A DNA stretch of 37,885 nucleotides from a virus, in the IMG/VR virus record IMGVR_UViG_3300047557_000239, positions 1 through 37,885 of that record; one strand, given 5' to 3'. Positions 1-37,885 of the stretch are shown here, one piece after another. The notes beneath the pieces are model-generated. The model made no database searches and was not told where the DNA came from. It saw nothing but the letters and a program-made list of their open reading frames with translations. The stretch's first letter is position 1; each line of letters starts with the position of its first letter. The translations under genes were made by a program, and so were the position numbers.

Positions 1-105
1 CTTGCCCACCATCAGGATGCCGGAGAGCAATGCGAACTTAGGGTTACGCAAGAGGGTGATCTTCACCCGTTGGAGCTTGCGCTCCGGGGTCATGGTTGTT
101 GTCAT
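1..105 (-). CDS. Start of a probable VWA/metallopeptidase-like protein (partial)
   Basis: Only the first 35 codons are in the window; the gene runs off the left edge. The protein begins MTTTMTPERKLQRVKITLLR and continues with NPKFALLSG and a Met-Val-Gly-Lys end. A GGAG lies about 6 bases before the ATG at 105. The N-terminal style resembles phage VWA-like putative metallopeptidase proteins (DUF2201-type) that accompany MoxR ATPases, and a MoxR-type ATPase gene lies upstream on the same strand. In such pairs the ATPase is thought to remodel a target bound by the VWA protein. The assignment rests on a short N-terminus and gene context, so it is tentative. A copy of the 14-bp palindrome directly abuts the ribosome binding site. 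Confidence 0.5.
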   Translation of the reverse strand, partial: MTTTMTPERKLQRVKITLLRNPKFALLSGILMVGK

Positions 106-113
106 AGTCGCTC

Positions 114-127
114 CTAACATTTGTTAG
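114..127. repeat. 14-bp palindrome copy 1
   Basis: CTAACATTTGTTAG. On the minus strand it runs straight into the GGAG ribosome site of the partial gene at the left edge. Confidence 0.75.
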
Positions 128-140
128 TTGTGGTTGGGGT

Positions 141-644
141 TCACAGCAGATCTTTACTTCTGCTCCACCGGGGCGGAGCGAACAGTGCGTCACCGCGCAC
201 GCCTTTCTTCCATCGACTGCCTAGCAGTCCGTACTTGTAACCGAGATGGTCGGCCCACTGCGCTAGTGTCATGCGCTTCCCTTTGTATTCAACGAACACA
301 TTGGTGCTCCGGTTGTTGGCCTGCTCTTTACGCGAAGTCCATCTAACATTTGTTGGTTCGTAATTGCCATCGTTGTCTATCCTTTCTAGCGTCATGCCCT
401 CGGGCTGCTCGCCCACATCAGCAAGAAACTCTGCGTAGTCATTGGCCCACCGATCACAGATAGTGATGCCTCTTGCTCCGTAGCGGTGGTAGTGCTGTGC
501 GTTTGGGTTCAAGCATCGCTGCTTGATAGACACCCAACACTTGTAGGTGTTGCTCGTCTGCCCATCACGCGCACCTACAGTGGCTCCGTGTTTCTTGCGT
601 TTGCGGTTAGCGTCGGCAACGCCTTGGTTGTATTTGCGAACCAT
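141..644 (-). CDS. HNH-like homing endonuclease (free-standing)
   Basis: This 167-aa protein belongs to a common phage group annotated as HNH endonuclease or AP2/HNH-like. Key stretches are YKCWVSIKQRCLNP (34-47), YGARGITICDRW (55-66), GMTLERIDNDGNYEPTNVRW (83-102) and a QANNRS tail (108-113). A C-terminal helix-turn-helix-like segment, MTLAQWADHLG (125-135), probably helps read DNA. I chose the ATG at 644 because TGGAGC precedes it at good spacing; the in-frame ATGs at 656 and 680 have no Shine-Dalgarno. Such enzymes cut specific DNA and spread their own gene. It sits between the MoxR ATPase and its probable VWA partner, which are normally adjacent, so it looks like an insertion. Nuclease activity is inferred from family resemblance. 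Confidence 0.75.
   Translation of the reverse strand: MVRKYNQGVADANRKRKKHGATVGARDGQTSNTYKCWVSIKQRCLNPNAQHYHRYGARGITICDRWANDYAEFLADVGEQPEGMTLERIDNDGNYEPTNVRWTSRKEQANNRSTNVFVEYKGKRMTLAQWADHLGYKYGLLGSRWKKGVRGDALFAPPRWSRSKDLL
343..356. repeat. 14-bp palindrome copy 2 (one mismatch)
   Basis: CTAACATTTGTTGG, inside the HNH-like gene. It differs from copy 1 at one base. Confidence 0.6.
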
Positions 645-713
645 GATCTGCTCCATGCGAACAGTGGGACTCACCACCATGCGGCGATGCTAACACAATT
701 AGTCCTGACATGT

Positions 714-1784
714 TTACAACAAATCCTGGTTATCTGCCACCCACTTGCTGAAGTCACGATTGCCGAACGCGATGGACTGCTTGCTCGTGTTACGCGCAAT
801 GTTGATTGCGAATGTGGCTTGCCACTCGGCCTGGAACCGCTTGACATACTCCATGAACGCAGAGAAGTTGGACTTCTCCGACGCTGCGATCAGGCCGTAG
901 ATCACCACCGCGCACGCACCGGGTTGGTCGGGCACCTTGGCATTCTTCGGGTCGGCGATGATCGACTCGCGTGTGGGCATCTGATCGGCGTAGGCAATGA
1001 ACGCTTGCATGTCCCGTGCACCTGCCTCACCCAAAGTACCGGCAAGCGCGGCGATGAGAGAGTCAGAACTAAAGTGAGCGCGTTGCTTGACGATGTTGGA
1101 TGCAAGCTCCAATGTGCGGGGGCAGATGTACCCATCCTGTTGAGCGCGGGGGTTGTAGATGTACGGGTTGTCCTTCTGTGTGCCGTCCAGATAGGAAGCA
1201 AGCACCTGAGGGAATCGATCCACATACGCACACACCTCGGGGGCGATGCCGTTGGGGATGGCCCAGGGCAACCATTGCTCGGCGGTGGGTTTCATCACGG
1301 TAACTTTTGTTAGGCGTGCGCTAGTGTGGGCTTTCATGTTGTCGCCAACACCATCGGATGAGAGATTGCCCGTCGTGAAGATGATCGAGTCGGGGTGGAC
1401 AGGGATGTCACCCAGGCGTGGGTTGGCTACCTCAAGCAAGGGGTGGAGCATGTTCATCACCGGGCCGGGGGCCTTGGTGAACTCGTCCATCATGATCGCC
1501 ACGGGCTCGCCCTTCTCCAACAGGAATCTAGAGTTAGGGTAGTAGCGGGTAGTCTTGGTGGCATGGTCAACGACCGGCATCGCAATGTCGCCCAAGTCCA
1601 TGTTGGGGCAGTCGATGTACGCCACGGGCAGGCCGGTGCGCTCGCCGATGCGCTTGAGCATGGATGACTTGCCGATGCCCGGCTCGCCACGCAGGTGGAA
1701 GCGGTTGCGCCGCACGTTCACAAGCAAGTCCTCGGCTTCCTTGAGGGAGACGGTCTTGCCAAAGTTGATTTCGGTTTTTGCCAT
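714..1784 (-). CDS. MoxR-type AAA+ ATPase
   Basis: This is a 356-aa AAA+ ATPase. The Walker A motif is GEPGIGKSS (33-41), Walker B is VAIMMDE (95-101), sensor 1 is IIFTTGN (134-140, Asn140), and the probable arginine finger is Arg157 in TSARLTK. The layout matches the MoxR branch, whose members hydrolyse ATP to remodel partner proteins and usually work with VWA-domain proteins. The C-terminal 150 residues are helical and less recognisable. CGGAG lies 8 bases before the ATG. A near-consensus promoter lies about 100 bp upstream (1881-1909) and a palindrome copy lies just before the ribosome site. The gene therefore heads its own leftward unit with the HNH gene and the partial VWA gene. Its role in infection is unknown. 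Confidence 0.85.
   Translation of the reverse strand: MAKTEINFGKTVSLKEAEDLLVNVRRNRFHLRGEPGIGKSSMLKRIGERTGLPVAYIDCPNMDLGDIAMPVVDHATKTTRYYPNSRFLLEKGEPVAIMMDEFTKAPGPVMNMLHPLLEVANPRLGDIPVHPDSIIFTTGNLSSDGVGDNMKAHTSARLTKVTVMKPTAEQWLPWAIPNGIAPEVCAYVDRFPQVLASYLDGTQKDNPYIYNPRAQQDGYICPRTLELASNIVKQRAHFSSDSLIAALAGTLGEAGARDMQAFIAYADQMPTRESIIADPKNAKVPDQPGACAVVIYGLIAASEKSNFSAFMEYVKRFQAEWQATFAINIARNTSKQSIAFGNRDFSKWVADNQDLL
1300..1313. repeat. 14-bp palindrome copy 3 (one mismatch)
   Basis: GTAACTTTTGTTAG, inside the AAA+ ATPase gene, over the codons next to the probable arginine finger. Confidence 0.55.
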
Positions 1785-1799
1785 GATGCTTTCTCCGTT

Positions 1800-1813
1800 C
1801 TAACTTCTGTTAG
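1800..1813. repeat. 14-bp palindrome copy 4
   Basis: CTAACTTCTGTTAG, between the promoter at 1881-1909 and the ribosome site of the ATPase gene. The neighbouring TTTGGG block is shared with copy 7. Confidence 0.7.
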
Positions 1814-1880
1814 GTTTGGGTTGGTTGTCTGCGTCCGTGGTTGGTAGACAGTGGGCCGGACGATCTCCCACTATCTTTAT

Positions 1881-1909
1881 ATTGTAACACATTGTTATAC
1901 CCATGTCAA
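1881..1909 (-). promoter_or_regulatory. Near-consensus sigma70 promoter for the ATPase unit
   Basis: On the minus strand TTGACA (1909-1904) is followed by exactly 17 bp and TACAAT (1886-1881). The expected start is near 1874, about 90 bases before the ATPase ATG. The spacer and -10 contain TAACAATGTGTTA, an inverted repeat resembling the 14-bp palindrome with one extra central base. Confidence 0.8.
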
Positions 1910-1951
1910 GCGTTTTCCGTGGTACGTAGCTTGATTTGCACACCCAATCTT

Positions 1952-3130
1952 TCAGTCCTTGTCTCGCGTGACCCACTTGAGGTACTTCGCAGTCGGCACC
2001 GTTCCTTCCTTGGCAGGGACAACTTCGATCACTTCCTCGCTGTGCCACTTGAAGATGATCTCGTCCATCGCACGGCTGATCTGCTTGGGGTCAAGGCTGA
2101 AGTTCTCCGGGCCCAGGAATCTGCGGTTGCCTTGTTGGGCAAAGTGGGCCAGATACACGAACGCTTGGTAGAAGGACTCGGTCTCGTCCAGGGGGTTGCC
2201 GTCCTTGTCGATGCCGTGCCCCCTAACTTTTGTTAGGAACGCCTGAGTAGCTGCAAGCCAAGCATCGTACGGTTCACGGCTGTCCACCTGCTCCCAGGTG
2301 TCGGTGGCTTCGTTGCGCACGTACACGGGGGTGGTGATCGCAGGCTTGTCGAGCGGGTTGCGCGTGAGGGTCGGGTGCTCTTGGTCGAACTGAAGGTTGA
2401 TGAGTAGGGGCAGCTTGCGGCTGTGCGTGTTGGTTGTGGGTACCACCGCAACGATTTCCTCCTCGGCGAATTCGATCCGGTCGTAGGTGTCCACAACCTC
2501 CTCGTCGTTCTTGTAGTCGTAGTAGTTGTCGGTGTAGGTCTGCTTGCGCACCCCGATCATGCCCTTCATGTAGCGGTAGAAGTCGCCGTAGCGTGCGCGT
2601 ACCTCGTTGGCCGTCTTGCGGTTGATCTTGGGCACGTAGAGCACGGGCAAGGACTCGGGCAGGGGTGTGAGGGTAAAGGTGCGGTTGTAGATAGGTTGGT
2701 CTGTGTTGTCGATGGTGTAAGTGAACCGCATACTGGCGTTGTTGGGCAGCACGAACTTCTGCCCGTCCCGTGCTTCGATCACCAGTCGGCCCATGTCCGT
2801 GCGCACGTTCTTGATGTAGCGCCCGAGAACCCCGGCGATGAAGTAGCTGTCGCACGAACTCCACCGATACCTGCGGATGGAAGGGTTTGGAACACCGATA
2901 GTGACGGTGTTGTCGGCGTGGAAGGTGATCAGCGGTTGGCTGTAGATGGACAGCACAACATCCCCGGTAGTGGGGTTGTGGTCGATGGTGAATTTGTTGG
3001 AGTCGGAGCGTCGGCCCAGGGGGAACCGCACGGGGTTGCTTCCCCTGATCGGGGTGGTCTTGTTGAAGCGGTCGAGTGCCTCGGCGTGCGTACTCAGGTA
3101 CGGGAGGTGGCTGTATGAGGTGTAGGACAT
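1952..3130 (-). CDS. Unknown 392-aa phage protein
   Basis: I do not recognise this 392-aa protein. It is rich in Tyr, Asp, Asn and Thr, with no obvious signal peptide, membrane segment or nucleotide-binding motif. The N-terminal half looks beta-rich, with a run around ITFHADNTVTIGVPNP. The middle is acidic (DEEVVDTYDRIEFAEEEI) and the C-terminus is more helical and charged. AAGGAA lies about 6 bases before the ATG. It follows the small-gene cassette on the same strand and precedes the promoter of the ATPase unit. A palindrome copy lies inside it (2223-2236) and another lies 39 bp upstream of its start. A role in early takeover or replication is inferred from position alone. Confidence 0.8.
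   Translation of the reverse strand: MSYTSYSHLPYLSTHAEALDRFNKTTPIRGSNPVRFPLGRRSDSNKFTIDHNPTTGDVVLSIYSQPLITFHADNTVTIGVPNPSIRRYRWSSCDSYFIAGVLGRYIKNVRTDMGRLVIEARDGQKFVLPNNASMRFTYTIDNTDQPIYNRTFTLTPLPESLPVLYVPKINRKTANEVRARYGDFYRYMKGMIGVRKQTYTDNYYDYKNDEEVVDTYDRIEFAEEEIVAVVPTTNTHSRKLPLLINLQFDQEHPTLTRNPLDKPAITTPVYVRNEATDTWEQVDSREPYDAWLAATQAFLTKVRGHGIDKDGNPLDETESFYQAFVYLAHFAQQGNRRFLGPENFSLDPKQISRAMDEIIFKWHSEEVIEVVPAKEGTVPTAKYLKWVTRDKD
2223..2236. repeat. 14-bp palindrome copy 5
   Basis: CTAACTTTTGTTAG, inside the 392-aa gene. It is identical to copy 8 at 4875. Confidence 0.65.
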
Positions 3131-3168
3131 TTTGATTCCTTGGTTGCCTTGTGGTTGCGTTGGTATTC

Positions 3169-3182
3169 CTAACTATTGTTAG
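3169..3182. repeat. 14-bp palindrome copy 6
   Basis: CTAACTATTGTTAG. It supplies the stop codon of the 66-aa gene and lies 39 bp before the next gene. Confidence 0.65.
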
Positions 3183-3369
3183 ACGTTAGCTTTGGGTGTG
3201 TTCTTTGTGGCTTGGTGATTTCCTTTTCCTGAATCCAGTGGTGGTAGTCGGTGTCGGCGCTCAAAAGGCGCAGGTGCATCTCGGCGAACACTTTGTCGTC
3301 GAATATGTTTTCGATCCATGTCTTTGCCTCGGTCTTTCTGCAACTCCACAGAATCCAAACCGTACTCAT
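3169..3369 (-). CDS. Small unknown protein, 66 aa
   Basis: This 66-aa protein starts MSTVWILWSCRKTEAKTWIE and is mostly helical and hydrophilic. Its ATG overlaps the stop of the 24-aa gene as ATGA, and GGAGG lies 4 bases upstream, so translation is probably coupled. A competing frame (3179-3385) uses an ATG upstream of that GGAGG but lacks a ribosome site of its own and reads as low-complexity basic sequence, so I rejected it. The stop codon lies in a palindrome copy. I do not recognise a family. It is the fourth member of the leftward small-gene cassette. Confidence 0.65.
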   Translation of the reverse strand: MSTVWILWSCRKTEAKTWIENIFDDKVFAEMHLRLLSADTDYHHWIQEKEITKPQRTHPKLTSNNS

Positions 3370-3440
3370 AGTGCCTCCAATTCAATCAGCACCCACAGCA
3401 GGGCCAGCTTAACGAACACGAATAAAAGATACCACTCCAT
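3366..3440 (-). CDS. 24-aa membrane micropeptide
   Basis: This frame encodes MEWYLLFVFVKLALLWVLIE followed by LEAL, a nearly complete single membrane helix. The ATG at 3440 shares its A with the TGA of the 48-aa gene, and GGAGG lies 8 bases upstream. The stop overlaps the ATG of the 66-aa gene as ATGA. Couplings at both ends plus a strong ribosome site argue for a real gene despite its size. A longer form starting at 3455 has no ribosome site. The function is unknown; membrane modulation or superinfection exclusion are guesses. Confidence 0.55.
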   Translation of the reverse strand: MEWYLLFVFVKLALLWVLIELEAL

Positions 3441-3586
3441 CACCAGGGCCTCCATACGAATAGGTCTAGGAACACAACCACCACGGCACAGCCGTAGACG
3501 GTTAGCCACACGAGCAGGTGCACGCCACCTGCCACTCTCTCCTGCACGCGCTTGGCGTACGCTTCCTCGATTCCGGTCTCGCTCAT
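3440..3586 (-). CDS. Small membrane protein, 48 aa
   Basis: The 48-aa product has a charged N-terminus (MSETGIEEAYAKRVQERVAG) and one strong membrane helix from about residue 22 to 44, ending in WRPW. The ATG overlaps the TGA of the zinc-ribbon gene as ATGA, and AGGAGG lies about 10 bases upstream. The charge pattern suggests a cytoplasmic N-terminus. I assign no family. It sits in a chain of overlapping small leftward genes driven by the promoter at 3883-3911. Confidence 0.65.
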   Translation of the reverse strand: MSETGIEEAYAKRVQERVAGGVHLLVWLTVYGCAVVVVFLDLFVWRPW

Positions 3587-3804
3587 TTGACTAGCCCTCC
3601 TTTGTTGTTGATGCCGATGAGGTCGGCGGGGTTGGTGAACAGCATGTAGTTGGATTTGTGCATGGGGGCCACAGTCCAACTCTTTCTTTCATCCCTTGCG
3701 GCGGAGTCACCGCAGGGCATACACATTTTGTACCCTAGATTAAACCTTTCGGCGGGGTAGTCGTCGCCGCACACACAGCAGGATCTCCAGTCGTGGTCAG
3801 TCAT
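3583..3804 (-). CDS. Small zinc-ribbon protein, 73 aa
   Basis: This 73-aa protein has two CxxC pairs, Cys9/Cys12 and Cys28/Cys31, in CCVCGDD and MCMPCGD. That is a typical small zinc ribbon which could bind nucleic acid or a protein partner. AAGGAG lies 8 bases before the ATG. It is the first gene after the strong leftward promoter, with a palindrome copy next to its ribosome site, and its stop overlaps the start of the 48-aa gene. Zinc binding is inferred from the cysteine spacing; the partner is unknown. Confidence 0.75.
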   Translation of the reverse strand: MTDHDWRSCCVCGDDYPAERFNLGYKMCMPCGDSAARDERKSWTVAPMHKSNYMLFTNPADLIGINNKGGLVK

Positions 3805-3818
3805 CGTCGTCGCTCCTT

Positions 3819-3832
3819 CTAACAGTTGTTAG
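3819..3832. repeat. 14-bp palindrome copy 7
   Basis: CTAACAGTTGTTAG, immediately before AAGGAG of the zinc-ribbon gene and about 45 bp downstream of the predicted start of its promoter. The adjoining TTTGGGG is also found at copy 4. Confidence 0.75.
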
Positions 3833-3882
3833 GTTTGGGGTCAGGGTGTGCCTCTGGCGGGCGCTTTTTCAGTCTATACTAT

Positions 3883-3911
3883 AGTATACCACAAAATACA
3901 CCCTATGTCAA
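3883..3911 (-). promoter_or_regulatory. Near-consensus sigma70 promoter for the small-gene cassette
   Basis: On the minus strand TTGACA (3911-3906), 17 bp and TATACT (3888-3883). The -10 lies in a perfect 14-bp palindrome, TATACTATAGTATA (3875-3888), that also covers the predicted start site and could be an operator. Confidence 0.85.
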
Positions 3912-4369
3912 GTTTTTGGCTGAGTGTCTGGCTCGTCGTCGGGGGTGGTGATTGGGTCGGTTTGCTCGTCTTCTTCGATGGGGGTTTGGAGGTAGAGCAG
4001 GATGGAGTAAGTGACAAACAAGGATGTGGTGAGGTCGTAGGTCTGTGTGTAGCGGTCTATGCCTTCGCGCAGGTTGGGGTGCTTGATCGGGTTGATTTCG
4101 CAGGAGACGGATACCTGTCGGTGGTTGGAGGTGAGGGACAGTTGGCGTGCGTGGGCAAGGATTGGCGTGCGTGGGCGGGTTGGCTTGTTGAAAGTGTGTG
4201 CACCTGTGGGGGTGAATACGTGGTGCGTGGCGAGGGCGTGCTTGATGGCAAACCGCATGAGGTTGGAGCGGCGGTAGCCGGTGGCGAGGGATCGGGCACG
4301 GAGTTGGGAGTCCACGGGTTCGGGAATGGTGGTGCCGAGGTTGTTGGAGATACGGTATTTGCTTTCCAT
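3908..4369 (-). CDS. Candidate ribbon-helix-helix regulator, 153 aa
   Basis: The first 50 residues fit a ribbon-helix-helix (CopG/MetJ-like) DNA-binding fold: a short strand around LGTTIPEPV (11-19), a helix DSQLRARSLATGY (20-32), a turn, and a helix RRSNLMRFAIKHAL (33-46). Such proteins bind palindromes as dimers. The rest is unrecognised and ends in an acidic Pro/Thr-rich tail. I chose the ATG at 4369, where the domain begins and which follows a possible extended -10 (4417-4425). No start in this frame has a good Shine-Dalgarno, so the start is uncertain. Its 3' end overlaps the promoter of the small-gene cassette. It could be the protein that reads the repeated palindrome, but that is inference. 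Confidence 0.5.
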   Translation of the reverse strand: MESKYRISNNLGTTIPEPVDSQLRARSLATGYRRSNLMRFAIKHALATHHVFTPTGAHTFNKPTRPRTPILAHARQLSLTSNHRQVSVSCEINPIKHPNLREGIDRYTQTYDLTTSLFVTYSILLYLQTPIEEDEQTDPITTPDDEPDTQPKT

Positions 4370-4416
4370 GACGGTGTTGTGGTGCGGAAAACGCACGAGT
4401 GGTTGATGGAAGGGCC

Positions 4417-4425
4417 ATTCTAGCA
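4417..4425 (-). promoter_or_regulatory. Possible extended -10 promoter for the regulator gene
   Basis: The minus strand reads TGCTAGAAT, a TGn plus TAGAAT extended -10, about 48 bases before the ATG of the candidate regulator. No good -35 lies at the expected distance, so this is weak. Confidence 0.3.
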
Positions 4426-4584
4426 TAGTTTTACGAAAACACAGAAATAACACGAGAAGGTCGGAACGTAACAGTCAGAAATCGCGCAAGTGGTTGATTT
4501 GCCTGAGCTTTTTGTTGGGGGTGTGTTGTGTTGTAGTTAAAGTTATAAAGTTATGATGAAAAAAGAGTATGTCCACGTAAGATG

Positions 4585-4597
4585 TTGACAATGTCAA
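4585..4597. repeat. TTGACA/TGTCAA inverted repeat
   Basis: TTGACAATGTCAA places a consensus -35 box on each strand, but neither strand has a matching -10 at 16-18 bp. Confidence 0.4.
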
Positions 4598-4874
4598 AGA
4601 GGGGGCTTGCACTTGCCGGAAGGCTCATTGTCAAGTCTCTACACAGATATACTTTGAAAACGGCATAACGTAAAACTTTTCACGCTTTTCCCTTGTAAAT
4701 CAAGCACTTAGCTTTGTTATCACTGTAATTTTGCCCCGTAACAGTCAATTTTTTATCACTTCGTGGTACGCTTGATCTGTTATGTTTTTATTAGGGTTTC
4801 CCCTCGTTTTGTAACAAAGAGCGTAACTTTCGGGGGTTAACCCTAACCTTTTGTAGTATAAAAAAGGGTTTACC

Positions 4875-4888
4875 CTAACTTTTGTTAG
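4875..4888. repeat. 14-bp palindrome copy 8
   Basis: CTAACTTTTGTTAG. A degenerate version, CTAACCTTTTGTAG, lies just upstream at 4843-4856. Both are preceded by ACC, which gives an iteron-like look. Confidence 0.7.
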
Positions 4889-4909
4889 TTTTGGCGTGTT
4901 CGGCGTGCG

Positions 4910-4939
4910 TGGGCTACAGCCTCTCAGAGAACTGGTGCA
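4910..4939 (+). repeat. 30-bp direct repeat, left copy
   Basis: TGGGCTACAGCC then CAGAGAACTGGTGCA after 3 variable bases. It matches 28 of 30 positions of the copy at 5020-5049, 110 bp away. The pair brackets the promoter-dyad-terminator unit. Confidence 0.8.
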
Positions 4940-4943
4940 GGTG

Positions 4944-4972
4944 TTGACACAAGCCAAAAAATACGGTAGACT
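4944..4972 (+). promoter_or_regulatory. Near-consensus sigma70 promoter of the mini-transcript
   Basis: TTGACA (4944-4949), 17 bp, TAGACT (4967-4972). It points rightward, although the genes on both sides point left. The predicted start is near 4979. Confidence 0.8.
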
Positions 4973-4987
4973 GAGATCAGTCTACCG
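4964..4987. promoter_or_regulatory. 24-bp dyad over -10 and start site (candidate operator)
   Basis: CGGTAGACTGA, a GA centre, then TCAGTCTACCG: 11-bp perfect arms. It covers the -10 and the predicted start, the usual place for a repressor operator. Confidence 0.65.
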
Positions 4988-5017
4988 GTTAACGAAGCCC
5001 GCACAGCGGGCTTTTTT
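4979..5017 (+). ncRNA. Candidate ultra-short transcript, about 39 nt
   Basis: A strong promoter is followed within about 16 bases of its predicted start by an intrinsic terminator, so the product would be about 39 nt, mostly the terminator hairpin. It contains no reading frame. It might be a replication primer, a small regulatory RNA or an attenuator. The ends are predicted only. Confidence 0.4.
4995..5017 (+). terminator. Intrinsic terminator of the mini-transcript
   Basis: AAGCCCGC, loop ACA, GCGGGCTT, within a run of six T. The 8-bp GC-rich stem followed by T6 is a textbook form. Confidence 0.85.
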
Positions 5018-5019
5018 CA

Positions 5020-5049
5020 TGGGCTACAGCCGCGCAGAGAACTGGTGCA
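5020..5049 (+). repeat. 30-bp direct repeat, right copy
   Basis: Partner of 4910-4939 with two mismatches. It begins two bases after the terminator T-run. Confidence 0.8.
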
Positions 5050-5069
5050 TTCGGGATGCTCGGCTCGTC

Positions 5070-5083
5070 CTAACAAATGTTAG
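5070..5083. repeat. 14-bp palindrome copy 9
   Basis: CTAACAAATGTTAG, the exact reverse complement of copy 1, between the mini-transcript and the terminators of the 164-aa gene. Confidence 0.75.
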
Positions 5084-5107
5084 TGGGCACTGACAAAGCG
5101 TGAACGC

Positions 5108-5137
5108 AAAAAAGCCCGCAGGGCGAACCATGCGGGC
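5108..5137 (-). terminator. Intrinsic terminator after the 164-aa gene
   Basis: On the minus strand GCCCGCA (5137-5131) pairs with TGCGGGC (5120-5114), followed by six T (5113-5108). Confidence 0.8.
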
Positions 5138-5144
5138 AAAAGAG

Positions 5145-5164
5145 AAGCCCCCTTGCGGGGGCTT
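5145..5164 (-). terminator. First hairpin after the 164-aa gene
   Basis: AAGCCCCC, loop of 4, GGGGGCTT: an 8-bp perfect stem just past the stop codon. On the minus strand it is followed by CTCTTTT, so it may assist the stronger terminator beyond it. Confidence 0.6.
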
Positions 5165-5173
5165 GAGTCAGGG

Positions 5174-5668
5174 TTAACCGAGCTTGTCGGGGTCGCCGCC
5201 CATGCGGGCGAAAACGTCCATCAGCACGGCCTTCTCGTCCGACCAGTCCGAATCCTTGCCGTCCTCCTCCATCTTGAAGATTCGGTTGATCAGGGTTTTC
5301 AGGTCAGCCAGATTCAGGGCCGCAGGATCGTTCGCACCGGCCACCCGATTCTGGGTGTATTGCTTACCGGCGGCGATCTTGACTCGTTGCCAGTAAACAT
5401 CGATGGAACCCTTGTCCAGTCCACGGGCCGTGAACGCTTCGACAAACTTCACCCGTTCAGCCTTGACCGGGGCGGCGAGCTTGCCCTTCAGGTCAAACCA
5501 CTTGGTTGTCACATAACCCTGGTTGTCGCGCAGGTCGAACGCTTGGTTCAGGCCGACAGCGTATGCGTTGATCAGATTGCCAGTCTTGGCAACGCCTTCG
5601 ACCAGTGCACCGCGCAGGGCATCCAGGGAAACGACGGGGGTCACGGGGGTAACAAAGGTAGCACTCAT
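5174..5668 (-). CDS. Unknown 164-aa early protein
   Basis: This soluble, mostly helical 164-aa protein starts MSATFVTPVTPVVSLDALRG. I chose the ATG at 5668 because GGAGAG precedes it by 8 bases; the in-frame ATG at 5686 lacks a ribosome site. Stretches such as KWFDLKGKLAAPVKAERVKF and DVYWQRVKIAAGKQYTQNR are basic and amphipathic, and the end is acidic (KMEEDGKDSDWSDEK), a mix seen in small nucleic-acid-binding proteins, though I recognise no family. It is a single-gene leftward unit closed by two tandem hairpins. Its upstream region carries a perfect palindrome copy and a G-quadruplex motif. Confidence 0.75.
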   Translation of the reverse strand: MSATFVTPVTPVVSLDALRGALVEGVAKTGNLINAYAVGLNQAFDLRDNQGYVTTKWFDLKGKLAAPVKAERVKFVEAFTARGLDKGSIDVYWQRVKIAAGKQYTQNRVAGANDPAALNLADLKTLINRIFKMEEDGKDSDWSDEKAVLMDVFARMGGDPDKLG

Positions 5669-5804
5669 GCTAGTCTCTCCAAACAACCCGGAATCTGCCG
5701 GGGGTCAGATCGATCAGGCCAGCCCCAATCGATGAATCCACATTAGCAAACCGCACCACGAAATGCAAGTCTACAGTGAACAATAATTCGTAGTACGATC
5801 CGAC

Positions 5805-5818
5805 CTAACAATTGTTAG
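5805..5818. repeat. 14-bp palindrome copy 10 (perfect)
   Basis: CTAACAATTGTTAG is perfectly self-complementary over all 14 bases. It lies 137 bp upstream of the 164-aa gene, next to the G-rich tract. Confidence 0.8.
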
Positions 5819-5823
5819 AAAAA

Positions 5824-5860
5824 CCCGAAAACCCCGACCCCCACCGGCCCCCCACCCCCC
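5824..5860 (-). other. Potential G-quadruplex
   Basis: The minus strand has five G tracts of 6, 6, 5, 4 and 3 bases with loops of 1, 5, 2 and 5, which meets the usual G3+/loop 1-7 rule with one spare tract. The plus strand is the matching C-rich i-motif type. Confidence 0.65.
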
Positions 5861-6050
5861 AAGGGGCAGATCGGAGTCCCAGACAACGCATAAACTGTGA
5901 TCTGCACACTCGATGCTATTTTTTAATTTTGGGTACCCCCCTGTGGTACGGTTTGATATAGGGAACACCCCCCGTCAGGAGTCCCAACCTCCTTTACAAC
6001 CCCACCTATATCTATTACAGTCGGCCCAATTTCGTTGGTGCTCATTCCCG

Positions 6051-6686
6051 ATGATTGAACTGAACCCGACGGGGGACCATCCGGTGCCCTTTGATCTGTC
6101 TGATGAGGTACCCAAAACCCACCGAGACAGCATTGCTGTTGCAGCCAACACTGCAAACCTCATCGAAGAGCTTGGCGGAAGCATCGATTACTCCGACCAA
6201 GACCTGCACACAGCCGCAAACCTCATCAGTGGGGTCGATAAGCCGGTTGTTCCTCGCCACATAACCAGCCCGTCAGAGGCCCGTGCGGTCTCCGAGTTGG
6301 TAAATCGCTTCGATTTCCAGGCATTTGCGGATGCTCAGCAGGCCCGCAACTACATCACCAACAAGCTGCTCCAGATTTCGGACTGCGGCGACCCCAAGTT
6401 GGAGCTAAAAGCCCTGGAACTGCTCGGCAAACACAGCGATATTGGCTTGTTTACTGAGCGCAGCGAGATTACCGTCCATCACAAGAACTCCGAAGACCTT
6501 GAAAACAGCATCAAGGAGCGCATCAAGCGCCTGCTCAATGCGGATGTGGTCGATGTGGAGCCTCTGATTAGTGAATTAGAGGACGAACCTGTACAAAAAA
6601 CCGAAGAAATTGAACAGGTCGAAGGTGACGTGCATACAAATGAGGGTAATGGCGAACATATAGAGGGTAAAGATGGGGGCAATTGA
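6051..6686 (+). CDS. terS: Terminase small subunit
   Basis: This 211-aa protein precedes and overlaps the large terminase gene by 14 bp, the usual place for the DNA-recognition subunit. The segment from about residue 97 (ARNYITNKLLQI...LELKALELLGKHSDIGLF) is typical of small terminases of this phage type. It is followed by a strand and helix (SEITVHH, then ENSIKERIKRLL) and an acidic tail. The small subunit binds the packaging site and presents DNA to the motor. I took the ATG at 6051; the frame stays open upstream to 5913, but that extension does not look phage-like. The ribosome site at 6051 is weak. Confidence 0.75.
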   Translation: MIELNPTGDHPVPFDLSDEVPKTHRDSIAVAANTANLIEELGGSIDYSDQDLHTAANLISGVDKPVVPRHITSPSEARAVSELVNRFDFQAFADAQQARNYITNKLLQISDCGDPKLELKALELLGKHSDIGLFTERSEITVHHKNSEDLENSIKERIKRLLNADVVDVEPLISELEDEPVQKTEEIEQVEGDVHTNEGNGEHIEGKDGGN

Positions 6687-8190
6687 CTCCGTTTCCCTCA
6701 AAGACCTGCCCAAAATCATCGACAAACTGTCGGATACAGACCTGCGCGTGCTTGAAGCGCAGTTGGTGCGCCTAGAGAAGCTCAAAAAGCAGGAGCTTTC
6801 TCAGGAAAAGTTCATCAAGTTTGTAGAGACGGTGTGGCCGACCTTCATTTCTGGGCGTCATCACAAGATCATGGCCAACGCTTTTGAGCGTGTGGCAAAA
6901 GGTGAGCTAAAACGACTCATCATCAACATGCCGCCCCGGCATACCAAGTCAGAATTTGCTTCTTATCTACTCCCCGCGTGGTTTCTGGGGAAGTACCCGC
7001 ACAAGAAAGTGATTCAGACCTCGCACACTGCCGAGTTGGCGGTGGGCTTCGGTCGAAAAGTGCGAAATTTGGTGGATTCCGACATCTACCACTCCATCTT
7101 TCCCAACCTGTCTCTCCAAGCCGACTCCAAAGCAGCCGGGCGGTGGAACACATCCAAGGGTGGTGACTACTTCGCTATCGGTGTGGGCGGTGCGGTGACC
7201 GGTAAGGGTGCCGATCTGCTCATCATTGACGACCCGCACTCTGAACAAGAGGCTGCACTTGCAGCCACCTCACCTGAGATATACGATAAGGTATACGAGT
7301 GGTATACCTCGGGCCCACGGCAGCGTCTCCAGCCGGGGGGAGCTATTGTCATCGTGATGACCCGCTGGGCTCAGCGCGACCTCACCGGGCAGGTGATCAA
7401 AGCCAGTGCGCAGCGAGGTGGTGAGGAGTGGGAGGTCATCGAGTTCCCGGCCATCATGCCCTCGGGCAACCCGCTGTGGCCGGAGTTTTGGTCACTGGAA
7501 GAACTCTCCGCACTCCAAGAAGAACTGCCCAACGCCAAGTGGCAGGCACAGTACCAGCAGAACCCGGTAGGCAACGAAGCTGCCATCGTCAAGCGCGACT
7601 GGTGGCAGTGGTGGGAGAAAGAGGATCCGCCTCCGTGCGAGTACATCCTCCAGACCTGGGACACGGCGTTCGAGAAGCATCAGCGTGCGGACTTCTCCGC
7701 AGGCACCACCTGGGGCGTGTTCAAGAACCCCGAGGACCACGACCAGCCCAACATTATCCTGCTCAACACCTATAAGAAGCGTGTGGAATGGGTGGACTTG
7801 AAGCGTGACGTACTGCGTGAATACAACGAGTGGGAGCCGGACGGTCTGTTGATCGAAAAGAAGGCTACCGGCGCTCCGCTGATCTACGAACTGCGGGCTA
7901 TGGGTATACCCGTGCAGGAATACACGCCATCAAAAGGCCAAGACAAGATCGCCCGTTTGAACTCCGTCAGCGACATAATCGCCTCGGGGAAGGTGTGGGT
8001 ACCACGTACGCGCTGGGCTGAGGAGTTGGTTGATGAAATCGCAGCTTTCCCAGCGGGCGATAACGACGACTTGGTTGACGCCACCACACTGGCCCTGATG
8101 CGATTCAGACAAGGGGGGTTCCTTCGTTTGCCGACCGATGAGCGCGAGGAGCCTAAGTTTTTCCGCCGCCGCAGTGGCGGGTTCTATTAA
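6673..8190 (+). CDS. terL: Terminase large subunit
   Basis: This 505-aa packaging motor has an N-terminal ATPase and a C-terminal nuclease. The Walker A-like motif is NMPPRHTKS (85-93), Walker B is LLIIDDP (182-188), and the coupling motif is VMTRW (228-232). Nuclease metal ligands are likely Asp330 in QTWDTAF, Asp340, Glu395 in LLIEKK and the aspartates of GDNDDLVDA (462-470). The enzyme pumps DNA into the prohead through the portal and cuts concatemers. GAGGG lies just upstream of the ATG. Its length is usual for the family, and all key residues appear to be present. Confidence 0.95.
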   Translation: MGAIDSVSLKDLPKIIDKLSDTDLRVLEAQLVRLEKLKKQELSQEKFIKFVETVWPTFISGRHHKIMANAFERVAKGELKRLIINMPPRHTKSEFASYLLPAWFLGKYPHKKVIQTSHTAELAVGFGRKVRNLVDSDIYHSIFPNLSLQADSKAAGRWNTSKGGDYFAIGVGGAVTGKGADLLIIDDPHSEQEAALAATSPEIYDKVYEWYTSGPRQRLQPGGAIVIVMTRWAQRDLTGQVIKASAQRGGEEWEVIEFPAIMPSGNPLWPEFWSLEELSALQEELPNAKWQAQYQQNPVGNEAAIVKRDWWQWWEKEDPPPCEYILQTWDTAFEKHQRADFSAGTTWGVFKNPEDHDQPNIILLNTYKKRVEWVDLKRDVLREYNEWEPDGLLIEKKATGAPLIYELRAMGIPVQEYTPSKGQDKIARLNSVSDIIASGKVWVPRTRWAEELVDEIAAFPAGDNDDLVDATTLALMRFRQGGFLRLPTDEREEPKFFRRRSGGFY

Positions 8191-8200
8191 GGGTTAAGTT

Positions 8201-10525
8201 ATGGCCACGAATTCTATGGTTCCCGGTATGGATGAACTGCCGGTTGAACTCTTCTCGCAAGAGCCAGCGATTGAAATCGAAGTCGAGAACCCCGACAGCA
8301 TGAGTATCTCTATGGACGGGGTGGAGATCGAGCTTGAGCCCGGTGGGGAGGGTGAGGGGGCTGAAGACTTTGATGCCAACCTTGCCGACCACATGGACGA
8401 GGGCGAGTTGCAGTCGCTTGCCTCTGATCTGATGGGCGACGTGGACGGTGACGTTGCCAGTCGCAAAGACTGGGTCGAGATGTTCGTCAAAGGACTGGAA
8501 GTCCTGGGCATGAAGTATGAGGAGCGCACCGAGCCGTGGAACGGCGCGTGTGGCGTGTACTCCACCATCCTGACTGAAGCGGCTGTGCGCTTCCAGTCTG
8601 ACACCATCATCGAGACTTTCCCCGCGATGGGGCCCGTCAAGACCGAGATCATCGGTGCCATCGACCGCCTGAAGGAAGAAGCTGCCGAGCGGGTTCGTGA
8701 CGACATGAACTATCAGCTTACCGAGGTGATGCCTGAGTATCGCCCGGAGCACGAGCGCATGTTGTACTCACTGGGCTTGGCAGGCGCTGCGTTCAAGAAG
8801 GTCTACTACGACCCGAGCCTTGGCCGTCAGATTGCGGTGTTTATCCCGGCTGAAGACATCATCATGCCGTATGGGTCGTCGAGCATCATCAGTGCCGAGC
8901 GCGTGACACACACCATGCGCAAGACCAAGAACGACATCCGCAAGTTGCAGGTTGAGGGGTTCTACCGCGACATCGACCTGGGCGATCCAGTCAACATCCA
9001 CAGCGACGTGGAGAAGAAGAAAGCCGAGGAGCAAGGGTACAACCTCACCGACGACGACCGCTACCAAGTGTGCGAGATCCACGTTGACCGGTACATTGAG
9101 AGCGATCCGCTCAAGGACGAGGATGAGATCGCACTGCCGTATGTGATCACTATCGAGAAGGGGACCAACCATGTCCTTGCCATCCGCCGCAACTGGAACG
9201 ACGACGACCCCAAGCGACTCAAGCGACAGCACTTCGTTCAGTACACTTATATCCCTGGCTTTGGTGCTTACGGCCTTGGTCTTATTCATCTTATTGGTGG
9301 TTACGCTCGTGCTGGTACCTCCCTTATTCGCCAGTTGGTTGACGCAGGCACGCTCAGTAATCTTCCCGGCGGTCTCAAATCTCGGGGTCTGAGAATCAAG
9401 GGGGACGACACCCCCATCGCCCCTGGCGAGTTCCGCGATGTAGACGTGCCTTCGGGCAGCGTGCGTGACAACATCATGCCCCTGCCGTACAAGGAGCCGA
9501 GCCAGACTCTGCTTGCTCTACTTAATCAGATCACGGAAGAAGGTCGCCGACTAGGATCTATTTCCGAGATGAAAGTCTCGGATATGTCTGCGCAAGCACC
9601 TGTAGGCACGACGCTGGCCCTCTTGGAGCGCCAGTTGAAGCTGATGAGTGCGGTGCAGGCTCGCGTGCACTTCGCCATGAAGCAGGAGTTCAAGCTCCTG
9701 AAGGCCATCATCCGGGACTACACCCCGAGCGAGTACGACTACGAGCCCGTTGAAGGCTCGCGCAAGGCCAAGCAGGAAGACTACGACATGGTGGAGGTCA
9801 TCCCCGTGTCGGATCCCAACAGCGCCACGATGGCTCAGCGGATCATGCAGTATCAGGCTGCGATCCAGTTGGCTCAAGGCGCTCCGCAGATCTACGACCT
9901 GCCGCAGTTGCACCGCCAGATGCTTGAGGTGTTGGGCATCAAGAACGCCGACAAGCTCGTGCCGATTGATGACGACATGACTCCGAAGAATCCCGTGTCT
10001 GAGAACATGGCGTTCCTCAAGGGCGAGCCGACCAAGGCGTTCATCTATCAGGACCACGACGCCCACATTGCTACGCACATGATGTTCATCCAGAACCCGC
10101 AGATAGCGCAGATGATGGGGCAGAACCCGATGGCTCAGCAGATGCAAGCCGCAGTCATGGCACACGTCGCCGAGCACATGGGCTTCCAGTATCGCAAGCA
10201 GATCGAAGAGCAGCTTGGTGTTCCGCTGCCCCCGCCCAACGAGCCGCTGCCTGAGGACGTGGAGGTGCAGTTGTCTCGTCTGGTGGCTCAGGCCGCAGTG
10301 CAGCTTACTCAGCAAGCGCAGGCGATGGCGCAGCAGCAACAGGCTCAGCAGGCCGCACAAGATCCGCTGGTTCAGATGCAGCAGGCCGAGTTGCAGATCA
10401 AGCAGCAGGAAGCCGCGACCAAAGCCAAGAAGGTCGATGCAGACATCATGTTGAAACAAGAAGACTTGAAGCTGCGTGCGGCTGAAGTCATGGCCCGTGC
10501 GATGCGTGGAGGTGGTAACCGGTGA
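8201..10525 (+). CDS. Portal protein (P22-like)
   Basis: This 774-aa protein follows the large terminase and has the size and order of P22-type portals. The acidic N-terminal 75 residues are probably flexible. The wing/stem core contains ERTEPWNGACGVYSTILTEA and a conserved LYSLGLAGAAFKKVYYDPS stretch. The C-terminal 100 residues are Gln/Ala-rich and helical (QQAQAMAQQQQAQQAAQ), as expected for the long barrel of P22-like portals. A ring of twelve subunits forms the DNA channel, docks the terminase and later joins the tail. Its stop overlaps the next start as GTGA. Confidence 0.9.
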   Translation: MATNSMVPGMDELPVELFSQEPAIEIEVENPDSMSISMDGVEIELEPGGEGEGAEDFDANLADHMDEGELQSLASDLMGDVDGDVASRKDWVEMFVKGLEVLGMKYEERTEPWNGACGVYSTILTEAAVRFQSDTIIETFPAMGPVKTEIIGAIDRLKEEAAERVRDDMNYQLTEVMPEYRPEHERMLYSLGLAGAAFKKVYYDPSLGRQIAVFIPAEDIIMPYGSSSIISAERVTHTMRKTKNDIRKLQVEGFYRDIDLGDPVNIHSDVEKKKAEEQGYNLTDDDRYQVCEIHVDRYIESDPLKDEDEIALPYVITIEKGTNHVLAIRRNWNDDDPKRLKRQHFVQYTYIPGFGAYGLGLIHLIGGYARAGTSLIRQLVDAGTLSNLPGGLKSRGLRIKGDDTPIAPGEFRDVDVPSGSVRDNIMPLPYKEPSQTLLALLNQITEEGRRLGSISEMKVSDMSAQAPVGTTLALLERQLKLMSAVQARVHFAMKQEFKLLKAIIRDYTPSEYDYEPVEGSRKAKQEDYDMVEVIPVSDPNSATMAQRIMQYQAAIQLAQGAPQIYDLPQLHRQMLEVLGIKNADKLVPIDDDMTPKNPVSENMAFLKGEPTKAFIYQDHDAHIATHMMFIQNPQIAQMMGQNPMAQQMQAAVMAHVAEHMGFQYRKQIEEQLGVPLPPPNEPLPEDVEVQLSRLVAQAAVQLTQQAQAMAQQQQAQQAAQDPLVQMQQAELQIKQQEAATKAKKVDADIMLKQEDLKLRAAEVMARAMRGGGNR

Positions 10526-11469
10526 GCAAAATCTTCGTCAGCCTTGCGTCCTACTGCGACGCGCTTCTGAAAAACACCATTCAGAACGCATACGACAACG
10601 CTTGCTTTCCTGACCGTCTGGTCTTCGGTGTTGTCGAACAGGCCCCTAGCAGTTCAATTACTGAACTGCCTGAGCACATCCAGAAGCAGATCAAGTACGT
10701 TCTGTTGGACCCGGTTCAGTCTAGGGGCGTGTGTTGGGCGCGATCAATCGTGCAGTCTCTGTACGCTGACGAAGATTGGTTCTTGCAGGTAGACGCGCAT
10801 ACGCTGTTTGATCCGCACTGGGACGTTCAGCTTATTGCTTCGTGGATGGACTGCTTGAAACAGGCTCGCAAGCCGTTCATGTCTTCGTTCCTTCACTCGT
10901 TTGTAGTTGAAAACGGCGAGTTCAAGAAGAACAAGTACACCGACCACATCATTGCCAACACCGTCATGCGTGACGTTACGTTTGGCAAGACTTTGGCTGA
11001 CTTGGCGTTCAACGCTGTCTTTACTGAGAGTTCTGTGCCTGTGCACGGCTTCCATGCCGCAGCGGGCTTTATCTTCGCTCCGGGTTCGTTCGTCTACGAG
11101 ATTCCGTACGACCCGCACATGTACTTCTACGGCGAAGAGCACTCCTTGTCTTTGCGTGCGTTTACGCACGGGTGGGACATATTTCACCCCCCTAAGTTGC
11201 CTCTCTACCATTACTACTACGACCCCAATATGGAGATCAAGCGTCCCCATCACTGGGGCGATTACGACGCCAAACGTAGTGACAAGTGGTGGGAGTTGGA
11301 CGAACGCGCAAAGCTCCGGTTTGAAAAGCTAGTTTCCGGAGCTTCGCTTGGTGTGTACAGCCTTGGTGATGCACGCACCGTTGAAGACTACGCCAAGTTC
11401 AGCGGTATTGACTATATCAACCGCGCTGTTGACCCAAAGGCTTATGTTGGCCCTTGGCATAAGGAGTGA
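10522..11469 (+). CDS. GlcNAc-transferase-like glycosyltransferase
   Basis: This 315-aa protein resembles the GlcNAc family (PF11397, related to Skp1-hydroxyproline GlcNAc transferases). It has an N-terminal Rossmann-like start (SKIFVSLASYCD), SRGVCWARSI (67-76), a metal-binding DxH in VDAHTLF (90-96), GFIFAPG (182-188), and the acidic YGEEHSLSLRAFTHGWDIF (203-221). Such enzymes move a sugar from a nucleotide-sugar donor to a protein or glycan. The gene uses GTG in a GTGA overlap with the portal stop, with GGAGG upstream, so it is co-translated with head genes. Modification of a virion protein or host surface is a reasonable inference; the acceptor is unknown. Confidence 0.7.
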   Translation: MSKIFVSLASYCDALLKNTIQNAYDNACFPDRLVFGVVEQAPSSSITELPEHIQKQIKYVLLDPVQSRGVCWARSIVQSLYADEDWFLQVDAHTLFDPHWDVQLIASWMDCLKQARKPFMSSFLHSFVVENGEFKKNKYTDHIIANTVMRDVTFGKTLADLAFNAVFTESSVPVHGFHAAAGFIFAPGSFVYEIPYDPHMYFYGEEHSLSLRAFTHGWDIFHPPKLPLYHYYYDPNMEIKRPHHWGDYDAKRSDKWWELDERAKLRFEKLVSGASLGVYSLGDARTVEDYAKFSGIDYINRAVDPKAYVGPWHKE

Positions 11470-11471
11470 TC

Positions 11472-11669
11472 ATGGCAGCTACTGTCTTCTCCGTAATCCT
11501 CAAAGAGATAGAAGAAAAGCAGAAATCCTTGGCCGACGCTCTTGCTTCAGGCGGGGCTAAGGATCATGCGGAATACAAGTTCATGTGCGGCGAAATCCGG
11601 GGTCTTTCGTTTGCGCATTCCTATGTAACTGACCTCGTGCGACGAATGGAGCAAGACGACGATGAGTGA
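11472..11669 (+). CDS. Small conserved phage protein, 65 aa
   Basis: This 65-aa helical protein (MAATVFSVILKEIEEKQKSL; EYKFMCGEIRGLSFAHSYV; acidic end DDDE) resembles short proteins often found after the portal gene in related phages. The ATG at 11472 has AAGGAG 5 bases upstream. Its stop overlaps the start of the co-chaperonin gene by 8 bases. It may be a small head or portal cofactor; no function is known to me. Confidence 0.7.
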   Translation: MAATVFSVILKEIEEKQKSLADALASGGAKDHAEYKFMCGEIRGLSFAHSYVTDLVRRMEQDDDE

Positions 11670-12063
11670 ACTACTTGTAAGCCAGGACGGCGAAACCGCA
11701 ACAACTCTGCCTGCTACGGCAGAGGAAAAGGCTCGCCAAGTCCCGGACCCTTCCACCTTTCACCTCCTGTGCGTTCTCCCGGAGATTGACGAACAGTACG
11801 AAAGCGGCCTCGTGAAAGCGGGCCAGACGATGCACTTTGAAGAAGTGCTGTCGCCCGTTCTGTTTGTCGTCAAGATGGGCCCGGACGCTTACAAGGACGA
11901 GAAACGCTTCCCGAGCGGTCCCTCGTGCAAGGTAGGTGATTTTGTGTTGGTTCGCCCCAACACTGGCACCCGGATCAAGATTCACGGCAAAGAGTTTCGG
12001 ATCATCAACGACGATTCTGTGGAAGCCGTGGTGGAAGATCCGCGCGGTATCTCACGGGCATAA
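11662..12063 (+). CDS. GroES-like co-chaperonin
   Basis: Residues from about 62 to 128 of this 133-aa protein have the cpn10 pattern: SPVLFVVKMGPDAY, then CKVGDFVLVRPNTGT, then KIHGKEFRIINDDSVEAVVE. This matches the GroES beta-barrel ending in an I-x-A-V-V-E strand. The N-terminal 60 residues are extra relative to GroES and include a possible short strand (FHLLCVLPEI). Phage co-chaperonins such as T4 gp31 cap host GroEL to help fold the capsid protein. The gene lies upstream of scaffold and capsid genes, which suits that role. I infer the GroEL interaction from the fold only. Confidence 0.75.
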   Translation: MSELLVSQDGETATTLPATAEEKARQVPDPSTFHLLCVLPEIDEQYESGLVKAGQTMHFEEVLSPVLFVVKMGPDAYKDEKRFPSGPSCKVGDFVLVRPNTGTRIKIHGKEFRIINDDSVEAVVEDPRGISRA

Positions 12064-12072
12064 GGAGGATTT

Positions 12073-12477
12073 ATGCAGCGTATAAACAGCCCCCGCACCG
12101 ACGACGGTGCCATCGAACAAGAGATCCGCGCCAAGGGTCTGACCGCCCCGCGCATCACCCCATCCGACATCGAGGCGAACATCGCCAGCGAGCACTACTT
12201 CACGGCCCGTGACGGTCGTCGCGGCGCGCTCCACGAGGAGACCTACGTAGGCCGGGAGCAACCGGCAGCAGACAACTCGGACCTGCTACCCCTGGAACTG
12301 CTCACCTTCTGCGTGCTGGTCCTACGCAACGGATTCACCGTCACCGGTGAGAGCGCGTGCGCCAGCCCCGAGAACTTCGACGCTGAGATCGGCCGCAAGA
12401 TCGCCCGGCAGAACGCGGTCAACAAGGTGTGGCCGCTGATGGGTTATGCACTGAAGGAGAAACTCAATGCCGCTTGA
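12073..12477 (+). CDS. Phage gp49/Sf6 gp66 family protein
   Basis: This 134-aa protein fits the N4 gp49/Sf6 gene 66 family (PF13876). Hallmarks are ITPSDIEANI (28-37), a Tyr-Phe, then LLTFCVLVLRNGFTVTGES, SPENFDAEIGRKIARQNAVN and a WPLMGYALKEKL end. The family is widespread in phages and its function is poorly defined. AAGGAGGA precedes the ATG, one of the strongest ribosome sites in the window, which suggests high expression. The end overlaps the scaffold start by 11 bases. Confidence 0.85.
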   Translation: MQRINSPRTDDGAIEQEIRAKGLTAPRITPSDIEANIASEHYFTARDGRRGALHEETYVGREQPAADNSDLLPLELLTFCVLVLRNGFTVTGESACASPENFDAEIGRKIARQNAVNKVWPLMGYALKEKLNAA

Positions 12478-13414
12478 TAAAGAAGCATTCAAGTTCCCTG
12501 ACGAGAAAGCACCTGCCGAAGAGGAAAAGGTGGAGTTTTCCGTCGAGGACGACGAGAAGCCTGAAGTAGAAGTTGTGGACGACACGCCCGAAGAGGATCG
12601 TGGCCGTGCCCCGATGAAGGAACCTCCGAAAGACTTTGCCGACGATGAATTGGCTAAGTACGACGAGGGTGTCCGTAAGCGGATTAAGCACTTCACCAAG
12701 GGTTATCACGAAGAGCGCCGGGCAAAAGAAGCTGCTCTTCGGGAGAAAGAAGAGGCCATTCGCGCCGCTCAGGCTATTGCTGAGGAGAACAAGAAACTCA
12801 AAGGTTCTCTCTCGCAAGGTCAGCAAGCTCTTCTTGAGCAGGCTAAAAGGGTGGTTGCCACTGAGGTGGAAAACGCCAAGAAAAAATACAAGGAGGCGTA
12901 CGAATCAGGTGATGCCGACGCCCTTGTAGCGGCTCAAGAAGAACTCACGACGGCCAAAATGAAGGCCGAGCGCGTGAACAATTTTAAGCCTGCCCCTGTA
13001 CAAGAGGAAAAACCTGTTGTACAAACTGAGCAAAATGTTGTCGCACCGCAGCCGGATACCCGTGCTTTGGAGTGGCAGCGCGAGAATCAGTGGTTTGGTT
13101 CAGACGAAGAGATGACCGGCTTTGCGCTTGCTCTGCATAACAAGCTGATCAAATCTGGGGTAGACCCGTCGTCTGATGAGTATTACGAGCGCGTCAACGC
13201 TCGGATGCGGCAAGTGTTTCCCGATGCGTTTGAGTCGGAGAAACAGACGAATGCGCCCACTTCGTCCCGTAAATCAAACGTCGTCGCCCCGGCGACTCGT
13301 AGCACAGCGCCCAAGAAAATCGTGCTGACGAAGTCACAGGTCGAAATCGCCAAGCGGCTTGGTGTTCCTCTGGAACTCTATGCTCGTAAGGTTGCGGAAG
13401 GAATGAGGAAATAA
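12467..13414 (+). CDS. Scaffolding protein
   Basis: This 315-aa protein is very acidic at the N-terminus, has a long charged coiled coil in the middle (about residues 80-175, with EERRAKEAALREKEEAIRAA) and a basic C-terminal helix (KSQVEIAKRLGVPLELYARK). This is the usual form of a capsid scaffold, whose C-terminal basic helix binds the shell protein and which leaves before or during packaging. Its place between portal and major capsid genes supports the call. AAGGAG precedes the ATG. Confidence 0.8.
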   Translation: MPLDKEAFKFPDEKAPAEEEKVEFSVEDDEKPEVEVVDDTPEEDRGRAPMKEPPKDFADDELAKYDEGVRKRIKHFTKGYHEERRAKEAALREKEEAIRAAQAIAEENKKLKGSLSQGQQALLEQAKRVVATEVENAKKKYKEAYESGDADALVAAQEELTTAKMKAERVNNFKPAPVQEEKPVVQTEQNVVAPQPDTRALEWQRENQWFGSDEEMTGFALALHNKLIKSGVDPSSDEYYERVNARMRQVFPDAFESEKQTNAPTSSRKSNVVAPATRSTAPKKIVLTKSQVEIAKRLGVPLELYARKVAEGMRK

Positions 13415-13416
13415 TC

Positions 13417-13872
13417 ATGGCTGAATCGAATCGTCTCACCCGAGAACTCGAAACCCGCGAACAAGCGGCTCGTCCCAAGTTGACTTGGACGCCGCCCCAA
13501 CTGCTGCCCGATCCCGAGCCTGAGCAGGGATATGCCTTTCGTTGGATTCGCCTGAGTACTCTGAACAATCCCGATCCGTCTAATATTTCCGCAAAACTCC
13601 GCGAAGGCTGGGAGCCGGTAAAAGCTGCAACGCAGCCCAAACTGTTCGCCATGTCCAACCCCAACAGCCGTTTTCCTGACGGTATTGAGATTGGCGGGCT
13701 GCTCCTGTGCAAGACCCCGGTTGAGTTGACGGAACAGCGCAATGCCTACTACCAACAGCAGGCTGACGCGCAGATGAACTCCGTTGACAACAACTTCATG
13801 CGCGAAAACGATCCTCGGATGCCCCTGTTCTCGGATAGGAAGTCCAAGGTGACTTTTGGCAAAGGCACTTAA
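13417..13872 (+). CDS. Conserved pre-capsid phage protein, 151 aa
   Basis: The sequence pattern (GYAFRWIRLSTLNNPDPSNI, SAKLREGWEPVKA, NSRFPDGIEIGGLLLCK, MRENDPRMPLF, KVTFGKG at the end) is one I recall from many aquatic podovirus-like phages, always near the capsid gene. No biochemical role is known to me. It starts 3 bases after the scaffold stop. Its Arg/Pro-rich soluble character fits a head assembly or minor head protein. Confidence 0.75.
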   Translation: MAESNRLTRELETREQAARPKLTWTPPQLLPDPEPEQGYAFRWIRLSTLNNPDPSNISAKLREGWEPVKAATQPKLFAMSNPNSRFPDGIEIGGLLLCKTPVELTEQRNAYYQQQADAQMNSVDNNFMRENDPRMPLFSDRKSKVTFGKGT

Positions 13873-13888
13873 TCTCTAGGAGTCACAA

Positions 13889-14746
13889 ATGGCTTATCCC
13901 GTTGTTGACGCCTCTTACGGCTTCAAGCCCATTAACGAACTAAATGGGCTTCCGTACGCAGGCGCTGTCCGCCAGATTCCGATTCAGCGTAGCTATGGCA
14001 CCGCACTCTTTGCCGGTGACTTGGTTAAGTTTGAAGCGGGTCTGATTGAAATCACCGACATGACCTCTGCCAGCACGTCTGGCCTGGGCCAAGCCGGTGT
14101 GTTTGTTGGCTGCTCGTACACCAACCCCACGACCGGTCAGAAGTTGTTCGCTCAGTACTACCCCGGTAGCGTTGCGGCCAACGACATCGTGGCTTACGTT
14201 GTGGATGACGACCGCGCAGTCTTCAAGGCTGTGATGATCGCTCAGTCTGGTAGCGTGTCCAACACCGCCACCGCCATCGGTTACGTTTCGCAAGCCTTTG
14301 TGGGCACCAACCTCTTCCCGGTGACGGGCGTGGCTGGCTCTACGACGACTGGCAACAGCCGTATGGGCGTGTGCGGCACGAACCCCACCAACGGCTCTGG
14401 CGGCATTCGCGTGCTGACCACGGCTCCGTTCCGTGTGGTTGGCGTGGTTCCCGAGACCGCTGTTACCCTGACTGGCGCGGGCACCTGCTCGACCACCACG
14501 ATCACCCTGGACGCCGCTGTGACTGGCCTGCAAGCCGGTATGCAGTTCATCGTTCCGGGTGTGGCGAACGCCAACGCTGGTGACTACAACCTCGTGACGA
14601 ACGTGAATGGCACCACGGTGACCATCTCCCGCTCTGTGACCATCGCTGCTTCTACCGCCATGACCTTCGTGGGCTTCCCCGAAGTTCTGGTCAAGTGGAA
14701 CCAGGGCTATCACAGTTACGACAACCCGCTGGCTACCGGCCTGTAA
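13889..14746 (+). CDS. Capsid decoration-like structural protein
   Basis: This 285-aa beta-rich protein lies directly before the major capsid gene. The N-terminus (MAYPVVDASYGFKPINELNG), the GYVSQAFVG segment and the end (FPEVLVKWNQGYHSYDNPLA) are what I expect of head-associated proteins next to capsid genes in related phages. Residues about 190-262 form an extra Thr/Val-rich beta segment between the core strands, which looks like an inserted Ig-like domain on the particle surface. A head decoration or stabilising role is inferred. AGGAG lies upstream of the ATG. Confidence 0.65.
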   Translation: MAYPVVDASYGFKPINELNGLPYAGAVRQIPIQRSYGTALFAGDLVKFEAGLIEITDMTSASTSGLGQAGVFVGCSYTNPTTGQKLFAQYYPGSVAANDIVAYVVDDDRAVFKAVMIAQSGSVSNTATAIGYVSQAFVGTNLFPVTGVAGSTTTGNSRMGVCGTNPTNGSGGIRVLTTAPFRVVGVVPETAVTLTGAGTCSTTTITLDAAVTGLQAGMQFIVPGVANANAGDYNLVTNVNGTTVTISRSVTIAASTAMTFVGFPEVLVKWNQGYHSYDNPLATGL

Positions 14747-14759
14747 GGAGTAACTAAAA

Positions 14760-15668
14760 ATGGCAATTTCTCGTGCCCAACTACTGAAGGAACTCCTGCC
14801 GGGTCTTAACGCCCTGTTCGGTCTGGAGTACGCCCGCTACGGCGAAGAACACAAAGAGATCTACGAAACGGAGACCTCTGAGCGTTCGTTTGAAGAGGAG
14901 ACCAAACTTTCTGGTTTCTCTGCTGCTCCGGTGAAGCCTGAAGGCCAAGCCATTGCGTATGACAACGCGCAAGAAGCCTGGACTGCTCGCTACAACCACG
15001 AGACCATCGCTATGGGCTTCTCGATCACCGAAGAGGCGATTGAGGACAACCTGTACGACTCGCTGTCTTCGCGTTACACGAAGGCTCTGGCTCGTGCGAT
15101 GGCCTACACCAAGCAGGTCAAGGCGGCTTCCGTTCTGAACAACGGCTTTAACTCCGGCGTCACCTATGGCGACGGTGTTAGCCTGTTCTCTACGGCTCAC
15201 CCGCTGATCTCCGGTGGCACCAACAGCAACCGCCCGACCGTGGGTGCTGACCTCAACGAAACGTCCCTCGAAAACGCGGTCATTCAGATCGCCGGGTGGA
15301 CGGACGAACGTGGTCTGCTGATCGCTGCCAAGCCCCGGAAACTGATTGTTCCCCCGGCTCTGATGTTCGTTGCGACCCGTCTGCTGGAGACTGAACTCCG
15401 CGTGGCGACCGCCGACAACGACATCAACGCCCTGAAGAACAACGGTTCTATCCCCGAGGGCTACACCGTCAACCACTTCTTGACCGACACGAACGCTTGG
15501 TTCCTGACCACGGACGTGCCCAATGGTCTGAAGCACTTTGTTCGTACTCCCATGAGCACGAACATGGACGGTGACTTTGATACCGGCAACGTGCGCTACA
15601 AGGCCCGCGAGCGTTACAGCTTCGGCGTCAGCGACCCGCTCGGCATCTTCGGAAGCCCCGGCGCTTAA
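14760..15668 (+). CDS. Major capsid protein
   Basis: This 302-aa protein has features of HK97-fold capsid proteins related to the Mu gpT-like group: an N-terminal helix (LLKELLPGLNALFGLEYARY), the E-loop-like segment EEETKLSGF, ETIAMGFSITEEAIEDNLYD, a Gly/Ser loop before STAHPLISGGT, and IVPPALMFVATRLLETELR near the A-domain. It follows scaffold and decoration genes, has AAGGAG upstream, and is followed by a strong terminator, as befits the most abundant virion protein. Codon use looks clean and GC-rich. Confidence 0.85.
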   Translation: MAISRAQLLKELLPGLNALFGLEYARYGEEHKEIYETETSERSFEEETKLSGFSAAPVKPEGQAIAYDNAQEAWTARYNHETIAMGFSITEEAIEDNLYDSLSSRYTKALARAMAYTKQVKAASVLNNGFNSGVTYGDGVSLFSTAHPLISGGTNSNRPTVGADLNETSLENAVIQIAGWTDERGLLIAAKPRKLIVPPALMFVATRLLETELRVATADNDINALKNNGSIPEGYTVNHFLTDTNAWFLTTDVPNGLKHFVRTPMSTNMDGDFDTGNVRYKARERYSFGVSDPLGIFGSPGA

Positions 15669-15682
15669 GGGGAAACCCTCAG

Positions 15683-15708
15683 AAAACGGCCCTTCGGGGC
15701 CGTTTTTT
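15683..15708 (+). terminator. Strong terminator after the capsid gene
   Basis: A perfect 10-bp stem, AAAACGGCCC with GGGCCGTTTT, a TTCG tetraloop and a six-T run. It would set a high capsid transcript level with partial read-through to the genes beyond. Confidence 0.9.
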
Positions 15709-15716
15709 GTATCCTG

Positions 15717-15746
15717 TTGCGCTACAAAGCCAAGGAGTGTTAGACT
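15717..15746 (+). promoter_or_regulatory. Probable promoter of the GIY-YIG gene
   Basis: TTGCGC, 18 bp, TAGACT. The -10 is identical to that of the mini-transcript promoter. It lies between the capsid terminator and the endonuclease gene, so that gene may be expressed independently. Confidence 0.5.
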
Positions 15747-15779
15747 CCACTTGTCGCTAACTTTCCCAAGGTTTGTAAC

Positions 15780-16559
15780 ATGGCAGTCATCTATCGGATC
15801 ACCAACATGGCGAACGGGCACTACTACATCGGCAGTGCCGAATCCTTTGAGCGCCGCAAATGGCAGCACACCTACGACCTCAAACGTGGGGCACATAAGA
15901 ACCCGCGCCTTCAAGCCGCATGGAATAAGCACGGTGCGGATATGTTTGTGTTTGAGATCGTGGAGGAAGTGCTTGCTGACCGCACGGCCTTTGACATTGA
16001 GAACACCTACTTGATGCGGTGTGTGGGGCAACCAGACTGCTACAACATCAACACGGATGCCTATGTGCCGCGTCTGGGGGTACCGCACACTGAGGCGTCA
16101 AAAGCGCAAACCAGTCGAAACCGCAAAGGCAAGGCCGCAGGGGCAGACCACTACCGCTATGGACAAACGCTTTCAGCGGAAGTGCGCGAAAAGATCGGTG
16201 CAGCGCAGCGTGGTAAGCCCAAGGCTCCGGAGCGCAAGGTATCCGAAGAGGGGCGGGCCAAGATCCAGGCCAACATCGAGGCCGGACGTAGCCACAAGCA
16301 CTGGACAGGGCGCAAGCACACGGAGGAAGCCAAAGCCAAGATGTCCAAGGCGGTGTTTGTCATGCCTGACGGGCTGATGTTCCCAAGTCTGACCGCCGTG
16401 CTTGAGCGGTATCAAATTAAGATGCCGACGCTACGCCGCGCTTTGGCTTCCGGCAAACCCATTACCAAGGGAAAACTGGCCGGATACTCATTCAAGTATG
16501 GCGGGGTAAATCCTCAGTTCACGTCCACGGACAAACTTCTTGCGTTCCCCAAGAAGTGA
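15780..16559 (+). CDS. GIY-YIG homing endonuclease
   Basis: This 259-aa protein opens with a GIY-YIG nuclease domain: IYRITNMANGHYYIGSA (4-20), then Arg/Lys and RLQAAWNKHGADMFVFEIVE, with a Glu in DIENTYL as the probable metal ligand. Residues about 100-190 hold NUMOD3-type DNA-binding repeats (SAEVREKIGAAQRGK, SEEGRAKIQ, HTEEAKAKMSKA). A NUMOD1-like C-terminal helix-turn-helix follows (PSLTAVLERYQIKMPTLRRA). Such enzymes make site-specific breaks that lead to copying of their own gene. It sits after the capsid terminator with its own promoter, so it reads as a self-contained insertion. AAGG precedes the ATG. Confidence 0.9.
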   Translation: MAVIYRITNMANGHYYIGSAESFERRKWQHTYDLKRGAHKNPRLQAAWNKHGADMFVFEIVEEVLADRTAFDIENTYLMRCVGQPDCYNINTDAYVPRLGVPHTEASKAQTSRNRKGKAAGADHYRYGQTLSAEVREKIGAAQRGKPKAPERKVSEEGRAKIQANIEAGRSHKHWTGRKHTEEAKAKMSKAVFVMPDGLMFPSLTAVLERYQIKMPTLRRALASGKPITKGKLAGYSFKYGGVNPQFTSTDKLLAFPKK

Positions 16560-16655
16560 GGGTATAAACTCGACAGTCCCAAGATCTCCAACTGCTTGCT
16601 GACCGGCTTGGCGGACTGACCTCACAGACAGCAAGCGCAATTTGAGGAGCCTTTA

Positions 16656-16997
16656 ATGGCACGCACTACCTTCTCCGGCCCGGTTAAGTCTGACAATGGC
16701 TTTGAGGGCGCAATCACCGGCAACGTCACTGGCGATCTGACTGGTAACGTCACCGCCACCACCGGCACCTCGACCTTTGCCAACGTGGAAATCACTGGCA
16801 ACGCCGGTATTGGCAACGCCGGTACCGACACCATTGGTTTCTACGGCGCGACCAAAATTGTTCGCCCGACGACGGCTATCACGGGCGCTACGACTGTTGC
16901 AGGCACCGGTACGGCTGTGACCGAGGACTCCACGTTCGACGGCTACACCATCGCCCAGGTCGTCAAGGCTCTGCGCAATCTCGGCCTGCTGACCTAA
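16656..16997 (+). CDS. Small virion protein with fibre-like repeat, 113 aa
   Basis: This 113-aa protein starts MARTTFSGPVKSDNGFEGAI and has Gly-Asn-Val-Thr-type beta repeats (GNVTGDLTGNVTATTGTSTF), then a C-terminal helix (YTIAQVVKALRNLGLLT). Similar short proteins in related phages are thought to be head fibre or decoration proteins. TGAGGAG precedes the ATG. The C-terminal helix may trimerise or anchor it to the head. This call is from style and position. Confidence 0.55.
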   Translation: MARTTFSGPVKSDNGFEGAITGNVTGDLTGNVTATTGTSTFANVEITGNAGIGNAGTDTIGFYGATKIVRPTTAITGATTVAGTGTAVTEDSTFDGYTIAQVVKALRNLGLLT

Positions 16998-17012
16998 TAA
17001 GGGGGCATCGCC

Positions 17013-17300
17013 ATGATGCAAACCGACGTTAAAGCGGCGGCATGCGCCGCAAATGACAGCACCACGGCGTTTGCCGGTCGTGCTCGCCTGAAGGGGTTTG
17101 TTATCTGCACCCCGGCAGCAGGCGGCACGCTGACCGTCAAGGACGGCGGTGCTTCTGGCGTTACGCGCTTTTCTTTGGTAGTACCTGCGGGTGATGCCAC
17201 GGTGGCTAACGTACTGATCCCCGGAGAGGGCATCCTCTTTGAGACCGATCTGTATGTGACCTGCCCCGCAGGTATGCCTGTGACGGTGTTTTATGGCTAA
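17013..17300 (+). CDS. Small beta-rich structural protein, 95 aa
   Basis: The 95-aa product has alternating strands and turns (LKGFVICTPAAGGTLTVKDG, FSLVVPAGDATVANVLIPG, LYVTCPAGMPVTVFYG), the look of a compact beta-sandwich. It sits among virion genes and is preceded by AAGGGGG. It overlaps the next gene by 8 bases. No family name is certain; a head surface or head completion protein is plausible. Confidence 0.6.
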   Translation: MMQTDVKAAACAANDSTTAFAGRARLKGFVICTPAAGGTLTVKDGGASGVTRFSLVVPAGDATVANVLIPGEGILFETDLYVTCPAGMPVTVFYG

Positions 17301-17544
17301 GACCCCGGCATGGCAACGCAAGGAGGGGAAAGACCCCAAGGGTGGCCTCAATGCAAAAGGCCGCGCCTCTGCGAAAGCCCAAGGGATGAACCTAAAGCCT
17401 CCTGCGCCACATCCGAAGACGGAGAAAGACGCGGGAAGACGGCGTTCCTTCTGCGCTCGTATGTCTGGGATGCCGGGGCCGATGAAAGACGAGAAGGGCA
17501 AGCCGACTAGAAAGGCGTTGTCTTTGAAGGCATGGAACTGCTGA
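17293..17544 (+). CDS. Small basic protein, 83 aa (DUF6321-like)
   Basis: This Lys/Arg-rich 83-aa protein has the pattern AWQRKEGKDPKGGLNAKGRA, then RRRSFCARMSGMPGPM and a LKAWNC end. I recall this arrangement as a widespread phage family (probably DUF6321). With no membrane or enzyme features it may bind nucleic acid inside the particle. Both ends overlap neighbours (8 and 13 bases), so it is tightly coupled. Confidence 0.7.
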   Translation: MAKTPAWQRKEGKDPKGGLNAKGRASAKAQGMNLKPPAPHPKTEKDAGRRRSFCARMSGMPGPMKDEKGKPTRKALSLKAWNC

Positions 17545-17780
17545 TATGGAACGTCATCCTCTCCTTTCTGTCTGCGATCATTCTCTGGGTGATCAAGACA
17601 CATGCGGAAGAGGTGCAGCGTATTCAGATTCTCCTCAACCGTACGCGGGAGGAGATTGCCAAGGAGTACGTCACGAAGTCGGACGTGCACGACGATATGA
17701 ACCGGGTGATCGCTCGGTTGGATCGTCTTGAGGGCAAGCTCGACGCTTACATGAAGGAGCAGCGAAGTGCCATCAGTTAG
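17532..17780 (+). CDS. Membrane-anchored coiled-coil protein, 82 aa
   Basis: Residues 3-21 (LLIWNVILSFLSAIILWVI) form a membrane helix. The rest is a charged coiled coil (EEVQRIQILLNRTREEIAKE, then VIARLDRLEGKLDAYMKEQ). Small proteins of this form are frequent among phage structural genes and may be inner membrane or minor virion components. It overlaps both neighbours. AAGG lies near the start. Confidence 0.65.
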   Translation: MELLIWNVILSFLSAIILWVIKTHAEEVQRIQILLNRTREEIAKEYVTKSDVHDDMNRVIARLDRLEGKLDAYMKEQRSAIS

Positions 17781-18096
17781 CGGAAAACAGCATCGTTTCA
17801 TGGCAGCGGTGGCCAACAACCCATCGTTTGCCAAGAAGGCAGGCGTCTCTCAGTCCGTGGGAGAAGAGTTCATCAAGGCCGACAAAGGCCGTAAATTTCC
17901 TAACAAGGAGTCCGAAATGAAGGGCATGAAGAAAATGGCTATGGGCGGTGGCGTCATGCAAAAGAAAGGCATGACGACTGCCAAGATGGGCGCTGTGAAG
18001 ACCGCTGCCCCAAGTCGTGATGGTGTTGCCGTCAAAGGTAAAACCAAGGGCACGATGATCAAAATGGCCGGTGGCGGCAAGATGGGTAAGTGCTGA
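17767..18096 (+). CDS. Two-part small basic protein, 109 aa (apparent fusion)
   Basis: The GTG start has AAGGAG upstream. Residues 1-50 (PSVSGKQHRFMAAVANNPSF, then AKKAGVSQSVGEEFIKADKG) resemble a short protein often encoded alone in related phages. Residues 51-109, from the ATG at 17917, are a different Met/Lys/Gly-rich module (MKGMKKMAMGGGVMQKKGM, then DGVAVKGKTKGTMIKMAGGG). The join reads TTTCCTAACAAGGAGTCCGA just before that ATG, with an AAGGAG at proper spacing and a TAA in another frame. Two formerly separate genes seem to be fused by an indel, and the second product may still be made from its own start. Confidence 0.65.
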   Translation: MPSVSGKQHRFMAAVANNPSFAKKAGVSQSVGEEFIKADKGRKFPNKESEMKGMKKMAMGGGVMQKKGMTTAKMGAVKTAAPSRDGVAVKGKTKGTMIKMAGGGKMGKC

Positions 18097-18097
18097 A

Positions 18098-18508
18098 ATG
18101 AAGCGCAAGTACGCCAAAGGCGGTGTTTACCGCGCCGAAATGGGGACGCCCCCCATGCCGGATGAGGGCAAGCCTAAAGACGTTGAAGAGGCGGAAGAAC
18201 TTATTGCTTACCGCAAGCGGCCTGATTATTTTGGCTACGAAGACTACACGCCTTCTGGCCGTGCAGCTTTGGCTGCATACAACAAAGCCGCAGAAGGCGC
18301 AAAAGACATGAAGCCCGGCAAAAAGGCTCCGCCTTATAGCCCTTCAGCGGCAAAAAAAGCTCAAGCCGCGCAACGTGAAGCCGCTGCGGAAATTAAACGC
18401 GAGACTCGCGGTACGGTTCCTGAGGGTCGGTATGCCAAAGGCGGTTCCGCTTCCTCTCGCGCCGACGGCTGCGCTCAACGCGGCAAAACTCGCGGAAAGG
18501 TGTACTGA
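18098..18508 (+). CDS. Small basic Gly-rich protein, 136 aa
   Basis: Starts MKRKYAKGGVYRAEMGTPPM one base after the previous stop and ends with YAKGGSASSRADGCAQRGKT plus RGKVY, a tail I recall in many small phage proteins. The middle is Ala/Lys-rich and helical. The YAKGG motif occurs twice. Its high positive charge suggests DNA or capsid interior contact. No known function. Confidence 0.65.
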   Translation: MKRKYAKGGVYRAEMGTPPMPDEGKPKDVEEAEELIAYRKRPDYFGYEDYTPSGRAALAAYNKAAEGAKDMKPGKKAPPYSPSAAKKAQAAQREAAAEIKRETRGTVPEGRYAKGGSASSRADGCAQRGKTRGKVY

Positions 18509-18509
18509 A

Positions 18510-18797
18510 ATGATGGCGAGTCGTGGTATGGGGGCCATCATGCCCTCCAAGATGCCCAAGGCGAAGACCAAGGCTCGCCGTGACGACACCGACTTTGAGC
18601 AGTACGCCGAAGGCGGTGAGGCCAAGTCCAAGGTAAACGAGGCAGGTAACTACACCAAGCCGGGTATGCGTAAGGCGCTCTTTGAGAAGATTAAGGGGCA
18701 AGCAACTCAAGGTACTGCGGCAGGTCAGTGGAGCGCCCGCAAGGCGCAGCTTCTGGCTAAGCAATACAAAGCCAAGGGCGGCGGTTACCGTGACTAA
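18510..18797 (+). CDS. Small protein, 95 aa, DUF5872-like first half
   Basis: The start MMASRGMGAIMPSKMPKAKT leads to a core of YTKPGMRKALFEKIKG, then GQWSARKAQLLAKQYKAKGG and a GYRD end. As I remember it, this core matches the first half of the DUF5872-type proteins of bacteria and viruses, where a K-GQWSARKAQ-L motif is followed by a SLKKW module. Here the second module is the next gene, overlapping by 8 bases. It carries the YAEGG motif. The start is one base after the previous stop. Confidence 0.7.
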   Translation: MMASRGMGAIMPSKMPKAKTKARRDDTDFEQYAEGGEAKSKVNEAGNYTKPGMRKALFEKIKGQATQGTAAGQWSARKAQLLAKQYKAKGGGYRD

Positions 18798-19026
18798 GAA
18801 ACCTCAGCAGTCTCTGAAGGACTGGACTGCCCAAAAGTGGAGGACGAAGAGTGGTAAACGATCTTCTGACACGGGTGAAAGGTATCTTCCAGAGGCTGCG
18901 ATCAAAAGTCTTTCCCCCCAAGAATACGCCGCCTCAACCCGAGCAAAGCGAGCAGGCAAAGCCTCCGGTAAGCAATTCGTAGCGCAACCCAAAGCCATCG
19001 CCAAGAAAACCGCGAGATTTAGATGA
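18790..19026 (+). CDS. Small protein, 78 aa, DUF5872-like second half
   Basis: The GTG at 18790 overlaps the end of the previous gene by 8 bases. The product reads TKKPQQSLKDWTAQKWRTKS, TGERYLPEAAIKSLSPQEYA and KRAGKASGKQFVAQP, and ends KKTARFR. This matches, from memory, the second module of DUF5872-like proteins. It is very basic. The end overlaps the adaptor gene by 4 bases (ATGA). Confidence 0.7.
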   Translation: MTKKPQQSLKDWTAQKWRTKSGKRSSDTGERYLPEAAIKSLSPQEYAASTRAKRAGKASGKQFVAQPKAIAKKTARFR

Positions 19027-19958
19027 CTACGACTGGATCCACTTCGTTTGACCTCGACTTCACGGAAATTGCCGAGGAAGCGTGGGAGCGTGCCGGGCGC
19101 GAGATGCGTTCTGGCTACGACCTGCGTACTGCACGGCGTTCCATGAACTTGATGACTATCGAGTGGCAGAACCGTGGCATCAACATGTGGACCATCGAAG
19201 AGGGGTCGTTCCCTCTGACCCCCGGTCTCAACACCTATGCACTGCCGACTGACACCATCGACTTGATGGAGCACGTCATTCGTACAGGCGCAAACACCAC
19301 CAACAATCAGGCCGACCTGACCATCACCCGGATCAGTGTTTCTACGTACGCCACGATCCCGAACAAACTACAGCAGGCTCGCCCCATTCAGGTTTGGATT
19401 CAACGGATGAGCGGGCAAGTTAGCCCTGCTAATGCCGTTCTGGTGGGCACCATCAATAGCTCCACCACAAATATCACGCTCAGCAATACGGCTGACCTTC
19501 CGGCGACTGGGTTCATTCGTCTGGATAACGAAGACATCTACTACGGGTACATCAACAGCGACAACTCGCTGGGCAATGTGTTCCGTGCACAGAACGGTAC
19601 GCTCGCGGCGTCGCACTCCAATGCGACCCCGGTGTACAACCCGAACCTTCCCGCCATTACGGTCTGGCCGACGCCTGATGCTGGGCAGACTTACACGTTT
19701 GTGTATTGGCGGCTGCGTCGTATCCAAGACGCAGGGTCTGGGGTTTCTACCGCAGACATGAATTTTCGCTTCCTCCCTTGCCTGACCGCAGGGCTGGCGT
19801 ACTACATTGCCATGAAGCAGCCGGATCTGGCCGACCGCCTCCCTATGCTGAAGCAGGTGTACGACGAGCAGTTTGATCTGGCCGCAGGTGAAGACCGCGA
19901 AAAAGCTGCGGTACGTTTTGTGCCACGGCAGATGTTCATTGGCGGGGGATATACCTAA
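19023..19958 (+). CDS. Head-tail adaptor-like protein, 311 aa
   Basis: The N-terminal helical part (FDLDFTEIAEEAWERAGREM, then DLRTARRSMNLMTIEWQNRG) and GLNTYALPTDTIDLMEHVI resemble P22 gp4/podovirus adaptor proteins that ring the portal after packaging. Residues about 133-212 hold a beta insertion (VLVGTINSSTTNITLSNTAD, DNEDIYYGYI, VFRAQNG) before the core resumes with AITVWPTPDAGQTYTFVYWR. The C-terminal helices (LTAGLAYYIAMKQPDLADRL) fit the same family. It seals the portal and docks the nozzle, by analogy. It starts in an ATGA overlap. Confidence 0.7.
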   Translation: MTTTGSTSFDLDFTEIAEEAWERAGREMRSGYDLRTARRSMNLMTIEWQNRGINMWTIEEGSFPLTPGLNTYALPTDTIDLMEHVIRTGANTTNNQADLTITRISVSTYATIPNKLQQARPIQVWIQRMSGQVSPANAVLVGTINSSTTNITLSNTADLPATGFIRLDNEDIYYGYINSDNSLGNVFRAQNGTLAASHSNATPVYNPNLPAITVWPTPDAGQTYTFVYWRLRRIQDAGSGVSTADMNFRFLPCLTAGLAYYIAMKQPDLADRLPMLKQVYDEQFDLAAGEDREKAAVRFVPRQMFIGGGYT

Positions 19959-20375
19959 ATGGGTAATCGCTTCGCTTCTGGCAAGTACAGCATCGCCATG
20001 TGCGACCGCTGTGGCCAGCAGTTCAAACTCAAGACGCTCCGCAAGGAAGTTCTCAAGACCAAGATTTACAACCTCTTGGTTTGCGCTGAGTGCTGGGATC
20101 CAGACCATCCGCAGTTGCAACTGGGTATGTACCCGGTGGATGATCCGCAAGCCGTTCGCAATCCGCGCAGGGACAACACTTATGTATCCGCCGGTGTTAA
20201 CGGGTTACAGCTTGATCCGGCAAGTTCGTTTGCCGGGGTGCCCACCGGCGGTTCCCGTGACATCCAGTGGGGGTGGAATCCTGTTGGCGGCGCACGGGCA
20301 GATGATGCAGGTTTGACTCCAAACTACTTGGTTGGAGTTACTTCTGTTGGTACAGTAACCATCCAAACGACGTAA
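19959..20375 (+). CDS. Zinc-ribbon virion-region protein, 138 aa
   Basis: A CDRCGQQFKLKTLRKE segment (15-30) and VCAECWDPDHPQL (41-53) give two CxxC pairs for one zinc. The second half is Gly/Pro/Asn-rich without clear structure (WGWNPVGGARADDAG). I recall such zinc-ribbon proteins next to adaptor genes in aquatic phages. It may be a small head-tail connector component. It starts right after the adaptor stop, with GGGGG upstream. Confidence 0.7.
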   Translation: MGNRFASGKYSIAMCDRCGQQFKLKTLRKEVLKTKIYNLLVCAECWDPDHPQLQLGMYPVDDPQAVRNPRRDNTYVSAGVNGLQLDPASSFAGVPTGGSRDIQWGWNPVGGARADDAGLTPNYLVGVTSVGTVTIQTT

Positions 20376-20384
20376 GGAGTCGAA

Positions 20385-20588
20385 ATGGACAAAAAGGACA
20401 TTGCGCAGGACAAGAAGATGATTGCTGGCGCTGTGCACAAGCATGAAAAGGCTATGCACCCCGGTAAGCCCATGACAAAACTTGCCAAGGGTGGTAAGAC
20501 CAATGCGCAGATGAAGGCGCTTGGTCGCGGTCTGGCAAAGGTTGCCAACCAGAAGAAGTCTTCGTTCACCTACAAGAAGGGTGGCTGA
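20385..20588 (+). CDS. Small very basic protein, 67 aa
   Basis: MDKKDIAQDKKMIAGAVHKH, then EKAMHPGKPMTKLAKGGKTN and QMKALGRGLAKVANQKK make a lysine-rich helical peptide with the AKGG motif. TAAGGAG precedes the ATG. It resembles small proteins I recall in related phages. DNA binding within the particle is a guess from charge. Confidence 0.7.
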   Translation: MDKKDIAQDKKMIAGAVHKHEKAMHPGKPMTKLAKGGKTNAQMKALGRGLAKVANQKKSSFTYKKGG

Positions 20589-20589
20589 T

Positions 20590-20850
20590 ATGGCTAAGTT
20601 CAGCAAAAAGGTGATGGGCAAAGAGGTTGGCGACGCCAAGGTCTATGCCGAGCCGCACACCATGCAAGGTGGCAAAGTAGCGGTGGGTAACGGCTATTCC
20701 GCTGAACCCACCCGTGCTAACCGCGTGAACATGTCTGTGGGCAACATCGACCGGGACGGCTATGATCCGGCTCCTAAGACGACCGGTATCAAAATGCGCG
20801 GTACGGGTTGCGCAACTAAAGGCGTGATGTCTCGCGGTCCTATGGCTTGA
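20590..20850 (+). CDS. Small basic protein, 86 aa
   Basis: Starts MAKFSKKVMGKEVGDAKVYA one base after the previous stop and ends with KMRGTGCATKGVMSRGPMA. Moderately basic, Gly-rich and low in hydrophobic residues. The terminal Arg-Gly/Cys-Ala-Thr-Lys-Gly peptide is of the same type as other small proteins here. Function unknown; probably structural by position. Confidence 0.6.
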   Translation: MAKFSKKVMGKEVGDAKVYAEPHTMQGGKVAVGNGYSAEPTRANRVNMSVGNIDRDGYDPAPKTTGIKMRGTGCATKGVMSRGPMA

Positions 20851-20857
20851 GGTAGGT

Positions 20858-21523
20858 ATGGACTACGCCGAGTTGAAGATCAATATTGCTGATGTCTGTG
20901 AAAACTCTTTCACAAACGAGCAGTATGCTCTGTTTACCAAACAGGCAGAGCAGCGCATCTACAACACGGTGCAGCTTGCCAATTTGCGCAAGAACGTTAC
21001 CGGTACTCTGACGCTGGGCAACAAGTATCTTCAGTGCCCGTCTGACTTTTTGTCGGTGTACTCCTTGGCTATTGTCAAGCCCGACGGGGAGTACGTGTAC
21101 TTGCTCAACAAGGATGTGAACTTCATCCGCGAGGCGTACCCTAACCCTAGCACTACTGGCGTGCCGAAGCACTACGCCATCTTTGGGCCTCGTTCTGATG
21201 ACGTGAACGAGTTGACGTTTATCCTTGGCCCAACGCCCAATGCGGCGCTGACAGCGGAGTTGCACTATTACTACTACCCGGTGTCGATGGCTGACACGGT
21301 GCTGAACCCGACTGGTCGTACGTGGCTGGGCGATAACTTTGACTCTGTCTTGTTGAACGCAGCGTTGGTCGAAGCTATCCGCTTCATGAAGGGCGAACCT
21401 GATCTGGTTCAGTTCTACGAACGCATGTACGTGCAGTCGATTGCCTTGTTGAAGAACCTTGGTGACGGCAAGCAGCGCATGGATGCGTATAGGGACGGTC
21501 AAGTTCGGATTGAGGTCAGCTAA
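20858..21523 (+). CDS. SU10-type adaptor protein
   Basis: This 221-aa protein matches the adaptor seen in phiSU10-like phages: MDYAELKINIADVCENSFTN, FTKQAEQRIYNTVQL, LQCPSDFLSVYSLAIV, LTFILGPTPNAALTAELHYY and a C-terminal helix (LLNAALVEAIRFMKGEPDLV). It should form a ring between portal and tail. GAGG precedes the ATG. It shares one base with the next gene (TAATG). Confidence 0.75.
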   Translation: MDYAELKINIADVCENSFTNEQYALFTKQAEQRIYNTVQLANLRKNVTGTLTLGNKYLQCPSDFLSVYSLAIVKPDGEYVYLLNKDVNFIREAYPNPSTTGVPKHYAIFGPRSDDVNELTFILGPTPNAALTAELHYYYYPVSMADTVLNPTGRTWLGDNFDSVLLNAALVEAIRFMKGEPDLVQFYERMYVQSIALLKNLGDGKQRMDAYRDGQVRIEVS

Positions 21524-21942
21524 TGTCCATAGTCCAGACTCAGACCACCTCCTTCAAGAAGGAGTTGTACCAGGGCATCCATGATCTGACGACGGACGTC
21601 CTGAAGATTGCTTTGTACAACGCTAACGCCGACTTGAACGAAGACACCACCGTTTACACGTCTCAGCATGAGATCACGGGGACTGGGTATGTGGCGGGTG
21701 GCAAGACGCTGACCGGCACGTCCATCAACAGTTCTGGGTTCACGGCGTTTGTGGACTTCGACAATGTGGAGTGGAATCCCGGCGCGTTTACAGCACGGTG
21801 CGCTCTAATCTACAACTCCAGTAAAGCCAACCGTTCCATCGCCGTGTTGGACTTCGGGTCAGACAAGACCTCGACAGCCACCTTCACCATCGTTATGCCG
21901 GTCAACGACGCCAACAGTGCCTTGATCCGGTCTTCCAACTAA
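21523..21942 (+). CDS. Conserved virion protein, 139 aa
   Basis: This beta-rich protein has the pattern YQGIHDLTTDVLKIALYNAN, EITGTGYVAGGKTLTGTS, VDFDNVEWNPGAFTARCALI and LDFGSDKTSTATFTIVMP. I recall this as a common small structural protein of phages near tail genes, of no settled role. A sister protein with a similar layout follows. Its start overlaps the adaptor stop. Confidence 0.65.
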   Translation: MSIVQTQTTSFKKELYQGIHDLTTDVLKIALYNANADLNEDTTVYTSQHEITGTGYVAGGKTLTGTSINSSGFTAFVDFDNVEWNPGAFTARCALIYNSSKANRSIAVLDFGSDKTSTATFTIVMPVNDANSALIRSSN

Positions 21943-21952
21943 GGAGCATCAA

Positions 21953-22531
21953 ATGAGCATTGAAAAGGCCAAGGCCACTGACATCGTTGGCGGTGGGCTG
22001 ATCGCCAACACCGGTTCGTCCGAGGTCGCGAAGGCTGCGGGCAAGTACACCGTTGAGTGCTACGACAAGGATGGCAATCTCAAGTGGGTTGCTGAGACTC
22101 CCAACCTCGTGGTCAACGAAGGTCTTCAGTACATGGCAGGTTCTGCCCTGACATCGACTTCTCAGATCACTACTTGGTATCTGGGCCTGTACGGCGCGGC
22201 ATCTTCCAACAGCCCTGCTGCCGGGGACACGATGGCGTCGCACATCGGTTGGACTGAAGTGACCGCCTACACCGAAGCCAACCGCCCAACAGCAACCTTT
22301 GCCGCTGCCACGAACGCCAACCCTTCCGTGGTGACCAACACCGCAAGCAAGGCCGTGTTCAGCATCAACGGCACGACGGTTGTGGGCGGTGCGTTCTTGA
22401 CCTCCAACAATACCAAGGGTGGCACGACCGGCACGCTGTTCTCGGCGGCTGATTTCCAAGCCCCTGGTGACCGCTCGGTGGTTTCTGGCGACATTCTGAA
22501 TGTGACGTACACCTTCAGCCTGTCCGCTTAA
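21953..22531 (+). CDS. Conserved virion protein, 192 aa
   Basis: A beta-rich 192-aa protein with AAGKYTVECYDKDGNLKWVA, PNLVVNEGLQYMAGSAL and TTWYLGLYGA near the N-terminus, and GDILNVTYTFSLSA at the end. This is the pattern of phage proteins that carry a short particle-surface domain, related in style to the preceding gene. AAGGAGC precedes the ATG. Tail or head surface location is inferred. Confidence 0.6.
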   Translation: MSIEKAKATDIVGGGLIANTGSSEVAKAAGKYTVECYDKDGNLKWVAETPNLVVNEGLQYMAGSALTSTSQITTWYLGLYGAASSNSPAAGDTMASHIGWTEVTAYTEANRPTATFAAATNANPSVVTNTASKAVFSINGTTVVGGAFLTSNNTKGGTTGTLFSAADFQAPGDRSVVSGDILNVTYTFSLSA

Positions 22532-22541
22532 AGGATGACCC

Positions 22542-23411
22542 GTGGCCGAAGGCGGATGGGGCTCTGGTACTTGGGGTCAGGCGGGGTGGGGCGCATCGGT
22601 TTATGACCGGAGCCTCACGGAAGCCGGGACAGGTGCCGACTCCATTCTTGGCGCACAAGCCTATGACCGTGCGGTAGCAGAGACTGCATCTGGCGCTGAT
22701 CAAACCAGTGTCACGCAAGCATTTGCTGTTGCAGTCACAGAAACCTCCACGGGGGCGGATACCATTTCCGCCCTTGCGTCGCTCAACCCGGATATTGCTG
22801 AGAGTGCGGCAGGGGCAGACCAGACCTCTGCGCTCCAATCTCACGGAGTATCAATTGCGGAGACTGCTTCCGGTGCAGATAGCATTTCTGCGCTTGCTGA
22901 AGTTGGCGCGTCTGTAAGCGAAACGGCATCGGGCGCGGACCAGACTGCTTCTAATCCAGAGTACGGGGTCGCTGTAAACGAAACAGCATCTGGTCTAGAT
23001 CAAATCTTCGCGCTATTCCGGCCCGAAGCGGCTGTCAGTGAAACGGCATCCGGTGCAGATACGACAGAGGCGGCATTTGCTTTCTACAGCGATGTGGCCG
23101 AAACGGCCTCTGGTGCGGACAGTGTTAGTGCAAGCCAAAACATCCAAGGTACAGTAACTGAAACTGCCGCCGGATCGGATCAGGTCAGCACCAACCACAA
23201 TATCCAGAGCGCAGTTGCAGAAACCGCAGCGGGAGCAGAAACAGTCTCTGCCGAAGCCCAGTTCTTCTCAGCCATTCAAGAAATCGCCACGGCGGCGGAC
23301 TCAATTACGGGTCGCCGACTCTGGGAACCTGTGGATGACATCCAGACTGCCAATTGGCAGAATATCAACAACGTGCAATCGTCCGGGTGGACGACCATTC
23401 CGACGACGTAG
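22542..23411 (+). CDS. Repeat protein with twelve 20-aa units, fibre-like
   Basis: The GTG start has AAGGATG upstream. After a Trp/Gly-rich N-terminus (GGWGSGTWGQAGWGASV), residues 26-265 are twelve units of exactly 20 residues with core x-ETASGADQTS followed by about nine variable residues ending in Val or Ile. The units are not identical in DNA, so they are old. A fixed 20-residue period suggests a solenoid or beta-helix fibre shaft, with the Gly-Ala-Asp turn at the same corner of each coil. The last 25 residues (WEPVDDIQTANWQNINN) form a cap. It lies just before the tail fibre genes. Confidence 0.6.
   Translation: MAEGGWGSGTWGQAGWGASVYDRSLTEAGTGADSILGAQAYDRAVAETASGADQTSVTQAFAVAVTETSTGADTISALASLNPDIAESAAGADQTSALQSHGVSIAETASGADSISALAEVGASVSETASGADQTASNPEYGVAVNETASGLDQIFALFRPEAAVSETASGADTTEAAFAFYSDVAETASGADSVSASQNIQGTVTETAAGSDQVSTNHNIQSAVAETAAGAETVSAEAQFFSAIQEIATAADSITGRRLWEPVDDIQTANWQNINNVQSSGWTTIPTT
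22617..23336 (+). repeat. Twelve 60-bp coding repeats
   Basis: Period exactly 60 bp, each unit encoding one ETASGAD-type 20-aa repeat. The clearest core is GAAACGGCATC(T/C)GG. Units diverge in sequence but not in length. Confidence 0.75.
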
Positions 23412-23420
23412 GAGCCTTAG

Positions 23421-25649
23421 ATGCCCACCTCATATTCAACCCTTCTTGGTCTGGCGCTGCCGGTTACTGGAGAACTCTCCGGTACTTGGGGTGATGAAGT
23501 AAACAACTACATCACGCAATACCTCGACTCCGCAGTTGCTGGCACGCAGACCATCAGCGGAAGCCAAACGGCGGTAACCCTGAGCAGGACGACCAACGCG
23601 GCTCTGGCTCAAGCGGGTACGGGTGCAACAGGCTCTGCGCAGTACTCCATCATCAACTGCACCGGCAACCCCGCCAGTACTTTGACCGTGACGGTGCCGA
23701 GTACGAGCAAGGTCTATCTGGTGCTGAACAACACCTCGACCAATCAGTCGGTTGTTGTGAAGCCTTCCGCCGCTGCGGGGGTGACGGTATCTGCGGCTCG
23801 CGCTGCACTGATCGCCTGGAACGGCACTGACTTTGAGTTGGTGGGTACTGATGATGCTTCCCGACTAAACGGCGTCTTGGCCGCAGTCAACGGCGGTACT
23901 GGCCAGTCTTCCTACACCACGGGTGACACGCTCTTTGCGTCTTCTTCGACTGCGTTGTCTAAACTGGCTATCGGCGCTTCGGGTCGGTACTTGTCCAGCA
24001 CCGGCACAGCCCCGCAGTGGTCTGCGCCTGCCGCGCTTACCAAAGTTGACGATACCAACGTCACGCTGACTCTGGGCGGCAGTCCTACCACGGCGCTGCT
24101 GAACGCCGCATCTATTACGGCAGGATGGACGGGCCAACTTTCAGTTTCTCGTGGCGGTACGGGCGCATCAACGCTGACGGGTTACGTGTACGGTAACGGC
24201 ACGGGCGCGTTTACGGCTTCGACCTCCATTCCCAACTCGGCAACGACGGCCACGAGCGCGAACACGGCAAACACCATCGTTGCGCGTGATGCATCGGGCA
24301 ACTTTAGCGCGGGCACCATCACGGCCACGCTAAGCGGCAACGCCACGAACGTAACGGGCACTGTAGCCATTGCCAACGGCGGTACCGGAACAACGACGCA
24401 ACAAGCTGCGATAAACGCATTGGCCGGTGCAGTTACATCTGGCCAATATCTGCGTGGTAACGGTACTAACGTGGTCATGTCTGCCATCCAGGCGGCAGAT
24501 ATTCCGACGCTGAATCAAAACACCACGGGTACGGCATCGAACGTCACTGGAACTGTAGCAGTTGCCAACGGCGGAACGGGCGCTACCACCGCCCCCAACG
24601 CTCGCACCAATCTTGGCGCGACAACTGTTGGCGGCAATCTGTTCACGCTGACCAACCCAAGCGCAGTTACGTTCCCCCGCTTTAATGCCGACAACACCGT
24701 CAGCGCACTTGATGCTGCCACCTTCCGCACGGCTATCGGCGCGGGAACCGGGGATGTCACCGCAGCAGGCAACAACGCTTTCACAGGCGCAAACACTTTC
24801 TACAACGCCACTGGGCAGACGTTTGGCACGGCCACCTCGACGCAAGACGGCATCATCCTGGCGGGCCGTGCGGGTGGCACTTCAAGTTATCGGGTAACAC
24901 TGGTCCCTGGTGCTTTGGGCGCGTCGCGCACGCTTACTCTGCCTAATATAAGTGGAACTGTAGCGGTATCAAATGCCTCGCAGACATTTACTTCGGCGCA
25001 GGCATTTGCAGGAAATGTTTACTTCACTAATGGTAGCGTAGTAAATAATGTCCCGGTTTCTGACTCAATTCTGATTGCAGGCCCGAGCACAGGGAGTTCT
25101 GGTCATACCGTTTCTTTGACGACAGGCGCGCTTAGTTCAAGCACCACTCTTACGCTGCCTAACGTAACAAGCACGTTAGCGGTGCTTGGCGCGGCTCAAA
25201 CCTTTACCGCAACGCAGACCTTCAGCGGCTCGACTAGCACCCTTGGCGCAGTTCTGACTGATACGGCAGAAACCACAACGGTCAGCGCCACGGCAGCAAC
25301 GGGCACGATTGCTTACGATGTTACTACCCAGTCTGTCCTGTATTACACCTCCAACGCTTCTGCGAACTGGACGGTGAACTTCCGGGGGTCAAGCGGCACC
25401 AGTCTGAACACGCTGCTGTCCACGGGTCAGTCGGTGACGGTGGCTTTCTTGGTCACCCAAGGATCAACCGCGTACTACAACAATTCCATTCAGATTGACG
25501 GCACGACCTCGGGCGTAACGGTTCGGTGGCTTGGCGGCGCTCCGACTGCGGGTAACGCAAGCGGCATCGACAGTTATCGTTATCTGATCATCAAGACCGG
25601 AAGTGCAACATATACCGTGTTGGCCTCTGTCACTCAATTCAAGGCGTAA
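23421..25649 (+). CDS. Tail fibre protein, 742 aa
   Basis: Long beta-rich, Thr/Ser/Ala/Gly-rich protein. The N-terminal TSYSTLLGLALPVTGELSGT probably docks to the tail. Four NGGTG-type modules follow (AAVNGGTGQSSY, SVSRGGTGAS, AIANGGTGTTT, AVANGGTGATT), a common fibre shaft element. Two LPN...ASQTFTSAQAF-like modules follow (LPNISGTVAV and LPNVTSTLAV). The end (SVLYYTSNASANWTVNFRG, then YRYLIIKTGSATYTVLASV) resembles phage fibre tip domains. It probably trimerises and contacts the host surface. It starts 9 bases after the previous stop. Confidence 0.8.
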   Translation: MPTSYSTLLGLALPVTGELSGTWGDEVNNYITQYLDSAVAGTQTISGSQTAVTLSRTTNAALAQAGTGATGSAQYSIINCTGNPASTLTVTVPSTSKVYLVLNNTSTNQSVVVKPSAAAGVTVSAARAALIAWNGTDFELVGTDDASRLNGVLAAVNGGTGQSSYTTGDTLFASSSTALSKLAIGASGRYLSSTGTAPQWSAPAALTKVDDTNVTLTLGGSPTTALLNAASITAGWTGQLSVSRGGTGASTLTGYVYGNGTGAFTASTSIPNSATTATSANTANTIVARDASGNFSAGTITATLSGNATNVTGTVAIANGGTGTTTQQAAINALAGAVTSGQYLRGNGTNVVMSAIQAADIPTLNQNTTGTASNVTGTVAVANGGTGATTAPNARTNLGATTVGGNLFTLTNPSAVTFPRFNADNTVSALDAATFRTAIGAGTGDVTAAGNNAFTGANTFYNATGQTFGTATSTQDGIILAGRAGGTSSYRVTLVPGALGASRTLTLPNISGTVAVSNASQTFTSAQAFAGNVYFTNGSVVNNVPVSDSILIAGPSTGSSGHTVSLTTGALSSSTTLTLPNVTSTLAVLGAAQTFTATQTFSGSTSTLGAVLTDTAETTTVSATAATGTIAYDVTTQSVLYYTSNASANWTVNFRGSSGTSLNTLLSTGQSVTVAFLVTQGSTAYYNNSIQIDGTTSGVTVRWLGGAPTAGNASGIDSYRYLIIKTGSATYTVLASVTQFKA

Positions 25650-25652
25650 GTC

Positions 25653-27602
25653 ATGCCACTACAAGAAACATCAGGCACCGCAAGTTATGACGCCTTTGGG
25701 GGCGGCCCTGCGGTTGTCCCCAACTACATCGAGGACGTGTTCTCGACATGGCTCTATACCGGCAACGGCGCTACTCAGACCATCACCAACGGGATTGATC
25801 TGTCTATTAAAGGCGGATTGGTTTGGATTAAATCTCGCACAACAACGGACAGTAACTCTTGGGCAGATACGGCTCGCGGCGTTGGTCAACTGCTGTATTC
25901 TGATTCAACGCTTGGTCAGCAAAATGAAAGTCAGTCTGTTACTGCGTTTAATACGTCGGGCTTTTCTCTCGGCGGCACGGTTCAAACAAACCGATCTAAC
26001 GCTTCATTTGCCTCATGGACATTCCGCAAGCAGCCGAAGTTCTTTGATGTGGTGACGGGAACAGGCCCGGGAACTTTTAATCACAATCTTGGCTCAGTGC
26101 CCGGATGCATTATTTTTAAAGTCACCAACGCTGTTGATAATTGGTCTGTCGCGCATCGTTCGCTAACCGGAGGTATTAACGGCGGATATTTGCTGCGTCT
26201 AAATACTACAGCGGCACAGCAAAATTTACTTAGTGATTTTGCCGCTACGTCCACGACGATCAACACGACAGCATTTGCTTCAGCAAGCAATACTTGGGTC
26301 GCCTACCTTTTCGCCCACGATGCAGGAGGTTTTGGCCTGACGGGTACGGACAATGTGATTTCGTGTGGGTCTTATACGGGGAATGGTTCTTCAACCGGCC
26401 CAACAATAACGCTCAATTACGAACCTCAGTTTGTTCTGATCAAAAGTTCATCTGTTGCCGGAACAAATTGGAACATTATTGACAATATGCGCGGATTTGA
26501 TGTGGGCGGCAGTAACGATGCTGTTTTGCGTCCAAATTTGGCAGATGCCGAAGCAACAGGCACGCTGATAAGTCCAACAGCAACTGGATTTGAAATAAAT
26601 ACTGCGGGGAATAATTTTAATCAATCAGGTCAAACTTACATCTACATCGCCATTCGTCGCGGCCCGATGAAGACTCCGACGACGGGGACGAGTGTGTTTA
26701 GTCCAATTACGTCAAGCGCGGCGACTGGAACCAAACTCACCACCAATTTCCCGGTGGATATGCAGATCAACCGATTCTACACAGGCATCATGGGGGCTAT
26801 AGCCGTTGATCGTCTGCGTGGTGTGAGCACAAATACCACGGAATACGGGTCGTATCTACGCACCACATCAACTGATGCAGAATCTTCGTCAACCGGCACA
26901 GAATCAAGATTTTTTGATAACACCGGTTTTCAAATGCCGTCAGGTGCTAGCGGCTCTAATTATATATTTTGGAACTTTGGTCGCGCCCCCGGTTTCTTTG
27001 ATGTGGTTTGCTATACAGGGACGGGCGCCAACCGCACCGTGAATCATAATTTGGGCGTTGTGCCTGAGTTGATGATTATTAAAAACAGAACAAGCAATGG
27101 CTATGATTGGGCCATATATTCTGCAACCCTTGGCAATACTAAAATCCTTAGACTAAACCTACCTGATGCAGAAGCAACAAACGCTCTTTATTGGAATAAT
27201 ACAACGCCAACATCGTCTGTTTTTTCGCTCGGTATAAATGTCAACGTAAATCAATCAGCCGATAATTACGTTGCCTACCTTTTCGCATCCTGCCCCGGGG
27301 TAAGCAAGGTCGGCTCGTACACTGGCACGGGCGCGTTGCAGACCATCAATTGCGGGTTCACGGGCGGCGCAAGGTTTGTGCTTATTAAGCGTACAAACAC
27401 CACCGGTGACTGGTGGTTATACGACAGTGCGCGAGGCATCAGCAGCGGAAACGATCCTTATTTGTGGTTGAACTTGGCTGACAGTCAGGACTCAAGCACA
27501 AACTACATTGATACCGACCCCACCGGGTTTAAGGTGACCGCAGCAGCGCCCGCAGGGTTAAATGCTAACGGCAGCAACTACATCTTCCTGGCCATCGCAT
27601 AA
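25653..27602 (+). CDS. Tail protein with five related modules, likely receptor-binding
   Basis: This 649-aa protein contains five variants of one beta module: YTGNGATQTITNG with GGLVWIKSRT; FFDVVTGTGPGTFNHNLGSV with CIIFK; SYTGNGSSTGPTITL with FVLIK; FFDVVCYTGTGANRTVNHNL with MIIK; SYTGTGALQTINC with FVLIKRT. Each is followed by a W or Y-rich segment and an LNLADA-like strand. Repeats of this sort occur in phage tail and fibre proteins. The DNA looks more A/T-rich than neighbouring genes, which may mean later acquisition or different selection. It lies between the fibre and its assembly chaperone, so host binding is a fair inference. Confidence 0.65.
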   Translation: MPLQETSGTASYDAFGGGPAVVPNYIEDVFSTWLYTGNGATQTITNGIDLSIKGGLVWIKSRTTTDSNSWADTARGVGQLLYSDSTLGQQNESQSVTAFNTSGFSLGGTVQTNRSNASFASWTFRKQPKFFDVVTGTGPGTFNHNLGSVPGCIIFKVTNAVDNWSVAHRSLTGGINGGYLLRLNTTAAQQNLLSDFAATSTTINTTAFASASNTWVAYLFAHDAGGFGLTGTDNVISCGSYTGNGSSTGPTITLNYEPQFVLIKSSSVAGTNWNIIDNMRGFDVGGSNDAVLRPNLADAEATGTLISPTATGFEINTAGNNFNQSGQTYIYIAIRRGPMKTPTTGTSVFSPITSSAATGTKLTTNFPVDMQINRFYTGIMGAIAVDRLRGVSTNTTEYGSYLRTTSTDAESSSTGTESRFFDNTGFQMPSGASGSNYIFWNFGRAPGFFDVVCYTGTGANRTVNHNLGVVPELMIIKNRTSNGYDWAIYSATLGNTKILRLNLPDAEATNALYWNNTTPTSSVFSLGINVNVNQSADNYVAYLFASCPGVSKVGSYTGTGALQTINCGFTGGARFVLIKRTNTTGDWWLYDSARGISSGNDPYLWLNLADSQDSSTNYIDTDPTGFKVTAAAPAGLNANGSNYIFLAIA

Positions 27603-27611
27603 GGAGCAATC

Positions 27612-28103
27612 ATGGAAATCAGACTCAGGGCCACAGGCCAAGTGATGTTGGAGGATGAACTCCGGCGTTGGGCTAAGGACAACGGTGGCCCGTCATGGGA
27701 TCGCACCACAGACGAAGTGCTTGAGGCTTTGGGTGCAGATGTGGTGTTTGAAGGCCCACAGGCTATGGGTGGCACGGTCTACCAGTATTCGATGCGTCAA
27801 GGCGTGGAACAGGCAGAAGATGGCAAGTGGTACACCAAGTACGTTCTTGGCCCGATCTTCACGGACACCGCCGAAGCCACTGCTGCCGAGCAAGAAGCTG
27901 CGTACAAAGCTCAGAAGGACGTAGAGCAAGCCAAGAGCATTCGTGAGCAGCGCAATCAAAAGCTCAAAGAAACCGATTGGACTCAGGTGGCTGACGCGCC
28001 GGTGGACAAGGCGGCTTGGGCGACCTATCGTCAGGAACTACGGGACATCACAACTCAAGCCGGGTTCCCGTGGGGCATCAACTGGCCTGATCAGCCTGCC
28101 TAA
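27612..28103 (+). CDS. Tail fibre assembly chaperone-like protein
   Basis: The C-terminal part of this 163-aa protein, RNQKLKETDWTQVADAPVDK then AAWATYRQELRDIT and GFPWGINWP, is characteristic of the phage tail assembly chaperone family (PF16778-like). The N-terminal part (EIRLRATGQVMLEDELRRWA) is specific to this type. Such chaperones help fibre tips fold and are often encoded after the fibre gene, as here. TAAGGAG precedes the ATG. Confidence 0.75.
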   Translation: MEIRLRATGQVMLEDELRRWAKDNGGPSWDRTTDEVLEALGADVVFEGPQAMGGTVYQYSMRQGVEQAEDGKWYTKYVLGPIFTDTAEATAAEQEAAYKAQKDVEQAKSIREQRNQKLKETDWTQVADAPVDKAAWATYRQELRDITTQAGFPWGINWPDQPA

Positions 28104-28105
28104 TC

Positions 28106-28471
28106 ATGGAAGAAACCAAACCCGCCGAGACGGCCAAGGAAGTTGCCGGTAAGTCCATCGGCAGGTTTGGCCTCTTCTACATCACCCTGATCGTGCTGAT
28201 TGGGGTGGGTTCCTCTTACTTCCTGTCTGACTCAGCCATCACGGCGGTAATGACGATGATTGGTGGTGCCCTGGTCGCGCTCATCAACATGATGAACGGG
28301 ATTGCCGGTACTGCTGAGAAGCAGGAAAAGCCTGAGTTCAAAGTTATCCAGACGCTGATCGACAAGTTGGATCGCCTAGACAAGCCTGAGCAGCCCATGC
28401 GTGTGACAGTGCAAGGGGATCGTGTCACGGTCAGCAAGGGCGACGATGTGGTCACAGCCACGAGGGAGTAA
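28106..28471 (+). CDS. Putative holin, 121 aa, two membrane helices
   Basis: Two membrane segments lie at about 22-40 (LFYITLIVLIGVGSSYFL) and 44-68 (AVMTMIGGALVALINMMNGI), with a charged helical C-terminus (KVIQTLIDKLDRLDKPEQ). It heads a short run of genes ending with the lysozyme, so holin is the likely role: pores that release the lysozyme at a set time. The ribosome site is weak, which suits a timed lysis gene. Antiholin is the main alternative. Confidence 0.6.
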   Translation: MEETKPAETAKEVAGKSIGRFGLFYITLIVLIGVGSSYFLSDSAITAVMTMIGGALVALINMMNGIAGTAEKQEKPEFKVIQTLIDKLDRLDKPEQPMRVTVQGDRVTVSKGDDVVTATRE

Positions 28472-28473
28472 AC

Positions 28474-28956
28474 ATGTTTGAGATTCTTGGTGGTGGGCTA
28501 CTGGGTAGCATCTTTGGCGGTCTGTTCCGGCTTGCCCCGGAAGTCCTGAAGTTCATGGACAAGGGCAACGAACGCAAGCATGAACTGGCGATGTTCACGC
28601 TCCAGACCGATCTGGAAAAGATGCGCGGTCAGTTCAAGATGGAAGAGAAGTACGTTGACTACAGCGTCAACCAACTCGACGCCATCAAGGAAGCATTTAA
28701 GGAGCAGGCCGAGACTGCCAAAGAAGCCGGGTGGTTCGTGGCGGCAATCTCTGCCCTAGTGCGGCCCGGTATCACCTGGGCGCTGTTCTTCATGTACGCC
28801 GCCGTCAAGGCTGCTGCCATCGTCATGGCGTTCCAGTCTGGCGGACACTGGACTGAGGTGATCACCCGCGTCTGGGATGCTGATGACTTCGCCATGCTCA
28901 ACATGTGCTTGACGTTCTGGTTCGTGGGTAGAAGCATTGAGAAGTACCAGAAGTGA
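28474..28956 (+). CDS. Putative 3TM-type holin, 160 aa
   Basis: The pattern matches holins of the GTA-type three-helix family (PF11351), as I recall it: a hydrophobic Gly-rich N-terminus (MFEILGGGLLGSIFGGLFRL), a charged helical middle (LQTDLEKMRGQFKMEEKY), then WFVAAISALVRPGITWALFF and MYAAVKAAAIVMAF, and a final segment LNMCLTFWFVGRSIEKYQK. AGGGAG precedes the ATG. The stop overlaps the lysozyme start as GTGA. With the preceding gene it makes a two-component holin set likely. Confidence 0.65.
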   Translation: MFEILGGGLLGSIFGGLFRLAPEVLKFMDKGNERKHELAMFTLQTDLEKMRGQFKMEEKYVDYSVNQLDAIKEAFKEQAETAKEAGWFVAAISALVRPGITWALFFMYAAVKAAAIVMAFQSGGHWTEVITRVWDADDFAMLNMCLTFWFVGRSIEKYQK

Positions 28957-29423
28957 CCACGGAAGCCATCCGCATTGCACGGGATGTCCTGTGCAAGCCC
29001 TTTGAGGGGTACGCTCGGCGCTTGCCAAACGGTGACTGCGCGGCTTACCCCGATCCTGGCACGGGCGGGCATCCTTGGACTATCGGGTGGGGTAGTACCG
29101 GCCCAGAGGTCACGCCGAGCACGGTATGGACTGAGGCTCAAGCCCAGGAATCCTTGGACAAGCACCTGCTGCACTTCTGTGCCGGGGTTCTGCGCCTATC
29201 CCCAATACTGCTTAAACAACCCGCTCGACGCCTTGCCGCGATAACCTCTTTCGCGTATAACTGCGGACTAGGAAACTACCGCATCTCCACGTTGAAAAAA
29301 CGGGTTGATGCCCAGGATTGGGCGGGTGCGTGCGAGGAAATCGTCAAGTGGAACAAAGCCGCAGGCCGTGTGATGCGGGGGTTAACCCGTAGGCGCGAAG
29401 CAGAAGCGGCACTCCTGAGATAA
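28953..29423 (+). CDS. Endolysin, GH24 lysozyme
   Basis: This 156-aa protein is a T4/P22-type lysozyme (GH24). Glu18 in PFEGYARRL is the catalytic acid. AYPDPGTGGHPWTIGWGST (31-49) supplies Asp34 and Thr43 of the E-D-T set. FAYNCGLGNYRISTL and RVMRGLTRRREAEAAL are standard C-terminal elements. It has no signal peptide or signal-anchor, so it must leave through a holin pore. It cuts the MurNAc-GlcNAc bond of peptidoglycan. The GTG start is coupled to the holin-like gene. Length is normal. Confidence 0.9.
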   Translation: MTTEAIRIARDVLCKPFEGYARRLPNGDCAAYPDPGTGGHPWTIGWGSTGPEVTPSTVWTEAQAQESLDKHLLHFCAGVLRLSPILLKQPARRLAAITSFAYNCGLGNYRISTLKKRVDAQDWAGACEEIVKWNKAAGRVMRGLTRRREAEAALLR

Positions 29424-29425
29424 CC

Positions 29426-31303
29426 ATGCCGCTGAAGAAACTCACTCTCAAGCCCGGTGTAAACAAAGAGAACACCCGCTATACCAACGAAAACGGTTGG
29501 TACGAGTGCGACAAGGTTCGCTTCCGCCAAGGCACGCCCGAGAAGATCGGCGGGTGGGTTCGCATCTCTGCCAATACCTTCCTTGGCGTCTGCCGTTCCT
29601 TGTGGAACTGGGTGACATTGAGCAATCTGAACTTGGTTGGCGTTGGCACCCATCTCAAGTTCTATATTGCTCGTGGTGGCGCATACTTTGACATCACGCC
29701 AATCCGTTCGACGGTTACCCTCAACAATCCGTTTGCGTTGACTGCATCAACCACGGTCACGGTCACTGATTTGGCTCATGGTTGCGTCACAGGGGACTTT
29801 GTGACCTTCAGTGGCGCTACGGATATTGGTGGCGTAGGCACCAATGTAACCGCCGCTGTTCTCAATCAAGAATTTCAGGTCACGGTCCTGACGCCTGACA
29901 CCTACACCATTCAGATTTCCGTGGTCCCTAACGCTACAGCGATTGCGGGCTCCCCTGGTGGTGGCGCTGCGGTTGTTGCGGCCTACCAGTTAAACGTCGG
30001 GCCTGAGTTTGCTGTCCCACTTACCGGATGGGGCGCAGGAACTTGGGGTGCGGGCACCTGGGGTGTTGGCGGAACTTCTAGCACATCCATTCAGTTGTGG
30101 AGCCAGAAGAACTGGGGCGAGGACTTGGTGTTCGGACCTCGCGGTGGCGGTATGTACTACTGGGATGCCACGACCGGTGTGAACACCCGTGGGGTCGATC
30201 TCTCCACCTTGTCCGGGGCCAACGGCGTCCCGACCAAGCAGAACTTGGTCTTCGTGTCGGACATCAACCGGTTTGTCTTTGCTTTCGGATGCAACGAGAT
30301 CGGATCGTCCGTCTTGGACCCCATGCTGATTCGGTGGTCGGATCAGGAGAGTGCAATCGACTGGACCCCTGCGGCAACCAACCAAGCGGGCAGTCTCCGT
30401 CTTTCTGATGGCTCAGAAATCATCGCCGCCATTCAGGCTCGTCAGGAAATCGTGGTCTTCACGGACTCTGCCGTTTACTCCTTGCAGTATCTCGGCGCAC
30501 CAGAGGTCTGGGGTGCTCAGACGCTTGGCAGCAACATCTCCATCCTCAGCCCGAATGCGGTAGCAATTGGTTCTGGACGCATCTACTGGATGGGTGTGGA
30601 CAAGTTCTACGTATATGACGGTCGCATACAGACACTTAAATGTGATCTGCGCCGTCACATCTTTGGGGACTTCAATCAGTCTCAGGCGGCGCAAGTCTTT
30701 GCCGGGACCAACGAGGGCTTCAACGAAATTTGGTGGTTCTACTGCTCGGCCAACTCAATGGAAATCGACAGGTACGTTGTCTACAACTACGCTGAAGAGA
30801 TTTGGTACTACGGCACGATGGCCCGGACTGCGTGGCTTGACTCTGGCCTGCAAGACTACCCGATTGGGGCAACCTACCTGGGCAATCTTGTGCAACACGA
30901 AAACGGCGTAGATGACAACGCCACCGGGACTCCAACGGCCATCAATGCCTACATTGAGTCTGCCGAGTTTGACATCGAGGACGGCCAGAACTTTGGTTTC
31001 ATCTGGCGCATGGTGCCGGACGTGACGTTTGTGGGGTCAACTGCAAACAACCCATCATTGACCATGACGCTGATCCCCATGAAGGGGTCGGGTTCCGGGT
31101 TCAACAATCCTCAGTCTCTGGGCGGATCGAGCAGTGCAGCGGTCACGCGCACGGCCACGGTGCCAATTGAGCAGTTCACCAACATCGTTTACATACGGGT
31201 TCGCGGGCGTCAGTTGATTATGAAAGCCGAATCCACTGATCTTGGCGTGACGTGGCAGTTGGGCTCACCCCGTATCGACGTTCGAATGGATGGCCGCAGA
31301 TGA
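29426..31303 (+). CDS. Tail nozzle / gp10-like stabilisation protein
   Basis: This 625-aa protein resembles P22 gp10-type proteins (tail nozzle, packaged DNA stabilisation). The N-terminus LKPGVNKENTRYTNENGWYE, then CDKVRFRQGTPEKIGGWV, is typical. Repeating propeller-like strands follow (NLVFVSDINRFVFAFGCNE, PMLIRWSDQESAIDW, EIVVFTDSAVYSLQYLG, RIYWMGVDKFYVYDG, EIWWFYCSAN). Residues about 100-185 hold an insertion with AHGCVTGDFVTFSGA and TPDTYTIQIS, like the FCCH-type beta domain found in phage proteins. A WGAGTWGAGTWG stretch lies near 200. It caps the short tail. The stop overlaps the next start as ATGA. Confidence 0.8.
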   Translation: MPLKKLTLKPGVNKENTRYTNENGWYECDKVRFRQGTPEKIGGWVRISANTFLGVCRSLWNWVTLSNLNLVGVGTHLKFYIARGGAYFDITPIRSTVTLNNPFALTASTTVTVTDLAHGCVTGDFVTFSGATDIGGVGTNVTAAVLNQEFQVTVLTPDTYTIQISVVPNATAIAGSPGGGAAVVAAYQLNVGPEFAVPLTGWGAGTWGAGTWGVGGTSSTSIQLWSQKNWGEDLVFGPRGGGMYYWDATTGVNTRGVDLSTLSGANGVPTKQNLVFVSDINRFVFAFGCNEIGSSVLDPMLIRWSDQESAIDWTPAATNQAGSLRLSDGSEIIAAIQARQEIVVFTDSAVYSLQYLGAPEVWGAQTLGSNISILSPNAVAIGSGRIYWMGVDKFYVYDGRIQTLKCDLRRHIFGDFNQSQAAQVFAGTNEGFNEIWWFYCSANSMEIDRYVVYNYAEEIWYYGTMARTAWLDSGLQDYPIGATYLGNLVQHENGVDDNATGTPTAINAYIESAEFDIEDGQNFGFIWRMVPDVTFVGSTANNPSLTMTLIPMKGSGSGFNNPQSLGGSSSAAVTRTATVPIEQFTNIVYIRVRGRQLIMKAESTDLGVTWQLGSPRIDVRMDGRR

Positions 31304-32667
31304 GTTTCATCATTGAAGATGCAACCGTCCCGCCGCCACCAAACCTACCACTGGCTCCGGGGGGCTACGACTCTCGGTATCAGGAGCAGTTCAACAACGT
31401 CCTGCGCCTGTACTTCAACCGTTTAACGGCACTGCTTGGACAGATCGTGACGACTCCATCACCTATCCCAGTCTCTATCGGCGGCACCAATGTGGACGCC
31501 TTTGGGCGGGTGCGGGTCAGTCAGCCCTACACGCTCTTCGACAGTCAGAACCGATACGCCGCAGACAATCAGTTTGACGTGTCCACGACCGGCACGGGCA
31601 CAACTTCTTTCCTGTCCAACGAAGCGGCAGTGAAGATGGAAGTCACCGGGGCCGGTGTTGGTTCTGTGTTGCGGCAGTCCTATCGCTCCTTTCCGTATCA
31701 ACCCGGCAAAGGTTTGTTAGTACTTGCAACCTTTGTGATGGACAGCAGCATGAGCCTGAACCTCACGCAGCGGGTGGGGTACTACAACGACAGCAACGGT
31801 GTGTTCTTCCAACGCATCGACGGCACCTACTCGTTTGTCCTGCGCTCTTCAACATCTGGCTCGCCCAGTGACGCCCGGACGGTCAATCAGGATGACTGGA
31901 ACGGCGACAAGTTGGATGGGACCGGAGACTCCGGCTACACGCTCGATCCGTCCAAGGCTCAGATTCTGTGGATGGACTTTGAGTGGCTTGGGGTTGGATC
32001 GGTTCGATGCGGCTTCATCATCAACGGCCAATACATCGTCTGCCACACGTTTAACAATGCTAACGAGATTACTGGCGTTTACATGACAACGGCCATCCTG
32101 CCGGTGCGGTACGAGATCAAGACCGTGACCTCTGCGGTGGCGGCTTCAATGAAGGCCATCTGCTGCTCGGTCATCTCTGAGGGCGGGTTTGAGCAGACCT
32201 CGGTTGACCATGTGGCGCGGCGCACCACAGTCCTGGGGACTATCGGCTCGACATTCCTGCCCGTCGTTTCCATCCGGCTTGCGTCTACCCGGCTTGGCGC
32301 AGTTGTTCTCCCCAATCGGGTACAGGTTCTGCCGACGACCAATCAGAACTACGAGGTGGCGTTGATCAAGAACCCAACCCTGACTGGCGCATCATGGTCG
32401 GCAGTGCCCAGTGATTCCAACGTGGAGTTTGATGTGGCGGCTACAGCCACCACAGGTGGCACCATCGTGCAAACGGACTATGTGACAGCAACGGGCTCGG
32501 GCGGTGTTGGGAATACGAGCGCGGCTACGGGCTACAACTGGGACTTGCAGTTGGGCGCATCCATCGCGGGAGTCAGTGACATCTACACCATTGCCGTTAG
32601 AACCGTGTCTGGCGCAACCACAGGTGACGTGGTTGGATCGCTGTCCTTCTACGACCTGACTCAATAA
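31300..32667 (+). CDS. Virion protein, probably tail, 455 aa
   Basis: Starts in an ATGA overlap at 31300. After a Pro-rich, amphipathic N-terminus (FIIEDATVPPPPNLPLAP, then YQEQFNNVLRLYFNRLTALL) comes a conserved AFGRVRVSQPYTLFDSQNRY and then a beta-sandwich core (VGYYNDSNGVFFQRIDGTYS, ILWMDFEWLGVGSVRCGFII). I recall the GRVRVS-PYTLFDS pattern in many tailed phages as part of a tail or fibre protein. The C-terminal half is Thr/Ser-rich beta sequence. Its place after the nozzle fits a tail-tip or fibre-linked protein. Confidence 0.65.
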   Translation: MSFIIEDATVPPPPNLPLAPGGYDSRYQEQFNNVLRLYFNRLTALLGQIVTTPSPIPVSIGGTNVDAFGRVRVSQPYTLFDSQNRYAADNQFDVSTTGTGTTSFLSNEAAVKMEVTGAGVGSVLRQSYRSFPYQPGKGLLVLATFVMDSSMSLNLTQRVGYYNDSNGVFFQRIDGTYSFVLRSSTSGSPSDARTVNQDDWNGDKLDGTGDSGYTLDPSKAQILWMDFEWLGVGSVRCGFIINGQYIVCHTFNNANEITGVYMTTAILPVRYEIKTVTSAVAASMKAICCSVISEGGFEQTSVDHVARRTTVLGTIGSTFLPVVSIRLASTRLGAVVLPNRVQVLPTTNQNYEVALIKNPTLTGASWSAVPSDSNVEFDVAATATTGGTIVQTDYVTATGSGGVGNTSAATGYNWDLQLGASIAGVSDIYTIAVRTVSGATTGDVVGSLSFYDLTQ

Positions 32668-32671
32668 GATC

Positions 32672-35600
32672 ATGGCGCGTCTGCTTACAGAACAAGAGTT
32701 TGAAGACTCGTTTAATCAGGACGACCTGATAAACATCATTAGTGGTGGTACTACGCCAGCCCCCACTGCTGCCCCTTTTAACTTCCGCGACTACATGTAT
32801 GCGGGAGGTGCTGACGACACGCTTGCCACTCAGCGAGGTCTTGAGTACGCCGCTCAACAAGGTTGGACCCCAGGACAGACGGTTAGTAACTGGAACCAAG
32901 CCCTTGGCACCAACTTTACGTTGGATGACTACTACCGCGTGACCGGCACGCAACCCCCTGCTGCCACCCTTGCACCGACTGCCGCCCCCGTTGTAACTGC
33001 CGCGCCATCCTTTAACAGCATGGTGCTGACTAACCTGTATCAGCAGGTACTTGGCCGTGCCCCTGATCAGGGCGGGTTTGATTTCTGGCTGAACGCCATG
33101 AATACGATGGGCTACACGCCCGAGATGGTGGCTTCAGAGTTCATGAAGTCGCCCGAGTATCAATCTCGCTTTGCCGTAACCGCCGCCCCGGCTGCTACAA
33201 CTGCTCCCGTAGTCACCACCGCCCCCGTAGTCACCACCGCCCCCGTAGTCACCACCGCCCCCGCAATCACTGCTGCTCCTGAAACTACGATTGCTCCCGT
33301 AGTCACCGTTGCGCCCACTTCGCAAGGTGTTGATAACTGGGGCCAAGATTTGCGCCCATTCTTCTCCGACCCATACACAGGAGAATCAGGGTTCCGCGAG
33401 GAAAACTTTTCAGCCGTCCCTACTGGGTTTAACTGGCAAGAATACGTCCGCCTGAACCCTGATCTAGCGGCTGTCGGTATTGATACCGAGGTAGAAGCCA
33501 AGCGGCACTACGTTAATTACGGCGCTTTTGAGGGCCGACAAGGTGCTCCAATCCTGTCTTTGCAGGATGCAATTAACTTTGCGAAAACAAATGTCACTGG
33601 CGCAAATGCGTTTGCTGATATGGGGGACGCAGGATTTCAACCTGTCTCACAACAGATTGGCAAGTATTCAATCGTCCCTACGGGGGACGTGTATTCAGGG
33701 GTGCAGGGCTATAACATTTCTGGTGCTACCGGCAAGACAGAAGCAGCGTTACCGTTCGCTCCAACAGGAACACCGTTTGAGCAAACTCTACGGACAGATG
33801 CAAACGGAAAAATAATAGGCCAATCACTAAACCTCAAGACTGGGGGCGATAGTGGGTACATCGTAGATATTGATGCCAATGGCAATATCACCCGTATTGA
33901 CAACTACGATGAATCCGAATCGTGGCGTAAACCTGCCGCACTGTTTGCGACGTTTATTGGCTCCACTATTGGCCTTCCCCAAATTGGTGCTGCGCTTGGG
34001 GCAACCGGGCAATATCTACCAAGTATTGTTGGCGGCGCGGTACTTGGTGGTGCAAACGCAGCAATCGCCGGGGCTAGTGGCTCAGACATCCTGAAAAGCG
34101 CAGCAATTGGTGGCCTTGGTGGTGGCCTCGGTGCGGGGATTGGCAGCAATCTTGGCCAGACCGCAAGTGGCGCAGTCGGTGGCGGCACTCTTGGAAATAT
34201 AGCGTCTGGTGCTGTTCAGGCTGGAGTACAGGCACTCCCCCAGGCTATCGCCACGGGTGACTTCTCCAACGTATTCCAACAGGCCGCACTTGGCGGCGTG
34301 TCTTCAGCCGCAGGCACGGCTCTATCTTCTACCCTTTCTGAGTCTGGGTTTACACCCAAACAAATTCAGGGTGCATTTACTGTCGTCACGCAGTTGGCAT
34401 CTGGCAATGTTGACCCTCGCACACTGGTCACCGCCCTTGGCGACTTAAGCGGCCATCCTGATGCAGACATCGCATCTCGGGCTGCTCGTCTTGGTATTGC
34501 CCTGAGCGGTGCAGATCTCTCCAAACCCGCGACGCTAAGTGCTGTAGTTAGTGAACTTACGGGACTCGGGAAGGCAATTGATAACAAGGGCATCAAGCGC
34601 CTACCCGGTACCGTTCAAGGCCCGCAGGTTAGGGTGACAGGCGAAGACCTACAGCCTGTTGGTCCTATAAACCAAGACGAACTGATTAACATCATCCGTG
34701 GCACTGAACTTCCCAGTGTTACTGGCGGCACGACCACGGGTACTACAGGCACTGGAGCCACAGGCGCTACAGGTCAGTTTGCAGTTGGTACACAACTGCC
34801 GACGGGCGCAACCATCCAAACCGACAACCAGTCGGTTGCGCTTAACCTAGTCAAAGACTTGGTGCCCGAGAACATGCGGACGCCGGGGTTCTTGAATTGG
34901 GCTGCAAGTTACGTGTGGGCGGGCGATCAAGACAAACTGCGTGACGCCGTTAGTTCGTGGATGGCGGGTAATGCCGCAGCCCCGGCCCCCAGTCTTGGCA
35001 CTGGCCGTACTACTTCTGGTATCGCGCTTGACCCCGGCTTTAAGGTTGATCCTACTGGACAGTCTTGGGAGACTGGATACACCGCAAGTGGCATGCCCAC
35101 TGCTTTGTCGCAGGTAGTCGGCGTTAGCGGTAAGAAGATTACCCCGCAAGAAGCGTATCAATACGATCTTGAAAACAACCCGCTAGTTGCGACTTGGGCG
35201 TTTGCAAATAAGCGTTTGCCTACGTTTGAAGAATGGCAGACAGCCATCGCAAACAAGGGGTTCGGCAACGATGTGTTGACTGAGATGACCAAGGGGGTGA
35301 TTGGTCTGGGGTTGACGCTCCCCGGTGGCGCTGCCGACTTGATCACGGGTACACCTGGAGAAATCTCTGCCACCGCTGCATCTATTGTCAATACGCTAAA
35401 CCAAAACCTGTCCTCCGCGACCAAAGAAACGCGGGATCAGATGGGGACGGCTATCTCTGAAGCCGCAAAAAACGGACAACTGGCTGCATTTGTAGAAACA
35501 GTTAGACAGTACGGGTTAAACCCCGATCAAGCTGCATTGCTGGTCGCTGGGCTCGGCCCTCAAGTGGGGGTTGGCGGACTTTCAATGATGGCCGCAAGGG

Positions 35601-37885
35601 CGGTGGGTCTTGGCTTGCCCGTGCAAACTGCGATAACTATCGCCACGACCAGTGGCATGCAAGGTATAAGCACGGCGGTTGATTACATCAATGAAGGTTA
35701 CGCCCGAGGAGTTCCTACTGACCAACTAATGAACGAAGCCCGGACGGTGGCTCTGGGCTCTGCGGCGGCATCTGCGGGTATTCAGACTTTGTTCCCCGGC
35801 GCAGCCGTTGCGTTGGAACGGTCTATAGCCGGTGCGATGCCCGGTACTGCACTCACCACAAACCTAGTCAATCAGACAGGACAGTTCCTCTCTACCACAG
35901 CAAAAAATAACATTCGGACTGCGCTAGTACAGACTGGTGGTGTTGCGTCTAATGTTGCCGACGAAGTAGCGTCTGATGTCATCAGTAACCTAGTTGCTGG
36001 GAAACCTTGGAATGAAGGTATTGGACGCACTGCCGGTGAAACTCTTGTCGCTACTGGTGCCATACAAGGGCTAATCTCCGCTGCCAATAGACTGCCCGGC
36101 GTTGGTGATTCGATTGCGGATGCAGTTTCTTCGCTTCTCAGACAGTCCAACTACCAACCCGTTGAGTTCCTTGGCGCTTCCCGTCCGGGCGGTGACACTA
36201 CCATCACGGGCACTGCGTACGACCCCACTCTCCTGCTTGGTGGCCCTGGAGGTGCAGCGGCACAAACCACCGCTGCGCAGGCTGCGGATCTTCTGACTGG
36301 TGCACTGACTCGGCTTGGCTACGACCCCAATGTGCAGGGCGCGGATCTTCAGTCCATGCTCGACCGTGCTTTTGGTCAAGCAACAACCGGGACGGAAACT
36401 ACTACCGGCACTCGGGCACAGACTACCACTGCGCCGGACATGGCGAAGTTCTTTGAAGGGACTTCTCCTGAGATGGTGGCTTTCTTTGATGAAGGTAACC
36501 GTCCTGTCACTTATCGTGAGTTGGCAGAAGAGTTGGGCCTGCCCGACACCATCTTTGGTGGTGCTACACAGACTGGCGCAGTAACTCAAACCGGTACAGG
36601 CACTCAGACCGGCACAGGTACTCAAACCCAGACTCAAACCGGTACGCAAACGCGGGTTGATACAGGACTCGGCGGCACCACTATCGGCGGTGATGTAATC
36701 ACTACTGGCACGGGCACTAGAGGGGGTACGGATACCCAAACCCAGACTCAAACCGGCACTCAGACCCAAACCGGTACTCAGACGGCGACGGCAACAGATA
36801 CTTCTGATCTCAATAATCTTTTGTTGCGCGGTCTCTTTGGTAATTTGGTTGACGCCGAAGGTAATCTGATCACCACTGATGATCTGATCAATATTCTTTC
36901 GACCCCCGCGCCGACCACAACGCCTGCGCCGACTACCACCCCGGTCGTTACCACCACTCCTGCACCGACTACTACTCCGGCTGTAACGACTACTCCCAAG
37001 CCGACCACAACACCGCTAGTAACAATCATCGGTCAGGATGGCACAGTACTGTCTGATAAAGACTTGGGTATTGCGGTAACCCCTGCGCCGACCACCACTC
37101 CGGTTGTAACTACTACCCCGGCGCCGACTACAACGCCGCTAGTCACGATTATTGGACAAGACGGTACGGTGCTGTCTGATAAGGACTTGCTGCCCGCCAC
37201 ACCCGCACCTACAACCACACCCGCACCTACAACCACACCCAAGCTGACCACCACTCCGGCTGTGACCACTACTCCGGCTGTGACCACTACTCCGGCTGTG
37301 ACCACCACTCCGGGCGTAACCACCACTCCGGCTGTGACCACCACTCCGGCTGTGACCACCACTCCGGCTGTGACCACCACTCCGGCTGTGACCACTACTC
37401 CGGCTGTGACCACTACTCCGGCTGTGACCACCACTCCGGCTGTGACCACCACTCCGGCTGTGACCACCACTCCGGCTGTGACCACTACTCCGGCTGTGAC
37501 CACCACTCCGGCTGTGACCACCACTCCGGCTGTGACCACTACTCCGGCTGTGACCACCACTCCGGGCGTAACCACCACTCCGGCTGTGACCACCACTCCG
37601 GCTGTGACCACCACTCCGGCTGTGACCACCACTCCGGCTGTGACCACCACTCCGGCTGTGACCACCACTCCGGCTGTGACCACCACTCCGGCTGTGACTA
37701 CGACCCCTGGAGTGACTACGACCCCTGGAGTGACTACGACCCCTGGAGTGACTACTACCCCTGGAGTGACTACGACCCCTGGAGTGACTACGACCCCTGG
37801 AGTGACTACTACCCCTGGAGTGACTACGACCCCTGGAGTGACTACGACCCCTGGAGTGACTACGACCCCTGGAGTGACTACGACC
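32672..37885 (+). CDS. Giant repeat-rich virion protein (partial; right end open)
   Basis: An uninterrupted frame of 1,738 codons from ATG at 32672 to the window edge. Residues 117-166 are a DUF4214-like domain (LYQQVLGRAPDQGGFDFWL). Three VTTAP units follow. Residues 253-291 hold an NPDLAAVGI...HYVNYGAFEGR domain. Residues 424-528 are Gly/Ala-rich and hydrophobic (GGLGGGLGAGIGSNLGQTA). A second Ala/Gly-rich zone spans about 865-1135. Gln/Thr/Gly repeats precede residue 1400, then Pro/Thr repeats and 18-bp tandem repeats reach the edge. Three D(D/E)LINI motifs and two identical VTIIGQDGTVLSDKDL peptides recur. The hydrophobic zones resemble internal virion (ejection) proteins; the C-terminal repeats look like a stalk. 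The function is inferred only. Confidence 0.6.
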   Translation, partial: MARLLTEQEFEDSFNQDDLINIISGGTTPAPTAAPFNFRDYMYAGGADDTLATQRGLEYAAQQGWTPGQTVSNWNQALGTNFTLDDYYRVTGTQPPAATLAPTAAPVVTAAPSFNSMVLTNLYQQVLGRAPDQGGFDFWLNAMNTMGYTPEMVASEFMKSPEYQSRFAVTAAPAATTAPVVTTAPVVTTAPVVTTAPAITAAPETTIAPVVTVAPTSQGVDNWGQDLRPFFSDPYTGESGFREENFSAVPTGFNWQEYVRLNPDLAAVGIDTEVEAKRHYVNYGAFEGRQGAPILSLQDAINFAKTNVTGANAFADMGDAGFQPVSQQIGKYSIVPTGDVYSGVQGYNISGATGKTEAALPFAPTGTPFEQTLRTDANGKIIGQSLNLKTGGDSGYIVDIDANGNITRIDNYDESESWRKPAALFATFIGSTIGLPQIGAALGATGQYLPSIVGGAVLGGANAAIAGASGSDILKSAAIGGLGGGLGAGIGSNLGQTASGAVGGGTLGNIASGAVQAGVQALPQAIATGDFSNVFQQAALGGVSSAAGTALSSTLSESGFTPKQIQGAFTVVTQLASGNVDPRTLVTALGDLSGHPDADIASRAARLGIALSGADLSKPATLSAVVSELTGLGKAIDNKGIKRLPGTVQGPQVRVTGEDLQPVGPINQDELINIIRGTELPSVTGGTTTGTTGTGATGATGQFAVGTQLPTGATIQTDNQSVALNLVKDLVPENMRTPGFLNWAASYVWAGDQDKLRDAVSSWMAGNAAAPAPSLGTGRTTSGIALDPGFKVDPTGQSWETGYTASGMPTALSQVVGVSGKKITPQEAYQYDLENNPLVATWAFANKRLPTFEEWQTAIANKGFGNDVLTEMTKGVIGLGLTLPGGAADLITGTPGEISATAASIVNTLNQNLSSATKETRDQMGTAISEAAKNGQLAAFVETVRQYGLNPDQAALLVAGLGPQVGVGGLSMMAARAVGLGLPVQTAITIATTSGMQGISTAVDYINEGYARGVPTDQLMNEARTVALGSAAASAGIQTLFPGAAVALERSIAGAMPGTALTTNLVNQTGQFLSTTAKNNIRTALVQTGGVASNVADEVASDVISNLVAGKPWNEGIGRTAGETLVATGAIQGLISAANRLPGVGDSIADAVSSLLRQSNYQPVEFLGASRPGGDTTITGTAYDPTLLLGGPGGAAAQTTAAQAADLLTGALTRLGYDPNVQGADLQSMLDRAFGQATTGTETTTGTRAQTTTAPDMAKFFEGTSPEMVAFFDEGNRPVTYRELAEELGLPDTIFGGATQTGAVTQTGTGTQTGTGTQTQTQTGTQTRVDTGLGGTTIGGDVITTGTGTRGGTDTQTQTQTGTQTQTGTQTATATDTSDLNNLLLRGLFGNLVDAEGNLITTDDLINILSTPAPTTTPAPTTTPVVTTTPAPTTTPAVTTTPKPTTTPLVTIIGQDGTVLSDKDLGIAVTPAPTTTPVVTTTPAPTTTPLVTIIGQDGTVLSDKDLLPATPAPTTTPAPTTTPKLTTTPAVTTTPAVTTTPAVTTTPGVTTTPAVTTTPAVTTTPAVTTTPAVTTTPAVTTTPAVTTTPAVTTTPAVTTTPAVTTTPAVTTTPAVTTTPAVTTTPAVTTTPGVTTTPAVTTTPAVTTTPAVTTTPAVTTTPAVTTTPAVTTTPAVTTTPGVTTTPGVTTTPGVTTTPGVTTTPGVTTTPGVTTTPGVTTTPGVTTTPGVTTTPGVTTT
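33020..33171 (+). other. DUF4214-like domain
   Basis: Encodes LTNLYQQVLGRAPDQGGFDF followed by WLNAMNTMGYTP and FMKSPEYQSRF. The L-Y-x2-V-L-GR-x-PD-x2-G-x2-W pattern is typical of the domain, often found in extracellular repeat proteins. Confidence 0.65.
37019..37066 (+). repeat. VTIIGQDGTVLSDKDL module, copy 1
   Basis: Encodes VTIIGQDGTVLSDKDL at residues 1450-1465; the second copy begins 41 residues later. Confidence 0.7.
37142..37189 (+). repeat. VTIIGQDGTVLSDKDL module, copy 2
   Basis: Same 16 residues as copy 1, but many codons differ at third positions. The peptide looks conserved while the DNA has drifted. Confidence 0.7.
37262..37693 (+). repeat. 18-bp tandem array, 24 units (VTTTPA)
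   Basis: Twenty-four units of GTGACCAC(C/T)ACTCCGGCT, each encoding VTTTPA. Units with CCGGGC followed by GTAACC occur at 37311 and 37563, 252 bp or 14 units apart, which suggests a block duplication. No spacers, so not a CRISPR array. Confidence 0.9.
37694..37885 (+). repeat. 18-bp tandem array with other codons, at least 10.7 units (VTTTPG)
   Basis: Units of GTGACTACGACCCCTGGA encode VTTTPG. They differ from the first array by Ala to Gly and by four of the five shared codons. Units at 37748 and 37802 have ACT for ACG. The array continues past the window end. Confidence 0.9.

Follow-up and report, generated by a model that had tools for sequence, protein, structure and literature searches.

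The window, by which we mean the whole stretch of DNA analysed, comprises 37,885 bases; it is the IMG/VR record of an uncultured phage and belongs to a freshwater lineage. Rightward from about 5.9 kb it carries genes for the large terminase, portal, glycosyltransferase, capsid and virion structural proteins; a GIY-YIG homing-type endonuclease gene (15780-16559, plus strand) directly follows the capsid gene. Genes read leftward include an ATPase gene and, in the leftward cluster, a gene for an HNH endonuclease (141-680, minus strand). A strong leftward promoter (TTGACA-17-TATACT at 3883-3911, minus strand) precedes the genes of the leftward cluster; it lies some 1 kb to the left of the first repeat described below, and relatives have similar promoters. 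Long repetitive reading frames with VVVTAG repeats occupy positions 36778-37686 (minus strand) near the right end. In a 63-kb relative (G001), genes for a DNA polymerase, a helicase, a primase/helicase and an exonuclease are found further left.

By large terminase, the nearest named phages (47-58% identity) are DSL-LC04, the pelagiphages HTVC027P and HTVC023P, the marine phage 023Pt_psg01 and cyanophages such as MinM2. A search for relatives with the large terminase matched at least 600 stretches; the lineage is large and mostly uncultured.

The locus considered here contains the following features:

4875..4888, palindromic: CTAAC-N4-GTTAG palindrome left of R1
4910..4939, plus strand: R1, the first repeat copy, with a 26-nt core at 4914-4939 and the homologous cut position between 4933 and 4934 (GAACT^GG)
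4944..4972, plus strand: sigma-70-type promoter, TTGACA at 4944-4949, a 17-bp spacer and TAGACT at 4967-4972, 10 of 12 positions matching the consensus
4964..4987, palindromic: 24-bp dyad over the -10 and start, CGGTAGACTGA-GA-TCAGTCTACCG, with 11-bp arms and a 2-nt centre
4979..5017, plus strand: predicted transcript of 39 nt, its start placed by promoter spacing
4994-5017, plus strand: terminator with a hairpin at 4994-5014 and a T-run at 5012-5017, ending 2 bases before R2
5020..5049, plus strand: R2, the second repeat copy, with the core at 5024-5049 and the homologous cut position between 5043 and 5044
5070..5083, palindromic: CTAAC-N4-GTTAG palindrome right of R2
5174..5686, minus strand: slot gene g5; its family of small all-helical proteins is represented at this position in 37 of 39 units
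5913..6686 (likely start 6051), plus strand: putative small terminase gene, named by position only
6673..8190, plus strand: large terminase gene (phrog_38, 2e-108)

The two CTAAC-N4-GTTAG palindromes flank the repeat pair in many relatives as well. In the window, TAAC-N4-GTTA palindromes (mostly CTAAC-N4-GTTAG) number nine, all within 115-5817 and mostly between leftward genes, with none in the other 32 kb. The g5-family proteins in the slot diverge fast, with identity down to about 20% between relatives; fold and family searches with g5 gave no recognisable DNA-binding fold and no database match. One relative (L074) apparently has two g5 units in tandem, with three repeat copies. For the small terminase candidate, searches returned no family match and no solved structure, and the predicted model was poor.

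R1 and R2 are direct repeats, identical at 28 of 30 positions and spaced 110 bp start to start. With up to three mismatches allowed, the repeat pattern occurs only twice in the window and in none of 100 shuffles; the near-identical 30-bp direct repeats reported by the initial annotation are therefore beyond chance. A 15-base probe from the repeat matched 63 stretches of IMG/VR, some with two copies 50-149 bp apart; about half of the 63 were chance matches within genes and the remainder had one common layout. The set of relatives was widened by adding loci found with the large terminase to those found with the probe. In these relatives the element is located in the same place, in most cases 1.6-2.5 kb upstream of the gene for the large terminase.

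A profile built from 75 copies in 39 diverged genomes delimits a 26-nt core, CTAcCnCCGCnCAGAGAACTGGTnnA, with information at background level just beyond its borders; invariance of GAACTGG and of the leading CT is built in, as the search required them, while the other positions and the sharp borders were free. Of 15 whole contigs, 11 have exactly two matches to the pattern, one (G014) has three, and three contigs that are more distant lack it; the reversed pattern, used as a control, had no matches in the same 15 contigs. Some relatives (L081, L083 and L089) have a single recognisable copy only. The spacers between conserved copies range from 43 to 149 bp and are wholly different in sequence, with the promoter present or absent. 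R1/R2 is a conserved paired element confined to one locus. DNA searches did not find the element in named phages, it is also absent near the terminase gene of four close records, and no description of it turned up in the papers that a literature search covered.

Two roles for the repeat were considered and rejected. As a hairpin, the aligned copies have no consistent pairing by eye, and the two copies of the window fold worse than the shuffle mean. As sigma-54 or phage-polymerase promoters, the repeats do not match the consensus by eye and the copies are present at one locus only.

Between the copies lies the promoter-dyad-terminator unit. Promoter-like matches by themselves are at chance level here (3 found versus 2.5 expected); in 3000 dinucleotide shuffles of positions 4401-5200, a promoter with a dyad (arms of at least 9 bp) on its -10 arose a single time. 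The dyad is the longest of its type in the window. The initial annotation had described a near-consensus rightward promoter with a 24-bp dyad on its -10 and start, and both descriptions agree with our analysis; its terminator and RNA of about 39 nt hold as predictions. Its statement on leftward surroundings was also correct, with leftward neighbours on both sides and the next rightward gene, the putative small terminase, past the terminator. A folded 40-mer of the predicted RNA gave -14.8 kcal/mol (z -3.0). A feature overlooked earlier is a good leftward intrinsic terminator (fold z -5.7), formed by the minus-strand dyad and the TATTTTTTGG that comes after it.

Scanning of the collected loci identified a TTGACA-type promoter with dyad arms of at least 9 bp on the -10 in the window and in 10 relatives. 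All of these promoter-dyads are directed rightward and located beside the repeat pair or its diverged forms: within the pair (the window, L045 and L086), after the last copy (L063 and L130) or before a copy (L074 and L089). On the minus strand most of them present a hairpin with a T-run, i.e. a leftward terminator. Changes in the dyad arms are compensated across relatives (TATGCT/AGCATA, TACACT/AGTGTA, TAGACT/AGTCTA), a pattern that would fit a hairpin or a palindromic binding site. The layout in close relatives, which had been named earlier as a check, held for the repeats and failed for the promoter part: the closest relative, L040, has no promoter-dyad, though both repeats are present and R2 is directly preceded by a terminator-like hairpin with a T-run. 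We regard the promoter-dyad as a recurring, optional accessory module, with a role that we infer rather than observe.

Ends of contigs point to a function of the repeats themselves. The end test used 71 distinct family contigs with a left end no more than 3.5 kb upstream of the large terminase gene, from loci gathered regardless of contig ends. Exactly at GAACT^GG of a repeat we found 6 of the 71 left ends versus 0.04 expected (two positions), P about 6e-12; with a tolerance of one base either side the excess had P = 4e-9. The six contigs are L073 (46 kb), L130, L132 (43 kb), L177, L188 and L153 (19 adapter bases set aside). Pattern searches yielded two more contigs starting at GAACT^GG, L422 and L366, both outside the 71-contig test. 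For six of the eight (L130, L132, L153, L177, L366 and L422) ..GAACT precedes the start in near relatives whose sequence continues across the site; L130 was checked by its relative L248, 100% identical over 700 bases, and L073 and L188 have no relative with which to check the preceding bases.

An Illumina adapter is joined at the cut base in L153 and L366 (in L366 with one extra A) and nowhere else in about 430 loci. In L153 the adapter is joined to GGTGCATTC, and the start aligns at the R2 base of the window itself. L130, L132 and L153 begin at the last copy; in L177 the start is at the earlier one of two, which corresponds to the R1-type copy of its relative L162. The sole right end near the cut, that of L292, is 8 nt left of it, in a right-end sample that is small and demands longer contigs; a box-pattern scan for further right ends returned almost only unrelated contigs. 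In contigs of whole-genome size the pair is situated at varied distances from the ends, and right ends are mostly elsewhere. Ends were read from contigs, not from reads. Recurrent DNA ends at one exact position, by which a genome terminus is recognised, are seen in the six left ends and in the joined adapter.

Many family contigs also end in a C-rich stretch before the small terminase gene (5820-5990 in the window, the same place in relatives). These ends fall at scattered bases and on both sides; the stretch was therefore rejected as a precise genome end and read as a weak spot of sequencing or assembly.

Divergence of the element was compared with that of neighbouring genes. In 37 units, the correlation (rho) was 0.57 for the putative small terminase, 0.49 for g5 and 0.29 for the large terminase. 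With the ATPase gene on the other side as a control (16 units), the partial correlation was 0.46 (p 0.01) for the small subunit given the ATPase, and 0.17 (p 0.18) for the ATPase given the small subunit. Such correlations support, but do not prove, a link of the element to the small terminase; gene linkage could account for part of them.

Taken as the basis for interpretation, these data make it probable that R1 and R2 are sites where the terminase of this lineage cuts replicated DNA to start packaging, i.e. that they mark the genome terminus. In the initial annotation, the unit was a possible replication primer, decoy or small RNA, or else a cassette that had entered through recombination at the two repeats; an antisense RNA belongs to the same reading. 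The promoter, start and terminator are indeed well formed, yet this reading is scarcely credible. The RNA downstream of the promoter-dyad differs in sequence between relatives, and because it is not conserved a specific small RNA or primer is unsupported; Rfam gave no match for the RNA of the unit, and L040 does without the promoter. As for the cassette, the pair is conserved around unrelated spacers and contigs end inside the repeats. Very unlikely, too, is that the exact contig starts are assembly artefacts of two repeat copies and that the repeats do something else. L190 and L292 do break near or inside the repeated stretch, as a repeat-caused break could, but the starts lie mid-repeat at one base common to different subclades, and the adapter joined at that base indicates real DNA ends. 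Breaks of an assembly graph leave the repeat on the contig and produce no mid-repeat start; moreover, R1 and R2 are shorter than the usual final k-mers.

The exact ends also bear on two regulatory or replicative roles. The repeats could be initiator-binding iterons of a replication origin by an AT-rich stretch, with the promoter activating the origin by transcription or supplying a primer, as is known for the origin of lambda. Several regional features speak for this reading, which we nevertheless consider quite unlikely: in 15 of 19 genomes the 200-bp segment of the locus that is poorest in GC is found 300-480 bp to the left of R1, the GC skew has a change of sign over this region in 16 of 19, many relatives have the AT-rich stretch bordered by conserved boxes AAATCAAnnACTTAcG, and phage polymerase, helicase and primase are encoded (as seen in G001). 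Contig starts at one exact base in the repeat and a joined adapter are not predicted by iterons, however, and the GC skew does not prove an origin, since diverging transcription confounds it and the window itself shows no such change. An origin may well adjoin the cut sites rather than be built of them. The AT-rich gene-free stretch at 4430-4900 of the window is a candidate, with boxes AAATCAAnnACTTA at 4697-4711 (forward) and about 4487-4500 (reverse) and a TTGCACTTG element, a layout common to many relatives. Single sequences hinted at a conserved large hairpin to the left of R1; it was discarded, as RNAalifold on 30 aligned sequences gave no structure. Finally, an operator pair for a phage regulator (e.g. 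the g5 product), controlling early leftward transcription or the embedded promoter, would agree with the regular presence of a g5-family gene in the slot and with element divergence tracking that of g5 (partial 0.35 given the small terminase). We hold it to be highly improbable: the promoter may stand between the copies, ahead of them or behind them, L040 lacks it altogether, no DNA-binding fold could be recognised in g5, and the exact contig ends would stay unexplained.

If R1 and R2 are terminase cut sites, they would represent two tandem copies of a packaging cut sequence. The cut, at GAACT^GG within the 26-nt core, could be made in either copy, in most cases the last. The DNA right of the cut, with the slot gene, the small and large terminase genes and the structural genes, would become the left end of the packaged genome. 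The nuclease would be the terminase, its small subunit would recognise the element, and packaging would proceed rightward. Because the embedded transcript is predicted to stop just short of R2, it may keep transcription off the cut site; alternatively, it may present a stopping polymerase or open DNA at R2, comparable with T7 RNA polymerase pausing at the concatemer junction.

Regarding the type of packaging, in our judgement pac is most likely, then cos, then a terminal repeat. That left ends recur and few right ends match them favours a pac-type start. The right end of L292, 8 nt left of the cut, would fit the trimmed 3′ overhang of a cos site. A short terminal repeat, with R1 and R2 as its borders, would account for the start of L177 at R1.

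Known systems share some of these features. In the Bacillus phages SPP1 and SF6, which package by the headful mode, pac has direct repeats, one set of which (boxB) lies across the first cut, and promoters overlap the site, which is upstream of the small terminase gene (PMC4737164, PMC6316719). The present locus likewise has direct repeats in the presumed packaging region and a promoter at the site, upstream of the (putative) small terminase gene. Unlike the SPP1/SF6 pac, it has an unrelated sequence, two copies of one 26-nt element with a cut base in each, a promoter-terminator between the copies and a distance of about 1 kb to the small terminase gene, with another gene between; the headful mode is for the present phage a candidate only. 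The P22 pac is a short asymmetric recognition sequence of 22 bp (PMC9611059), similar in size to our element; it is single and inside the small terminase gene, whereas the element here is paired and intergenic. The fixed cut base resembles cos of lambda, HK97 and PaP3, and the L292 end recalls the 3′ overhang of HK97 cos (PMC5557969). In contrast to these cos sites, a fixed right end is seen in one contig only, and two tandem copies are unusual.

T7 RNA polymerase pauses at the concatemer junction and contacts maturation proteins (PMC3276506). As at the T7/T3 junction, transcription would run here toward the site and stop close by, and L177 would suit an R1-R2 terminal repeat. The promoter, however, is of sigma-70 type, and most placed starts are at the last copy, which such a terminal repeat does not predict; a scan of proteins, which was not exhaustive, detected no phage RNA polymerase. 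A short terminated transcript near a presumed replication region is also a feature of lambda OOP RNA and the lambda origin promoters; unlike OOP RNA, the RNA here varies between relatives and has no evident target.

The element would thus be a packaging start that shares parts with the SPP1 pac and with the T7 junction, its own characteristics being the sequence, the distance to the small terminase gene and the promoter-terminator between the copies. A further proposal, which we put forward as an unlikely one, is that host RNA polymerase reads a promoter and terminator set between two tandem terminase cut sites, halts at the border of the second of them and so determines when or where the first packaging cut is made. 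This would be a T7-like transcription-coupled start of packaging with no polymerase of the phage's own, in a freshwater lineage that is abundant and uncultured.

To our knowledge, packaging sites are rarely known outside cultured phages. Here, such a site is proposed from sequence for a large and mostly uncultured phage lineage. If the assignment is true, the element would be a marker fixing the genome start of many fragments, physical ends of phage genomes could be read from contig starts and stray adapters, and the role of host transcription in starting packaging would become testable.
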